NCBI GenBank assembly: GCA_018052735.1
Contig: JAGPMT010000002.1
Location: forward strand, 1-64,000
Length of the DNA: 64,000 nucleotides
Direction of reading: 5' to 3'
DNA from: Phycisphaerae bacterium
GTDB taxonomy: Bacteria; Planctomycetota; Phycisphaerae; Sedimentisphaerales; Anaerohalosphaeraceae
Part shown: positions 1 to 64,000 of the stretch, piece after piece
Layout of the letters: every line of letters starts with the position of its first letter
Position numbering within the stretch: position 1 is the stretch's first letter
Position numbers and translations under genes: made by a program
The notes under the pieces: model-generated
What the model was told of the DNA's origin: nothing
What the model saw: only the letters and a program-made list of their open reading frames with translations
Databases searched by the model: none

Positions 1-3000
1 GCCGAGCCGAGAATGCCTTTGTAGCCGCTGATCTGGATGTAATCGTCTATCCCGTCAAACGACACCGCCCCGCCTCTAACGCCCATTCCCGGCTTCCATG
101 CCGGCTGGCCGAACAATTGGCCGATGCGGTTTTTGGCTGAATAATCAGCGGCTGTCAAACCTGCTGTCTCATCCAGCGGCAGATAAAGCTGCAGCCGGCG
201 CAGGGCGAGCTTTTCAATTTCCTGCCGGCTCAACAGGCGGTCGTAAAGCCGGACTTCATCAATTACCCCTTTGTAAAAGATGGTTCGGGGGACATTGGCT
301 CCAATGCAGACATCCGCAGAAGCGGCTGTATTGATAGGACAGGTTGCAGAACCGCCGATAGATGTCTCGGGCAGACCATCGACATATAAGACAGCTTCGG
401 TGAGGTTGGGAGAACCGTCATCGGGCAGCATCACAGCTATATGATGCCACTGCCCGTCGGTCAGCGGGGTTGTGCCGTAAATATAATCGCCGTAAACCTG
501 CACCCGCAGGGTTCCATCGCTGCTGAGGGCTATCGCCCACAGCCGGCCTGTCTGTGCTGCACCCCAGCTGAGGATGTTTGTGCCGGGGACTGTTGTCTTG
601 ATCCACGCTGTACAGGTGCGGCTGGCCGAGCCGGTAATGCCTTTATAGCCGACCGCTTCCACATAATCATCAATGCCGTCAAAAGCCAGAGCATTTTGGG
701 AGATGCCGCCGACCCAATGGTGTTCGGTCATATGAGTCAAAATGGCGTGGTGATGGGATTGGCTGTCTCTGGCAATCTGTCCGATGGAGTCATCCATCGC
801 CCAATAGGCCGCCAGACCGCTGCCGGGTGCGCTGCTCCATTGTGCCGCCAGCAGTTTCCAGTCATCGAACGTAACGGCGCCGGCCTGATTCAGATTGGCC
901 GGACTTTGGGAATCGGGATTTAGCCACTCGTGTGCAAATCCGGTCAGATCTTCCAGCCCTTGCGAACCGGTAAAGCGATTGGGAACATCAACAGACAGGA
1001 TGAGATCATCGAAGCCGCCCCTGCCGTCGCCGGCACGAATGGTAAAGGAATTAAGGCCGACATCGCCGTTTTGCGGAGTACCCCAAAGCCGGCCGTCAGA
1101 AGCAATATGGAGCCATGCGGGGCCGGCCTGTTTGGCATAATTGAGGCCGGCCGTATCGGGGTCGGCTGCGCGGACAGGCATGACGGCCTGAAAAGCGGCG
1201 CCTTCCGGCGCATTCAAAGCCGCCGGCAGAGCCGGTTCAAAATGCGGCCATTCATTGTCCCGCGGCGGCCGCAGCCAGAAGCCGTCAATAATGCTGCGGT
1301 CGGGACTGTCCGGCCCCTGCCAGGCGACAGCCAGATGGTCGCCGCCATCGCCTTCCTTATGCAGGGCCATTATATAATACGGCTGGCCTGCCTGCAGTGT
1401 AAACAGTGCCGACCGCTGGGAAGCATACTGGTCAAAACTGCGGGGATTCGACCATGTGCCGTAAATATAGGCGATGCGTGCGGCATGGGCCGGATCGGCA
1501 TCGGTGCTCAGCCACAGCTCTACTTCGTTGTCGCCGGAGATCCAGAATCGCACGCTGCCGGTTGTCTGGGGAACCAGCAGACCGTGCAGACGTGTTCCGT
1601 AATTGTCTGCCCAGTTAGCCGGTATTTCGAATGTATCCAGATGCTCCACCAGCGACGGACTGGCCGGATAGCTGGACGCGCTGGTCAGACCGGCAATTTC
1701 ATTGACTCCTGACAGTCCGGTCCAGACCTGCCGCTGGATGCTTCCAACGGTTGAAAACCGCCATACCGGACCGGTCTGTACGGTGCCGTCGATCATCCGC
1801 TCGTCCACCCGCCAGAAGTATTCCCGCCAGCCGTCCAGAAGCGGGGGATTGTATTGGGCCGCCTGCTTTCGGCCGACATATTCGGGGCTGCCGGTATCGG
1901 CTGCAGCCACAGCGCTGTACTGCGTGCCGAAATAGATATCATGCCGCAGGGCATTGGCCGCCGGGGTAAACTGCAAAACGGTTTCGGGGCTGACCTGATT
2001 GCTGCCGCTGTAGGGAATCGGCCCATCCAGACGGCTGTTGGTATAAACCGCCGTAATCTCCGCATCTGACAGGGCATAGTTGTAAAGACGAATGTCGTCC
2101 ATAGCGCCTTGGTAATAGCTGTCGGCCGACCAGTTGCTGCGGCCGATGAAAAGATTGCGGCGGTACAGCTGGCGGGGAGCGGCGGTTTTGCCGGTTTTTA
2201 CGACCTGACCGTTTTTGTAGATTTTTACATTCCCGTCAGCATCCACGGCAGCGGCAAAGAACTGCCATTTGTTCAATTCAATGGCATTGGTCGCCCGCAC
2301 GTGGCCGCCGCTGACCGAGCCGTTGTACACCTCAAGCGTCAAATCGCTGGTGCTTTGGTAGCGGGCCAGCAGAATATTGTCCGAAGAAGAACCGTTGCCG
2401 AAGTCGATAAACCGTGCCCACCCCTTGACGGCTGTCGGGCAGGCCCACAAGGCAACGGTAAATCCGCCGTTTCTTTTGGCCATTCCCGAAGGCAGCGCAA
2501 TATAATCATCCACCCCGTCAAACGACAGTGCCCTGCCGACAGGTCCTGAGGTCGAATTGGTCTCGAAAGACAGCCCGTTGTTCAATGTGCCGTGATTGTT
2601 ATGCCCGCTGATGTCTTCGGCACGGGTGCCGCTGATGTCATCGAGCTTCAGCAGGGCCAGAGGGCCTTTATCGGGCCTGAGATTAAGCCCGTCGATGGCA
2701 TTGAGCGGGCCGGCCTCCAGCGCTGTATTGTAAAACCGCACATCATCCAGCAAGCCCTTGTACGGCAGGCCGCCGTCGACTTGGGAGGACATGCCCATCC
2801 ACACAGCAGCGGCGGCGGTGACGGGTGTCTGGGGGATGCCGTTTTTGACCATCCGCAGTGCGCCATTGATAAAGATTTTGGCTGTGCCGCCGGAGAAGGT
2901 ACAGGCGGCATGAGTCCATCGGCCCGGTTCATAGACCGGCCACGGCGTCAGAACGGCGGTATTGTTGGAGCCGCTTCCAATCAGCAGGGCGATGCGTCCG

Positions 3001-4937
3001 TCCTGCCGCAGCTGGATTCTCCAGCCGGCGCCGCCGGAGCCGGCGGGCATCTTGTCCAGCACGGTCATATCCTGCTGCTGCTGCGGCTTCATCCAGAAGG
3101 CAATCGTCCATTGGCTTTCTGTTCCGACGGCCGCCGGACAGACCACATAGTCATCCACGCCATCGAACTGAAGCGCCTGCTGCAAGTCGAAGAAGCTGTC
3201 GGCGGCGGTATCGGCAGTCCAGCACGAAGGAGCGGAAAAATTATTGCCGGAGGCAGCATAACCGCCGGTTGATGCATCGCTGAAGCTGCCGTTGAAGGCA
3301 TAATAGGGAACCGGCGCCGGAGCCGTGCCGATAACGAATGTCATGGTGCTGGCGGCCGCACTGATTTGGGTTATATCCATTCCGGACGGCTGGCCTGCTT
3401 TGGCTCCAAATTTCCAGTTGGAGCTGGGCGTTGTGCCGGCGGTAAACTGGTTGAGCAGCCCCCCTTCCTTGAAGCAGACATTGCTGGTTTTGTTGGTATC
3501 GGTGTTGTTGGCGTGGACCAGCTCGATATGCCGGTCTGTATTGGGATAATTGGAATTGTCGCCCTGCGTGTTGATCCGCCAGAATGTCATCCCCTGATCG
3601 GGAATGGAAGGACAATACAGAAGACTGGTTACATAGGGACGGATGAAGTAAAACTCTGTCGGCTGATCGGGGTCGTAGTAGGCATAGGCAAAATAGGGGT
3701 CATTGGAGGCCATCGTTTTGAGGCCGGGAAAGCCGCGGATATTCTCGGCATCCAGCCAGCCGTTCTCATACAGAAAATACGGATTGGGCAGGTCGGTGTA
3801 TCCGCCGCCCATAATATCCCACGTGCCGGGTTCGCCGCCGACATAGCTGTATGTATCGGGCCATTCGGCGGCCATATGGCCGTGTTCGTGAATCAGCGTT
3901 CCGGGGTCCAGATTGTTGGCGCTGTCGGTGCAGTAGCGGCCGGTGCGGACGCCGTCGGCACTGAAGCCGCTCCAGCTGCCGGCATGGTACCACATCCCTT
4001 CGGCCCACGCCTTCGGATTGCCGGTGTACATCAGACTCAACGCACGGATCTCGCCGGAACTGAACGTCGTCAATTGGCTGAAATCAAAGCCGGCAGCTTC
4101 CATCTGGTTGAGGGCAATACTCAGCAGCTGCCGGGCACCTTCCGTATAAGGGAGATTATCGTAATAGGCAAAGGTCTGGGGCGCCCGAAAGATGCCGTAG
4201 ACCACATGGTTCATAATAAAAACGCCCCGTGACACATCTTCATAATAGGTGCGCAAAGAAGCCGCTGTGCCGTTGCTTTTATAGGCATTGGCCTTATTGA
4301 CCTTGTCCCGATACTGTTCGAGCGTATAGCCGGCCGGAGCATCGGAAAAATCGAAAATTACCACCAGACCCTTGATGGTGCCGGTGAAATTGCTGATGCT
4401 TTTCGTCGGTGGCAGAACACCGCCGGCAGCGGCCGCCTGCGTATCGTCTGCGGGCTGGGCAATGCTGTCAGCGGCTGCCGTGCTGTCGGCCGGATATGCC
4501 TGACCGTTGATGAGTTGAAAGTCGTCGCCGAAAAGCAGTTTCTGCTTCTGGCGGATTTTTTTCAGCTTGGAAGACGGCTTTATCTTTAACTTTTTTTCAA
4601 TTTTTCTGCCGCCGGCTATCTCTTTCTGCTTGGCTGCTGTCTGTTCTGAATCACTGTCCTGAATTTCAACGGGCTGACCGGTAGAAACCAATTCCTCGCC
4701 ATCATCGGATAATTGGGCATAGCAAATCCATCCTGTTTGGGGATCTCTGACGACGGTATAGCCGTCAGGTGTTTGGGCCTCCATATAAAACTCATCGCCG
4801 TTGAGAATAAGCGTCAGTTTTGTGCCGTCCGGCTGCTCAAATTCATACGGCATATCGAAATACGGGGCAGATACAACGGGAATACCCAGTAAAAACAGCC
4901 ATACAAGAGCTGCAATCCTCTGAAATCGTAGGGACAT
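1..4937 (-). CDS. Secreted M6-like metalloprotease with LamG, PA14 and dockerin-like modules (C-terminus outside window)
   Basis: About 1,645 codons are visible and the gene runs off the left edge. The start has a good ribosome site (AAAGGA). Residues 1-24 form a signal peptide ending VVSA. Residues 200-490 resemble an M6/immune-inhibitor-A type peptidase, with zinc motif HEHGH at 350-354 followed by EWPDTY. After that come LamG-like domains (about 545-745 and 757-969), a fibronectin-like stretch ending YFWRVDE, a PA14-like domain (about 1065-1225), a cadherin/Ig-like repeat (1230-1310), a dockerin-like stretch (1320-1365), and two more LamG domains, the last cut by the window. LamG and PA14 modules usually bind carbohydrate, so a secreted protease anchored on polysaccharide or cell surface is a reasonable inference. 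The substrate is unknown. An Asp/Glu/Lys-rich linker lies near residues 80-130. Confidence 0.82.
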   Translation of the reverse strand, partial: MSLRFQRIAALVWLFLLGIPVVSAPYFDMPYEFEQPDGTKLTLILNGDEFYMEAQTPDGYTVVRDPQTGWICYAQLSDDGEELVSTGQPVEIQDSDSEQTAAKQKEIAGGRKIEKKLKIKPSSKLKKIRQKQKLLFGDDFQLINGQAYPADSTAAADSIAQPADDTQAAAAGGVLPPTKSISNFTGTIKGLVVIFDFSDAPAGYTLEQYRDKVNKANAYKSNGTAASLRTYYEDVSRGVFIMNHVVYGIFRAPQTFAYYDNLPYTEGARQLLSIALNQMEAAGFDFSQLTTFSSGEIRALSLMYTGNPKAWAEGMWYHAGSWSGFSADGVRTGRYCTDSANNLDPGTLIHEHGHMAAEWPDTYSYVGGEPGTWDIMGGGYTDLPNPYFLYENGWLDAENIRGFPGLKTMASNDPYFAYAYYDPDQPTEFYFIRPYVTSLLYCPSIPDQGMTFWRINTQGDNSNYPNTDRHIELVHANNTDTNKTSNVCFKEGGLLNQFTAGTTPSSNWKFGAKAGQPSGMDITQISAAASTMTFVIGTAPAPVPYYAFNGSFSDASTGGYAASGNNFSAPSCWTADTAADSFFDLQQALQFDGVDDYVVCPAAVGTESQWTIAFWMKPQQQQDMTVLDKMPAGSGGAGWRIQLRQDGRIALLIGSGSNNTAVLTPWPVYEPGRWTHAACTFSGGTAKIFINGALRMVKNGIPQTPVTAAAAVWMGMSSQVDGGLPYKGLLDDVRFYNTALEAGPLNAIDGLNLRPDKGPLALLKLDDISGTRAEDISGHNNHGTLNNGLSFETNSTSGPVGRALSFDGVDDYIALPSGMAKRNGGFTVALWACPTAVKGWARFIDFGNGSSSDNILLARYQSTSDLTLEVYNGSVSGGHVRATNAIELNKWQFFAAAVDADGNVKIYKNGQVVKTGKTAAPRQLYRRNLFIGRSNWSADSYYQGAMDDIRLYNYALSDAEITAVYTNSRLDGPIPYSGSNQVSPETVLQFTPAANALRHDIYFGTQYSAVAAADTGSPEYVGRKQAAQYNPPLLDGWREYFWRVDERMIDGTVQTGPVWRFSTVGSIQRQVWTGLSGVNEIAGLTSASSYPASPSLVEHLDTFEIPANWADNYGTRLHGLLVPQTTGSVRFWISGDNEVELWLSTDADPAHAARIAYIYGTWSNPRSFDQYASQRSALFTLQAGQPYYIMALHKEGDGGDHLAVAWQGPDSPDRSIIDGFWLRPPRDNEWPHFEPALPAALNAPEGAAFQAVMPVRAADPDTAGLNYAKQAGPAWLHIASDGRLWGTPQNGDVGLNSFTIRAGDGRGGFDDLILSVDVPNRFTGSQGLEDLTGFAHEWLNPDSQSPANLNQAGAVTFDDWKLLAAQWSSAPGSGLAAYWAMDDSIGQIARDSQSHHHAILTHMTEHHWVGGISQNALAFDGIDDYVEAVGYKGITGSASRTCTAWIKTTVPGTNILSWGAAQTGRLWAIALSSDGTLRVQVYGDYIYGTTPLTDGQWHHIAVMLPDDGSPNLTEAVLYVDGLPETSIGGSATCPINTAASADVCIGANVPRTIFYKGVIDEVRLYDRLLSRQEIEKLALRRLQLYLPLDETAGLTAADYSAKNRIGQLFGQPAWKPGMGVRGGAVSFDGIDDYIQISGYKGILGS

Positions 4938-5261
4938 TCGCTATAAATCCTTTCTTTACCCGCCTGCAGGTATCGTAATTTTATATTTCCCCATTTTAAA
5001 TACGGACATCTGTCAAGAATTGGAAAAAATTCTCGCCTTATTGTGCAGATTATTAAAAAGTTTAATTCCCTTAAAAAGAACCTTTTTACCGGAACTTGCC
5101 TTGCTGTATTGTCAGTGATTTTAAATATCGTTCTGCAAAGAGGATATGTTAATCAGATTTCAGGTGTTTTCCGGCGTTCTTTGAGGGTTATTTTATATAA
5201 AGACATAATATCTCTTTATTCAGCAACTGTCTAAGCTGAGCTTGCCGGCCTATTGGGTGTT
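4938..5261. other. Gene-free stretch between the M6-like protease and lacI-type genes
   Basis: This AT-rich gap holds the leader of the protease gene on its left and the 3' flank of the LacI-type gene on its right. A 63-codon reading frame on the plus strand starting with GTG has no ribosome site and looks like chance. I see no RNA gene or clear terminator. Confidence 0.5.
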
Positions 5262-6341
5262 TTACAATGTTTTTGGAGGAGCCGCTGTCGTCTGGGCCTC
5301 AAAGAGCTTACAGGGCAGCATTACTTTCATCGGCGGGCCGGCAGGATGACGAATCCGTGTCAGAAGCCGCCGCAGCGCTTCGGCACCAATCCGAAGCGCT
5401 GGGACGGTGATACTGGTTAGTTTGGGGCAACCGAGCGTGTTGTCTTCGCTGTCGTCGAATCCGACGATCGATACATCTTTCGGGATGTTATAACCCCGAT
5501 CGATAAGTCCTCGGCAAAGCAAATAACCCACCCAATCACTGGCGCAGACCCACGCCCGAACCCCTTGTTGATGTATTCGACGAATAACGGATTCGATTTG
5601 TCCAGTGAGGGCAATTTCTTTATCTTCCAGATGTCCCGGCAGGACATCAATGACATTCGATAAGTCCAATTTCAGGTCAAATTGCGCCAGCGCGCTGATA
5701 AAGGCCCCAAAACGGCTGCGAGCATGGGAAACCGAGCCGCAATTGCCGAAAAAACCGATTTTACGGTGTCCCAGTGTGTACAAATGCTCGGTCAGCAGCT
5801 CCATCCCTTGGTTTTCATCTGCGCAGATGACATCCAGTTTTGTCTTGCGGTAGGCATGCGCAATGGAAACGCAGGGCATTTGGGCAGCTAAAGCAGCAGC
5901 CACATCCTCCGGCCAGTGGTTGACTAAAATCAGGCCTGACAGTTCGCCATCCCGCATCGCAGGCGGCTGATGCTCTTTATCTAAAATGAGCTGGCAGGTA
6001 TCTTCGCTGACATAATGCAGAATGAGAGAAACATTCATTTTGGCGCATTTTTCGCTCATTCCGGCAAAATAGTTGGTGTGCTGCCATTCATGTATTTTTC
6101 GAAGGATGAGGACCCCCACCATGCACGCTTTATTTTCATCCTCATCCTGCAGAATCTGCTGAATCCGGCTGCCTGTGCTGGTATAGCCAAGCTGGCTGGC
6201 CATATTGACTACCCGCTCACGGGTTTCCGTGTTGATGTCCGAATAATCCCCCCGCAACGCTTTGGAAACCGTCGCAACGGACAGGTTCAGCCGGTCAGCA
6301 ATATCTTTCTGGTTGATTCGCACTTTTGACATACTGCCCAT
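5262..6341 (-). CDS. LacI-family transcriptional regulator
   Basis: The protein has 359 residues, typical LacI length. The N-terminal helix-turn-helix (about 8-60) contains QKDIADRLNLSVATVSKAL, and a hinge and periplasmic-binding-protein-like effector domain follow (motifs ADENQGM, GFFGNCG, SIVGFDDSEDN). Such proteins repress or activate sugar-utilisation genes in response to a small ligand. The ligand cannot be read from the sequence. Neighbours are secreted polysaccharide enzymes and a hybrid histidine kinase, so control of a glycan-use locus is likely. A start three codons later (MSKVR) is equally plausible, as neither has a strong ribosome site. The upstream DNA carries repeated TTTTCGAAAA palindromes that could be its own operators. 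Confidence 0.9.
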   Translation of the reverse strand: MGSMSKVRINQKDIADRLNLSVATVSKALRGDYSDINTETRERVVNMASQLGYTSTGSRIQQILQDEDENKACMVGVLILRKIHEWQHTNYFAGMSEKCAKMNVSLILHYVSEDTCQLILDKEHQPPAMRDGELSGLILVNHWPEDVAAALAAQMPCVSIAHAYRKTKLDVICADENQGMELLTEHLYTLGHRKIGFFGNCGSVSHARSRFGAFISALAQFDLKLDLSNVIDVLPGHLEDKEIALTGQIESVIRRIHQQGVRAWVCASDWVGYLLCRGLIDRGYNIPKDVSIVGFDDSEDNTLGCPKLTSITVPALRIGAEALRRLLTRIRHPAGPPMKVMLPCKLFEAQTTAAPPKTL

Positions 6342-6353
6342 TTTATTCTTTTT

Positions 6354-6446
6354 ATCGAAAAAAACAAGCTTTTTTCGAAAAATTTTCGAAAATCTGCTAA
6401 AAAATTTTCTTCTCCGCAGCGAAAACTATATACTATTTTTCGAAAT
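6354..6446. promoter_or_regulatory. Cluster of TTTTCGAAAA palindromes, candidate LacI-type operators
   Basis: Perfect TTTTCGAAAA palindromes lie at 6372-6381 and 6383-6392, with centres 11 bp apart (one helical turn). Related half or near copies lie at 6354-6361 (ATCGAAAA) and 6436-6446 (TTTTTCGAAAT). Palindromes with a central CG are usual for LacI-family operators, and these sit directly upstream of the LacI-type gene and in the divergent gap before the histidine kinase. The region is AT-rich, so part of the pattern could be compositional. Confidence 0.45.
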
Positions 6447-6659
6447 TACCTATCTTAAAATGCCTTTATTTGCATTTACAACACTCATAATGCGCTTCGG
6501 GGCCGTACGAGTTTTTAGCAATCTCTAATCGGTAAAAGTCCCCAATTTTAAAAAAATCACAGTTTTTACATTAATTGACCCGCTTTTGGGGTCGATACAT
6601 CCGGCGGTGCTTACACGACTAACCGCAATGATGGTGTTGCCATAATTTTGGATTCAAGA

Positions 6660-8723
6660 ATGCTGAGACGACACGAAACACATACGCAACTGGGAATGAA
6701 ATTTCTGCTGGTGATAGGGCTGTTTATGGTGGCCTTTTCACTGTTTTTAGTCTATCAGACATGGCTGAGCAGCCGGACGGCTTTGGAGCGTCTGCTGCGT
6801 CAGCAGGCGGAGCTGGCGATGGCCTTTGAGTGTGCCATTGATGAGGTGTTAAGGAGCTCCGAAGGCCAATCTGCCCAAGATGCCGGCGGGGATTATGTAC
6901 CTCAAACTATTCAGAACATTTTCGACACGGTTCAAAAGAACTATCCCCACGCCATTCTGCGAGCCGGCGGCAAGGAACTGGCGGTGCTGCTGCATACATC
7001 AGCCGGCGATGGAAGCCGCACGTACCGGCTGTTTCGCAGCAATCCTTCACTCCGTTCGGTTGAAGGTCCGATTGAGCTGAACGGCCGAAAGTATCTGGCC
7101 AAGTTTCAAAATCAACCGTCAAAGACCGATTTGGAGGACCCTTGTGCCGGTCTTCAGATGGTTGCCGTTCCCCTTTCGGGTTATGAGAAAATGCTGGATG
7201 AGGAGGTGCTGCGGCGATTTTCCATTCTGATGTTTGCGCTGCTGGGACTGCTGGGGGCCATTTTTCTGACCTTTGAGCTGCTTGTCGGGCGGCGGATTAA
7301 GCGGATTGCAGAGTACTTCTGCCAAGCCGCCCGTCAGGAAGAGGGTTTTCTGTTTGCGCCGCTGCGGATTGAAACTCAGGATGAAATTGGCCATCTGGCC
7401 GGTAGCTTTAATCAATTAGGACAGAAACTGGCTGGTCTCTATGATACGCTGGAAACAAAAGTCCGCAAGCGCACCTTCAAGCTCCAGCAGCTCAACAAGC
7501 GGCTGCGCCATAAAATAGCCGAATGCCGTCAGGCTGAGGAACAGGCCCGCATTCTGGCAGAGGAAGCCGTGGCTGCCAACAAAACCAAGAGCGAATTTCT
7601 GGCCAATATGAGCCATGAGCTGCGGACGCCGATGAATGCCATCATGGGCTTTACTGAGGTCCTGTCCGATGATACCCTCACCGCTGAACAGCGTTCGTAT
7701 GTTCAGATGATCAGCTCCAGCAGCAAAAATCTGCTGGCATTGATAAATGATATTCTGGACTATTCAAAGATTGACGCCGGCCGGATGGTGATTGAAATCT
7801 GTGACTGCCGCATCGGTGAATTGCTGACGGAAGTGGAATCGATGCTGCGTCCGCTGGCGATGCAGAAGGGAATCCGCTTTGAGGTGCTTCAGTGCGATAT
7901 GGTGCCGGAAATACTCCAGACCGACCCGCTGCGGCTGCGTCAGTGTCTGATTAATCTTATCGGCAATGCTATCAAATTTACCGAAGCCGGACACGTGTAT
8001 GTCAATGTCGTCTGCTTCGAAGAGGACGGTCAGCTTTGGGTGCGGTTTGATGTCGAAGACACAGGCATCGGAATCCCCAAAGACAAACAAACGGTAATTT
8101 TTGACTCATTTACGCAGGGCGACAGCGCGACCACCCGCAAATACGGCGGTACGGGGCTGGGGCTGGCCATTACCAAGCGGCTGGCAGAGCTGATGGGCGG
8201 GTCTGTCAGCGTTGTCAGTCAAGTCGGTGCCGGCTCGGTGTTTACATTGACCATTCCGGCCGGGGTCAAAACACCCCAAGCCGTCTGGAACAAATACAAG
8301 CAAATTGATGAAATATACGAGATGTCAGATACAATGAAAGGAACGTCTATGTATATCGGAAAAGCATTGGTTGCTGAAGACAATCCTTCCAACCAGAAGC
8401 TGATGCAGATACTTCTCCAAAAGCTGGGGCTGGAGGTCGTGCTGGCAGATGACGGCGTTCAGGCGGTCGAAAAAGGCACGGCCGGCTCGTATGACATCAT
8501 TCTGATGGATATGCAGATGCCCAATATGAATGGGTATGATGCCACACGCCAGCTTCGAAGTCAAGGCGTCAAAACACCGATTATCGCCGTAACAGCCAAT
8601 GCCATGTGCGGCGATGAGCAGAAGTGCCTTGATGCCGGCTGCGACGGGTACTTGTCCAAACCGATTGACCGCACGAAGCTTAATGAAATTATCGGGCAGT
8701 TTATCCCCGCTCAGGTAAGCTGA
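6660..8723 (+). CDS. Hybrid sensor histidine kinase with C-terminal receiver domain
   Basis: A two-component sensor of about 687 residues. Two membrane helices (about 15-36 and 180-205) flank an extracytoplasmic region of about 140 residues. A HAMP-like linker and a coiled coil rich in Gln/Arg/Glu follow. The HisKA domain has SHELRTPMNA with the phospho-accepting His near residue 319. The HATPase domain shows the N box (LINLIGNAIKFTE), G1 (DTGIGIP) and G2 (GTGLGLAI). A receiver domain follows with LVAEDN and phospho-acceptor Asp in LMDMQMPN near residue 617. There is no output domain, so the phosphate must go to another protein. A TTG four codons upstream is an alternative start, as neither has a strong ribosome site. 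It is divergent from the LacI-type regulator and convergent with the arabinanase gene. Confidence 0.93.
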   Translation: MLRRHETHTQLGMKFLLVIGLFMVAFSLFLVYQTWLSSRTALERLLRQQAELAMAFECAIDEVLRSSEGQSAQDAGGDYVPQTIQNIFDTVQKNYPHAILRAGGKELAVLLHTSAGDGSRTYRLFRSNPSLRSVEGPIELNGRKYLAKFQNQPSKTDLEDPCAGLQMVAVPLSGYEKMLDEEVLRRFSILMFALLGLLGAIFLTFELLVGRRIKRIAEYFCQAARQEEGFLFAPLRIETQDEIGHLAGSFNQLGQKLAGLYDTLETKVRKRTFKLQQLNKRLRHKIAECRQAEEQARILAEEAVAANKTKSEFLANMSHELRTPMNAIMGFTEVLSDDTLTAEQRSYVQMISSSSKNLLALINDILDYSKIDAGRMVIEICDCRIGELLTEVESMLRPLAMQKGIRFEVLQCDMVPEILQTDPLRLRQCLINLIGNAIKFTEAGHVYVNVVCFEEDGQLWVRFDVEDTGIGIPKDKQTVIFDSFTQGDSATTRKYGGTGLGLAITKRLAELMGGSVSVVSQVGAGSVFTLTIPAGVKTPQAVWNKYKQIDEIYEMSDTMKGTSMYIGKALVAEDNPSNQKLMQILLQKLGLEVVLADDGVQAVEKGTAGSYDIILMDMQMPNMNGYDATRQLRSQGVKTPIIAVTANAMCGDEQKCLDAGCDGYLSKPIDRTKLNEIIGQFIPAQVS

Positions 8724-8918
8724 CGCTGTTTTGTTCGATTGCTTCAGGAAGGGCCTTCGGCAGATGAAAGCAATCCGTCTTGCGGCTGCATCAGCCGGCG
8801 CCTGCCTGTAATCGAGTCGGTTTCGGGCACAGCGGCTGCCTTGTGCGGCCATTGCAGCCCTCACGAAAAAGGAGAACAAATCCGATGTGTCCGCTCAATT
8901 TCTTCAGCAGGCACGTAT

Positions 8919-11456
8919 TTACTGCATCGTCGGCCGGCGGGGAGCCGCGGCGGCCGGAGTCATATTGAAGCACTCCAGCGGCTCCTCCGGGTGCGGCCAG
9001 CCGTCGCTGTCCCACACCAGCGGGCGAATCTGCAGAATCGACATCCCCCGGTTTTGTGCATCGTAGGCATGATAGACCAGATAGTCCCTGCCGCCATCCT
9101 GCAAAACAGAATTGTGGCCGGGGCCTTTGTAGCGCTGGTCACCTTCCAGCACCCGTGTGCCTCCGCCGTCCAGCATCGGTATGCCGTCGGCATCGCGATA
9201 GGGTCCAAGTATGTTTTGGGAGCGTCCTACCCGAATATTGTAGGTGCTTTGAGCGCCCCGGCAGCAGGCATCAAACGAGACAAACAGATAATACCACTGC
9301 CCGCGCCGGATAATGTACGGTGCTTCGATGGCACTGGTGCCCTGCTGCCGGCGGGCCAGCGAATAGACGGTCGGATTGTCCCCCAGTGCTTTGCCTGTGC
9401 CGGCATCCAGCTCAATCATTTTAATTCCGCCCCAGAAAGAGCCGAAGCACAGCCAGACCCGCCCCTGCTCATCGGCGGCAACGGCGGCATCGATGGCATT
9501 GAAGTCTTTGCCCCGGTCGGATTCGATAATTTTCCCCTCATCAACCCATTTATAAGCGGCATCGGCAGGGTCCAGTGTCGTGTTGGACAGCATCCCTATC
9601 ATAGAACGCTGACTGCCGAAAGTGGATGCTGAATAATACAGGCAATAGCGTCCGTTAATCAGATGCACATCCGAGGCCCACAGGGAGCGGCAGCGGGGAA
9701 TCTGTTCGGTTACCCAGTCGGGCACTGCCGCCAGCGGCGAATCGATGCGGTACCATCGCTTGAGGTCGTTGGAACGGATAGCGCCGATAACCTGTCCGCG
9801 CCGGCCAGTCGAATAGATGTAATAAAAGTCCTTGTGGCGGATGATATGGGGATCGTGGATATCCACAAAGGGCAGCGGCTGGATTTCGGCGGATGGCTGC
9901 GGGGTATCGGGCTGCTTTTCATAGACGCCGATATCGGGTCTGCTGCTGAGCGGATTGCCCCAGAAGTCGGCGGTTCCGCCAACGGGAATGCCTGCATCGA
10001 TGCAGGGGGAATCGGGCTTGAGCTGATAGGCCGTCAGGCCCTCAAAACCGTCGCCGCCGAACAGCGGTCCTGCAAATTTCGGATCGGCTGAAATGCCGGA
10101 CGGGTCATTGGGCCGGCTGACAAATGTGCCGAAAAAGAGGTTGTTGGAAAAGGAATGGCCAATGCTGCCGCCCCAGTCGCAGCGGGTTTGGCCTTCCACA
10201 TAAAAAATATTATTGGCAAACAACGTATCTTCCGGCCACGGTCCGCCCCAGTTGTCCATCTTAATCAGCGTGGCATCGATGCGGGCATCGGGCTTTTTAG
10301 GCACAATGATAACATTGTTGTAGATTTTGGTGTTCTTGACCGGTCCGCTGATGTGAAAGGTCGGGCTGAACATTCCCTCACGGGTCGGCTGCGTGCGAAG
10401 CCCGTCATTGACGCTGATGTTGTAGCGGACGATGGTGCCGGTATTGACGGCGGTCGCCGGCGAAGCCCCGCCATTGTTGCAGATTAGGAGAAAACCGCCT
10501 TCGTTGTCGTGGCTGTAATTGTATTGGATCAGCGTGTTGGTGCAGTCCCAGTCGGAGTCAAATCCCTGCCCGTCCCACGGGGCTTTGTGGCCGCTGACTT
10601 CATTGTACTGGATGATGGTGTTGTCGCAGGCCCACGGCCAGATGCCTGCGGCCGCTTCGCCTTCGGGCAGAAGCCGTGTGCAGCGGCGCATTACATTGCG
10701 TTCTACCAGTGCGCCGTCGCAGCCCAGCGGCACAATCCCGTCTCCGGGGATTTCTTCCAGCAGATTGCCGCGGATAACCACGCGAAGACTCGGCGTAAAC
10801 AGTTTGCCGCTGTCGCGGCGTGAGTAGCCGGCGCCTATGATGCCGTTGCGCTCGCAGCGGACCAGACGGCAGTTTTCTATCAGCAAATCATCAAAACACG
10901 ACGGCCTGCGGCGGCCCTCGTTGCGCCATAGGATACCCTGGCCGGCGCCCTGATTTTTAATCAGCGAGCCGTTGACATCGTGAATATAGAGATGGCGGAG
11001 ATGAATAGAATGGGCTGTGCCGAAATCGCGGATGTGAACATAGACGCCGCAGCGGCCGGATTGACGGTCTGAACCGGTGTTGGTCAGTTCGAGGTTGGCG
11101 ATATCCCAGTATTGTGTATTGTACAGATACAGTGCCGAATGATACCGTCCCTGCGCGTCAATGCGGGGTTTAGGGCCGTCGCCGTAGCTATCGATGCAGA
11201 CGGCTGCCGGCGTGCCGTCGATCAGGGCGCCTGCACCTTGGGGCTTGAGCTGGCCTTCAAAAACACTGCCGGCGGCCAACAGCAGTTTGTCGCCCGGCTC
11301 AAAGACAATGCTGTTCATTTTTTCCAGCGTCTTCCATGCCGTCTGCGGGCTGGTGCCGTCGGCGGCATCATTGCCCTGCCGGCTGTCGGCATAATAGGTC
11401 TGCCCTGCGGCAAGTTGGCTGTACAGGACAAGCCCGTAAATCAGATACAATCGCAT
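8919..11456 (-). CDS. Beta-helix (pectate-lyase-like) / GH43 arabinanase fusion
   Basis: An 845-residue secreted enzyme. Residues 1-18 are a signal peptide; the start has an AAAGGA ribosome site. Residues 20-500 form a right-handed parallel beta-helix of the DUF1565/pectate-lyase-like type, with recurrent Asn-rich turns (NNIFYVEG, NNLFFGT, YNEVSGH). Residues 525-835 are glycoside hydrolase family 43. The three expected acids are visible: Asp in IHDPHI (about 534), Asp in NAIDAAV (about 653) and Glu in SAIEAPY (about 707), with the GPGHNS loop histidine. The GH43 part is closest in feel to endo-alpha-1,5-arabinanases (subfamily 5). The pairing suggests attack on pectic polymers with arabinan side chains. 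Whether the beta-helix part is catalytic or only binds cannot be told. Confidence 0.88.
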   Translation of the reverse strand: MRLYLIYGLVLYSQLAAGQTYYADSRQGNDAADGTSPQTAWKTLEKMNSIVFEPGDKLLLAAGSVFEGQLKPQGAGALIDGTPAAVCIDSYGDGPKPRIDAQGRYHSALYLYNTQYWDIANLELTNTGSDRQSGRCGVYVHIRDFGTAHSIHLRHLYIHDVNGSLIKNQGAGQGILWRNEGRRRPSCFDDLLIENCRLVRCERNGIIGAGYSRRDSGKLFTPSLRVVIRGNLLEEIPGDGIVPLGCDGALVERNVMRRCTRLLPEGEAAAGIWPWACDNTIIQYNEVSGHKAPWDGQGFDSDWDCTNTLIQYNYSHDNEGGFLLICNNGGASPATAVNTGTIVRYNISVNDGLRTQPTREGMFSPTFHISGPVKNTKIYNNVIIVPKKPDARIDATLIKMDNWGGPWPEDTLFANNIFYVEGQTRCDWGGSIGHSFSNNLFFGTFVSRPNDPSGISADPKFAGPLFGGDGFEGLTAYQLKPDSPCIDAGIPVGGTADFWGNPLSSRPDIGVYEKQPDTPQPSAEIQPLPFVDIHDPHIIRHKDFYYIYSTGRRGQVIGAIRSNDLKRWYRIDSPLAAVPDWVTEQIPRCRSLWASDVHLINGRYCLYYSASTFGSQRSMIGMLSNTTLDPADAAYKWVDEGKIIESDRGKDFNAIDAAVAADEQGRVWLCFGSFWGGIKMIELDAGTGKALGDNPTVYSLARRQQGTSAIEAPYIIRRGQWYYLFVSFDACCRGAQSTYNIRVGRSQNILGPYRDADGIPMLDGGGTRVLEGDQRYKGPGHNSVLQDGGRDYLVYHAYDAQNRGMSILQIRPLVWDSDGWPHPEEPLECFNMTPAAAAPRRPTMQ

Positions 11457-11522
11457 TGGGGGTCCTTTCCATTTCAGCTGTTTTGATTACACACTGCATC
11501 CGGCTTGCCCCAATACAGCTGT

Positions 11523-12593
11523 TTAGTCGTTATACTGATAGCCGCGCCGGGCAGCATCCTGCTTCATAAACTCAATCAGTACCGGATAGTGCTCATCCGG
11601 GACAATCCGTTTGGAGCCGGCCGCTTTGAAAATAGCCCCCTGCTCGAAGACATTGGGCTTGATTTCGTGGGTCAGGGAAAAACCATATTGCTGAAGCCGT
11701 TCCAGCGCCGGCGCCGGCAGCGGAACTGCACGGGCATCCGGGCAGTTTTTAACATTCTCAATCAGCACAGGCGTTATAAAACCGTCCAGCCCGATATCAA
11801 AATTCCGCATTTTCATATCGGGAATCAGACCGCCGGTGTACCAGCGGCCTTCTACGCTTTTGACCGCTTCAACGGCAATCTGGCGGGGCTGCACGCCCAG
11901 TTCCTGAAGGACAGCATTCAGCCGCTGCGTCATTGCCCGGTCATAATCGTTTTGCTCATCCTGCAGCGCATCGACAGCCAGCCGGCAGCCCAGCAGGTTG
12001 GAGTAAAGATCCTCGTACGAAAAAGCCGAGTTGAACTCCGGCTCAAAGCCCATAAAATGCACGCCGAACCAAGTCAGGATTTCATGCCAAATGGTCGCAT
12101 CAAAGGCCAGATAGGGGCCGGCTTCAAAGGCGATTTCTTCGATTATCCGCTGTTTGTCAGGGTGCGTTTCCCAGTCCGGCGGGTAAGCAATTGTAATATA
12201 GTGCCGCGATGTCTCCCCCGAGACTTTGTAGGAAAACTGCTGTTGGCCCTTGGTCAGGGCTTCCCGAACCCGGCCGATAAAATACCGGGTCAGGTCGGCG
12301 CTGCCGCGGATGTGGTCGATATCCAAAACCCCTGCCCCGCAGGTATAAACCAAGCCGCTGTTTTCAAACGGGCTGTAAACCGCGGCATGCGAGCCCAGAT
12401 TGTCCGGGTCGGCAAACACCACCCCCACAGTAGCCGCCGGGACATAACCCAGCCGGGCACGGGGCCCGGTCAAGCCGGTCAAGCCACAGCCGGAACCGGC
12501 CGTCAGAAGGGCTGCTATGCCCAAGCAGACTGCTGCCTTTTGCAGCAGCAATGTCAATCCTGTTAACTTGTCCAGTCGATACTTCTGCGTCAT
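11523..12593 (-). CDS. DUF4056 lipoprotein, second copy
   Basis: A 356-residue protein starting MTQKYR with an ideal ribosome site (AAGGA, 7 nt before ATG); longer frames upstream overlap the preceding gene and are not needed. The signal peptide ends in a lipobox-like TAGSGC. The body matches the paralogue just upstream along its length: VYTCGAG, IDHIR, YPPDW, WHEILTWFG (about 167), GRWYTGG and RNFDIGLD are all shared. The function of DUF4056 is unknown. The invariant HExxTW looks like a possible metal site but lacks a second histidine in HExxH spacing, so I do not call it a protease. It forms a two-gene unit with the gene 34 bp upstream. Confidence 0.82.
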   Translation of the reverse strand: MTQKYRLDKLTGLTLLLQKAAVCLGIAALLTAGSGCGLTGLTGPRARLGYVPAATVGVVFADPDNLGSHAAVYSPFENSGLVYTCGAGVLDIDHIRGSADLTRYFIGRVREALTKGQQQFSYKVSGETSRHYITIAYPPDWETHPDKQRIIEEIAFEAGPYLAFDATIWHEILTWFGVHFMGFEPEFNSAFSYEDLYSNLLGCRLAVDALQDEQNDYDRAMTQRLNAVLQELGVQPRQIAVEAVKSVEGRWYTGGLIPDMKMRNFDIGLDGFITPVLIENVKNCPDARAVPLPAPALERLQQYGFSLTHEIKPNVFEQGAIFKAAGSKRIVPDEHYPVLIEFMKQDAARRGYQYND

Positions 12594-12627
12594 TGTTGTA
12601 TCCTTGCTGTCAAACGGTTGTCCAGAA

Positions 12628-13677
12628 TCAAAAAACAGGGCAGTCAATCTGCGGGCCATAGGTTTTTTGAGCCTCAGCCCGTATATGTTCGATAAGCCGA
12701 GGAAAATCCTCAAGCGGATAAATTACCGCTTTTTTCCGGCCCAGCGCTTTGAATATCTTGGTCTTCTCAAATTCCGCCGGATACAGTGCTAATTCAAAGC
12801 AAAATCCCCAAGCCGCCAGCGGTTCCAAAGTGGGGCGCGGACAGGGCTGCGGTACGGCGTCGGGGCACATCTCCGGCACCAGCCAAGGGGTCAGCAGGTC
12901 GTCATCAAAACCAACATCAAAATTGCGCCGCTTCATCTCCACAAAGAAATAATACCCGCCGGTGTACCAGCGGCCGGCTACTTTCCGCGCTGCTTCCTGT
13001 GCTACCGAAATCGGCTGAACATCCAGCTGCGCCAGCTTTTGACTAATCAGTCTTGTCATCGCTTCTTCATAGGGCGCCGGGTTGCGCATTGCTTCAACGG
13101 CCAGATGCGTACCCAGCACATCCGAATACGGGTCTTCCCACGAAAATGAGGATATGTTTTCGGAGAAAATGCCCGACGAGGCAAAACCGTACCAAGTCAG
13201 GATTTCATGCCAAATTAGGCTGGTATGGGCGCCGTACTGGCCGAAGATAATAGCTGCCTCCGAAGCGATGCGTTCTTTTTCAAGCTGACTGAGCGATGCC
13301 CAGCCGGGCGGATAAATAACTTTCACCTCATACCGCGCCGGTTCAATGAGGCGGTAGGAAAAACTCTGGTCCTGCTGCAGGAGATTCTGATAGGTGATGC
13401 GGGCTAAGTATTCCGTGCGGTCGGCGGCCTCACGCAGGTGCCCTAAATCGATAAAGCCGGCTCCGCATGTGTAAAGCAATCCGCTTTTTTCGTGGAAATT
13501 ATGCCTGCGGCTGTGCGGTCCAAGATGATTCGGGTCCACAAATGTAAGACCCGCCGCATCGCCAAAAAAAGAGCCGATCCGCATGCGGGGCTTTCCCGCA
13601 GTCTGGCAGCCGGCCAGCAGAATTGCAGCCAGCACGGCGACCAGAGATGCTTTGCCAAAAATACCCTTTCTGGTCAT
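12628..13677 (-). CDS. DUF4056 lipoprotein, first copy
   Basis: A 349-residue lipoprotein: signal peptide then lipobox LLAGC at about residue 23. The ribosome site is CAGGAG. Shared family landmarks are FVDPNHLG, LYTCGAG, YPPGW, IWHEILTWYG (about 155), GRWYTGGYY and RRNFDVGFDDDLLTPW. It is a tandem paralogue of the next gene on the strand. The predicted location is the outer membrane or periplasm. The biochemical role is not known; both members keep the His-Glu pair and surrounding aromatic residues, implying a conserved active or binding site. Confidence 0.83.
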   Translation of the reverse strand: MTRKGIFGKASLVAVLAAILLAGCQTAGKPRMRIGSFFGDAAGLTFVDPNHLGPHSRRHNFHEKSGLLYTCGAGFIDLGHLREAADRTEYLARITYQNLLQQDQSFSYRLIEPARYEVKVIYPPGWASLSQLEKERIASEAAIIFGQYGAHTSLIWHEILTWYGFASSGIFSENISSFSWEDPYSDVLGTHLAVEAMRNPAPYEEAMTRLISQKLAQLDVQPISVAQEAARKVAGRWYTGGYYFFVEMKRRNFDVGFDDDLLTPWLVPEMCPDAVPQPCPRPTLEPLAAWGFCFELALYPAEFEKTKIFKALGRKKAVIYPLEDFPRLIEHIRAEAQKTYGPQIDCPVF

Positions 13678-13857
13678 TTTTTCTCCTGTTAAATTGCAGC
13701 AGCCAAACAGCAGGGCAGGATTTTCTCATTGGGTTTCTTAAAAGCTATTGGTACAATAGTCGAAAACAGCCATATCGTCAACTCCGGCGATTTAAAACAA
13801 CTGGATTACTTCTGCATGGCTCTGCCGCAGCGAGCGGTGTGGTTAAACCGGTAAAGC

Positions 13858-14400
13858 ATGAATCTATTTTATATGCAGATTGTCTATATTGCATTGCTGA
13901 CTGCATTAGCGGCTTTTATGAAGGGCTGTCCGGCAGAACCTTCCCGAGAGATTCAGCCGACTTCCGCCGCCATACAAAAGGAGATACCAATGGATGCCAA
14001 TGAAACCCCCTTTTTCACCAAAACAGACCAGCAATGGAAGAAAATCTTGACGCCTGAGCAGTATTATGTTTTACGGCAGAAAGGAACCGAGCGGCCGTTC
14101 AGCGGTAAATATGACCTGCATTTCGAAAAAGGAATATATAAATGCGCCGCCTGCGGCAATCCCTTATTCGGGTCTGAAGCAAAATATAACTCCGGCTGCG
14201 GCTGGCCGGCATTTTGGACACCCACAAATCCAGATGCCGTTGCCGAAAGCCGCGATACCAGCCATGGGATGATTCGCACGGAAATTACCTGTTCCCGCTG
14301 CGGGTCGCATTTGGGGCATGTCTTCAATGACGGCCCTGCCCCGACAGGTCTGCGCTACTGCATCAACTCGGCAGCCTTGAACTTCGAAAAAAATCCCTAA
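13858..14400 (+). CDS. msrB: Exported peptide-methionine (R)-S-oxide reductase
   Basis: A 180-residue protein whose residues 48-178 are a full MsrB domain. Zinc is held by CAAC (96-99) and CSRC (145-148). The catalytic Cys is 168 in LRYCINS, and Cys114 lies in SGCGWPAFW. It reduces methionine-R-sulfoxide in proteins. Residues 1-23 are hydrophobic and end in KGC, an imperfect lipobox, so periplasmic or lipid-anchored repair of oxidised secreted proteins is likely. If translation began at Met45 (MDANET) the enzyme would be cytoplasmic, but the hydrophobic leader is in frame and argues against that. No strong ribosome site is seen before the first ATG. It is divergent from the DUF4056 pair. Confidence 0.92.
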
Positions 14401-14437
14401 TCTTCGAAGTGCAGCAACGGTTAAAACGGCTTTTTAA

Positions 14438-14467
14438 TTGACAAATCCGGTCGATTTGCAGTAAAAT
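14438..14467 (+). promoter_or_regulatory. Sigma-70-type promoter for the PhoPQ-related esterase gene
   Basis: TTGACA (14438-14443), an 18-bp spacer and TAAAAT (14462-14467). The -10 element is embedded in an imperfect inverted repeat (CGATTT and AAATCG) that could be an operator. A GC-rich hairpin (CCGGCT with AGCCGG) follows in the leader. Confidence 0.6.
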
Positions 14468-14526
14468 CGAACCATCCGGCTGGCTTTACAAGCCGGCTTG
14501 AAAAAGAATGAGAGCGAGGGTGTCCG

Positions 14527-16095
14527 ATGAAGTGTCCAAAACACAGCAGCATCATTTTTTTCTGTCTGGTCTGGCAGTCTCTTTCCTTTGGAACAGCGCT
14601 GGATGATTATGTCGCCAGTCCGGATTCGTCGTACAGCTGGATACAGGTTGGCTCATCGTGGTTTGACGGCAGCCAATGGACAGTCAGCACAACAGCCGTC
14701 AATCTGCGCTTGACTTCTCAGACATGGCGCAGCAGCTCCGAAGTTACTCCCTCGGTTTGGACGCACTGGGTCACGGTCATTGTGCCGGGGGGATTGCTGC
14801 TGGGCAGTGTTAAAAACACGGCATTGGTTTTAATCAACGGGGGCAGCATTACTGACCCGGCACCGACGCTGGACCCGTCTGATCCAGTCAACCGGCAGTT
14901 CCGTGATTTGGCCCTTGCAACCCGCTCAGTGATTGTTGATTTGCGCGGCGTGCCCAATCAGCCGCTGGTGTTTGCCGATGAGGGCTTCGGCCGCAGCGAG
15001 GATGAGATTATCGCCTATTCGTGGGAAAAATTCCTCAGCGGAGGCGACCTCTATTGGCCGGTGCAGCTGCCGATGGTCAAATCTGTTGTCGCCTGTATGA
15101 ATGCGGTGCAGGCGTTTCGGCCGGCAGTTAAAAACTTTGTGCTGACCGGCGGCTCCAAACGGGGCTGGACGGCTTGGCTTACCGCCGCCGTCGACAGCCG
15201 GGTAGCGGCCATCGCTCCGATTGTCAGCGACCTGCTGAACATGCGCCGCAGTTTTGCCCACCACTGGTCATGCTACGGCTTCTGGGCTGAGGCGCTGCAT
15301 CCCTACGAGGAAATGGGCATTTTCAACTGGTTTGAGCATCCCCGCACCAGCGAGCTGATGAGCATTGTTGATCCCTATGAATACCGCAGCCGGCTGGGCA
15401 TTCCCAAGTTTATTGTGACTGCCGCCGGCGATGATTTCTTCGTCCACGACTCCATCCAGTTCTATATCGATGACCTTGTCGGAGAAACGTTCGTCCGCAC
15501 TATGCCCAACACCAATCACTACCTCGACGGGGCTTATGAACAGGTCGTGGCTAATATGGTGCCTTACTATGACGCTTTTTTGAGGGGGCAAGCGCGTCCG
15601 TCATTTACCTGGACCACTCAGCCCGACGGGAGTATGGCTATCCAGACATCGGCTACGCCGCTGTCTGTAACACTCTGGCAGGCAGACAATCCTGCTGCAC
15701 GGGATTTTCGGCGGGTCACGATCGGCGATGCCTGGATACCGACGCCGCTGACGGCTGTTTCGTCGGGGCTGTACATCGCAGATCCGGGTGTGCCGCCGAC
15801 CGGGTGGCGGTCCTATTTTGTGGAGCTGGTGTTTGATTTTTCAGGATCGTTTTTGGGGCAGCTGGACGATTACGACTACCACTTTACTACTGAAATGCGG
15901 GTGCTGCCGGAGGTGCGGCCGTTTGAGGCCGATTTTACCCGCGACCGGTATATTGATACTGAAGACCTGATCATTTTGGCCGACAACTGGCTGACCGATA
16001 CGCCCTATTATGACATCATTCCCCGACGCAGCGGCGATGGACTGCTCAATCTGGGCGATTTTACCGCTTTCGGTCTGCACTGGCTGACGCCGTAA
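14527..16095 (+). CDS. PhoPQ-activated pathogenicity-related (PqaA-type) alpha/beta hydrolase with dockerin-like tail
   Basis: A 522-residue secreted protein with signal peptide 1-23 and ribosome site GAGGG. Residues 25-400 match the PhoPQ-activated pathogenicity-related family: ALVLINGGS, SEDEIIAYSWEKFL, a nucleophile-elbow-like TGGSKRGW (Ser about 209), AAGDDFF and NTNHYLDG, which supply plausible Ser, Asp and His of a hydrolase triad. The natural substrate of this family is not established. Residues 470-522 carry an Asp-rich repeat (DFTRDRYIDTEDL ... DGLLNLGDFTAFG), the dockerin-like ending common on secreted planctomycete enzymes, probably for sorting or scaffold binding. Confidence 0.85.
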   Translation: MKCPKHSSIIFFCLVWQSLSFGTALDDYVASPDSSYSWIQVGSSWFDGSQWTVSTTAVNLRLTSQTWRSSSEVTPSVWTHWVTVIVPGGLLLGSVKNTALVLINGGSITDPAPTLDPSDPVNRQFRDLALATRSVIVDLRGVPNQPLVFADEGFGRSEDEIIAYSWEKFLSGGDLYWPVQLPMVKSVVACMNAVQAFRPAVKNFVLTGGSKRGWTAWLTAAVDSRVAAIAPIVSDLLNMRRSFAHHWSCYGFWAEALHPYEEMGIFNWFEHPRTSELMSIVDPYEYRSRLGIPKFIVTAAGDDFFVHDSIQFYIDDLVGETFVRTMPNTNHYLDGAYEQVVANMVPYYDAFLRGQARPSFTWTTQPDGSMAIQTSATPLSVTLWQADNPAARDFRRVTIGDAWIPTPLTAVSSGLYIADPGVPPTGWRSYFVELVFDFSGSFLGQLDDYDYHFTTEMRVLPEVRPFEADFTRDRYIDTEDLIILADNWLTDTPYYDIIPRRSGDGLLNLGDFTAFGLHWLTP

Positions 16096-16141
16096 GCAGA
16101 TGCCCGACAGATATGTGCATTCGAATCACACTGTATCGGAT

Positions 16142-16176
16142 TGTTGGCACTAAGTCATTGAACTGTCGGCACTTAG
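16142..16176. repeat. Direct repeat upstream of dnaA
   Basis: TGTTGGCACTAAG at 16142-16154 and TGTCGGCACTTAG at 16164-16176 match at 11 of 13 positions and start 22 bp apart, two helical turns. They sit about 45 bp above the predicted -35 element of dnaA and could be a two-site binding element. Confidence 0.45.
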
Positions 16177-16221
16177 CTGCGGCAAAGCCGGTTGCCTGTC
16201 TATCCTCGGTGATAAAAACCT

Positions 16222-16250
16222 TTGACAAGGTCAGGTGTCAGTTGTAGAGT
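16222..16250 (+). promoter_or_regulatory. Predicted dnaA promoter
   Basis: TTGACA (16222-16227), a 17-bp spacer and TAGAGT (16245-16250). Transcription would start about 16257, leaving a leader of roughly 115 nt before the TTG start codon. Confidence 0.5.
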
Positions 16251-16281
16251 TTACTGCCTGTTTGACCGCAGAAATGCGAAG

Positions 16282-16290
16282 TGTGGATAC
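16282..16290 (-). promoter_or_regulatory. DnaA-box-like 9-mer in the dnaA leader
   Basis: TGTGGATAC is one mismatch from the DnaA box (reverse complement GTATCCACA against TTATCCACA). Its position just after the predicted transcription start fits autoregulation by DnaA, which is known in other bacteria. Confidence 0.4.
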
Positions 16291-16373
16291 TTTTTTACTG
16301 ATATTTTTAATGCCATCTCAAACACCGCGGATTAAAAAGCCGTGTTTTGAGCTTGGCAGTATAAGGAGTTCAT

Positions 16374-17684
16374 TTGGCTGCACAGAACAGTACCGAGATA
16401 TTAGACGGGATTCTTGAACGGGTCAAAGCGATTGATCCGGTCAATACCCGCACGTGGTTTGACAATCTGCATATTGCGGCTTTCGACCATGGCTTGGTGC
16501 AGATTCAGTGCCCCGATCAGTCGTGTGCCGAATTTCTGCAGGACCGCTGTCAGGGTACTTTCACGCAGGCCGCACAGGCGGTTACAGGGCATTTGGTATC
16601 GGTGCAGTTTCTGTACAACGGCAGCCCCCACAAGAAACCCACTCTGCCGGCTGAAGCCGCCGGCCGTCTTCGGCTGCATCCGGACTATACCTTCGAAAAC
16701 TTTGTCGTCGGGCCGTGTAACCGACTGGCCCATGCAAGCTGTGTGGCGGTCAGTCAGAATCCCGGTGTGATTTACAATCCGCTGTTTCTTTACGGCAGCG
16801 CGGGACTGGGCAAGACACATCTGCTCCACGCCGTCTGCCACGATACCCGCAAGAAGCAGGCGGACATATCCATTCGGTTTTTAAGCTGCGAGGAATTTGT
16901 CAACGGCTTTATCAGCGCTATCGAAAAAGGAACACTGTCGGAGTTTCAGAGTCTCCACCGCACAGTTGATGTGCTGATAATCGACGATGTGCAGTTTCTT
17001 CGCGAACGGGAACAGAGTCAGGAAGAGTTTTTCCATACCTTCAATGCCCTGTACAACAACCGGCGGCAGATTGTGCTGACTTCGGACAGCGCCCCGCAGG
17101 ATTTGGCGGCGCTGGAAGAGCGGCTTATCAGCCGGTTTAAATGGGGGCTGGTCGCCCGTCTGGATCCGCCCAGTTATGAAACCCGCATTGCGATTGTCAA
17201 AAAAAAGGCCAGCCTGCGGGGACTGGAGCTGCCTGACGGTGTAGCCGAACTGGTAGCCGAACACATCAAAAACAATATTCGCGAGCTGGAAGGCGCGCTA
17301 ACAATGATTTATGCCATGTCCAAGACAGCCGGAGTACCCATTACTGTTGAGCTGGCGCGGCAGGCGCTGGGCGTTCAAGGTGCGGATGCTGCAAAAAACA
17401 TAACGATATCGGAAATCGTCCGGGCCGTCAGCGAGCAGTTTGATGTGCGAATTGCCGATATTCAAGGCAAAAAACGCAGTCAAAGCATTGCCCTGCCCCG
17501 GCAGGTGTGTATGTATCTGGCACGCTGCCTGACCCGCCACAGTTTGGAGGAAATCGGCGGGCATTTAGGCGGGCGCGACCACGCCACAGTTATGCATGCC
17601 TGTGCCAAAATCGAACAGATGTACAAAACCGATGCACAGTTCCGCCGCCGCATCGACACTCTGATCAGCCGCATCAAACCGTAG
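16374..17684 (+). CDS. dnaA: Chromosomal replication initiator DnaA
   Basis: A 436-residue DnaA. The start is TTG with a strong AAGGAG site 6 nt upstream. Domain I is short (1-85). Domain III (about 100-325) has Walker A GSAGLGKTH (about 141), Walker B IIDDVQF (about 203) and sensor/arginine-finger stretches (LISRFKWGL). Domain IV ends with the DnaA signature GRDHATVMHAC (about 396), which binds the 9-mer boxes. It opens the origin and loads the helicase with ATP. Neighbouring genes are unrelated to replication on its left. The probable origin and dnaN lie about 30 kb to the right. A DnaA-box-like site in the leader suggests self-control. Confidence 0.98.
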   Translation: MAAQNSTEILDGILERVKAIDPVNTRTWFDNLHIAAFDHGLVQIQCPDQSCAEFLQDRCQGTFTQAAQAVTGHLVSVQFLYNGSPHKKPTLPAEAAGRLRLHPDYTFENFVVGPCNRLAHASCVAVSQNPGVIYNPLFLYGSAGLGKTHLLHAVCHDTRKKQADISIRFLSCEEFVNGFISAIEKGTLSEFQSLHRTVDVLIIDDVQFLREREQSQEEFFHTFNALYNNRRQIVLTSDSAPQDLAALEERLISRFKWGLVARLDPPSYETRIAIVKKKASLRGLELPDGVAELVAEHIKNNIRELEGALTMIYAMSKTAGVPITVELARQALGVQGADAAKNITISEIVRAVSEQFDVRIADIQGKKRSQSIALPRQVCMYLARCLTRHSLEEIGGHLGGRDHATVMHACAKIEQMYKTDAQFRRRIDTLISRIKP

Positions 17685-17854
17685 AAATACTCTTCCAGCA
17701 TAGTGTACTCAAAGAAGTTTGTAAATACATCCGGCAGTGCTGCAACGGTGCTATGCCTGTTTGGGCAACAGAAGATTCCGAATTAAACGGCAGCAAAAAT
17801 ATACGGATGAAATGTGTACTGCCCAAGCAAATCCTATTGGAGGCTCTTTTTTGC

Positions 17855-18058
17855 TCAATTGGGCTGCAATGCAAGCCGGCGGTCGCGGATTTCCTGAGCT
17901 ACCTTGAAGCCGGCATCCAAAGACCGTGAAAATATAGGGTCTAAAGCATCGCTTATTTTGTATTCTTTTAAAAAGCTTTCAGCCAGTGATGTTGCATCCG
18001 TAAAGCCGTTTTTTTGAACTCTTTCACGCATCCATTTGACAATCTGCTCTTCAGTCAT
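17855..18058 (-). CDS. Small hypothetical protein, 67 residues
   Basis: A soluble, mostly helical small protein starting MTEEQIVKWMRERV with a good ribosome site (GGAG, 8 nt spacing). It has a balanced charge and no Cys or membrane segment. I do not recognise a family. It lies alone between dnaA and the ParA-like gene, on the opposite strand to both. The 170 bp between dnaA and this gene show nothing else. Confidence 0.6.
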   Translation of the reverse strand: MTEEQIVKWMRERVQKNGFTDATSLAESFLKEYKISDALDPIFSRSLDAGFKVAQEIRDRRLALQPN

Positions 18059-18388
18059 TTCTATAGCTCCATGAAAATTGAGCCGGCAAAATTCCTCCGG
18101 CTGTCAATTACTGCTATAATTATTATCGGCAGACATTCAGAAAACGCTTCAACTTTGATTTTAAACCGATAACCAGACTTTTTTTGTTCTGTTTCTGCGG
18201 GTTCCTCTGACACTAAAAATGCCCCATAATACTACTGAAATTTGGGATTTTTTAGGATTTGTCCGATAAAACACTAAAGAATTTCAATTCATTTTTCCGA
18301 TACTGAAAAAAGAGCTGTTATAGATTTATTATCGTTATACAGAAAAAGGGATTTTTCTAAGATTATAGGCGGTATAGGGAGAAATACT
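18059..18388. other. Gene-free AT-rich stretch before the ParA-like gene
   Basis: About 330 bp of AT-rich DNA separating two divergent genes, presumably carrying both promoters. I see no clear -35/-10 pair and no parS-like inverted repeat (TGTTTCACGTGAAACA type). The ribosome site GGGAG lies just before the ParA-like start. Confidence 0.5.
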
Positions 18389-19588
18389 ATGAGAACCATA
18401 GCAGTTATCAACCAAAAAGGGGGTTGCGGCAAAACCACCGTTTCGATTAATCTGTCCGCTGCCTTGGCCGGACGAGGTTATCGGACATTACTGATGGATA
18501 TGGACCCGCAAGGTCACTGTGCTGTCGGTCTGGCAGTGCCGGAAGAACAAATTGAGCAAAGCATCTATGATGTTCTCATCGGGATGGGTCGCGGCGAACC
18601 GATGCGGCTGAAGGAGATACTCTGGCAGATTTGCGACCGGTTCGAGCTGGCGCCGTCGAGCATCGATTTGGCAACCTTTGAGCAGCAGATGAACGGCGTC
18701 AAGGAAAGGGAAAACTGCCTGCGCAAAGTACTGGATGCCGTTCGGGAAGAGTATGATTATGTAGTGATTGACTGCCCGCCGTCAGTCGGTCTGCTGACGT
18801 TCAATGCCCTGCGAGCCGCCACGGATGTTATTGTACCGGTAGAAATGGGCTATTTTTCGCTGCATGGTCTAAGCCGCCAGCTGGAAACACTCAATATTCT
18901 CTGTCAGCAGTGCGAACAGAAAATTAATGTGATGGTGCTGGCCAGCATGTATGACATCCGCACCAAAATGGGCCGGGAAATTCTGGCAGAATTGAAAAAG
19001 CACTTCTCGGAGCGGATGTTCAAAACCGTGGTTAATTTCAACACAAAACTCAAAGAGGCCGCCAGCTTGGGCCAGCCCATCAGTGAATATGACCCTGCCT
19101 GCAAGGGCTATAAGGATTTCTTGGCTTTAGCCGATGAGCTGATCGGCGCCGATACCCAAATGCACCGTGCCAATCTGGTCAATTCGCTGCAGGCCCGTCT
19201 GAGCACTATCAGCGCCAGTGCCCAAGAGCTGCTGGAAAGCACCGGACCGGTCAAGCAGGAAGAAAAAGCCCAGCCGGCTTTGTCGTTCAATGAGAAGCTG
19301 GCCGACTTTTACGGCGTGCGGCAGATTGACGGGCAGGTTGTCTTCAGCACCCTGTATCCGCGTGCGCAAACCGTCCAGATTGCCGGCGACTTCAACGGCT
19401 GGGATCCCCAGCAGACATCTTTCCAGAAGGTCGGCGATACCGGCAAATGGGTTCTCTCCCTGCCGCTGGACAGAGGGGTATACCGCTATCGGCTGGTGGT
19501 GGACGGCCAATGGCAGCAGGATCCCTATAACGGCCAAACCGAAATGAATCCTTTCGGGGATTACAATTCGGTCCTATACGTGCAGTAA
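18389..19588 (+). CDS. ParA-type ATPase fused to a C-terminal glycogen-binding-like (AMPK/CBM48) domain
   Basis: A 399-residue protein. Residues 1-255 are a ParA/MinD-family ATPase: deviant Walker A KGGCGKTT (10-17) with the signature first Lys, switch I-like MDMDPQGH, Walker B VVIDCPPS. This fold forms ATP sandwich dimers that bind DNA or membranes and position cargo. Residues 256-305 are a helical linker. Residues 315-399 match the early-set glycogen-binding fold: VQIAGDFNGWDP, GKWVLSLPLDRGVYRYRLVVDG, QDPYN and NSVLYV, with the two Trp expected for glucan contact. No ParB gene is adjacent. A role in positioning a polysaccharide-linked cargo, or sensing glycogen during segregation, is inference only. 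Confidence 0.9.
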   Translation: MRTIAVINQKGGCGKTTVSINLSAALAGRGYRTLLMDMDPQGHCAVGLAVPEEQIEQSIYDVLIGMGRGEPMRLKEILWQICDRFELAPSSIDLATFEQQMNGVKERENCLRKVLDAVREEYDYVVIDCPPSVGLLTFNALRAATDVIVPVEMGYFSLHGLSRQLETLNILCQQCEQKINVMVLASMYDIRTKMGREILAELKKHFSERMFKTVVNFNTKLKEAASLGQPISEYDPACKGYKDFLALADELIGADTQMHRANLVNSLQARLSTISASAQELLESTGPVKQEEKAQPALSFNEKLADFYGVRQIDGQVVFSTLYPRAQTVQIAGDFNGWDPQQTSFQKVGDTGKWVLSLPLDRGVYRYRLVVDGQWQQDPYNGQTEMNPFGDYNSVLYVQ

Positions 19589-19632
19589 AAGCCTAAAAAC
19601 CACCCCTTGGTGATTTCCGGCGTTTTTGCTTC

Positions 19633-19661
19633 TTGACGCTTTCTGTCCTTTGGGATATGAT
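19633..19661 (+). promoter_or_regulatory. Promoter of tRNA-Ala
   Basis: TTGACG (19633-19638), a 17-bp spacer and TATGAT (19656-19661). The tRNA 5' end lies 14 bp after the -10, so transcription begins a few bases before the mature tRNA. Confidence 0.75.
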
Positions 19662-19674
19662 AGACAGCCGTAGA

Positions 19675-19745
19675 GGGGCTGTCGCATAATGGGAGTGCGC
19701 CGCGGTCGCATCGCGGAGATGCGGGTTCGATTCCCGCCAGCTCCA
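19675..19745 (+). tRNA. tRNA-Ala (CGC anticodon)
   Basis: A complete cloverleaf of 71 nt. The acceptor stem GGGGCTG pairs with CAGCTCC and carries the alanine identity pair G3-U70. The D arm is GCAT/GTGC with loop AATGGGA. The anticodon stem CCGCG/CGCGG holds loop GTCGCAT with anticodon CGC (reads GCG). The T arm GCGGG/CCCGC has loop TTCGATT. The variable loop is four bases (AGAT). The discriminator is A and CCA is not encoded. Confidence 0.9.
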
Positions 19746-19778
19746 GTCATCAGCACCGGCTTGTTTATGCCGTGTTGT

Positions 19779-20384
19779 TCATTCGGCTGTTTTTGCCGGA
19801 TCTGCCTGGGCTGCTGCAATCAGCTCCAGCAGTGCTTGGCAGATGGCTCCTTGTTCCTCATCAGAGCCCGCGCAGCGGTCCAGCCATACGGCTCCAAAGA
19901 GAGCCGCCGCAAGCAGTCGGGCAGACGAGGACGGCTTGGGCCAATCGCCTTTTTCCCCGATGGTCTTTCGGATAAGACTTTCATAGAACACCTGGCACCA
20001 CTGCCAGAACATTCGCAGCTGGTTTTGCGCTTCAGGACTCAATTGAGAGCTCTCGACGGTTAAACGGCACAGAAGACGGTCGAAAAGCCATTGGCCGGAC
20101 TGCTGTTTTTGGGCCAGCATCTCAATCCACTGCCGCAGCGGCCAAGCCGAATCGGGGCTTTCCAGAAGGGATTCAGCTAACTGATGAAATACACAAACTG
20201 CCTGATCCAGAATTACTTGGCAGAGGTGTTCCTTGCTGTTGAAATAGTGGTAGAATGCCCCCTTGGTGATGCCGACCGCTTTTAAGATATCGTCAATCGA
20301 AGTCGAGGCGAATCCGTGAGAGCTGAAAAGATTCGTTGCCGTATCGAGAATCCGTTCTCGCGTATCGGTTGGTCGTCTTGACAT
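19779..20384 (-). CDS. TetR-family transcriptional regulator
   Basis: A 201-residue regulator. The N-terminal helix-turn-helix is textbook: RERILDTATNLFSSHGF then STSIDDILKAVGITKGAFYHYFNSKEHL (positions 9-58). The C-terminal ligand domain is divergent, so the inducer is unknown. It lies 37 bp after the Ser/Thr kinase gene on the same strand and may be co-transcribed. There is no good ribosome site before the ATG. A 7-bp inverted repeat just upstream may be an operator. No transporter typical of TetR-controlled efflux is adjacent. Confidence 0.9.
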   Translation of the reverse strand: MSRRPTDTRERILDTATNLFSSHGFASTSIDDILKAVGITKGAFYHYFNSKEHLCQVILDQAVCVFHQLAESLLESPDSAWPLRQWIEMLAQKQQSGQWLFDRLLCRLTVESSQLSPEAQNQLRMFWQWCQVFYESLIRKTIGEKGDWPKPSSSARLLAAALFGAVWLDRCAGSDEEQGAICQALLELIAAAQADPAKTAE

Positions 20385-20395
20385 AATCGTATGGC

Positions 20396-20423
20396 AGTCC
20401 GCCGATGCCGCCTGATGCGGACT
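20396..20423. repeat. Inverted repeat between kinase and tetR-type genes
   Basis: AGTCCGC (20396-20402) and GCGGACT (20417-20423) are exact reverse complements with a 14-bp spacer, overlapping the last codon of the kinase gene and 12 bp upstream of the TetR start. It may be an operator or an intercistronic RNA hairpin. Confidence 0.4.
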
Positions 20424-21660
20424 ATCGCATCACCAGAAACAAAATCACCAGCAGCAGGATAGCTGACAGAATCCCAAGCGCCAGAAGCCCGATGCGATAT
20501 TTGGCTATCATTTCCTCGGTGTACACCCGCTCGGTGCCGGCGGCGGTTTCTATGGCCATTCCCTCCTCCAGCTGCTCAAGGGCTTCCACATCAAACTTTT
20601 GGCGGGCCAGCAGCGGGGGTTTCCCGTCGCGCACCGCCTGAAGGTCGGCGATCACTTCCTCCATATTGCGGTACCGTTCCTCCCGCTCCTTGGCCATCAT
20701 CACCTCGATGACCTCGGAAATACCGGCTGTCAACGAGGTATTGATATGGTCCGGCGGGGTCAGCGGCTCCTTGAGGTGCTTGCGCATCACTTCCGAAGGC
20801 GTGCTGGCCTCAAAGGGCACACGGCCGGTTACCATATGAAACAGGGTTGCCCCGAGTGCATAAATATCTGCTCGTCCGTCAATATCCACCAGTCCGCGAA
20901 TCTGCTCGGGTGCAATATAATAAGGCGTACCGAAGGCCTTGCCCTGTTCGTGCTTGGCTGCCTTGACATCGGTGGTCTCCCGGGCCAGACCCATATCCGC
21001 CAGCTTGACCACGCCGTCCTTGCTGATCATAATATTCTTGGGCTTGACATCACGGTGAACCAGTCCCAGCGAATGGGCATGCCCCAAAGCGCTAGCCAGC
21101 TGAAGGACGATATCAATGGCTTCTTTCTCGCTGAAGATTTTGCCTTTGGACAAATCGTCGTACAGCGTACGGCCTTCGACATATTCCATTACAAAATAAT
21201 ACAGCCCCCCGACTTCGCCGACGTCGATGGCCTGCACAATGTTGTTGTGGTTCATCTTGGCGGCAATCCGGCCTTCCTTGTAAAACCGCTCTACATAGTC
21301 GGACTTCTGGACAAATTTTTTCGGCAGCACTTTTATAGCCACCGTGCGGTCCAATGAAATCTGCTTGGCCTTGTACACTACGGCCATCGCACCGGAACCG
21401 AGCTTGCCGAGAATCTTATAGCCGGGAATCTGACTGGAGACATCCTTGCTTTCGCGAATCATGCTTTGCAGGCGGGCGGCTTGGCTGGGGGTTAAAAACT
21501 GCTTTTCGAGAAGAAGCTGCTCGAGTGTAGCTGGCCGGCTGGATGCCCGTTCCTTTAATTCCTCCAGACAGCGGCGCACTTCTTCTTCCGTACACAGCCG
21601 CTGCTCAACGACCATGCGACCGACTATCGTATCGTAGCTTGTTGTATCACCGGCGGCCAA
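20422..21660 (-). CDS. Membrane-anchored Hanks-type Ser/Thr protein kinase
   Basis: About 412 residues from a TTG with a clear GGAG site 7 nt upstream; longer frames overlap the radical SAM gene. An N-terminal helical segment (about 12-60, VVEQRLCTEEEVRRCLEEL) precedes the kinase domain (about 80-340): glycine loop GKLGSGAMAVVY, VAIKVL Lys, HRDVKPKN catalytic loop, DMG in place of DFG, and APEQIRG. One membrane helix near the C-terminus (LLALGILSAILLLVILFLV) leaves only a few residues outside, so there is no extracellular sensor. It lies in an operon with the radical SAM protein upstream (23-bp gap) and TetR downstream. Confidence 0.93.
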   Translation of the reverse strand: MAAGDTTSYDTIVGRMVVEQRLCTEEEVRRCLEELKERASSRPATLEQLLLEKQFLTPSQAARLQSMIRESKDVSSQIPGYKILGKLGSGAMAVVYKAKQISLDRTVAIKVLPKKFVQKSDYVERFYKEGRIAAKMNHNNIVQAIDVGEVGGLYYFVMEYVEGRTLYDDLSKGKIFSEKEAIDIVLQLASALGHAHSLGLVHRDVKPKNIMISKDGVVKLADMGLARETTDVKAAKHEQGKAFGTPYYIAPEQIRGLVDIDGRADIYALGATLFHMVTGRVPFEASTPSEVMRKHLKEPLTPPDHINTSLTAGISEVIEVMMAKEREERYRNMEEVIADLQAVRDGKPPLLARQKFDVEALEQLEEGMAIETAAGTERVYTEEMIAKYRIGLLALGILSAILLLVILFLVMR

Positions 21661-21683
21661 GACGAATCTCCAGTCCGCATTTT

Positions 21684-22700
21684 CTATCTGCCATAACAAT
21701 CACTGGGGCCAATTATCGTAGAAAAAAACTGATTGTCAAAGAAAAAACGCCGAATGTCCGTACAAAGATGGCACTTCGATGCATACTGACTGCGAGGGTG
21801 AAATCCCTGCTTTTGGGCTTTTTCAAGAAAACCAAACGGCCCTTTGTCATACAGCACGCCCCAGAAATCCCCTCTGTCCGGCTGCCAGTTTTTCCAGATG
21901 ACATCCAGCGGCGTCCGGCCCACATTACCCAGAATCATCCCGCTGCACTGGCCGACAAAGACATTGCCGTCGGGGTCAATGTGCACACCCTTGGCAGACA
22001 GAAGAGCATTTCGACAATTTTTATCGCTAAATTGCGTCAAGGGCTGCTGCGGAGCCAAATGGGCCAGCGCTTCCGCCGCCCGGCCGGTAAATCGGCAGAC
22101 ATCATCCGCCAACGCACGCTGTAAAACAGCTTGCCGCTGGGCTTGGCTTTGCTGTCGAATGCCCGATGGAGCCGACAAGTATTTTTCCCACCTGACCAGA
22201 ACACGCTGGGGGCCGAGTATCCGGCGGGCAATGAAAACCGTTCTCTTAACCTGTTCAATATCAATATATTCCTCGTGAAAGGGGTCCCAGCTTATTTTGA
22301 GCCGTTCTAATCCGCAGTCGTTCAAAAACTGCAGTTTTTCAGACAGTTCTTTATCGCTGCCGCTGCAGAATCCGTTGGTTTCAATCGAATCAATCGGCGT
22401 CAGACCAAGCCGGCAGGCCAGCCGGCAGATTTCTGCCAAACGGTCAAAACAAAGAAACGGCTCGCCCCCGGTAATGTGAACGCGGGCATCTTTGCCGGCG
22501 ATGCGGATGAGTCCCTGCCAAGCGGCTATCGCCGTATCGGCTGTCATCAGCCCGCCAGCCTGCGGACTGCAATAGTAATAGCAGAATCGGCAGGCCGCCG
22601 TGCAGCGGTATGTCAGCATCAGGCCGGCATAGCGCCACAGTTTCAGCTGCGGCTGATGCCGCATCCGTCCGGCGTTAAAGGCATTGTCCTGTAAATCCAT
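21684..22700 (-). CDS. Radical SAM protein with SPASM/twitch-like C-terminus
   Basis: From ATG at MDLQDN the protein has 338 residues; an in-frame extension to 22877 exists but its 59 residues look non-coding and lack a ribosome site. The [4Fe-4S]-SAM motif is CTAACRFCYYYC (CxxxCxxC), followed by ITGGEPFL and SIETNGF. The C-terminal third has more Cys (KNCRN, GQCSG, SKCHLC) as in SPASM or twitch domains that bind an auxiliary cluster. Such proteins modify peptides or assemble cofactors. No precursor peptide is obvious beside it, although a 49-residue protein is encoded on the other strand 300 bp upstream. First gene of a radical SAM / kinase / TetR unit. Confidence 0.82.
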   Translation of the reverse strand: MDLQDNAFNAGRMRHQPQLKLWRYAGLMLTYRCTAACRFCYYYCSPQAGGLMTADTAIAAWQGLIRIAGKDARVHITGGEPFLCFDRLAEICRLACRLGLTPIDSIETNGFCSGSDKELSEKLQFLNDCGLERLKISWDPFHEEYIDIEQVKRTVFIARRILGPQRVLVRWEKYLSAPSGIRQQSQAQRQAVLQRALADDVCRFTGRAAEALAHLAPQQPLTQFSDKNCRNALLSAKGVHIDPDGNVFVGQCSGMILGNVGRTPLDVIWKNWQPDRGDFWGVLYDKGPFGFLEKAQKQGFHPRSQYASKCHLCTDIRRFFFDNQFFSTIIGPSDCYGR

Positions 22701-23009
22701 ATTGATCCCGCAATAATTTTTCCCCGACAGTTCTTTCTGATTATTATATCCGGCACTATGAAAAATTTCCAAATTCAGCGGCTCTATTTTTCCTCTGCTT
22801 TTGAGAGTTTTATTGGACGCTCCAAGTGCCGATAAATAAACCTTCAATATTGTGTGTGTCAGCGGTTCTGCCGTCATAGATGTAGTATCCGGAGGAGACC
22901 GGCCGGCTTAAAAATCTTTTTTAGCGCCATTCAAGTATTTTTGCGGCATTGTCCGATATGCTTACTAAGTCAAGGAAGAAAAAGAGATTCGTTAACGGAG
23001 TTATGAGTA

Positions 23010-23159
23010 ATGAGCAAACACGAAATTATCGACTGCATCCTCGAAATCAATAAATCCGCCAAACCCGAATTCCTCGAACAGTTCAGCGTCGAAGACCTTG
23101 ATTTGTATCTGGAGCATCTCATGCAGGTGGACCTGGAAGAGGTCTGCTTATGCGCCTAA
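23010..23159 (+). CDS. Small acidic protein, 49 residues
   Basis: Reads MSKHEIIDCILEINKSA, then an acidic amphipathic helix (VEDLDLYLEHLMQVDLEEV) ending CLCA. The ribosome site is CGGAG, 9 nt before ATG. Length and helix pattern suggest a small helical adaptor or DNA-modulator-like protein, but I recognise no family. It is divergent from the radical SAM gene. Confidence 0.55.
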   Translation: MSKHEIIDCILEINKSAKPEFLEQFSVEDLDLYLEHLMQVDLEEVCLCA

Positions 23160-23259
23160 TGCACTGATTTGTCTGCTGGTTTGTATTTCCTGAGCAGGAG
23201 CCGGTCAAAAAAGTCTGCTGTCAGGCGGAGGAGTTTATTTGGACAATGACAGGAGCCGT

Positions 23260-24363
23260 TTACTCTGTCGGGCTGCTTTCGGCGTTGGCTTCCGCAGAAC
23301 CTTCAAGAAGGGCTTTCTCCACCTCATCCGAAGTGGACACGGCCTTGGGCAGCTGCACCATCGCATACTGCTTAAACTGCAGAAGAACACCTTCCTGACC
23401 TTGGGGAACATCAAAGGCCGCATCCAGCCAGATGGTCCGGTCTTTGAGACCCTTTGTTTCGGGCGTGATTATTTCTTCAAGATGCTTTTCGACAAGCTTG
23501 CCGCCCTCGATAAATCCGACTGGCCATATCGCCTTCCCGGAACCGGCCAGCATTTTTTTTGTATCCGTTCCGGACGGCTTGCAAATCATTCGAATCTGAC
23601 CCGGGAAAAACTGGATCTGTCCGGATGAATTGTTGGCCCCGCCGTCAGCAATATTTCGGGCCACAATGCCCATTCGCACGACGGTTAATTTTCCTCTGTT
23701 GGGTATATCCCATTCCCGCACCGGTTTTTGATTTTTGCCGCTGGGCAGTATCAATGCCTTGCGGGAGCTGACCGTCAGCACGCCTTCCTGAACCCGAAGC
23801 CGGTTGAGATGTATCTGCTTGAGGAAGTCGGCATGCACCACACCGAAGCTTTTGCCTGAACTCATCGAGCCGGCGCTGACCAGCCGGTACAGACCAACCA
23901 CAAATCCATCTGCATTCAGCAGCGGCACCTTAGGGCTGTTGAGCGAGACCGGCTTGGACGGATCGAAGCGGCTGTAAAACACCTTCCCCTGCAGCGGAAG
24001 CATACCCAATGCCACCAGCAGGGTTCCGGTCAGAATAATCCCTGTCAAAAAGCCGCAGACAAGGGCGGTAATCAGCTTGACGGGCTTGCCAAGGTCGATA
24101 TTGACCCCGACCAGCAGATCCGCCAGCGCCCGCAGCAGAGCAAAGGTCAAGATAAACGACAGCAGAAAGCAGCCGAAATGCGCCCAATCGACGCCGTAGC
24201 CGCGTGAAATAAACAGCTCGGTGATCTTCTCATACCAGCTGAAAGCGATAATCAATGCAAAAATTGACGCCAGCAGAGTCGATAAAGACGACATGGGGGT
24301 GCATTTGAGATAGAAATACGCCATCGTCAGTAAAATGCCAATTACAATAATTGCCAGTTCCAT
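23260..24363 (-). CDS. CvpA-like membrane protein with large C-terminal domain
   Basis: A 367-residue protein starting MELAII after a GAGGGA site. Residues 1-120 contain four membrane helices in a CvpA-like pattern (short helix, LSTLLASIFALIIAFSWYE, FGCFLLSFILTFALLRALAD, ITALVCGFLTGIILTGTLL). CvpA proteins are linked to colicin V export and envelope stress. Residues 135-367 form a soluble domain with beta-rich segments (GVLTVSSRKALIL, GKLTVVRMGIVARN), not seen in ordinary CvpA. It is third in the pilT / PilB-like / CvpA-like operon, 33 bp after the ATPase gene. Confidence 0.72.
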   Translation of the reverse strand: MELAIIVIGILLTMAYFYLKCTPMSSLSTLLASIFALIIAFSWYEKITELFISRGYGVDWAHFGCFLLSFILTFALLRALADLLVGVNIDLGKPVKLITALVCGFLTGIILTGTLLVALGMLPLQGKVFYSRFDPSKPVSLNSPKVPLLNADGFVVGLYRLVSAGSMSSGKSFGVVHADFLKQIHLNRLRVQEGVLTVSSRKALILPSGKNQKPVREWDIPNRGKLTVVRMGIVARNIADGGANNSSGQIQFFPGQIRMICKPSGTDTKKMLAGSGKAIWPVGFIEGGKLVEKHLEEIITPETKGLKDRTIWLDAAFDVPQGQEGVLLQFKQYAMVQLPKAVSTSDEVEKALLEGSAEANAESSPTE

Positions 24364-24396
24364 ATTGATCCCTCGCACAGAGCCGTTTCGGCCGCC

Positions 24397-26034
24397 TTAT
24401 GATTTTGCTGAAAAATTCCGAATGACCTCATTGATGCTGGTGATGCTTTCGGAAACCTTCTTAATCGACTGCTCCTGCATATACAGCATTCCGGCCCGCC
24501 GGAAGGCGGTGGTAATTTCCTGCACTGTTTTGGCCTTGCGGATGGCATCGCGCAGTTCCGGGGTAATGCGGATGGTTTCAAACAATCCCACGCGTCCGAA
24601 AAATCCGGTTCCCTGACAATTCTTGCACACAATCGGCTTGCCGTGCTTGTCGTATTCAATTTCTCCCGGCCTATAGAACATCCGGGCATCGTCCGGGGGC
24701 AGGTTAAACTTCTTGAACAGGGCCGGATTGGGCTGATAGGCCTGCCGGCACTCCATACACAGCCGGCGCACCAGCCGCTGGTTGATAACCGCTTCCAGCG
24801 TGTCCGCAATCAGCCCTTTGTCGCCGACCCAGCCGCACCATTTATCCATCGCATCGCTGACGCTGGTAGCGGAAATGCAGACATACACGATTTTGCCGTC
24901 TTTGGCGGCAGCCGTGCAAAGCTTGGCCGTCTGGTCGTCTTCGCAGTCGGCTACGCCGATGATGTCCGGCCCGCGTCGGAGCACACTCTGCAGCCGCCGT
25001 GCATAGGTATTTTCTCCCGAATCGCCCAATGTGAACTGCACCTGCGTTATATTGGGAAGCTCTGCGGCGGGATTCTTTTCGAGCGTATTGATATTATTCA
25101 TAAACGGATCGTGGTTGCCCAGCAGAGTATAAAATGTCGTCGTAACGCCGCTTTTAGGCGGACCGGAGATAATCACCAGACCGCTCTTGATGTCGCGCAG
25201 GCTGTTTATCGATTCAAACTGATTGTCATTCAAGCCCAAATCGGCAATTTTTCGGGAAACCAATTCGGATATCCGTTCCAGCCGGATTTGCTCGCCGGCT
25301 GTCGAACCGGACGTGCTGACTTCCCAGCTGGTCCGCTTATTGTCCGGAAGCACAGCCGTAAAGCGACCTTTCTGGGGCTTGCGCTTTTCCTCCACCTCCA
25401 AGCCGGCCAGTTCTTTGACATAATAGACAAAATGGTCTATGTCTTCCCGGGTTCGCGGATTCTGCTGGGTGGTAACGCCGTCAATTTCATACAGCAGGGC
25501 ATAATCCTCTTTCTGGGGGACAAAGCGGACCACATCGGCCCGATGATAGACCGCATCATCGATCACTTCACAGGCCAGAATAAATCCTTCCGCCTCCCGG
25601 CTTTTGGGCTCGGGCAAAGGGACCTCGTTGCCGTTGGCCGTGATGAAGGTAATCCCCCGGCTGGCTTTTTCCATTTTTTTGGCCGGATTGACAAGCAGTC
25701 CCCGAATATGCTCGCTGGTGAGAACCTTTTCAAACTCGGCCACGCGCGAATTGCGGTGGATAACATAGGCCATGGAAGCGCCGGCAAAAACCAGCAGATA
25801 CAAAAGCAAACCGATGATAAAAACCGGTATCAGCAGCCATACAAACAATGCCCCGATTCCGGCCAGTGCGATGGTCAGCGTCCAGACCAGCGTATTGGTT
25901 CGGACGGCCTGTGAATCCGTAAAGACCCAATTCACCATCGGCGCCCAAAGAACAAACGCCAGCATAAAAAACAGCAGCTTCCACAGCGATACATAGCCGC
26001 CGTAATCCACAGAAGCAATCACATCCATCGGCAT
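24397..26034 (-). CDS. PilB/GspE-like ATPase with membrane N-terminus and altered P-loop
   Basis: 545 residues; start supported by GGGAG 8 nt upstream. Instead of the usual T2SSE N-domain it begins with two or three membrane helices (17-95). The RecA-like part (about 200-520) follows PilB layout, but the P-loop reads GPPKSGVTTT: the catalytic Lys before TT is Val and a Lys appears three places earlier. The Walker B area reads PDIIGVADCEDD instead of the usual VGEIRD. The tetracysteine zinc site (CMEC, CKNC) is intact. It sits directly after a normal pilT. Either ATP use is altered or it is a regulatory partner. The same operon adds the CvpA-like membrane protein. Confidence 0.85.
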   Translation of the reverse strand: MPMDVIASVDYGGYVSLWKLLFFMLAFVLWAPMVNWVFTDSQAVRTNTLVWTLTIALAGIGALFVWLLIPVFIIGLLLYLLVFAGASMAYVIHRNSRVAEFEKVLTSEHIRGLLVNPAKKMEKASRGITFITANGNEVPLPEPKSREAEGFILACEVIDDAVYHRADVVRFVPQKEDYALLYEIDGVTTQQNPRTREDIDHFVYYVKELAGLEVEEKRKPQKGRFTAVLPDNKRTSWEVSTSGSTAGEQIRLERISELVSRKIADLGLNDNQFESINSLRDIKSGLVIISGPPKSGVTTTFYTLLGNHDPFMNNINTLEKNPAAELPNITQVQFTLGDSGENTYARRLQSVLRRGPDIIGVADCEDDQTAKLCTAAAKDGKIVYVCISATSVSDAMDKWCGWVGDKGLIADTLEAVINQRLVRRLCMECRQAYQPNPALFKKFNLPPDDARMFYRPGEIEYDKHGKPIVCKNCQGTGFFGRVGLFETIRITPELRDAIRKAKTVQEITTAFRRAGMLYMQEQSIKKVSESITSINEVIRNFSAKS

Positions 26035-26073
26035 TGATAAGTCTCCCGCATCGGCAATTATAGGGTTGGCGAT

Positions 26074-27210
26074 TTATAAAATACCGCTGGCCGTCGAGCG
26101 AATGCCCTTCAGGGCCATCTTGAGTTCTTCTACATTCGGCGCATATTGCAGAGCGACCTTCAAATCAATAAACTCTTCTTCCACCAGCCGGCGCAGACTT
26201 TCCGTGAAATCCTGCATGCCTTCGCCCTCGCCGGCCCGAATGGCCGTCGGCAGATCGGCCTCGCGCTGGTCGCTGATAAGTTTTCGAATAATCGGGGTGT
26301 TAATCATAATCTCTACTGCCGGTACCCGCGGCACATCCGGACGAATCCCCGGCAGGAGCTGCTGGGCAATAATGGCCCGAATGGTCAGGGCAAAGGTCTG
26401 ACGCATCAGATCGCGCTCTTCCTGCGGGAACAGGTCCAATATGCGCTGAATCGTCTGCGAGCAATTGTTGGAATGCAGTGTGCCGAAAACCAGATGCCCT
26501 GTTTCGGCAGCCCGCATGGCGGCTGTCAGGGTTTCCTGGTCGCGCATCTCGCCGACCAGCACCACATCCGGGTCCTGACGCATCAGACTCCGCAGGGCCT
26601 CTTCGTATGACGGCACATCAATGCCGATCTCACGCTGCGAAACAATGGCCTTCTTGTCCACGTGAAGAAATTCTATCGGGTCTTCAATCGTAACAATATG
26701 ACAGGCATAAAGCCGGTTGATATGGTCAATCATCGAAGCAATGGTTGTACTTTTGCCGCAGCCGGTTGGACCGACTACCAAAATCAGTCCGTCGTGGCTT
26801 TCGGCGATTTTTTCCACAATCGGCGGCAGATGAAGCGATTCAAACGGCGGGATGCGTCCGCTGATCCGTCGGGCAGCCAGAGAAATATAGCTGCGCTGGC
26901 GAAAGACATTGATGCGGAAGCGGTCCATATCGCCGACCTGATAGGCAAAGTCCAGCGCTCCGTTTTTTAAGAAAAACTGCTTCTGGTCTTCGCTCATAAT
27001 CTCAAAAACCATCCGCTCAATCTTTTCTTCGGTCAGGGGATCGCCTGTGGTGCTCTTGAGCTTGCTGTGAACCCGGATTTTAGGCGGCATATTGACTTTC
27101 AGGTGCAGGTCGCTGGCATCGGCCTTAATGACTGCCCGGAACAATTTCTCTATTTCAGGCGTCTTGTTTGTCTCGGTCTGGACATGGGTATCCAGCGGCT
27201 GATTTTTCAT
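26074..27210 (-). CDS. pilT: Type IV pilus retraction ATPase PilT
   Basis: A 378-residue hexameric ATPase; ATG preceded by AGGAG 7 nt upstream. The N-terminal PAS-like domain has DASDLHLK. The ATPase core has Walker A GPTGCGKST (about 160), Asp box TIEDPIEF, Walker B VVLVGEMRD and the His box GTLHSNN. The AIRNLIRE-type C-terminal motif is divergent. It drives pilus retraction and twitching motility. First gene of a three-gene operon with the altered PilB-like ATPase (39 bp gap) and the CvpA-like protein. Pilin genes are not in the window. Confidence 0.95.
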   Translation of the reverse strand: MKNQPLDTHVQTETNKTPEIEKLFRAVIKADASDLHLKVNMPPKIRVHSKLKSTTGDPLTEEKIERMVFEIMSEDQKQFFLKNGALDFAYQVGDMDRFRINVFRQRSYISLAARRISGRIPPFESLHLPPIVEKIAESHDGLILVVGPTGCGKSTTIASMIDHINRLYACHIVTIEDPIEFLHVDKKAIVSQREIGIDVPSYEEALRSLMRQDPDVVLVGEMRDQETLTAAMRAAETGHLVFGTLHSNNCSQTIQRILDLFPQEERDLMRQTFALTIRAIIAQQLLPGIRPDVPRVPAVEIMINTPIIRKLISDQREADLPTAIRAGEGEGMQDFTESLRRLVEEEFIDLKVALQYAPNVEELKMALKGIRSTASGIL

Positions 27211-27296
27211 CAAACATCTCCTGCTGTGCTAAGAAATAGATAACAAGTATTAGTCCTCAACCCAGCCGAAATCGGCTTATTATTCCACAGATTGCC

Positions 27297-27408
27297 TCTT
27301 TTGAAATATATCTTTTAATCTATTTAAGACAATTTGGGCCTGCTTACGCGTCTTTTTCGGTCTCTAACAGTTCCGGGGGCACTAATTGCCCTGCTATATT
27401 TCAAAAGA
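27297..27408. repeat. 14-bp inverted repeat in the pilT upstream region
   Basis: TCTTTTGAAATATA (27297-27310) and TATATTTCAAAAGA (27395-27408) are exact reverse complements with 84 bp between. The spacer has a small hairpin (GGGCA-CTAAT-TGCCC). The surrounding 27211-27564 gap has no gene; it holds the pilT leader on the left and the end of corA on the right. Confidence 0.55.
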
Positions 27409-27564
27409 CAGGCTTAAAATAATGCATTATAAAGTAGAATAACTTTATTGTCAATGTCAACCATGATGTTTCCTGCCGTCTGCAAAATCCCCGGTTCGGA
27501 CAGGAATTATACCCCCTCTAAAAGGCATAGGCCCTTATCTTTCATTTTTCATACAATTATAGGA

Positions 27565-28479
27565 CTACCACCGACGCTTCCACCATAGTACCGCAACGAT
27601 AGTTGTGGTCATTGCGGCCATAGCCGAAATGATCCAGAAAGCATTGTGGTACTGCGACAGAGGAATCCGAACATTCATCGAGAACAAGCTGACAACAAAT
27701 GTCGGGAGCATAATCGCTATAGTGATAATAGTAAGCTGCTTCATTCGAATGTTCAGATTATTGCTTACTATCGATGCCCGCGCATCCATCAGAGATGAAA
27801 GCACCTGCGAATAAATATCCGCCTGCCCTTTGCATTGGTTGTTTTCTATCAGTATATCATCCAGAAACTCTATATTTTCCTGCGAGAAGCCGATCCTTAC
27901 AGCATTATTTTTCAGCTTCTCAATGAGAACTCCGTTGGAAATAATGCCGTTGAGGTAATACACCAGCGATTTTTCGAGGGTAAACATATTAATCAGATAC
28001 TTATTCTCCATCGACACATTGACCTGCTTTTCGATTTCGTTAGCCAGCGCATCGATGCCTTTGAGGTGCTCGACAAAATGGGATATGGAGCGGTACAAAA
28101 GCTTGAGAATCACATCTTGGATTGTTTGAATCTTGATAAACGGCTTGCCCTCAAACAGCGGGGCTTCTTCCCCCATTACAATAATCAGCCGGTCCTTGAA
28201 GACAAATACACCAGCCGACAGCACTTTGAATAAGAAATCATCCGATGCCTGATAATGGCGGGGCCTTTTGAAAATGATGGCAATATGCTCCGGCTCAAAC
28301 TCCAGTCGGGAAAGCTCATCAGGGTCCAGCGATGAATTGAGGGTATGCTCATCAATCTTTAGCTGGTCGATGAGATACCTTTTTTCCGCTTCGTCCGGTG
28401 CGATATAAACATGTACCTGCGCATCGTCCATGCCGTTTTCAATGAGCTTGCCGTTTTCAATTGTATATTTTTTCAGCAT
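27565..28479 (-). CDS. corA: CorA-family divalent metal transporter
   Basis: 304 residues. The cytoplasmic N-terminal domain (1-235) is followed by two membrane helices (about 242-262 and 277-297) near the C-terminus, as in CorA pentamers that carry Mg2+, Co2+ or Zn2+. The signature loop reads SMNVRIP where most CorA proteins have GMN; the Gly is replaced by Ser while Met-Asn are kept, so ion selectivity may differ. A GGGG ribosome-site-like tract lies 8 nt upstream of ATG. It is a stand-alone gene. Confidence 0.9.
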   Translation of the reverse strand: MLKKYTIENGKLIENGMDDAQVHVYIAPDEAEKRYLIDQLKIDEHTLNSSLDPDELSRLEFEPEHIAIIFKRPRHYQASDDFLFKVLSAGVFVFKDRLIIVMGEEAPLFEGKPFIKIQTIQDVILKLLYRSISHFVEHLKGIDALANEIEKQVNVSMENKYLINMFTLEKSLVYYLNGIISNGVLIEKLKNNAVRIGFSQENIEFLDDILIENNQCKGQADIYSQVLSSLMDARASIVSNNLNIRMKQLTIITIAIMLPTFVVSLFSMNVRIPLSQYHNAFWIISAMAAMTTTIVAVLWWKRRW

Positions 28480-28646
28480 AGGTTTACCCCGGGCAATCTG
28501 TTATATAAGACTAATTATCTCCTCTATGCGATGATTTTGGGTAAAACCCGACTTCTCGTTGAAGTTTTTCTTTACCTGCGGCCGATTCAGCAGTAAAATG
28601 TACCATACTTAATATATCTGGCAATAATAATATTGGGGATATTTTA

Positions 28647-29294
28647 ATGAAATCTGGAATTATTTTATTATCAGCTGTGGTTTTGCTGCTGGGTGCCTCA
28701 TCACCTGTTTTTTCTTATCCTGCCCCGGCCATCGTTCAGCCGATTGGACAGTGGACATTGCAGGTCAAGTATTCCCAGCCCGAGCAGCTTCTGGTCAAGC
28801 TTGCGGGCAAAGAGGCCCCTCAGCGATTCTGGTATATCATCTTAACAGTTACCAACAACAGTTCGTTTGATACGGTTGATTTTTACCCTGTTTGTCAGCT
28901 TGTTACGGATACCTTCCAAATAATTGATGCCGACAAAAAGGTTCCCAAGGCGGTTTTTGATGTTATTGCCAGAAAACATCAGGGCAGTTATCCGTTCCTT
29001 GAATCGCTGGATTTTGTAGAGCACCGCATATTTGCAGGCGAAGACAATACCCGCGATTTTGCCATCATCTGGCCGGATTTTGACCCCAAGGCCCGCCAAA
29101 TCAGCTTATTCATCGGCGGCTTAAGCAATGAAACCGCTGTGGTGCTTCATCCTGTCCAGAAGGACCCGCAGGGCAATCCCGTCAAAATCTTTATGCAGAA
29201 AACTCTCCAACTGAAATACAGCATTGGCGGCGACGAAAGACTTCGGGACACGGCTGCATTGAAAGAAATTGAAAGCCGCTGGGTAATGCGGTAG
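28647..29294 (+). CDS. Secreted hypothetical protein, 215 residues
   Basis: Signal peptide 1-23 (ending PVFS), then a beta-rich single domain (QWTLQVKYSQP, WYIILTVTNNSSFDTVDFYP, RIFAGEDNTRDFAIIWPDFD). The mid-part resembles the way secreted proteins compare values between tensed and untensed states in fibronectin-like folds, but I cannot name a family. The ribosome site is GGGG. It is unlinked in function to the M48 gene that converges on it. Confidence 0.7.
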   Translation: MKSGIILLSAVVLLLGASSPVFSYPAPAIVQPIGQWTLQVKYSQPEQLLVKLAGKEAPQRFWYIILTVTNNSSFDTVDFYPVCQLVTDTFQIIDADKKVPKAVFDVIARKHQGSYPFLESLDFVEHRIFAGEDNTRDFAIIWPDFDPKARQISLFIGGLSNETAVVLHPVQKDPQGNPVKIFMQKTLQLKYSIGGDERLRDTAALKEIESRWVMR

Positions 29295-29338
29295 CTGCCG
29301 CGCGTTCTTTCTTTCCCGGGCAGACCCCCAACAAAATC

Positions 29339-30571
29339 CTATGCATTGGTTTGCTGCTGCTTGAGCACTGCGATATGCCGGCAGCGGGGACATTCAACGC
29401 GGCTGCCTTTATACTCCGGGGGGATTTTCATTTTCAATCCGCAGTCCGGACAGGTTAGAAATGCAAATGCGCTGACTGTGCGCATCAGGTCGCCAAGCCG
29501 GCGGGCCTGCTGCCGAGCTGTCGGGCCTGCGGCCGGTTCAGCCGCACCCTGCCGAATTGCTACCGCTTCTTCTTTCAAAGCCGACATCGGTACAACAGGG
29601 GAGCGCTTGGTTATCGCCTCATAGGATTTTTCATAATCGATATATCCGGCACCGTGACTCATATTCCGCAGAATCCGAATCCTCTCTTCTATCGGCGGAT
29701 GCGTGCTGTACAGATGGACCGCCTTTCTGCCGCGGAACGGATTGGCAATATACATCGGAGCAGTTACCTTGTTGGCTGACTCCATATTAATCGGGCAGCC
29801 GGCTATTTTCTCCAACGCGCTGGCCAGCCCCTCCGGATAGCGCGTCAGCCGCACAGCCCCTGCATCGGCCAGATACTCCCGCCTCCGGGATAGGGCAAAA
29901 TACAGCAGCTGGGCGAAAATCGGGGCTAAAATCGCAAACAAAATCGCCACGACAAACATGATCAGCTGTCCGCCGCCCTGATTGGAGGAGCGCGACGAAT
30001 ACCGCCGCTGCGATCCCAGCGATCCATAGAACAGACTCCGCATAAAAATTTCGCTGATAAGCACAATGCTGCCCAGCATAACCCCAGCCAGTGTCACAAA
30101 CAAAATATCCCGATGCACAATATGGCTGATTTCATGGGCAACAACACCCTGCAGCTCATCCCGGTTTAGCCGGGCCAGCAGCCCGGCAGTTACCGCCACA
30201 GAGGCGCTTTGCGGGCTGCGGCCGGTGGCAAAGGCATTTGGGGCCGGATCGTTAATGATATAGATCTTGGGCATCTTCGGCAGGTTGGCTGCTATGGTCA
30301 TCTCTTCCACCACATTAAACAGCATAGGGTGCACATCCGCTGTTACAGGAACAGCCCGGCTGGAAGCCAGCAGAATCTGGTCGCCGCTGGATAAGCTGAT
30401 CAGCATCAGCACCAGCCAGATGCAGCAGGCTGCCGTCATTCCCATCCAGCCGGCCTGCGGATTGCCCCCGAACAAAACTCCCAGAATATACCCCAGCAGC
30501 AGCAGGACTGCTCCCATTGCTGCCAGCAGCAGAATCGAATTGCGTTTATTAATACGTATCAGTTCCCACAT
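29339..30571 (-). CDS. M48-family (HtpX-like) membrane metalloprotease with C-terminal zinc ribbon
   Basis: About 410 residues from ATG. Two N-terminal membrane helices (about 11-33, 37-58) precede the zinc site HEISH (about 142-146), with two further helices around 160-180 and 205-230 and the second Glu in EYLADAGAV. A zinc ribbon ends the protein (CPDCGLKM ... CPRCRH). HtpX proteases clear damaged membrane proteins. LemA-type genes often precede such proteases, and lemA is present on the same strand but separated by the GH16 gene. The first 15 codons are nearly identical to the start of that GH16 gene, so this gene's 5' end has been duplicated. Confidence 0.9.
   Translation of the reverse strand: MWELIRINKRNSILLLAAMGAVLLLLGYILGVLFGGNPQAGWMGMTAACCIWLVLMLISLSSGDQILLASSRAVPVTADVHPMLFNVVEEMTIAANLPKMPKIYIINDPAPNAFATGRSPQSASVAVTAGLLARLNRDELQGVVAHEISHIVHRDILFVTLAGVMLGSIVLISEIFMRSLFYGSLGSQRRYSSRSSNQGGGQLIMFVVAILFAILAPIFAQLLYFALSRRREYLADAGAVRLTRYPEGLASALEKIAGCPINMESANKVTAPMYIANPFRGRKAVHLYSTHPPIEERIRILRNMSHGAGYIDYEKSYEAITKRSPVVPMSALKEEAVAIRQGAAEPAAGPTARQQARRLGDLMRTVSAFAFLTCPDCGLKMKIPPEYKGSRVECPRCRHIAVLKQQQTNA
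30522..30571 (-). repeat. Duplicated 50-bp start segment, copy in the M48 gene
   Basis: The first 50 bp of the M48 gene match the first 50 bp of the GH16 gene at 43 positions, including an unbroken 20-base stretch. The encoded starts are MWELIRINKRNSILL here and MRELIRINRRNSILL there. Confidence 0.85.
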
Positions 30572-30592
30572 AGCAGATAACAATCAAAAAAA

Positions 30593-32194
30593 TTAATTTT
30601 GCTGTTGATAAACACGTACATAATCAATCAGAAACTTCTGGGGGAAAATACTGTCGTCAATTCCCTGCTGTCCTCCCCACGCTCCTCCTATCGCTGTATT
30701 CAGGATTAGGTAGTGTGCCCTATCGTAAGGCCAAACGTCGGGGCCGGTTCCTTCGTTTTGGAAGGTGAAATACTTATGGTTGTCCATAAAGAAATCCAGA
30801 TGATCCTCGTACCACTCCACGGCGTACAGATGGAACTGTTCCCACGGCTTGTCGGCACGGATTTTTGAGCCCTTACCTGTTTTCAAGACGTGGTTATAGG
30901 CCTTGGTATGAATATTGGCATGAATGGTTTCCGGATCGTATCCGACATTTTCCATGATGTCGATCTCGCCGCAGGCAGGCCAGCCGACTTGATGGATGGA
31001 ATCACCCAGCATCCAGATCGCCGGCCAGGTTCCGTTGCCGGTCGGCAGTTTGGCGCGGACCTCAAACCGCCCGTAAAGAAACGACTGTTTGCCGGAGGTA
31101 TGAATACTGGCTGAAGTATATTTGCCCTCCTTAAACGCTTCCTTCCGGGATTCGATTACCAGCGTTCCATTTTCCTGTCTGGCATTCTCTGGCCGCCGGC
31201 GTGTGTAATATTGGCTTTCGTTGTTGCGGATAAAGCCTTCTTCGTAGTTCCATTTTTCCTCGTCTACCAGTCCCTGTCCGTTAAACTCGTCATTCCAGAT
31301 TAGTTTCCACTGGGGATCTTCGGGCTGTTCAAATGAATCGGTTGAACAGGTCAGCGATGAACTCAGGGGGGTGCTGTTTTTAGTCTCTCCCCCGTTTTGC
31401 AGGAAGAAACCGCCTTCAATCCTACCCGCATCAATATGTATGGACGGATTGTTGTCGGCAGTAAAAACGGCTTTGCTCAAAGCTATCCACTGACCATCGA
31501 CTGTCTTAATCCAGCCGTTTCCGTAGCGAGCGCGGCGAATCTGTTGTGCACTTTGGCCGTTCCTTCGAAAATCTTCTATAAACGAGTAATATCCCTGCAG
31601 GGATTTACCGCCGGTGATCGTTTCAAATGTTGCCAGATGCTTCCATGTTTGCTGCTCGGGCAGATAGAAAAACGCTGCATAGGCGGTCCGCTGATCCTGA
31701 ACAGCTGCCTTGACCATACAGCGATATCGCTGACCGATCTTCCAGTCGTAGTCAAACATGCTTTGCCCGCCGGTGCCCTCATTGCCGAACCGTTTGATTC
31801 GGATTCCCTGGCCGGCATAAAGCACCTTGACGCGCTGATCTTCCGGTACCATGTCCGGATTATCCTGATTGCCCGGATCCCAGACAGAAAAAATGACAAC
31901 CTTCCGTTCCGGGCTGATCTCCTGAATGCCAAAATAACCATTCTTAAAGCCGCATACGCAAAAATAGCTGCCCGGTGCGGATTGTTCCACGGTCAGTTCA
32001 TTGTAATAAACCATGCCCTCCGGCGCCGGATACCAAAGGTGCACACTGCGGGCGGCACGGGGTGCCTCTTGGGCCATCCCAGAGGCAAGGCACTCGCTTA
32101 TTCCTATTCTGCCGCAGAGCCCTGATATAACATTCATAACCAGCGCCTGCAGCAGAATCGAATTGCGTCTATTGATGCGTATTAATTCCCGCAT
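30593..32194 (-). CDS. DUF3472-like / GH16 (laminarinase-type) enzyme with an M48-derived N-terminus
   Basis: A 533-residue enzyme. The first 15 residues copy the start of the neighbouring M48 protease; a weak signal-like stretch follows (MNVISGLC ... LASGMA). Residues 45-290 look like DUF3472 (HLWYPAPEG, YYNELTVEQS, GYFGIQE). Residues 295-530 are GH16: WNDEFNG, active-site EIDIME at about 408-413 (nucleophile and acid Glu), HTKAYNH, YAVEWYEDHLDFF. The layout suits a beta-1,3- or mixed-linkage glucanase. No proper ribosome site lies before the ATG. A native start may have been at the internal Met20, with the present one borrowed from the M48 gene. Confidence 0.88.
   Translation of the reverse strand: MRELIRINRRNSILLQALVMNVISGLCGRIGISECLASGMAQEAPRAARSVHLWYPAPEGMVYYNELTVEQSAPGSYFCVCGFKNGYFGIQEISPERKVVIFSVWDPGNQDNPDMVPEDQRVKVLYAGQGIRIKRFGNEGTGGQSMFDYDWKIGQRYRCMVKAAVQDQRTAYAAFFYLPEQQTWKHLATFETITGGKSLQGYYSFIEDFRRNGQSAQQIRRARYGNGWIKTVDGQWIALSKAVFTADNNPSIHIDAGRIEGGFFLQNGGETKNSTPLSSSLTCSTDSFEQPEDPQWKLIWNDEFNGQGLVDEEKWNYEEGFIRNNESQYYTRRRPENARQENGTLVIESRKEAFKEGKYTSASIHTSGKQSFLYGRFEVRAKLPTGNGTWPAIWMLGDSIHQVGWPACGEIDIMENVGYDPETIHANIHTKAYNHVLKTGKGSKIRADKPWEQFHLYAVEWYEDHLDFFMDNHKYFTFQNEGTGPDVWPYDRAHYLILNTAIGGAWGGQQGIDDSIFPQKFLIDYVRVYQQQN
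32145..32194 (-). repeat. Duplicated 50-bp start segment, copy in the GH16 gene
   Basis: Partner of the M48 copy (86 percent identity over 50 bp). It ends in the reading frame of the GH16 gene, so the first codons of the protease are fused to the glucanase. Confidence 0.85.
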
Positions 32195-32297
32195 TTTTAA
32201 TTGCGCATTCCTGATGCTGAAAGATATTCTGCATTTTCAGTTCCTGTTTTAACAATCCCTGCCACTACTGTGCTGTTCTCTTCAGACTCTCCAATCA

Positions 32298-32873
32298 TCA
32301 GCTAAAACTGACCTTCGGGACACTGCGTTCGGCTTCATTTTCAATTTCAAAGTAATCCCGCTTGGTGAAATTGAACATGCCGGCGATGATATTCGAGGGG
32401 AACATCTGAATCTTGTTGTTGTAGAACAGCACCTGATCATTGTATCCCTGACGGGCAAAGGCAATCTTGTTTTCGGTGCTGGTCAGCGTTTCCTGCAGCG
32501 ACAGAAAGTTCTGATTGGCCTTCAGATCCGGATAATTTTCCACTACCAGCATAAATTTGCTCAGTGCCTCGGTCAGGGCGCCTTCGGCCTTGCTGGCCTC
32601 GGCTACGGATTTGGCGCCCATCGCCCGGCTGCGGGCTTCGGTAATCGCCTCGAATGTGCCGCGCTCATGCTGCATATACCCTTTGGCTGTTTCGACCAGA
32701 TTGGGTATCAGGTCATGACGGCGCTTCAGCTGCACATCGATCTGCGACCACGCATTATCCACCTGATTGCGCAGCCGCACCAGACTGTTGTAAACGCCGA
32801 TGACAAACAGCACCAGCAGCACCACTACTCCCAAAATCACCAGCATCCCGATCAATCCCGCACTCAATATCAT
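32298..32873 (-). CDS. lemA: LemA family protein
   Basis: 191 residues with one N-terminal membrane helix (5-27) then the LemA helical body: [66 protein letters not shown]. The ribosome site AAAGGAG is ideal. LemA proteins are membrane-anchored and often paired with M48 or similar membrane proteases. The pair is interrupted here by the GH16 gene. Exact function is unresolved. Confidence 0.95.
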
Positions 32874-32987
32874 TGTATTACTCCTTTCCTGCTCTATATG
32901 ATGTTTCTGGGCCGTATTTGTTCATCTTCTGTGCCAAATGCACCTATTATTTCATATTCCCCTGCTGGTTTGCAGTTGTTGTTTTTA

Positions 32988-33473
32988 TCACCGCTTAAAA
33001 AGCACTGCCCGCAAAATCGCCAATGCCGCTGCGGCCAGCATATACAGCCATTGGGTTTCATCCTGAGCATTTTCATCCTTTATCAGCAGCCTGCCGACTG
33101 CATCCACATCTGGATTATACTGAATATGAGCGGCAATGTCGATAATTTCATTCGGGTCCAGCCAGATTCCCCGGCACTGCCGGCAGCGGTCCAGAAAAAT
33201 ATTGGAATCATAGGCATAATTAAACTCCTGCATCGGCTTGTCGCAGACCGGACAAAGCCGTGCAGGATTATCTTCTGCCGGCTTCAGGGCTTTGCGCGGC
33301 TCGAATGTCAGCTTGGCGCTGGACGGCACTTGTCCTTCGGCTGCCACCCGTACCGCCAAGGCACGAAACTGCTCGCCGGCAACCCAGATGCCGCGACAAT
33401 GCGAGCAAATATGAAACTCGATATAGTCGTGCCTTTCGGCCCGCAGCAACCCTTTACACCCCGGACAACGCAT
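32988..33473 (-). CDS. zf-TFIIB double zinc-ribbon protein with C-terminal membrane helix
   Basis: 161 residues with two zinc ribbons of the zf-TFIIB type: CPGC ... CSHCRGIWV (3-30) and CPVC ... CRQCRGIWLD (about 75-107). A C-terminal hydrophobic helix (LYMLAAAALAILRAVLF) anchors it to a membrane. The ribosome site is poor. The protein is related to the next one on the strand. The role is unknown; metal binding or protein binding is inferred from the ribbons. Confidence 0.78.
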   Translation of the reverse strand: MRCPGCKGLLRAERHDYIEFHICSHCRGIWVAGEQFRALAVRVAAEGQVPSSAKLTFEPRKALKPAEDNPARLCPVCDKPMQEFNYAYDSNIFLDRCRQCRGIWLDPNEIIDIAAHIQYNPDVDAVGRLLIKDENAQDETQWLYMLAAAALAILRAVLFKR

Positions 33474-33807
33474 GAGACCGCTTTTTTTCTCCTGCTATGC
33501 CGCCTCACTCACCAGCTTGGCTATGATCCACAACCGGCCTTAACTACTAACGCTGCATAAAGCAGCTTTGTTTACCCTCTATCCAGATGTCGTCCCAGTA
33601 CTGTCCTGCCAGTGCCGACAAAAAAATCCGGCGTCAACCAAAATTCCTTCGCATTCCCCAAAACGCCCCGCCTGGCGAATTGCCGCTTGCCGAAACAAAT
33701 ATACAGCGGGATATCGCCCACCGGCATCAGAACAAATCCGTTTGCTGCGTTATCCACCGCATCTTCTTCTTAATTGGTTTTTTTAAGATATAAACGCCCA
33801 AAGCCAG
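33474..33807. other. Stretch between the two zinc-ribbon genes, with a possible 61-codon frame
   Basis: A minus-strand frame at 33572-33757 starts with GTG after an AAGAAG-like tract and reads MDNAANGFVLMPVGDIP, ending HLDRG. I recognise nothing in it, and its coding status is uncertain. No RNA or clear terminator is seen. Confidence 0.3.
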
Positions 33808-34224
33808 TTATTGTGACAACTTTTGCGGATTTTTGGCCTCTGGGCAGAATAAATCACCCAGCAGGCGTTGGATGCGGCCGGCATCGTCAAACCGCCCCAT
33901 CGTCAAAACAGCTTGCAATTCCCCACGGTCAAACCACAGCCCGTGCTGACGAGGGCAGCGGTCTATCAATTCCTGTTTACTGTCGTGTTGGCCAACGAGT
34001 ACCTTTTCCATCGTCTTGCGGCATATCGGGCATTTTCGCTTTTTTTCGTCTGATTTGGCCGCCTTAAATGACTCCAGCAGCTCCTTGGCCTTGTGTGCAT
34101 CATCCAGCAGCAGTTCCAGTTCGCCTGCATCCAGCCAGATGCCGACACATTGGGGGCAGTAATCGACTTCCACCTCCTCCAATTCGAGAACTATCATTGC
34201 TGTCTTGCAGATTGGGCAGTCCAT
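33808..34224 (-). CDS. zf-TFIIB zinc-ribbon protein
   Basis: 138 residues from MDCPICK, with GGGAG 6 nt before ATG; a longer frame upstream is not needed. Two ribbons are visible: CPIC ... YCPQCVGIWLDAGEL and CPICRKTM ... RCPRQHGLWFDRGEL, the second with one Cys replaced by Gln-His. A helical stretch (LLLDDAHKAKELLESFKAAK) links them. There is no membrane segment. It is paralogous to the downstream membrane-anchored copy. No function can be assigned. Confidence 0.8.
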   Translation of the reverse strand: MDCPICKTAMIVLELEEVEVDYCPQCVGIWLDAGELELLLDDAHKAKELLESFKAAKSDEKKRKCPICRKTMEKVLVGQHDSKQELIDRCPRQHGLWFDRGELQAVLTMGRFDDAGRIQRLLGDLFCPEAKNPQKLSQ

Positions 34225-34355
34225 AACATACTCCCAAAAAATAAGATATGAATACGTTCCATCCATAGTAGCCGCCGGCAGTCTTATTGTCAAGCACTGT
34301 TAGGAATGCATCCGCTAATTGACGGGTTTTTTTGTCGGTTTACAGCGGTTTGTGC

Positions 34356-34385
34356 TTGACAGCTGTTTTTATGCTGGACTATCAT
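34356..34385 (+). promoter_or_regulatory. Sigma-70-type promoter for the amidohydrolase-fold gene
   Basis: TTGACA (34356-34361), an 18-bp spacer and TATCAT (34380-34385), 58 bp before the start codon. Confidence 0.6.
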
Positions 34386-34442
34386 ATCCTCAAAAGGTAC
34401 AATTTGCCCTCAATTAATCCAAGAAAGGCAAAAAGAGCATAG

Positions 34443-35219
34443 ATGATTATTGATTGCCATACCCATTTATATTCTTCGCAGCGAGGCAATCTGGCACAGG
34501 AGCATTTAGAGATTTGCCAGCGGCTGGACGGCTGCTTTGTTATGGCCGGCTTGTCGGATGACCGCCAGTCAGTCAATCAGGATTTGGTTGATTATGTCTC
34601 CGGCAGTTCCAAGGCTTATGGATTTGCAACCTACAATCCCGTGCAGGATGATGTATCCCTGAAGGGAGTCCGCAAAGCAACCCGTGACCGCGGATTGTGC
34701 GGTGTTGTCTTTTACTGCGCCGAAAACGCCTTTCATCCGGCCCATAGCCGCGCTATGCAGTTCTACGAAGCTGCTGAGGAGCTGGGGCTGATTGTCTTTT
34801 TCCACAATTGCCCGCCGTATTCTCCGCAATCCGTTCTTGATTTTGCACAGCCGTGGCTTTTGGATGAAGTCGCCCGCCGGTTTCCGAATTTGAAAATAAT
34901 CATCGGACGGATGGGAATGCCGTTCTACTGGCAGACAGAGGGACTTTTAGCCAAACACAAAAATATTTACGCTGACCTGAGCGTCCACCCGCAGCGGATT
35001 TGGCAGACCTATAATCTGGTGCTCAGCGCCTATGAAGCCGGCATTATGGACAAGCTGCTGTTCGGCAGCGGTTTCCCCTTTGCCCGGCCGGATGCGTGTA
35101 TTGAAACGCTGCTGGGCTTCAATCGACTGCTGGCCGATACGCATCTGCCGCAGGTACCCCGTGAAAAACTGCGCAGTATCGTCGAACGGGATACCTTGAA
35201 GTTGTTTGGGCTGAAATAG
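34443..35219 (+). CDS. Amidohydrolase-2 family protein lacking key metal-site residues
   Basis: 258 residues with a TIM-barrel amidohydrolase (PF04909-like) layout. The first metal motif DCHTH is kept at 4-8, and a strand-5-type His is present in FFHN. The strand-6 His is replaced in IIGRMGMP (family form GHxG), and the catalytic Asp after strand 8 is lost in FGSGFP (family form FGSDxP). Codons are clear in the DNA (CGG and GGT). A non-hydrolytic or regulatory role is therefore likely, but this is inference. A good promoter precedes it and a terminator-like palindrome follows it. Confidence 0.82.
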   Translation: MIIDCHTHLYSSQRGNLAQEHLEICQRLDGCFVMAGLSDDRQSVNQDLVDYVSGSSKAYGFATYNPVQDDVSLKGVRKATRDRGLCGVVFYCAENAFHPAHSRAMQFYEAAEELGLIVFFHNCPPYSPQSVLDFAQPWLLDEVARRFPNLKIIIGRMGMPFYWQTEGLLAKHKNIYADLSVHPQRIWQTYNLVLSAYEAGIMDKLLFGSGFPFARPDACIETLLGFNRLLADTHLPQVPREKLRSIVERDTLKLFGLK

Positions 35220-35230
35220 CTTGTTTTTGC

Positions 35231-35249
35231 AAAAGCGGCCGCTTTTTAA
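35231..35249 (+). terminator. Palindromic terminator-like hairpin
   Basis: AAAAGCGGCCGCTTTT (35231-35246) followed by T-rich DNA, 11 bp after the amidohydrolase-fold gene. It has no extended loop, so the effective stem is about six pairs. Confidence 0.5.
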
Positions 35250-35331
35250 GAGACGCAGATTGCTTCAGCCGCATCGGGGCAGGATGCTGCGGTTTGTTGT
35301 CTAATATATTTATTCACGCGGAAAACATATA

Positions 35332-36897
35332 ATGGCACGAGAACGCTGGGGCTCTAAATTGGGCGTGATTCTGGCCGTTGCCGGCAGTGCGGTAGGTCTG
35401 GGAAACTTTTTGCGCTTTCCGGGGGTAGCCGCCAGCAACGGCGGCGGCGCCTTTATGGTTCCTTATCTGGTGTCCTTCTTCCTTCTGGGACTGCCGCTGA
35501 TGTGGATCGAATGGACCATCGGCCGCTTCGGCGGCGGTTTTGAGCACAGCACCGCCCCCGGCATCTTCGATACCGTTTGGCGGAAAAGCCGCTTCATTAA
35601 ATATTTCGGCGTCATCGGCATCTTTGGACCGGTGGTTATCTTTTCCTATTATACTTACATCGAATCATGGCTGCTGGGCTACAGCTTTTTCGCCCTGACC
35701 GGCAAATACGCCGCCTGCACCAACCAGCAGGCAATGGCCTCTTTTCTCAAGGGTTATCAGGGCGCTGCGGCCAATGAGTATTTCTCCGGGCTGGGAACCG
35801 CTTACCTATTTTTTGTCATTACTTTTATCCTTAATGTGGCCGTCGTGGGCTTCGGCGTCAACCGGGGCATTGAGCGTTTTTGCAAGTGGGCGCTGCCGCT
35901 TCTGATGGTCATTGCCTGTGTGCTGGTTGTGCGGGTTCTGACGCTGGGTACGCCCGATCCAACCCGTCCGGAAAATTCCATTCTCAACGGCTTGGGCTTT
36001 CTGTGGAATCCCGATTGGAGCGCACTGGCAAAAGGCCATGTCTGGCTGGCCGCCGCCGGACAAATCTTTTTTACCCTCAGCGTCGGTTTCGGCGTTATCC
36101 TGACCTATGCCAGCTATCTGACCAAGCAGGACGATGTGGCTCTGTCGGGCATGACCGCTGCTTCTGCAAATGAATTAGCCGAGGTGGTTTTGGGCGGCAG
36201 CATCGTTATTCCAGCGGCGTTTGCATTTATCGGACCGGACGGCATCAAAGATATCGCCTCCCAAAACCTCTTTGACCTTGGATTTGTTACAATGCCGCTG
36301 ATTCTGCAGAAAGTGATGTTCGGCCAGTTTTTCGGCTTTTTGTGGTTTTTCCTGCTGTTTCTGGCCGGCGTTACCAGTTCCATCTCCTTGGCGCTGCCGG
36401 CGATAGCCTTTCTGGAAGATGAATTTAATCTGTCGCGCCGGGAAGCCAGCATCGTTTTCGGCACCGTTACATTTATCCTCTGCCAGCCGGTCATCTTCTT
36501 TCTCGGAAACGGCGTATTGGGCGAAATGGATTTCTGGGGAAATTCTGTCTGTTTGGTAGTATTTGCCACAATTGAGGCGATCTTGTTCGCTTGGGTTTTC
36601 GGCATGGATAAGGCGTGGGAAGAGCTGCATACCGGTTCGGATATCATCATTCCGAAACTGTATCGAGGCATTATCAAATATATAACTCCTCTGTTTCTGA
36701 TTACCATCCTGACAGTCTGGCTTGTTCAGGACTGGAAAAAACAGTTTTTTATGCAGGATGTCGCCAGCACCAATGTGCCTTTTGTGCTGATGACCCGCAT
36801 TGGGCTGCTGGGGTTGTTTGTGTTTCTGCTGCTGATGGTCTGGATTGCTTGGAAGCGCCGTCCTGAATCCCAAAACCGACAGGAGGAATCCTTATGA
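35332..36897 (+). CDS. Sodium-dependent transporter of the NSS/SNF family
   Basis: 521 residues with about twelve membrane helices and the NSS signature in helix 1 (GSAVGLGNFLRFP), whose unwound Gly/Asn region binds Na+ and substrate. Helix 6-8 motifs such as FFTLSVGFGVILTYASYL and a helix-7 region with SISLALPAIAFLEDEF are also present. Substrate is usually an amino acid. It overlaps by four bases (ATGA) with the next gene, which resembles the MetS small subunit, so methionine or alanine uptake like MetP is plausible. Confidence 0.93.
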   Translation: MARERWGSKLGVILAVAGSAVGLGNFLRFPGVAASNGGGAFMVPYLVSFFLLGLPLMWIEWTIGRFGGGFEHSTAPGIFDTVWRKSRFIKYFGVIGIFGPVVIFSYYTYIESWLLGYSFFALTGKYAACTNQQAMASFLKGYQGAAANEYFSGLGTAYLFFVITFILNVAVVGFGVNRGIERFCKWALPLLMVIACVLVVRVLTLGTPDPTRPENSILNGLGFLWNPDWSALAKGHVWLAAAGQIFFTLSVGFGVILTYASYLTKQDDVALSGMTAASANELAEVVLGGSIVIPAAFAFIGPDGIKDIASQNLFDLGFVTMPLILQKVMFGQFFGFLWFFLLFLAGVTSSISLALPAIAFLEDEFNLSRREASIVFGTVTFILCQPVIFFLGNGVLGEMDFWGNSVCLVVFATIEAILFAWVFGMDKAWEELHTGSDIIIPKLYRGIIKYITPLFLITILTVWLVQDWKKQFFMQDVASTNVPFVLMTRIGLLGLFVFLLLMVWIAWKRRPESQNRQEESL

Positions 36898-37043
36898 AAT
36901 GGAGCGGCTGGATATTTATGCTGATCAGCTGGTCGGTTATTATCGGAATGTTTGTCTTCTGTATGGTGCGGACGCTGCGTTCCGATGCAAAATCATCTAA
37001 AGACAATTCCTCGCCTCAAGATTCGAAAAATCCTTCCTGCTGA
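36894..37043 (+). CDS. MetS-like small subunit of the NSS transporter
   Basis: 49 residues: MKWSGWIFMLISWSVI begins one membrane helix (5-26, running to FVFCMV), followed by a polar tail. A near-perfect ribosome site (AGGAGG, 7 nt) lies inside the end of the transporter gene, and the start codon overlaps its stop, so the two are translationally coupled. The Trp/Ser-rich single helix fits the MetS family that assists MetP-type methionine/alanine transporters. Confidence 0.78.
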   Translation: MKWSGWIFMLISWSVIIGMFVFCMVRTLRSDAKSSKDNSSPQDSKNPSC

Positions 37044-37102
37044 TGTCTGTCAAAAAGCCGTATCCGGCTTCTCATACAATCGGAAAATTTGTTGGCTTAT
37101 CC

Positions 37103-37136
37103 GAAAAACAAAAAAGCGGATTCTTCAATCCGCTTT
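37103..37136 (-). terminator. Rho-independent terminator after mazG-like gene
   Basis: A perfect 10-bp stem, AAAGCGGATT (37113-37122) with AATCCGCTTT (37127-37136), loop of four. Read on the minus strand it is followed by a T-run (37103-37112, complement of AAAAAA and AAAA tracts). It may also stop the plus-strand MetS-like transcript. Confidence 0.82.
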
Positions 37137-37162
37137 CTGTTGCGTTGTTCTTAAAAACAGCG

Positions 37163-37429
37163 CTACTTATAGCCCTTCACCCGGTTTTCATCGATATATT
37201 TTTCGCAGGCCTTCTCGATATCTATACCGTTGATATTCGCCAGTGTGCAAAGCCAGGCAAAAACATCAGCAAACTCTTCTTCTTTGTTGGCTTGGTCATT
37301 GCCGTGCAGGGCTGTAGCCAGCTCGCCCACCTCTTCAACAAACCACATAAATGTCCCCGGCGTGCCGCGCTGGCGGTCCCGCTGACCGTAGCGACGCTCA
37401 ATTAATTGCTGAAAAACGCGAATATCCAT
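37163..37429 (-). CDS. MazG-like nucleotide pyrophosphohydrolase
   Basis: 88 residues with the MazG/dUTPase-like helical motif: EEVGELATAL (about 32-41) and EEEFADVFAWL (about 50-60), whose Glu/Asp bind Mg2+ to hydrolyse NTP or dNTP to NMP. The size suits a single-domain MazG protein (RS21-C6-like). It lies 15 bp after the Rrf2 gene and ends at a strong terminator, so the two form an operon. Confidence 0.9.
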   Translation of the reverse strand: MDIRVFQQLIERRYGQRDRQRGTPGTFMWFVEEVGELATALHGNDQANKEEEFADVFAWLCTLANINGIDIEKACEKYIDENRVKGYK

Positions 37430-37444
37430 TCGCCGCAGCCGCCG

Positions 37445-37840
37445 TCAGCCCATCACTTCTGAAAGCTTGGATTCTGCAAAGATATCGCGTACCTTTTCGG
37501 TGGCCTTGCGGCAGACAGCTTCCATTTTGACGCTGAATGGGGCATTGCCCGTCTGTTCGGCCAAATGCAGGTGGCTCATCAGTGGACCATCTACCGCCTC
37601 AATAATCTCCAGAAGCGTAATCCCTTCGGCCGGACGTGCCAAGAAGAAACCGCCGCGCGGGCCTCGCTTGCTGCGCAGCACATTGGCTCGCACCAGCTGC
37701 TGGAGAATCTTGAGCAGATATTCCAGCGGAATATTGTATTCCTTCGAAATACGGGCGGCCAGGACAGCGCCGTCTTTGTAATTCTGCGCTATGTATCCTA
37801 CTGCCACCAATGCATAACCGGTCGATCTGCTGATTTTCAT
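37445..37840 (-). CDS. Rrf2-family regulator without cluster cysteines
   Basis: 131 residues from MKISRSTGYAL, with a textbook AGGAGG site. The winged helix matches Rrf2: ISKEYNIPLEYLLKILQQL, LRSKRGPRGGFFLARP (wing). Iron-sulfur Rrf2 proteins such as IscR and NsrR have three Cys in the C-terminal half; here only one is present (EAVCRKA), so it is unlikely to hold a cluster in the usual way. It probably represses its own operon. A palindrome-like TTGG...CCAA element lies just upstream. Confidence 0.9.
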   Translation of the reverse strand: MKISRSTGYALVAVGYIAQNYKDGAVLAARISKEYNIPLEYLLKILQQLVRANVLRSKRGPRGGFFLARPAEGITLLEIIEAVDGPLMSHLHLAEQTGNAPFSVKMEAVCRKATEKVRDIFAESKLSEVMG

Positions 37841-38061
37841 AGTAACCTCCTGACATAAAGGTTTATGTTGATACCTTTGGTCCAACCAAAAACCGCTACA
37901 ATGACTATCTATACTATAATTATCAGCAATTGTTCAGGAGTTGCAAGGGATTATTTGTCGAAAAATAATAATTTATAAAATTTCGAGCGGAATAAAGGAT
38001 ATTAGGGGTCTTTATGTGCCTTTTGCTGTGTTTCGTCTGATGTTGTTCGATTAATTCATAA

Positions 38062-38241
38062 CTACTGTCGCCATCTGGCTTTACGAACCATTAGCGGAGG
38101 CATTTGCTCCGGTTTGACATAGGTCATATTAGGCTTGACACAGCTCCTTTGGCTGGGGTAAACCCGCACGGTATATTCTCCTTCTTTGGTTGGATCTTCC
38201 GGCTCCAACCATTTTTTTAGCAATAGTTGCAGTATCTTCAT
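38062..38241 (-). CDS. Possible small hypothetical protein, 59 residues
   Basis: From MKILQLLLKKW, with a weak TAGG site, ending VRKARWRQ. It has a basic C-terminus and a Pro/Thr-rich centre. A longer in-frame start 57 bp upstream exists with no better ribosome site. I recognise no family and coding status is uncertain. Confidence 0.4.
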   Translation of the reverse strand: MKILQLLLKKWLEPEDPTKEGEYTVRVYPSQRSCVKPNMTYVKPEQMPPLMVRKARWRQ

Positions 38242-38398
38242 CGTACCTATCCAGACAATTTTTCCCTTTATCGACATCTCTAAGATGCTTCTTAACATCC
38301 CGAATACTTCTTTTCAGCGATTTTCCGTCTTTCCGGAAGGGCTGTTTTCGTTATAATCAAAATGCTGTATTAAAAGATAACCATGAACCGGAGCTGTT

Positions 38399-39124
38399 AT
38401 GGAAACTATTCATCGGCACTCAAAAACTACCTCGCACTTCAGTCTGCAATATCTGTTAGCCGGCTCGTGGATGCCGGAAAGGACAAAAACCATCGAATTT
38501 GAAAAATCCCTCCTTGATAATGGGCTGGATTTTGCGGAAACCCATCTGCAAGACAAGGCTTTCATCCTGTCCCGCAGCCAGCCCTCGCCGCTGCAAATTA
38601 AGCTCGAAACTCCCGGCCAGCAGGTGATGACGATTACAGTTATTTCGCAGAATCCCCAGTACGACTTGGAGATGTTCTGCCGGGACACACAGGCGATTAC
38701 ACAGGCATTTGAAAAGACCTGGCCGTCGGAGCATTACCAGCTCTTGACCGCCACCGGCAAAATACATCATCTTTACAGTTCTTCCGTTCATGCGTTCAAG
38801 TATCTGTGGGAAGACCGTCTTGGTCAGCTGCCGCAGGATTTTGTGGTTTTAGGTTCCCGGCCCGTTGCCGGCGGGGGACTCCGCCTGCTGATACCCCCCC
38901 ATTCCGTTGACGGCTCCGAGCCGGTTTCCATAGAGCTGCGGATCGAGTCCTTTTTGCGCGAGACCAATAAGCTGTTCGTTGAAACGATCTTTACTTGGCC
39001 GCGGCCCCGAATTGTAAACAAAATGGCCGGGTTCGGCGCCCAACAGCAGATGGAGCAAATCGAAAACTTCGCAGCTAATGAAGTATGGGCCTTTATCACC
39101 CATACCCGAAACCCGCAGGCCTGA
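38399..39124 (+). CDS. Hypothetical protein, 241 residues
   Basis: A soluble protein without signal peptide. It has two similar-length halves with mixed helix and strand. Segments such as KLETPGQQVMTITVISQNPQYD and FVVLGSRPVAGGGLRLLIP read as real protein. I do not recognise a family and the neighbours give no clue. No strong ribosome site precedes the ATG. Confidence 0.6.
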   Translation: METIHRHSKTTSHFSLQYLLAGSWMPERTKTIEFEKSLLDNGLDFAETHLQDKAFILSRSQPSPLQIKLETPGQQVMTITVISQNPQYDLEMFCRDTQAITQAFEKTWPSEHYQLLTATGKIHHLYSSSVHAFKYLWEDRLGQLPQDFVVLGSRPVAGGGLRLLIPPHSVDGSEPVSIELRIESFLRETNKLFVETIFTWPRPRIVNKMAGFGAQQQMEQIENFAANEVWAFITHTRNPQA

Positions 39125-39293
39125 TGCTTTCCGACGGCTTGAGGGCACAGAACAAAAGAAAATGCCGAGGGTGGGGAGAATGTTATCTTTTTTAGGGTAA
39201 AAATAGACCAAAAATGGGGTTCTATTATGCCGGCGGCTGTGAATGCCAAGCGGCGGAGGGTCTGCGGAATGGTTTAGCTGACAGCAGCGGAGA

Positions 39294-39479
39294 ATGTTCC
39301 GTTTGCCGTTTATTGAAGTGGTGTTGGGGAAAGTTCAAGAAAGCTTTGCAGCGTTTTGCCGCATTTCAACCTGTATAAATTTGACCGTTAAATGGTTTCT
39401 TGCATTTAGGGGGTTTTTCGATTACATATATTATTTAGACAGTACCGAAATAACCGGCAAGGAATTGGTATGGAATTAA
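39294..39479 (+). other. Possible aromatic-rich leader frame before DAHP synthase
   Basis: A 61-codon frame in the otherwise gene-free 39125-39469 stretch. Its C-terminal part reads KWFLAFRGFFDYIYY, eight aromatics in fifteen residues, and it ends ten bases inside the DAHP synthase gene. A GGAG lies only two bases before its ATG, a poor spacing. There is no strong terminator hairpin between it and the synthase. Attenuation or coupling is only a hypothesis; AT-rich DNA gives Phe and Tyr codons by chance. Confidence 0.25.
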
Positions 39480-40534
39480 CAGACAATCTGAATATAAAAC
39501 AGTTTAAGCCGCTGACAACTCCGGAGCAGCTCAAGGCCGATTTGCCGATTACCGAATCTGCCGCCGCACTGGTGGCTGACTCCCGGCGGCAGATCGAGAA
39601 CATTCTCCGCCGGCAGGACAAGCGGCGAATGGTTATTGTCGGACCCTGCAGCCTGCATGACCTCGAGGCCACGTTCGATTTTGCAAGACGCCTGCAAAAG
39701 GTGCAGAAGGAATGCAGCGAACTGCTGCTGGTTATGCGGGCTTATTTTGAAAAACCCCGAACAACTTTGGGCTGGAAAGGAATGCTGTATGATCCGCATC
39801 TGGACGGCTCTTATGACATCGATTTCGGCATCCGTCAAAGCCGGCGCATCCTGTGTGAGCTGGCCGCTATTGGCGTACCTGCTGCAACCGAGTTTTTGGA
39901 TCCGATTGTCCCGCAGTATCTGGCCGACCTGATCTCGTGGGCCGCTATCGGCGCACGGACGGCTGAATCCCAAATTCACCGGCAGATGGCCAGCGGCTTG
40001 TCAATGCCCATCGGCTTTAAAAATTCCACCGACGGCAAGCTGTCTGTCGCATTAGACGCCATTCAATCTGCCCAGAATCCGCACTCGTTTCTCGGTATTG
40101 ACCGCAACGGCAAGGTCATCGTTGCCGAGACACGGGGCAACAAATACGGCCATTTGGTCATGCGCGGCGGCTCGGACGGTCCTAATTACGCCTGTGAATA
40201 TGTCGCCTTTGCCGAGGCCTTGCTTCGCAAAAACCACATTCTCAACGGCATTGTCATCGATTGCAGCCACGCCAATTCACACAAAAACCACAAACGGCAG
40301 CGGGAAGCCTTGCTGGACATTGCCGACCAGATAAAAAACGGGAATATCAGCATCGCCGGCGTTATGCTCGAAAGCTTCATCAAAGAGGGCAAGCAGAGCA
40401 TCGGTGCCGCCGGCGGCTTAAAATACGGCGTTTCCCTTACAGACAGCTGCATCGGGTGGGAGGAAACAGAAGAGCTTATCAAGGTGCTGGCTGAGGCCGT
40501 ACGAAACTCCGATGATACACCGTTGACCGTTTGA
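39470..40534 (+). CDS. 3-deoxy-7-phosphoheptulonate synthase (DAHP synthase, class I AroFGH type)
   Basis: 354 residues joining PEP and erythrose-4-phosphate, the first step of aromatic synthesis. Landmarks: VIVGPCSLHD (about 53), YFEKPRTTLGWKG (about 90), TEFLDP, GARTAESQIHRQMASGLSMPIGFKN, GGSDGPNY, IDCSHANSHK and GVMLESFI. These are typical of the AroF/G/H family, which is often feedback-inhibited by aromatic amino acids; the isozyme cannot be told. The ribosome site AAGGA is 7 nt upstream. It is followed after 18 bp by ftsY, probably in one transcript. Confidence 0.96.
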   Translation: MELTDNLNIKQFKPLTTPEQLKADLPITESAAALVADSRRQIENILRRQDKRRMVIVGPCSLHDLEATFDFARRLQKVQKECSELLLVMRAYFEKPRTTLGWKGMLYDPHLDGSYDIDFGIRQSRRILCELAAIGVPAATEFLDPIVPQYLADLISWAAIGARTAESQIHRQMASGLSMPIGFKNSTDGKLSVALDAIQSAQNPHSFLGIDRNGKVIVAETRGNKYGHLVMRGGSDGPNYACEYVAFAEALLRKNHILNGIVIDCSHANSHKNHKRQREALLDIADQIKNGNISIAGVMLESFIKEGKQSIGAAGGLKYGVSLTDSCIGWEETEELIKVLAEAVRNSDDTPLTV

Positions 40535-40552
40535 TACCAGCCGGGAGAAACC

Positions 40553-41476
40553 GTGGGACTTTTTTCAAAAACCGTTCAATATCTCAAAGACCATTTAACC
40601 AAAACCCGATCGCGGATTGCCAGCGGTCTGTCGTCACTGCTGCCGTTCGGCCGTGACCTTGATGACACTCTGCTTGAGCAGCTGGAGGAAACCCTCATCA
40701 GCGACGATATCGGCGTGGAAACAACAACCCGTCTGATAAATGACTTGCGGGCAGCTTACAAAAAGGGCGCAATTAAGAAAACGGAAGAAGTTCTACCGTT
40801 TCTAAAAGAACGTCTCAAAAGCTGCTGGCCGCCGCAAGACCGTCAGCTCAATCAGGCCGCTTCCGGCCCAACGGTCATTTTGGTTGCAGGCATCAACGGC
40901 TCCGGCAAGACCACCAGCATCGCCAAATTAGCATACATGCTTACTAAAAACGGCAAAAAGGTCATCGTTGCCGCCTGCGACACCTTCCGGGCGGCGGCTG
41001 TCGAGCAGCTGACCATTTGGGCCGAACGCATCGGCGTTCAGATTGTCAAGCACAAATCCGGCTCCGACCCGGCTGCGGTGGCCTATGATGCCTGTCAGGC
41101 GGCTATCGCCAGAAATGCCGACTATGTAATTATGGATACGGCCGGCCGCCTGCATACGCAGAAGCATCTGATGGAAGAACTGGCCAAAATCCGAAATGTC
41201 ATTGCCAAGCACATCCCCGGTGCGCCGCACGAAGTCATCCTTGTGATTGATGCCACCACCGGCCAAAATGCCATTATGCAGGCCAAAATTTTTACGCAAT
41301 CCATTCAGGTAACAGGCATATTTTTAGCCAAACTCGACGGCACGGCTCGGGGCGGCATTGTTCTGGCGATTCGCGATATGCTCAACATTCCTGTCAAATT
41401 CGTGGGGCTGGGTGAAACACCCGAAGATATCACTGAATTCGACCCGGATGAATTTGTTGAAGCTCTGTTTAACTAA
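40553..41476 (+). CDS. ftsY: Signal recognition particle receptor FtsY
   Basis: 307 residues, GTG start with GGGAG ten nt upstream. A short N domain (1-95) precedes the GTPase: G1 [27 protein letters not shown]3 DTAGRLHT, G4-like [10 protein letters not shown], and GLGETPEDI. The acidic A domain of E. coli FtsY is absent, as in many bacteria. It docks SRP-ribosome complexes at the membrane. Confidence 0.97.
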
Positions 41477-41483
41477 ACTGTCT

Positions 41484-41520
41484 GTTATTGCCCTTGCAGG
41501 AAAAGCTGGACAATAACCTT
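41484..41520 (+). terminator. Terminator-like hairpin after ftsY
   Basis: GTTATTGCCC (41484-41493) pairs with GGACAATAAC (41508-41517) with one mismatch and a 14-nt loop, followed by CTTATTT. It lies between the convergent ftsY and TPR lipoprotein genes. Confidence 0.4.
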
Positions 41521-41557
41521 ATTTCATTTACGGATAAATGCCGTCGGCTGTTATGCC

Positions 41558-42205
41558 TTACGGCACTTCCTGTGTGGGGGCTTCCGGCTGAACAGGTTCG
41601 ACCTTCATACGGGGTGACTGCACTATCACGCCCAGCCGTCCCAGCTCGCCGGCTACTTCCGATTGATACGGATCCAGCTCGAAGCTGCGCCGCAGGTATT
41701 CTTCCGCCAGCGTCTTATCGCCGTTGGCCAGATAAAAATACCCCAGCTGCTTAAACACTACCGGTGAATTAGGAGCCAGATTGGCCGCCTGCTGGTAGCA
41801 GGTCAGGGCAAACTCGTTAAGCCCTTCATTCTGAAATGCCCTGCCCAGCCGCAGTGACGCATCCGCCGAAGTGGCTGCTTGACTGGTGTACAATTCTGCG
41901 GCCACCTTGGCACGCTGGGCATCCTTGCGGACCTGCCAAGTCTTTACCACACCTGCCTGCGCTGGATAATGCACGGGATTGAATTGTATCGCTACCCGAT
42001 ATTCCCACTCGGCTTTGTCCATCAAACCGTCGGCAAAGTACAGCTTGCCCAGCTGATAATGGGCTTCTGGATTCTCATATTTCATCTCTATCTGGCGAAG
42101 CAGTTCTGACTTCTGCACCTCCTGCTGGGTCGTAGGGCCTTTGTTTGAATCCCCGCAGCCTCCTATTGCCAGACATAATACCATGATGATTGCTATCCTT
42201 GCCAT
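41558..42205 (-). CDS. TPR-repeat lipoprotein
   Basis: About 215 residues from MARIAII, with a GGAGG site; longer upstream starts overlap this site. Lipobox IGGC near residue 16. About four TPR-like helical pairs follow (YQLGKLYFADGLMDKAEWEYRVAIQFNP, LRLGRAFQNEGLNEFALTCYQQAANLAP, FKQLGYFYLANGDKTLAEEYLRRSFELDP). Probably a periplasmic scaffold for protein interactions; partner unknown. The C-terminus is Pro/Val/Glu-rich. It is the last gene read from the gyrB side. Confidence 0.85.
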   Translation of the reverse strand: MARIAIIMVLCLAIGGCGDSNKGPTTQQEVQKSELLRQIEMKYENPEAHYQLGKLYFADGLMDKAEWEYRVAIQFNPVHYPAQAGVVKTWQVRKDAQRAKVAAELYTSQAATSADASLRLGRAFQNEGLNEFALTCYQQAANLAPNSPVVFKQLGYFYLANGDKTLAEEYLRRSFELDPYQSEVAGELGRLGVIVQSPRMKVEPVQPEAPTQEVP

Positions 42206-42325
42206 ATATGCCTCCATCGAAATTTTCAGTCTATCCGTATCCAATTTTTCTCTATTGTCTGTCAACTGCACCGTTTTTGCAAGGCAAAAGCCGTATATTC
42301 TTTTTCGTCACTCCGGGCTGTTTTT

Positions 42326-44755
<2,430 letters not shown>

Positions 44756-44770
44756 TCATACTCCTGAATA

Positions 44771-45145
44771 CTACACAGCCAGCGGCACCAGACGGATGGT
44801 ACGTATCCGGCTGCCGGGCAATTGTTGTCGGATTTGCTCCAGCAAGTGGCTGGTCAGCAGCTGCATTTGATACATTGGCGCTCCCGGCTGAACCTGAATA
44901 TACAGCGTGTGTCCAGCAATTTTGTCCGGCCGGCAAAACGGCTGCAGGGACGGCGGTATTACCTCTTTCCAGACATCGGAAACGGCAGCGCCCTGCTCCA
45001 GCATCCTGCTTCGCTCCCGCAGGAAAGTTTCTATCACTTCTCCAAGGCGAATGTCCGATTTTCTCTGCTGGCCGATTCGCTGCGTTACACTGTGCAGAAG
45101 ACGTTCTTCATCCACCTGTTTGCTGCAGGCCATAAGAATGCCCAT
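44771..45145 (-). CDS. DUF721 (DciA-like) protein
   Basis: 124 residues with DUF721 features: a basic N-terminal helix region, then the KH-like fold with GHTLYIQVQPGAPMYQMQLLTSHLLEQI and RIRTIRLVPL. DUF721/DciA proteins load or assist the replicative helicase DnaB in bacteria lacking DnaC. It lies between dnaN (10 bp) and gyrB (21 bp), exactly the place DciA often takes. The first or fifth Met could be the start. Confidence 0.85.
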   Translation of the reverse strand: MGILMACSKQVDEERLLHSVTQRIGQQRKSDIRLGEVIETFLRERSRMLEQGAAVSDVWKEVIPPSLQPFCRPDKIAGHTLYIQVQPGAPMYQMQLLTSHLLEQIRQQLPGSRIRTIRLVPLAV

Positions 45146-45155
45146 TAGGCCGGTC

Positions 45156-46256
45156 TCACAGATTGACCGGCATCACGATATATAGGAAGTTGGAACCGCT
45201 CTTGATTAGACCGGGACGATCCGGCTGGCCCAGATGGAGTTCAAATGTATCGGCGCCTATCACGCGCAGAACATCTATGAGAAATTGAGGATTGAAGCCG
45301 ATTTCTATCGGCTCACCGCTGTAGTCAACCGCCATATCTATCTGGGCGTCGCCGGTTTCGGGAGCACGGCTGGTCAGCACCAGCGACCCTTTGTCCAGCG
45401 CCAGCCGTATCCCCTTGCTGTCTTCATTAGCCAGCAGTGCCGCTCGCCGGACAGCACTGAGCATCTGGGCTGTATTGAGCGTCAGTTTTTTCTCGTAGTC
45501 CTTCGGAATAATGTCTTCGTATTTCGGGAAGTTGCCTTCCACCAGATTGGAACTCACCACGACCGAGCCGCTGGCAAGGACAATCTGATTGTTTACAAAA
45601 CAGATTTGGGCGGTCTCGTCTCCGTTATGCTGGGTGATCTTCAGCAGCAGCGACATAGTGCGGGCCGGCACAATGATGCGGCCGTCCGGAATCTTGCCGC
45701 TCTTTTCCAGAGCCACAGTTGCTTTGGCCAAACGCCGGCCGTCGGTAGCGACTAACGACAGCTTTTTGCCCGCAACCTCCCAAAGAACACCGTTTAGGGC
45801 GTAGCGTGTGCTTTCGCGTGCAGCCGCAAAGACCGTCTGCTCAATCCCCTCCTGAAGACCGAGCAGTTTTACTTCCAGCTCGGCAGTGCCGTCAAAGACG
45901 GGGATAGTCGGGTATTGCTGCGGGTCATGTCCGTAGATGGTAAAACGGCTGTCTGAACCGACCAAGTTAACAGCCGATTCCGTCGCTTCCATTAACAAAA
46001 CATCATCTTGGCTTTCACGAACAATCGATGACAACTTTTCAGCCGGCACAATCACTTCTCCGGGCTTATCGATTTCAACCTGATTGACCAGATATGTAAT
46101 ACCGGCTTCAAGATCGGTAGCACCGATTCGGATGGATTCTTTTTCCGTTGTGATTTTCAGACATTGCAGTATCGGCTTGGGTGTCCTGCTGGGTATTACC
46201 GTCGTTACCAAACCCAATGCTTCCTGCAAAGCTGCGCGGTTGAACTTGACTTTCAT
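45156..46256 (-). CDS. dnaN: DNA polymerase III sliding clamp beta subunit
   Basis: 366 residues from MKVKFNR, chosen for the GAGGA site nine nt upstream; an in-frame longer start is not needed. Clamp landmarks: NRAALQEALGLV, ATDLEAGI, ATDGRRLAKA, FNPQFLIDVLRVI and the C-terminal VMPVNL, which fits the MPM(R/N)L-type ending. It forms a ring that tethers polymerase. It is transcribed away from the AT-rich gap upstream, together with the DUF721 and gyrB genes. Confidence 0.97.
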   Translation of the reverse strand: MKVKFNRAALQEALGLVTTVIPSRTPKPILQCLKITTEKESIRIGATDLEAGITYLVNQVEIDKPGEVIVPAEKLSSIVRESQDDVLLMEATESAVNLVGSDSRFTIYGHDPQQYPTIPVFDGTAELEVKLLGLQEGIEQTVFAAARESTRYALNGVLWEVAGKKLSLVATDGRRLAKATVALEKSGKIPDGRIIVPARTMSLLLKITQHNGDETAQICFVNNQIVLASGSVVVSSNLVEGNFPKYEDIIPKDYEKKLTLNTAQMLSAVRRAALLANEDSKGIRLALDKGSLVLTSRAPETGDAQIDMAVDYSGEPIEIGFNPQFLIDVLRVIGADTFELHLGQPDRPGLIKSGSNFLYIVMPVNL

Positions 46257-46320
46257 AGCTTCCTCATTTATTGGTTTTTTGTCTGTCCTTGCCAAGTCTG
46301 AATCGACCCCATAATGTACC

Positions 46321-48668
<2,348 letters not shown>

Positions 48669-48670
48669 CG

Positions 48671-49303
48671 ATGGCTTGTCCGGACAATCTGGTTAGGGAG
48701 TTTGTCGAAGCCTGCCACAAAGTCGCCGCACTTGGGCTGGTGCAGTGCAGCAGCGGCAATATGTCACGGCGCATCGGGCCGGATACAGCCCTGCTGACAG
48801 CCAGTCGTTCGTGGCTGGCAGAGATTACCGATCAGCAAGTCGCAATCTGCGGGATTCAGACAGGCCAATGCCTCAACGGCAAGATACCAACCTGCGAAAG
48901 TGTCTTTCACTTGGGAATCTTAAAAAACAGACCTGACGTCAATGTTGTGCTGCATTTCCAGAGTCCTTATGCCACAGCCCTCGCCTGCGGAAATCCGCTA
49001 AAATGGAACTATAATGTCATCATCGAAGTACCGGTTTATATCGGTATTCCGGCTGCAGTGGACTACTTTCCCCCCGGCTCGCCGGAATTGGCACAGGCGG
49101 TTATTGAAGAGATGAAAAATCCGCAAACACAGCTGGCGTTTATGAAAAATCACGGTTTGGTTGCGGTCGGTGTTGATTTCAACGATGTGATTCAGAAAGC
49201 AGTTTTTTTTGAACTGGCCTGTCAGATTTTACTGACCAATCCCAATGCCCGCCCTTTGCCGCAAGAGGCAGCAGATGCACTGCGCCGGTCCAGCAAGGCC
49301 TAG
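48671..49303 (+). CDS. Class II aldolase/adducin family protein
   Basis: 210 residues; ribosome site GAGGA. The class II aldolase fold is visible: QCSSGNMSRRI, Glu in CESVFH, the zinc loop LHFQSPYATALA and the second His in MKNHGLVAVG. In L-fuculose-phosphate aldolase relatives the loop reads HTHS; here the second His is Gln, so zinc binding is altered or supplied otherwise. Possible activities include sugar-phosphate aldolase or 4-epimerase. It is the third gene of obg-coaX-aldolase, with near-touching ends. Confidence 0.85.
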   Translation: MACPDNLVREFVEACHKVAALGLVQCSSGNMSRRIGPDTALLTASRSWLAEITDQQVAICGIQTGQCLNGKIPTCESVFHLGILKNRPDVNVVLHFQSPYATALACGNPLKWNYNVIIEVPVYIGIPAAVDYFPPGSPELAQAVIEEMKNPQTQLAFMKNHGLVAVGVDFNDVIQKAVFFELACQILLTNPNARPLPQEAADALRRSSKA

Positions 49304-49489
49304 GCAAGCCAAAATGCTTTCCGGCACTCCATTGGTCTGCTGGATTTTTGAAAGATATGCTGTGCAATTTCAGAACACTTGCCCGAGAGTGCGGTTTTTC
49401 TGTCATCAAAGCTAAAAAGCAGCGTCCCTCAGAGCCCAATCATCTACAGCCGGACTATAAGGCGTCAGGAAGAAATCAAAAGAATCACA

Positions 49490-50548
49490 TCAGGGTCGGT
49501 AATCCCGCTTGGCCGGATGGGCAGCAATATATTCCACGATCAGCTTGATAGTATTGTCCAGATCCTTGGTCGAGATGACCTCTACCGGCGTATGCATATA
49601 GCGGTTTGGAATGCTGATAAGTCCAACAGCCGCGCCCCCGCGGGCAAGCTGCATAGCATTCGCATCAGTGCCAGTGCCGCGCGGTTCGGCTGTTACCTGA
49701 TAGGCAATTTTTCTGGATTTGGCTGTTTTGAACAGTTCACGCTCCATGATAGGATTGATATTCGGTCCCCGATGTAGAACCGGTCCTTTGCCCAGCTTGA
49801 CTTCACCGGTCTTTTTGGGATTGGTATCCGGATGATCGCTGGCGAAAGTTACATCAATTGCAATCCCCGCATCGGGCTTGATGGAGTAGCTGGAAGTAAT
49901 CGCACCGCGCAGGCCGACTTCTTCCTGTACTGTGGCAACACCCACTACGCAGACGTTAAGCTTGCGGCCTGCCAAAGCCCGCAGGCATTCGGCGACCACA
50001 AATGCACCGGCCTTGTCGTCGGCGGCACGGGTAACCAGCTTATCATCATCCAGCCGGCGGCAGACAACATCCACCACCATCGGGTCGCCAATGGCCACAC
50101 GCTTGAGAGCATCCTTGCGCGAATTGGCGCCGATATCGACCCAAATATCGTCCATTTCTACGCTCTTTTTGCGTTCTTCCGGTGTCATCAGGTGAATAGC
50201 CTTGCGCCCGATGACCCCGAAAACGGGTCCCTTCTCGGAGGCAATAGCAACACGCTGGCCAATCAGCAGCGCCGGATCCATCCCCCCGATCTGGGCAACA
50301 TAAAGATAGCCCTTCTCATCGATATGTGTAATCATCAGCCCAATTTCATCAATATGGCCGGCCAGCATAAACTTCAGCGGCGCCTTGGGATTCAGCACGG
50401 CAATGCTGTTGCCATGCACATCACCGGACAGTTCATCGACACTGTCTTTGACGTATGCCCGCCAGAGTTTGGCCGCCGGCTGCTCAAAGCCCGACGGACT
50501 GGGCGTTTCCAGCAGCTCTTTTAAGAACTGTTCAGATGCCTTGTTCAT
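49490..50548 (-). CDS. M42-family aminopeptidase (endoglucanase/FrvX-like)
   Basis: 352 residues from MNKASEQ, AGGA eight nt upstream; a start three codons earlier is possible. The M42 metal site is present: AGHIDEIGLM, TRAADDKAGAFV (bridging Asp), QEEVGLRGA (general base Glu and Glu ligand), AIDVTFA and MHTPVEV. A dinuclear-metal peptidase that usually forms dodecamers and releases N-terminal residues from peptides. No sugar-specific role is implied. It is convergent with the aldolase gene. Confidence 0.93.
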   Translation of the reverse strand: MNKASEQFLKELLETPSPSGFEQPAAKLWRAYVKDSVDELSGDVHGNSIAVLNPKAPLKFMLAGHIDEIGLMITHIDEKGYLYVAQIGGMDPALLIGQRVAIASEKGPVFGVIGRKAIHLMTPEERKKSVEMDDIWVDIGANSRKDALKRVAIGDPMVVDVVCRRLDDDKLVTRAADDKAGAFVVAECLRALAGRKLNVCVVGVATVQEEVGLRGAITSSYSIKPDAGIAIDVTFASDHPDTNPKKTGEVKLGKGPVLHRGPNINPIMERELFKTAKSRKIAYQVTAEPRGTGTDANAMQLARGGAAVGLISIPNRYMHTPVEVISTKDLDNTIKLIVEYIAAHPAKRDYRP

Positions 50549-50746
50549 TATTTTCATCCTGCATACAGTGAGTTCTGGTTTTTGCTGTTTATTATATGAA
50601 TCCCTACTCCCAATGCAAACCGAAAATCAATCCTGTCCGAACAGGTGCTCTTCTATTTGCCGATTATTCAAAATCACAGTTGACTTTGACATCTGGATTT
50701 AACACAATACAGGCAGACAAAACCTCTTTTTGGAAAGGACTATGGT

Positions 50747-51538
50747 ATGAAGCATCGATTGCAAATTGCGGCGGCACTCATCGCTTTAGCCGGTATGATG
50801 TTGGCCGGCTGCTCCACACAAAAACTCACGTGCAGTCAGGTTGCCAGCCAACTGGCGGTGTCGTCCAACAAAGCCATCAAGCCTGTGCCTCGGTCCAATG
50901 ACTGGTGGAAACAGCGCCATGATGCTGTTGTGGAACGGGTCAAACAGGGCAATGTCGGCATCCTCTTCATCGGCGATTCGATCACGCACGGCTGGGACAG
51001 TCAGAAAGAGCTGTGGGATGCTTCGTTCGGCCGGTGGAATCCCGTCAACGCCGGCTTTAGCGGCGACCGCACCGAACATGTCCTCTGGCGGCTGGAAAAC
51101 GGCGAAATCGACGGCATCCAGCCTAAAGCGGCTGTTCTGATGATTGGCACCAATAATTCCAACGGGGATGAATACACAGCGGAGCAGATTGCCGAAGGTA
51201 TTCAGGCAATTGTCTGCACGCTGCGTACCAAACTGCCGCAGACCAAGGTGCTTATTCTGGCGATTTTCCCGCGCGGATCGAGAGAACAGATGGCCGACAA
51301 AACCCAGAATGGTTCCTACAATCCCCAATGGGCCAAAAATGACCAGGCAAGCAGGCTGGCCAGTCAGCTGGCAGACGGCAAATGGATTTATTACCTCGAT
51401 ATCAATAAGGCGTTTCTGAATGAAAACGGTGTTCTAACCCGTGAAGTGATGCCGGATCTGCTTCACCCCAAGGAAAAGGGCTACCAAATCTGGGCCCAAG
51501 CAATGTTGCCGACACTTGAAAAATTGATGGCAGACTAA
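50747..51538 (+). CDS. SGNH/GDSL-type lipoprotein hydrolase
   Basis: 263 residues with lipobox LAGC (19-22) and AAAGGA site. SGNH blocks: FIGDSITHGW (Ser about 79), NAGFSGDRTEHVLWRL, IGTNNSNGDE and DLLHPKEKGYQIWA (Asp-His). The pattern fits the platelet-activating-factor acetylhydrolase-like group and carbohydrate esterases, so it may remove acetyl groups from polysaccharide or lipids at the outer face. A strong terminator follows. Confidence 0.92.
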   Translation: MKHRLQIAAALIALAGMMLAGCSTQKLTCSQVASQLAVSSNKAIKPVPRSNDWWKQRHDAVVERVKQGNVGILFIGDSITHGWDSQKELWDASFGRWNPVNAGFSGDRTEHVLWRLENGEIDGIQPKAAVLMIGTNNSNGDEYTAEQIAEGIQAIVCTLRTKLPQTKVLILAIFPRGSREQMADKTQNGSYNPQWAKNDQASRLASQLADGKWIYYLDINKAFLNENGVLTREVMPDLLHPKEKGYQIWAQAMLPTLEKLMAD

Positions 51539-51564
51539 ATTTTTCACCATCTGCAGCACTTATC

Positions 51565-51600
51565 AAAGATGCATCCCTGAAGAGGGATGCATCTTTTTTT
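51565..51600 (+). terminator. Rho-independent terminator after SGNH hydrolase
   Basis: AAAGATGCATCCCT (51565-51578) pairs exactly with AGGGATGCATCTTT (51583-51596) across a GAAG loop, then a T-run to 51600. A 14-bp perfect stem. Confidence 0.95.
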
Positions 51601-51684
51601 ATTGAGATAGCCTTTGCCTTCCGGCAGGATGAGCGCAAAATAAAAGCCAGATTCAGCATGTGAACCTGGCTTCGGAGGAGGGTG

Positions 51685-51828
51685 ATGAGAAGAAATTCGT
51701 ATGATTATTGCGGCTTTCCCGCTCCTCTCTACATTTATAAACGTTTGAAAAAGAAAAATGTTTTCAAAATTCAGAAATTTTTTACCTTTCCCAGAAGGCG
51801 GCAGTATTGTAGCCCCGTATTTGTGTAA
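51685..51828 (+). CDS. Possible small basic protein, 47 residues
   Basis: ATG follows a very strong site (GGAGGAGGGTG). It reads MRRNSYDYCGFPAPLYIYK, then a Lys/Arg/Phe-rich half ending CSPVFV. A hairpin (AAGCCAG with CTGGCTT, about 51642-51672) stands just before the site. I recognise no family; the strong site supports translation, but base composition is AT-rich. Confidence 0.35.
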   Translation: MRRNSYDYCGFPAPLYIYKRLKKKNVFKIQKFFTFPRRRQYCSPVFV

Positions 51829-52090
51829 TTCAAGAAAAATTTTAGAAAAATATTAAAAAAGTGTTAAAAATATTTGAGACTTGATTTATATCAGACAATA
51901 AAGATATATATATATTTAAAAAGAACAATATAAACCATTATATTTACTCAAAAAGGCCAATATTATAGGTCGTTATAAAATGCATAACCGCCTCTTTTTT
52001 ATGTCGATACTATGACAAGTCAGCCATTTCACACAAGTCAACTGTTAAAAATGCCCTTCTTAAAGTCCTATTTAGAAATGGTTATGCCCC
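51829..52090. other. AT-rich stretch without a gene
   Basis: Very AT-rich, with homopolymer runs and a TATATATATA tract. It contains a GCATAACC / GGTTATGC inverted pair (51982-51989 and 52080-52087). No gene or RNA is seen. Confidence 0.5.
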
Positions 52091-52363
52091 CTAAAATACA
52101 GATGGAGGATAAAAAAGATCGCTCCAGACAGCCGACCAGTCCGTTATGCCGTAACCGCGCAGATATAGAAGGTAGTGAAGCACTATAAAGGCCAGACAAG
52201 TTCCCGATATGCCGGCGCGCAGTCCTTTCAGATATTGCCTATCGATGCGGGGTCTGCAAAAAAACTCGACTGCCAGCGCTGCCAGCGGGCCGATAATCCC
52301 GAACGACAAAGCAAACGCCCCGGCCAGATAGCCGGTCAGGAATGTCAACGGATGCGACAGCAT
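52091..52363 (-). CDS. Small membrane protein, 90 residues
   Basis: Two or three membrane helices (LTFLTGYLAGAFALSFGIIGPLAALAV, then ISGTCLAFIVLHYLLYLR) with a basic loop between. Strong site AAGGAG seven nt before ATG. It is read in the same direction as the Pmp3-like gene 66 bp upstream. I do not recognise the family. Confidence 0.7.
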   Translation of the reverse strand: MLSHPLTFLTGYLAGAFALSFGIIGPLAALAVEFFCRPRIDRQYLKGLRAGISGTCLAFIVLHYLLYLRGYGITDWSAVWSDLFYPPSVF

Positions 52364-52429
52364 ACGTAAACTCCTTACAAATTTATTCCCGAAGCTGCCG
52401 CCGCAGTTATAGGCCGCCTGTTGGCTTGT

Positions 52430-52594
52430 TCAATGTTTGTCTGCAGCGACCAGCCAAAGGGCGTGAATCATCCCCGGCAGCCCGAAGCACAGCGTCAGCA
52501 AGATATTCAGCCAGAAATGCAAACCGACACCAACCTGCATAAAGGCCGCAACGGGAGGAAGAAAAATGGCCAGAATGATTTTCACCAGCTTCAT
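52430..52594 (-). CDS. Pmp3/YqaE-family small membrane protein
   Basis: 54 residues: MKLVKIILAIFLPPVAAFMQ, then VGVGLHFWLNILLTLCFGLP and GMIHALWL. This is the UPF0057 pattern (two helices, PP in the first, HFWLNILL in the second). Family members are stress-linked membrane peptides that affect membrane potential or salt tolerance. Strong AAGGAG site. Upstream partner of the 90-residue membrane protein. Confidence 0.92.
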   Translation of the reverse strand: MKLVKIILAIFLPPVAAFMQVGVGLHFWLNILLTLCFGLPGMIHALWLVAADKH

Positions 52595-52771
52595 ACACAA
52601 TACTCCTTAATTGCTCTGCAATATGTACAAACAAGGCCGATTTTAAACAATTTTTTTCCTATGTCTATTGCTTTTATCGGCAGATTGTCCGAAAAACTGT
52701 TTTTTGTCTGTTTTTCTGCTCACCAGCCCGTATAATTTTTTCCTGCCGAATTGCAAACGAACAGAAAAAGT

Positions 52772-53677
52772 ATGAGTAAACCGGAAATACTGGGAATTGG
52801 ATTGGGATTGGGCGCGGCTTTTTTTCAGTCGCTGTCGTACCTGTGTTCGCGGCTGTTTATGAAGCGCCATCAGGACAACATTCTTGCTCTGCTGGCTTTG
52901 TCGCATATAGCGATGGGGATCGTTTCGCTGGCGGCGGCGGTTCTGCTGCGGCCGGCGGCAATGCCTGCCCTCCATTGCTATCTGAAGGCGCTGCTGGGGG
53001 CTTCTGGTTTTTATCTGCTGGGGCAGTTTTTTTTGTTTGCTTTCATTACCCGCACAGAACCGTCGCGGATTTCACCCCTGCTGGGACTGAAGGTCTTTAT
53101 GCTGGCTGTTATCGGGGCAGCTTTCCTCGGTCAGCAGTTTCAAACAGCCCAATGGCTGGCAGTGCTGTGCAGCACGCTGTCTGTATTTCTTCTGTCATAT
53201 GCCGGCGGCCGGCTGGAATGGCCGTTTGTAGGAATGGGTCTGCTGGTCTGTCTGTTTTACTGCCTGTCGGACATTAACATCAAGATTTTAGTGGACTATT
53301 TCGGCTTTATGGGCCCGATTCGCGGCGCAGCCATGGCCACTGCCCTGTGCTATATCTTCTGCGGACTGGTCGGTGCGGGGGTGCTGCTGTTTAGACCCTC
53401 CTGTTCGACCCGTCAGACATGGCTGTATGCGGCACCGTTTGCCGCAAGCTGGTTTATTGCGATGATTCTGCTGTTTTCTTCTTTTGGTCTGATCGGAGTA
53501 GTCTTCGGCAATATTATGCAGTCAGTACGGGGCATTCTTTCCATCCTGCTGGCGTTTGCTGTGGCGCATCTGGGTTTTGAAGCGCTGGAGCCGAAGGCGT
53601 CGGCCCGACAGATTATCCAGCGTACGCTGGCGGCGATTTTGATGTCGGCCTCGGTCGCCTTGTTCCTTTTTTCCTGA
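52772..53677 (+). CDS. DMT-superfamily (EamA-like) permease
   Basis: About 301 residues from MSKPEIL; a TTG seven codons upstream is a weaker alternative. About ten membrane helices form two EamA-type halves (LGAAFFQSLSYLCSRLFMK, LGLKVFMLAVIGAAFLGQQF; then GLLVCLFYCLSDINIKIL, GVVFGNIMQSVRGILSILLAFAVA). Substrate unknown. No clear ribosome site. Confidence 0.85.
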   Translation: MSKPEILGIGLGLGAAFFQSLSYLCSRLFMKRHQDNILALLALSHIAMGIVSLAAAVLLRPAAMPALHCYLKALLGASGFYLLGQFFLFAFITRTEPSRISPLLGLKVFMLAVIGAAFLGQQFQTAQWLAVLCSTLSVFLLSYAGGRLEWPFVGMGLLVCLFYCLSDINIKILVDYFGFMGPIRGAAMATALCYIFCGLVGAGVLLFRPSCSTRQTWLYAAPFAASWFIAMILLFSSFGLIGVVFGNIMQSVRGILSILLAFAVAHLGFEALEPKASARQIIQRTLAAILMSASVALFLFS

Positions 53678-53822
53678 GAGGGAAAAATTAAGCCCTGTCA
53701 GCAGAATATGTACCCGGCGGGCCGATAATTTTTTTAAAATCTCCCGAAAAAAACTTTCAATGTCTACCGGCTTTTTTATAATTAGGCCGCTTTTATGAAC
53801 AGATTGTACGGAGACCGGTACG

Positions 53823-54305
53823 ATGCATGAGATTATGCCGATTTCTCAAACAGGGTATAAAAAACTTCGGGAAGAACTCGAGCAGCTAGAACATCAGGCG
53901 GCAGAGTTGCGGCAGCGGGTGGCCGAAGCCCGCGAGCAGGGCGACTTGCGGGAAAATGCCGAATATATCTACGGACGCCAGAATCTCGGCTTTATCGAGG
54001 GGCGTATGGGGGAAATCCGCGGCAAGCTGAATTATTCAAAAGTGGTGGACTGTACGCAGGTTCCCAGCGACAAGGCCGGCTTTGGAACGGTGGTTACCCT
54101 GCTGGATTTGGATACGAAAAAGAAGGTTACCTATCAGCTTCTGGGACCATATGATTCCGACCTGACCGATGACAGCATTTCCATCCTGTCGCCCATCGGA
54201 GAGGCCCTTGTCGGTCTGGCGGCAGGCGACAAAGTCTCGGTAGATGTCCCCCGCGGCCGGCTGCATTTTGAAATTCTGGAAATTGCCAAATCGCCCATTC
54301 AATAA
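53823..54305 (+). CDS. greA: Transcription elongation factor GreA
   Basis: 160 residues. The N-terminal coiled coil (5-75) carries the catalytic tip AREQGDLRENAEYIYG (acidic pair that stimulates RNA cleavage by stalled polymerase). The C-terminal FKBP-like domain has DSISILSPIGEALVGLAAGD. GGAG lies about ten nt upstream of ATG. It rescues backtracked polymerase. It is convergent with the carboxynorspermidine synthase gene. Confidence 0.97.
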   Translation: MHEIMPISQTGYKKLREELEQLEHQAAELRQRVAEAREQGDLRENAEYIYGRQNLGFIEGRMGEIRGKLNYSKVVDCTQVPSDKAGFGTVVTLLDLDTKKKVTYQLLGPYDSDLTDDSISILSPIGEALVGLAAGDKVSVDVPRGRLHFEILEIAKSPIQ

Positions 54306-54369
54306 AGGAACCCACCCCGCCGGTTCAGCGTCGGCATAAGTGTCGGGTTCTGCGGCCGGACGGTTTGAT

Positions 54370-55560
54370 TCAGCCCTCCAGTGTTTTGCCGTCCAAAACC
54401 TTCCATGGCAGGCCGCAGCGGTTCAGGTCGTCCATAAACGGATCCGGATCGAACTGCTCCAGATTCCACACGCCCGGCCGCTTCCATTTGCCTGTCAGCA
54501 TCATTTTCGCGCCAATCATCGCCGGCACGCCGGTGGTATAGGAAATCGCCTGCGAGCCGGTCTCCTTGAAGCACTCAGCGTGGTCGCAGACATTGTAAAT
54601 CATCATCTGTTTCTGCTTGCCGTCTTTTACGCCGTCAAAAATGCAGCCGATGCAGGTCTTGCCCGAGTAGGTTGTTCCCAGCGATCCCGGATCCGGCAGC
54701 ACGGCTTTGAGAAACTCCAGCGGCACAATCTTCTGGCCCTTGAAGTCAATCGGTTTGATGCTGGTCATTCCAACATTCTGCAACACCTGCAAGTGCGTCA
54801 GGTAGGCCTGTCCGAATGTCATCCAGAATCGAATGCGGCGCAGACCCTTCATATGCTTGACCAGCGATTCCAGCTCCTCGTGATACAGCAGGTACGACCG
54901 TTTTGGACCGACCTCGGGGTAATCGATATCCATGGACACGCTCATCGGCTCGATTTCAATCCAGCGGCCATTTTCCCAGTACTTGCCTTTTTGGGTGATT
55001 TCGCGAATATTGATTTCGGGGTTGAAATTTGTCGCAAACGGGTGCCCGTGCTGGCCGGCATTGCAATCGACAATATCAACAGTATGAATTTCATCATAGA
55101 AATGCTTTTGGGCATAGGCGCAGAACACATTGGTAACGCCCGGGTCAAAGCCGCTGCCTAAAAGAGCCATAATTCCTGCCTTCTGGTAGCGGTCATGATA
55201 AGCCCACTGCCATTTATACTCAAATTTGGCCTCATCCTTCGGTTCGTAATTGGCTGTATCCAGATAGTCGGTTTTTGTATCCAGACAGGCATCCATAATC
55301 GGCAAATCCTGGTACGGCAGCGCTGTATTGATGACTATATCGGGCCGATGTTTGTGTATTAAAGCAATGATCTGCGGCACACTGTCGGCATCCACCTGTT
55401 CGGTTGTTATCGGCCGCTTGAGGGCTGCGGCGATTTTGTCGCATTTGGCTTTGGTTCGGCTGGCCAGCACTATCTGGCTAAAAACGTCCGGCTGCTGGGC
55501 ACACTTATGAACCACTACATTGCCGACTCCGCCAGCTCCGATGATCAGCACTTTGGACAT
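54370..55560 (-). CDS. Carboxynorspermidine synthase (saccharopine-dehydrogenase-like)
   Basis: 396 residues from MSKVLIIG with GGGAG nine nt upstream. The Rossmann GAGGVGNVV (NADPH) starts the protein, followed by NTALPYQDLPIMDACLDTKTDYLDTANYEP, LLGSGFDPGVTNVF and VDCNAGQHGHPFATNFNPEINIREI. These are the saccharopine-dehydrogenase/LYS9-like landmarks of carboxynorspermidine synthase, which couples aspartate semialdehyde with a diamine in the alternative spermidine/norspermidine route. The decarboxylase partner is not in the window. Confidence 0.88.
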   Translation of the reverse strand: MSKVLIIGAGGVGNVVVHKCAQQPDVFSQIVLASRTKAKCDKIAAALKRPITTEQVDADSVPQIIALIHKHRPDIVINTALPYQDLPIMDACLDTKTDYLDTANYEPKDEAKFEYKWQWAYHDRYQKAGIMALLGSGFDPGVTNVFCAYAQKHFYDEIHTVDIVDCNAGQHGHPFATNFNPEINIREITQKGKYWENGRWIEIEPMSVSMDIDYPEVGPKRSYLLYHEELESLVKHMKGLRRIRFWMTFGQAYLTHLQVLQNVGMTSIKPIDFKGQKIVPLEFLKAVLPDPGSLGTTYSGKTCIGCIFDGVKDGKQKQMMIYNVCDHAECFKETGSQAISYTTGVPAMIGAKMMLTGKWKRPGVWNLEQFDPDPFMDDLNRCGLPWKVLDGKTLEG

Positions 55561-55839
55561 CGTTTCTATCTCCCTGACTGTTTCCTGTTTTGTACCATCG
55601 GCTGAATTTATACCACAGTCGGCCGAAAAATCCAATCCTTATTCCGAAGCGCACCAAGACCGCTATCAAAAAAATCAGGTATCCCCAAAGGAATGGGCGG
55701 CTGCTGAGAGGGTATACAATTTAGGCAAATGTTTTCAGGTTTGCTTTATTTTAGATCCTATGAAAAGCATACACTGACTTCCTCCCCTCCTTTGCTTGCT
55801 GCGCCGAGGCCGAGATAGCGGCCTTTGGCGCCCTCGTTT

Positions 55840-55857
55840 GCGGATTAATTAATCCGC
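55840..55857. repeat. 18-bp perfect palindrome at the end of a lipoprotein gene
   Basis: GCGGATTAATTAATCCGC reads the same on both strands and covers the stop codon of the neighbouring lipoprotein gene. A GC-rich hairpin (about 55805-55834) is on its left. Confidence 0.7.
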
Positions 55858-56168
55858 GATTGGTCAGCACTGGTGTTTAGCCGTGCTTGAGCAATCTGCT
55901 GTTCGGTCTTCTGAAGTTCAGCCAGAATAGCAGCCGCCTGTTCGGCACAGGATGATTGCGACTCGATGCAGTCCTCCAAAATATGCCGTGCATAGGCCAG
56001 CCGGCCCTCTTTAATGCCGGCTTGGGCGGCTTCGAGGCGGGCCCGTTCCAAGGTCCGGTCCCAGCGCCGCTCGGCGGCGGCTTTACGGCTGGTTTCCGAA
56101 CATCCCAACAGCGACAGCAGAACGAGGATCGCCACAGCGATCAGGATAATTGTGTGTCCATTTTTCAT
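55845..56168 (-). CDS. Small lipoprotein with helical body, 107 residues
   Basis: From MKNGHTI with AAGGA 5 nt before ATG; longer in-frame starts are not needed. The hydrophobic leader ends in lipobox LLGC. Then a charged coiled coil (RRWDRTLERARLEAAQAGIKEGRLAYARHILEDCIE). It looks like a periplasmic helical lipoprotein, perhaps binding peptidoglycan or another protein. Family unknown. Confidence 0.7.
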   Translation of the reverse strand: MKNGHTIILIAVAILVLLSLLGCSETSRKAAAERRWDRTLERARLEAAQAGIKEGRLAYARHILEDCIESQSSCAEQAAAILAELQKTEQQIAQARLNTSADQSRIN

Positions 56169-56640
56169 AGTATCCTTCTTTCTCGTCTTTTTCGCAGCAA
56201 TGCAGTACATCATAGTGTCATTTATGGTTTTCGATGGTTTTAAAAAGCGCAAAACAACGCTTGAACTGTTTCCTTATAAAACCATACGAAATAATTTTTC
56301 GAATGCCAAATCCTTGTTTTGAAGGAACACGCAAAAATGACCTATTATCGCTGTTTTCGGTAAATCAGAACGTTTTTCTTTGGGAAAATATTGCAGAAAT
56401 GACCTTTGGGAAGGATATTTTTTAGTATCCTGAAAGGATATTTTTAACGGCTTTTATATCAGGTTTGCCCTGAGCGAAATTATCGGTCTGTTACTTGTAT
56501 AAAGCCGCTGCTTGCATTTTTTACCGGCGGGCGGCTTTGCGGTGCAGGTGTGTTTTAAGGCAAATCCCGTCAATCAAACGGTTTTTTATTGCCTGCCGAC
56601 GAAAACGACGAACAGAACGATTCGCTATCGGTATAAGGAG
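56169..56640. other. Gene-free stretch
   Basis: It contains a small hairpin with U-run (TATCCT-GAA-AGGATA-TTTTT at 56426-56445) and duplicated AAGGATATTTTT motifs. It presumably also holds the start region of the lipoprotein gene. No gene is convincing. Confidence 0.5.
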
Positions 56641-56919
56641 CTAAAAGATATCTTCCTCGAAGTGAATTTCTACACCTTTGCGGTACACGCGGCTGTCCTT
56701 GCGCATTTTCCACTGCATTAAATATAGACGGGCAGCGTAGCCGATAGCGGAAAAACCTGCCGCAAAGAAAATAACCATAGCAATAATGGCAAAGATATCC
56801 TTTAGTACCCACACCAGCATACCAAGACCGATCAGAATCAGACCGCTTATAAAACTGCTTCTGGCCAAGTCTTTTGTAATCTGCCGAAACGGATTGCTGT
56901 GAAAGAAAAAACGAAACAT
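56641..56919 (-). CDS. Small membrane protein, 92 residues
   Basis: Two membrane helices (FISGLILIGLGMLVWVL and AIIAMVIFFAAGFSAIGYAARLYL) then a basic and acidic tail. AAAGGA site nine nt before ATG. No recognised family. It is 60 bp downstream of the U32 gene end on the same strand but reads the other way round the operon; relation unclear. Confidence 0.65.
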   Translation of the reverse strand: MFRFFFHSNPFRQITKDLARSSFISGLILIGLGMLVWVLKDIFAIIAMVIFFAAGFSAIGYAARLYLMQWKMRKDSRVYRKGVEIHFEEDIF

Positions 56920-56979
56920 TTTCTGATTCCTTTCAATGGGTTATTATACACTATACGCCTAAAGCCGGCCGCTGGTGCA

Positions 56980-58785
56980 TTATTTTATCCAAATTATGTC
57001 CATCCCGCACCGGCCGCATCGAAACTGCACTTGAAACAGATGCCCATCCTCGTCTTCCAGCAGCAGCGGCTCGGCTTGCCCTTCTTGGGGGCATAGATTC
57101 AGCTGTTTTCGCAGGCAGTATTTGGTTGTCATCACCGCCTCATTATGCAAGTCGCATCCGCTTTCTGCCGCCGGCTCGATGTGTTCAACTCCGTGCCGCT
57201 TGTAAAACGCTTGTGCCTTTTCATTGAGGACATTGCCGCGAAAGTCCAGCCGTTTACGGCAGTACGGCACACTGTTTTTGACAATGCCGCCGGCCCGCCG
57301 CGGCCGGCCTGTCAGCCGCGTCTGCACCAATGCCGCCGTCAGCCCCCGTTTGAGTGCATTGAGTACAGAGACAGGCAAAAAGTAGATTTGCTGTGTTTCG
57401 ATGCGTACATCATTGCAGATAAAGATCGTCCCGCCCAACTTCTGCAGCTGTTTGGCCGCTGTCTGACGGGCCTGCTGCGTTTTCTGTGCAGGCTGCTTAT
57501 CCAGCGGCAGCGAAAAATGCGCCTGATTGCCCTCTTGGTCAACCCCGGCCAGTGCGACGCCGTTATCTGTATCCTGCAGCGTCATTTGGATAGGAATCTT
57601 CCGCTCGCCCAGCCGCTGGAGCTGCTTATGAAATCGATGGTCATAATTGCGGTAAACAGCGGTCCCGACTTTCAGAGAACCGATTTTCTGCGGCCAAACC
57701 GTTTGCCCCTCAGCCCGATTGACCATTGTACCGGTAAGGTTTTTATTTTCATCGAAGTAGCAAAGGCCGTCGCCGCTGTGCAGCTGGACGGAGCTGTCCA
57801 GCACGAAGCTGTCCCGATGCACCTGCTGGACGATGCCGACACAGCTGCCGATAGATTTGGGCGTGTCTATGCATCCAAAGGAGTCGATGCGGCCGTTAAT
57901 TCCGTAATCTGTAAAACCCCGGCTGAAGGTTTTCTGCGGATCGGGTTCAAAGTTCAGCCGGCAGATGCCGGAGGAGCTTTTCTGCAATCCCCTTTTGGCA
58001 AGGATGCCGTCCAGCAGACGCCGATAGAAACCCACCGTATTGGCCACATACGCCGCATCTTTCAGACGACCTTCGATTTTGAACGAGACAACGCCGGCAT
58101 CTAACAAAGCCTCAAGATGTGCTGACAGATTGAGATCCTTCAGCGACAGAAGGTAGCGGTTTTTAACAATCGTTCGGCCCTGCGAATCCTTCAGCGTATA
58201 AAGCCGCCGGCACGGCTGGGCGCACTGCCCGCGATTGCCGCTGCGCCCGCCGAGAGCATAACTGAGCCAGCATTGCCCGCTTTGACCCACACACAAGGCC
58301 CCGTGGATAAAGCATTCCAGTTCAATCGACACCGCTTGTCGGATTTGCTTTATCTGCTCTAAAGACAGCTCCCGTGCCAGAATCACGCGGCTGAATCCAA
58401 CCTGCTGCAGGAATCGGATATGGTCAATAGTCGTATTATTCATCTGCGTGCTGGCGATCAGGGGCACCGGCGGCAGATCCAGCTCCAGAAGACCTGTATC
58501 CTGAATAATCAGCCCGTCAATGCCTGCTTCGTAAAGCTGCTCAATCAGACGGCCTGCCTGCGGCAGTTCGTCATCCGTCAGCAGCGTATTCAGAGCCGCG
58601 TACACCCGGACATAATACGGAGCAGCCAGCTCGATGACCCGACGAATGGTTTCAATACTGTTGCCGGCTGCCTGACGGGCGCTGAACTGTTCGGCGCCGA
58701 TATAGACGGCGTCTGCACCGCACAGAATAGCAGCCTGTGCCGCTTCAAAATCTCTGGCCGGAGCTAACAATTCAACGGTCTGCAT
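56980..58785 (-). CDS. U32-family peptidase-like protein
   Basis: 601 residues. The N-terminal TIM-barrel core (1-300) has ELLAPARDFEAAQAAILCGADAVYIGA and the U32 Cys-rich signature ECFIHGALCVGQSGQCWLS ... GNRGQCAQPCR. A long C-terminal extension (about 300-601) with strands and more Cys (CGRCGMD) resembles the DUF3656-type tail of the larger U32 group. Members include RlhA and TrhP, which hydroxylate rRNA or tRNA, and proteins called collagenase-like peptidases. Which role applies is not visible. A weak ribosome site. Confidence 0.88.
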   Translation of the reverse strand: MQTVELLAPARDFEAAQAAILCGADAVYIGAEQFSARQAAGNSIETIRRVIELAAPYYVRVYAALNTLLTDDELPQAGRLIEQLYEAGIDGLIIQDTGLLELDLPPVPLIASTQMNNTTIDHIRFLQQVGFSRVILARELSLEQIKQIRQAVSIELECFIHGALCVGQSGQCWLSYALGGRSGNRGQCAQPCRRLYTLKDSQGRTIVKNRYLLSLKDLNLSAHLEALLDAGVVSFKIEGRLKDAAYVANTVGFYRRLLDGILAKRGLQKSSSGICRLNFEPDPQKTFSRGFTDYGINGRIDSFGCIDTPKSIGSCVGIVQQVHRDSFVLDSSVQLHSGDGLCYFDENKNLTGTMVNRAEGQTVWPQKIGSLKVGTAVYRNYDHRFHKQLQRLGERKIPIQMTLQDTDNGVALAGVDQEGNQAHFSLPLDKQPAQKTQQARQTAAKQLQKLGGTIFICNDVRIETQQIYFLPVSVLNALKRGLTAALVQTRLTGRPRRAGGIVKNSVPYCRKRLDFRGNVLNEKAQAFYKRHGVEHIEPAAESGCDLHNEAVMTTKYCLRKQLNLCPQEGQAEPLLLEDEDGHLFQVQFRCGRCGMDIIWIK

Positions 58786-58814
58786 TGCTCAGATTATATG
58801 CCTAAATGGGCCAA

Positions 58815-58843
58815 TGAAAAAGGCCTCTTTTGCAAGAGGCCTT
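58815..58843 (-). terminator. Rho-independent terminator after groEL
   Basis: AAGGCCTCTT (58820-58829) pairs with AAGAGGCCTT (58834-58843), loop of four; on the minus strand five T follow (complement of AAAAA at 58817-58821). Confidence 0.88.
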
Positions 58844-58850
58844 GTAGTGT

Positions 58851-60470
58851 TTAGTACATATCCGACGGCGGTGCCGCAGGCGTTTTCTTCTTTTCAGGAA
58901 TCTCCGATACAATGGCATCGGTCGTCAGCAGCAGCGACGCAATCGATGCGCCGTTCTGCAGGGCTGTACGCTCCACTTTGGTCGGCACAATCACCCCGAA
59001 TTTAATCATATCGCCATATTCCTTGCGGACCGCATCGTAGCCGAAATTCTTGTCCGACGACTCCATTACTTTCTGAGCGACAATGGACCCGTCCAAACCG
59101 GCATTGGCCGCAATCTGCTTAATCGGTGCCACAACCGCCCGCCGGACAATATCCACACCAATCTGCTCATCGCCGGTGCATTTGATCTTGTCCAGTGCCG
59201 GCAGGCACCGCAGCATCGATACACCGCCGCCCGGCAGGATGCCTTCTTCAACCGCCGCCCGGCAGGCATGCAGAGCATCTTCCACACGGGCCTTCTTTTC
59301 CTTCATCTCGGCCTCGGTAGCCGCCCCGACATTAATCTGGGCAACGCCGCCGGCCAGCTTGGCTAACCGTTCCTGAAGCTTCTCAATATCGTAATCGCTG
59401 GTCGAGGCCTCGATTTCCTTCTTGATTTGCTCGATGCGGCCTTTGATATCGCTGGTCTTGCCGGCGCCTTCCACAATCGTAGTGGTATCTTTATCGACTG
59501 TGACGCGCTTGGCCTGACCCAGCTGGCTGAGCTCCACATTTTCAAGCTGCAGCCCCAAATCCTCGAACAACGCCTGGCCGCCGGTGAGAATGGCAATGTC
59601 CTGCAGCATGGCTTTGCGGCGATCGCCGAAGCCCGGCGCTTTGACGGCACAGACCTGCAGAACACCGCGCAGCTTGTTGACTACCAAGGTAGCCAGTGCT
59701 TCGCCCTCAACATCTTCGGCAATAATCAGCAGCGGCCGGCCCTGCTTGGCTACCTTTTCCAGAATCGGCACCAAGGACTTGACAGCACTGATTTTCTTTT
59801 CATGAATCAGAATATACGGCTTTTCGAGCACGACCGTGCGCTCTTCAGGATTATTGATAAAGTGCGGGCTTAAATACCCTTTGTCAAACTGCATTCCTTC
59901 GAGCAGTTCGACGGTGGTCTCCAAAGACTGGCCTTCCTCGACGGTAATTACGCCGTCCTTGCCGACCTTTTCCATCGCCTGTGCCATTGTGCGGCCGATT
60001 TCTGCATCATGGTTGGCTGAGCAGGTTGCCACTTGTTCAATCTGCTTGGCGGAATCTACCTTAACGCTCATCTTCTGCAGTTCGGCGACAATAGCCTCCA
60101 CCGCCTTGTCAATGCCCCGTTTGACCTGCATGGCATTTGCGCCGGCGGTGATGTTCTTGAGGCCTTCCTCAAAAATGGCTTCCGCCAGAATGGTAGCGGT
60201 GGTTGTTCCATCGCCGGCCACGTTGCTGGTCTTGGAAGCTACTTCCTTGACCATCTGGGCGCCCATGTTCTCATACGGATCTTCCAGCTCAATTTCCTTG
60301 GCGACAGTAACGCCGTCTTTGGTAACCGTCGGACTGCCGAAGGATTTTTCCAGAATCACATTACGCCCGCACGGGCCCAGCGTCACCTTGACCGCGGCGG
60401 CCAGCTTGCGAATGCCTTCGCGGATCGCCGCACGAGCTTCGGTATCAAAAGCAATTTTTTTTGCTGCCAT
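58851..60470 (-). CDS. groEL: Chaperonin GroEL
   Basis: 539 residues of standard chaperonin-60: [45 protein letters not shown] (ATP site with catalytic Asp nearby), and PAL/GGGVS region [14 protein letters not shown]. The C-terminus ends PAAPPSDMY, lacking the Gly-Gly-Met repeats of E. coli GroEL. Ribosome site GGAG. It follows groES by about 60 bp. ATP-driven folding chamber partner of GroES. Confidence 0.97.
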
Positions 60471-60530
60471 ATTTTTAGTCTCCTCTTGTCAGTTGTCCCG
60501 ACTTGGCGGGATTTTGTATGCCGTTATTCC

Positions 60531-60821
60531 TTACTCTTCAATAATCGCCAGAATGTCTGATTCATCCATAATCAGATATTCTTTGCCGTCTATTTTTACT
60601 TCCGTTCCAGCATAACTGCCGAACAAAACTTCCTGACCTTTTTTGACGCTCATTTCAGCCCGCTTGCCGTCGTCGAGAAGTTTGCCGTCGCCAACAGAGA
60701 TAACTTTGCCCCGCCGGGGTTTTTCTTTGGCTGTATCCGGAAGCACAATCCCGCCTGCCGTCTTGGCTTCTGCTTCTACACGCTGGACAATCACTTTGTC
60801 CCCTAATGGTCTGATTTTCAT
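60531..60821 (-). CDS. groES: Co-chaperonin GroES
   Basis: 96 residues from [20 protein letters not shown] with TAGGAG upstream. Family marks: [13 protein letters not shown] (mobile loop), [44 protein letters not shown]. It caps the GroEL chamber. Co-transcribed with groEL. A sigma-54-like promoter lies 75 bp upstream; no CIRCE element is seen. Confidence 0.97.
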
Positions 60822-60894
60822 TGCTCGTCTCCTATTGTCTCTAAAAGGTCCATAATTCACAATTGACAAACCGTTACGAAAGAAAATTTATTGT

Positions 60895-60910
60895 TGCAAA
60901 CATTGTGCCA
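60895..60910 (-). promoter_or_regulatory. Sigma-54 (-24/-12) type promoter upstream of groES
   Basis: On the minus strand TGGCACAATGTTTGCA (60910 to 60895): GG and GC are exactly 10 bases apart, matching the sigma-54 consensus TGGCAC-N5-TTGCA. Transcription would start about 60884, 63 bp before the groES ATG. Confidence 0.6.
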
Positions 60911-61289
60911 AGTGTAAAAAACAGCTGGAGCAAATTACATAAGATTATATTGGCAAAGAAGATATACCTATTACGACAAAAACACTCTTATTTTTGTATA
61001 ACCCAATTCGACAGACTGACCTGCGGTTGGCCTGCCATGCTGGCAGAAACACAAAACAGATAAGATACATCTTGTTATCTGGCAATTTTACGGAAAAAAC
61101 AGAATTTAGAGAGGTTCCTTAAAACAACAGTGAGCATTTACTGAAATCACGCAGATATAACGATTTATGTGTTATCTCTATATCGACAGGTGTTGTCTTG
61201 AAGTGTTTAAGAGATACTTTTGCCGAATCAGTCCCCAAAGAGACCTTTAGTTCTTTGAATTATGAATTCCCTGTCTGCTAAAGAAAATA
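60911..61289. other. Gene-free stretch between groES and PEP carboxykinase
   Basis: Contains two hairpins: CTGCCA-TGC-TGGCAG (about 61032-61046) and a longer CAGATAAGAT...ATCTTGTTATCTG (61057-61081) with one bulged base. Both promoters of the flanking genes are here or next to it. No gene is seen. Confidence 0.5.
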
Positions 61290-61317
61290 TTGATTTTAAT
61301 GGGAAAGGTTCTAAAAT
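61290..61317 (+). promoter_or_regulatory. Sigma-70-like promoter of PEP carboxykinase
   Basis: TTGATT (61290-61295), a 16-bp spacer and TAAAAT (61312-61317), about 80 bp before the GTG start codon. Confidence 0.45.
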
Positions 61318-61396
61318 GACGGAAATTTTTTTGTACCTTAAGCTTCATTGAAGCAGCAAAATTGGTAAAAAGATAATCCGGAAAGGGGAACAAGGC

Positions 61397-63262
61397 GTGG
61401 TCAAAACTATTTTAGAAAAAAGTATAGACCCGATAAATCTTAAAAAACTGACAGCTGTAAACAATCCGAAGCTTCATGCTTTCATTGCTGAAGCAATAGA
61501 GCTTTTGAGCCCTTCTAATGTTCTGGTTGTTACAGATTCAAAAGAGGATTTAGCCAATCTGCGTGAAATGGCTAAGAACGGCGGCGGTGAGATTCCCCTT
61601 TCCACCCCCGGCCATACCTATCATTTTGATGGACCCAACGATCAAGGACGCGATACCTTCAGCACCCGCTACCTGCTGCCGAAAGATATGGAACTTGGTG
61701 AATCACTCAACTCCATCGATCGTCAGCAGGGTTTGGAAGAAGTCCGCGGACTTCTCAAAAATGCCATGAAAGGACGCACAATGATTGTCTGCTTCTGGTG
61801 TTTGTGCCCCGCCGGTTCAGATTTTGCGATTTCGTGCGTCCAGATAACCGATTCCCCCTATGTTGCCCACAGCGAAAGCATTCTCTATCGTCCGGGCTAC
61901 GAACAATTCAAAAAACTTGGGCCCCGTGATGAGTTTTTCTGTTTTATGCATTCGGAAGGCGAAACAGATGAAAACGGCTGCAGCATTCACTGGGAAAAAC
62001 GGCGTGTCTATATCGATTTGATAGACAATATGGTCTATTCGGTCAATACCCAGTACGCAGGCAATACGGTCGGGCTGAAAAAACTGGCGCTGCGGCTGGC
62101 TATTCAGAAGGCCTCCAAAGAGGGCTGGCTGGCCGAACATATGTTTATCATGGGCGCCAAAGGTCCCGGCGGCCGCACAACCTATTTTACAGGGGCATTT
62201 CCATCCGCCTGCGGCAAAACCTCAACGGCGATGCTGCCCGGTCAAACCATTGTCGGCGATGATATTGCCTATTTTCGCAAACGCCGCGGCAAGGTATACG
62301 CTGCCAATGTTGAACAGGGCATTTTTGGAATTATCGGCGATGTTAATCCCGATGATGATCCGGTTATTTTCAAGGCCTTGCAAACCCCCGGCGAAGTGAT
62401 TTTCGGCAATGTCCTGATAGCGGACGGCAAACCCTACTGGGAGGGAATGGGCTGTGAGCTGCCTAAACGCGGCATCAATTTTCAGGGAGAATGGTACTTA
62501 GGCAAAAAAGACAGCGAAGGAAAAGAGATACCCCCCTCGCATAAAAATGCCCGCTATACAATCCGGCTGGATGCTCTGGCGAATCTGGATCCGGAACTGG
62601 AAAATCCGCAAGGTGTGCCTGTCGGCGGAATCATTTACGGCGGACGCGACAGCGATACCCTTGCCCCCATCGAGCAGGCATTCAACTGGACCGAAGGCAT
62701 CATTGCCAAAGGTGCCGCTATCGAATCCGAGACCACAGCAGCGACATTGGGCCAGCACGGCGTGCGCAAGTTCAACATTATGGCCAATCAGGATTTTGTA
62801 TCCATTCCGCTGGGCCGCTATATTCAAAACAATCTAGATTTCGCCCAAGGCGTCAAAAATCCGCCGGCGATTTTTTCGGTCAATTATTTCCTCCGGGATG
62901 AAAACAACAAATTCCTCAACGGCAAGCTGGACAAGATGATTTGGCTGCTGTGGGCCGAACTGCGGGTCAATGGTGATGTTGATGCCCTCCAGACGCCTAC
63001 CGGCTGGATACCCCGCTATGAAGATTTGGTGCCGCTGTTTGCAGACAAGCTTGGCAAGAAGTACACGCAGGACGATTATGTCAAGCAGTTTACGGTCCGG
63101 GTTGCCAATCTGCTGGATAAGTTTGATCGCGTAGAAAAAATTTATCGCGACAAAGTCCCGGACACTCCGCAGATTGTCTATGATACCTTTGCGGCTATCC
63201 GCAAGCGGCTGCAGGAGGCCCGCAGCAGATATGGCGATTTCATCAGCCCGCTGGCCCTGTAA
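61397..63262 (+). CDS. Phosphoenolpyruvate carboxykinase (GTP)
   Basis: 621 residues, GTG start with GGGG tract upstream. GTP-type landmarks: MFIMGAKGPGGRTTYFTGAFPSACGKTSTAML (P-loop with reactive Cys, about 262-290), GDDIAYFR, GRDSDTLAPIEQAFNW and ERRVYIDL-type substrate strand. It interconverts oxaloacetate and PEP in gluconeogenesis or, in fermenters, in CO2 fixation. Length fits GTP-dependent rather than ATP-dependent enzymes. Confidence 0.95.
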   Translation: MVKTILEKSIDPINLKKLTAVNNPKLHAFIAEAIELLSPSNVLVVTDSKEDLANLREMAKNGGGEIPLSTPGHTYHFDGPNDQGRDTFSTRYLLPKDMELGESLNSIDRQQGLEEVRGLLKNAMKGRTMIVCFWCLCPAGSDFAISCVQITDSPYVAHSESILYRPGYEQFKKLGPRDEFFCFMHSEGETDENGCSIHWEKRRVYIDLIDNMVYSVNTQYAGNTVGLKKLALRLAIQKASKEGWLAEHMFIMGAKGPGGRTTYFTGAFPSACGKTSTAMLPGQTIVGDDIAYFRKRRGKVYAANVEQGIFGIIGDVNPDDDPVIFKALQTPGEVIFGNVLIADGKPYWEGMGCELPKRGINFQGEWYLGKKDSEGKEIPPSHKNARYTIRLDALANLDPELENPQGVPVGGIIYGGRDSDTLAPIEQAFNWTEGIIAKGAAIESETTAATLGQHGVRKFNIMANQDFVSIPLGRYIQNNLDFAQGVKNPPAIFSVNYFLRDENNKFLNGKLDKMIWLLWAELRVNGDVDALQTPTGWIPRYEDLVPLFADKLGKKYTQDDYVKQFTVRVANLLDKFDRVEKIYRDKVPDTPQIVYDTFAAIRKRLQEARSRYGDFISPLAL

Positions 63263-63532
63263 CCGTAAGTTCGGATGCCAAAAGGCCCTTGAGGCGTGCC
63301 GGGTTTTCTTTGTCGCTGCGAATAGCCGAATGATTACGGGATAGGTTTTATCCTGACAGCGGACATCAATTTGGCGGATGAATCCGTTCGGATGGCTCCA
63401 ATAGATCCCGATCGAGGCGGTATAAAACAACGGCTTAACAGCACGCTGTTTACAGGAGTTTTCGGCAGCGCCGGATGCACACCCAAAAGCCGTAAGACAG
63501 CTCAATGACCTTACTGCTTTGAATGCCTTTGA
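63263..63532. other. Gene-free stretch before the Kdo transferase
   Basis: About 270 bp with no convincing gene; a GC-rich segment (AAGGCCC...GGGTTTTC at about 63280-63309) might be a weak terminator for PEP carboxykinase. Confidence 0.4.
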
Positions 63533-64000
63533 ATGTTTGACAGCCGCATCATTAGCAGATATGATTTTCTTATGCAAATAGTGATGAACCTGATTTACTG
63601 CATTGCGCTGGTGCTGTACAGCCCCAAGATTATCTATCGCCGCTTGTTTGAGAATCGCTACCGCGAGGGCTGGCGGCAGCGGCGCGGATTTATTGACCGC
63701 CGATGCCCCGACAAACCGTGCATTTGGATTCATGCCGTCAGTGTCGGCGAGGTCAATGCCGCCCGCACGCTCATCGACGAATTGCGCCGTCAAATGCCCA
63801 ATTACGAAGTCGTACTTTCCTCGACGACCGATACCGGTCTGGCACGCGCCAAATCGCAGTATGAAAAGGACCTGTCGGTATTTTATTTTCCGTTGGATTT
63901 TTCATGGACAATGCGGCGGGCTTTTGACCGTCTTCGGCCGGCACTGATTTTGCTGATGGAGCTGGAGGTGTGGCCTAATATGGCTGCAATTGCAGCCAAG
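63533..64000 (+). CDS. waaA: Kdo transferase WaaA, N-terminal part (continues beyond window)
   Basis: 156 codons are visible. An N-terminal membrane helix (MNLIYCIALVLYSP) precedes the GT-B domain start: RYREGWRQRRG, IWIHAVSVGEVNAARTLI, LSSTTDTGLARAK, FYFPLDFSW and LMELEVWPN. These are the landmarks of 3-deoxy-manno-octulosonate transferase that adds Kdo to lipid A, implying a Gram-negative-type outer membrane. Other in-frame starts lie at 63572 and 63584; none has a strong ribosome site. Confidence 0.85.
   Translation, partial: MFDSRIISRYDFLMQIVMNLIYCIALVLYSPKIIYRRLFENRYREGWRQRRGFIDRRCPDKPCIWIHAVSVGEVNAARTLIDELRRQMPNYEVVLSSTTDTGLARAKSQYEKDLSVFYFPLDFSWTMRRAFDRLRPALILLMELEVWPNMAAIAAK

Follow-up and report, generated by a model that had tools for sequence, protein, structure and literature searches.

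The lemA-GH16-M48 locus

The window analysed here, a stretch of 64,000 nucleotides from contig JAGPMT010000002.1 of a Phycisphaerae bacterium of the order Sedimentisphaerales, carries on its minus strand three genes in the order lemA, GH16 and M48. The upstream gene belongs to the LemA family (32298..32873; Pfam LemA, 1.2e-64) and is the first member of a conserved lemA-M48 pair. The downstream gene encodes an M48 metallopeptidase and is intact (29339..30571; Pfam Peptidase_M48, 5.2e-33); the list of open reading frames starts it at a TTG at 30583, and homology places its start at the ATG at 30571. The first-pass annotation had put a GH16 gene between these two, and the coordinates confirm this: a gene of 533 codons occupies 30593..32194, on the same minus strand as M48. 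Between lemA and this gene, a 33-codon open reading frame (32197..32298, minus strand) can be read from the sequence. Its ATG overlaps the lemA stop codon (TGATG), and its own stop lies 2 nt before the GH16 ATG. No terminator-like sites were found on the minus strand from lemA to M48. The lemA-GH16-M48 arrangement is carried by one genome only.

The middle gene had been called a GH16 glucanase. The GH16 domain is indeed present, but the protein has two domains, and DUF3472 (residues 42-287; Pfam, 1.2e-87) precedes GH16 (residues 326-511; Pfam Glyco_hydro_16, 2.1e-27). The GH16 profile scores 96.2 bits against a curated cut-off of 22, the catalytic ExDxxE motif (EIDIxE in laminarinases) appears in the translation as CGEIDIMENVG, and the closest solved structure is that of a laminarinase, 3iln (1.1e-77). 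Judged by its sequence, the gene encodes an intact laminarinase-like GH16 enzyme, a putative beta-1,3-glucanase.

The base composition of the glucanase gene fits its surroundings, with a GC3 of 0.571 compared with 0.548-0.691 for the open reading frames of the window. Its best orthologues are found in another genus of the family (genus g16; for example G034:C70), to which GH16 is 76% identical and M48 64%. This excess of GH16 identity over M48 is not seen in most other genome pairs, which hints at a transfer of the GH16 gene. Apart from the locus studied here, neither lemA nor M48 was found near a GH16 homologue in the 113 loci fetched. When the former site of the gene was sought in its own genome with one gene neighbouring GH16 in G034, the search gave only weak matches covering part of the query.

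Origin of the shared start

Over their initial 50 bp, the GH16 and M48 genes are identical at 43 positions, with ATG aligned on ATG and the reading frame kept, as the first reading of the sequence had noticed. For comparison, no other pair of 50-mers from these genes agrees at more than 30 positions, and the best match elsewhere in the window reaches 26. The similarity begins exactly at the ATG, with none upstream of either start codon. It contains an exact core of 20 bp common to both starts, and an 18-bp string from this core has only these two exact sites in the 2.88-Mb genome.

The repeat spans 46 bp. One copy forms codons 1-15 of the glucanase (32149..32194, minus strand; MRELIRINRRNSILL), and the other is the resident start of the M48 gene (30526..30571, minus strand; MWELIRINKRNSILL), which encodes the M48 N-terminus conserved in relatives. 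Between them lies an inserted segment of 1577 bp (30572..32148, minus strand). The two copies are identical at 40/46 positions; the 6 differences out of 46 alter two of the 15 encoded residues, with GH16 carrying W2R and K9R relative to M48. Between species of the genus, the same 46 bp are identical at 34-42 of 46 positions. The copies thus differ about as much as species within the genus do, so the duplication is not recent. Among the 30 relatives whose M48 loci were examined, none has a second copy of the M48 start near M48.

The direction of the copying can be read from homologues of both genes. M48 homologues are present in 88 of 98 genomes, and most of the strong ones align from residue 1. 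Since the M48 proteins of relatives begin with MW[EQ][LQ]I..NKRNS, the shared start belongs to M48. Residues 1-14 of the glucanase, by comparison, are matched by no homologue in 161 genomes of the order. The first matched residue of the GH16 homologues is at least 15 and mostly 23-41, and ordinary signal peptides of their own stand there instead, in line with the expectation of the first-pass annotation that GH16 homologues would lack the first 15 residues. A single local tblastn match from residue 1, at L090, proved to be to an unrelated signal peptide. The glucanase start is a captured one in the sense that it is homologous to that of the neighbouring gene at the DNA level and absent from the orthologues. 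The GH16-side copy matches the M48 start of its own genome at 40/46 positions and those of 14 relatives at 35/46 at most; being closest to the genome's own M48, the duplication most likely arose in this lineage.

The lemA-M48 gap in relatives

The first-pass annotation had regarded lemA and M48 as usual neighbours. The pairing holds, in that 66 relatives carry both genes on one strand with lemA upstream, but other genes often occupy the gap. The gap measures 250 bp or less in 48 of these 66, and GH16 is found in it in none (0/66). Together with the N-termini of the homologues, this gene order supports the earlier proposal that a recombination placed the glucanase within the lemA-M48 pair and duplicated the M48 start. 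The occupants identified by Pfam among the 66 are a 23S_rRNA_IVP (four-helix-bundle) gene in 8 relatives and a PhoD-like gene in 2; in one more genome, G015, the stretch from the lemA tail to M48 holds two PhoD-like genes.

The four-helix-bundle genes lie in the gap at L062:3246-3599, L064 (rev) 2296-2655, L076 (rev) 3442-3786, L093:4791-5153, L094 (rev) 4455-4817 and L097:4100-4444, and also in L254 and L016, and the 8 relatives concerned belong to several genera and two families. Several of these genes have AT-rich repeats such as AGTTTTGAGTT on one side and the reverse complement on the other. The family occurs in 37 of 49 relatives, with up to 11 copies per genome, and its presence in the lemA-M48 gap looks like repeated insertion at one place. 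A limited literature search for four-helix-bundle genes as mobile units found nothing.

Probable remnants of 23S_rRNA_IVP genes are present in the gap of G021, of G029 and of the genome studied here. In the last, the candidate remnant is the 33-codon open reading frame, which aligns to the C-terminal part of the four-helix-bundle profile; 1 of 2000 shuffles scored higher, a support of about 1 in 1000. At the DNA level, the 104-bp gap between lemA and GH16 was compared with the four-helix-bundle genes of relatives, and the best of eight comparisons was reached by 3 of 300 shuffles, which is not significant alone. The genus-mates G001 and G008 have a four-helix-bundle gene upstream of M48. Considering that the 33-codon frame resembles this family and lies directly before the glucanase, the GH16-side copy probably stands at the former site of the M48 start.

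Other genes are also found at this place. PhoD-like phosphatase genes occupy the lemA-M48 gap or immediately precede M48 at L065:6318-8903, L072:5042-7390, L070 (rev) 3068-5713 and L078:185-5523, in relatives of two families; two PhoD-like genes were assigned by Pfam and the others by similarity. The gap of G046 and G050 (L241, L242) holds an open reading frame of about 101 codons, beginning with MKSLNIPAVPVHPGRILQEEFLTPLGITQT in G046, which by eye resembles a HigA-type antitoxin. In the genus-mate G009 (L077 (rev) 4846-5322), the M48 start is overlapped, in a different frame, by a 158-codon open reading frame with a zinc-binding-like HELVH motif and no Pfam match.

Probable export signal and history of the glucanase gene

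Read from M1, the glucanase has a front of net charge +3 ahead of 18 uncharged residues (NSILLQALVMNVISGLCG), and this leader, which spans the join, has the predicted anatomy of a normal export signal. Read from M20, the front is uncharged, only 9 uncharged residues follow, and R and E stand inside the core; the uncharged stretch of the eight orthologues examined measures 19-25 residues. Codons 20-41 (32072..32137, minus strand; MNVISGLCGRIGISECLASGMA) are likely the original GH16 start with a degraded signal peptide. The leader from codon 20 to GMA is 22 residues long, the same as in the G034 orthologue, so codon 20 is probably the old start; codons 20-41 themselves match the orthologues' native signal peptide only weakly (31/66 nt). 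Because export-signal anatomy is normal from codon 1 and lost from codon 20, the glucanase probably owes both its start and its signal to the M48 piece, and the same anatomy suggests that the fused start is probably the one used for translation. Neither candidate start, at codon 1 or codon 20, has a clear Shine-Dalgarno sequence. The position of ATG1 just past the stop of the small open reading frame, whose own ATG overlaps the lemA stop, would allow coupled translation.

We consider it likely that a DUF3472-GH16 gene was joined into the M48 start, leaving the 46-bp repeat on both sides, and that the upstream copy now acts as start and signal of the glucanase. The ancestor would have had lemA followed by M48, and a complete DUF3472-GH16 gene of about 1.6 kb would have arrived, either from another site of the same genome or by transfer from a related planctomycete. 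Its join into the M48 start would have left 46 bp of M48, from the ATG to codon 15, flanking the gene on each side. The downstream copy would still have started M48, and the upstream copy, already in place behind lemA, would have become codons 1-15 of the glucanase, giving it a start codon, a positive front and the first part of a hydrophobic core. The signal peptide of the enzyme itself could then have decayed, gaining charged residues, and the glucanase would be exported and would share its expression with lemA and M48. As for the mechanism of the join, the order of repeat, insert and repeat could have come from a template switch, from a staggered break repaired by fill-in around a captured fragment, or from one crossover with a circular molecule on which the gene was already fused.

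Several other explanations must be weighed against this one. The M48 copy might be a mere passenger, with translation beginning at the gene's own ATG at codon 20 and the 15 codons open by chance. That ATG is in frame and gives the same leader length as in the G034 orthologue; however, the resulting leader, lacking a positive front and with its core broken by R and E, is unlike those of all eight orthologues. Moreover, all 19 codons upstream of it are open and the junction is in frame, and no ribosome-binding site precedes codon 20, whereas only 2 nt separate the codon-1 ATG from the preceding stop of the small frame. We regard a passenger as unlikely. A rather unlikely course is that the fusion took place in a different genome and that the fused gene reached this one by homologous recombination, through a single crossover of circular DNA. 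Such an event leaves the repeat-insert-repeat order observed, and the identities of 76% for GH16 and 64% for M48 to genus g16, an excess absent from most other genome pairs, suggest transfer of GH16. Yet homologous recombination would have had only a short 46 bp to work with, no free fused gene turned up in 161 genomes of the order, and the GH16-side copy is closer to its own M48 than to the M48 starts of the relatives compared.

An error of assembly, in which the glucanase was misjoined between lemA and M48, is very improbable in our judgement. The assembly is a draft of 70 contigs and the copies have an exact run of 20 bp in common, but an artefact would require two independent misjoins 1.6 kb apart, and the base composition of the glucanase gene fits the window. 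In addition, the copies differ at 6/46 positions, so neither derives from the other at the level of the reads. The least credible explanation, to which we give next to no weight, is that the two starts resemble each other by chance or convergence. In both, charged residues at the front give way to hydrophobic ones, as in export signals and membrane anchors, but the match is one of DNA: 43/50 including synonymous positions, with an exact run of 20 bp, where the background reaches 30 at most. A chance match of the starts, which the first-pass annotation had named as a way for its proposal to fail, is refuted by this agreement at the DNA level.

Returning to the join into the M48 start, the gain of a start, of expression and of an export signal by a moved gene usually becomes visible only after its traces have vanished. 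At this locus the donor gene, the two copies of the piece it gave and probably the former signal peptide as well can be read side by side, so that the steps are testable with few constructs. In Sedimentisphaerales, the gap between lemA and M48 also stands out as a site into which other genes have been taken up repeatedly. To the broader view that the glucanase signal peptide is an accidental chimera, in which the charged front and half the hydrophobic core of the protease anchor took the place of the enzyme's decaying signal so that export relies on the M48 piece, and that the lemA-M48 gap is a recurrent capture site, we give an even chance.

DUF3472-GH16 proteins of Sedimentisphaerales (G034:C70) have the same two domains and catalytic motif and are likewise intact enzymes, but these orthologues have their own start and signal peptide, and their surroundings, as fetched, contain neither lemA nor M48. 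In the lemA-M48 pair of Sedimentisphaerales, lemA lies upstream of M48 on the same strand, as it does here, whereas here a third gene stands between the two and begins with the M48 start. The locus also resembles a transposon insertion with target-site duplication, in that a direct repeat flanks the inserted DNA. The target duplications of usual transposons are far shorter than 46 bp, typically 2-14 bp. DUF3472-GH16 is the only plausible gene of the 1577-bp insert, which has no room for a transposase gene. Both the length of the repeat, 46 bp rather than a short target duplication, and an insert taken up by the glucanase gene speak against a simple transposon. A limited literature search found no described case of the exact arrangement. 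A further likeness is to chimeric genes that lie beside a partial duplication of the 5' end of a neighbour, where the moved gene likewise gains the start of the resident and the resident keeps a copy. The locus is an instructive but small case of this known kind of event, a moved gene acquiring a working front end; it differs from the class in that a piece of no more than 15 codons was donated, which flanks the insert on either side and seems to give half of an export signal, taken from the anchor of a membrane protease.
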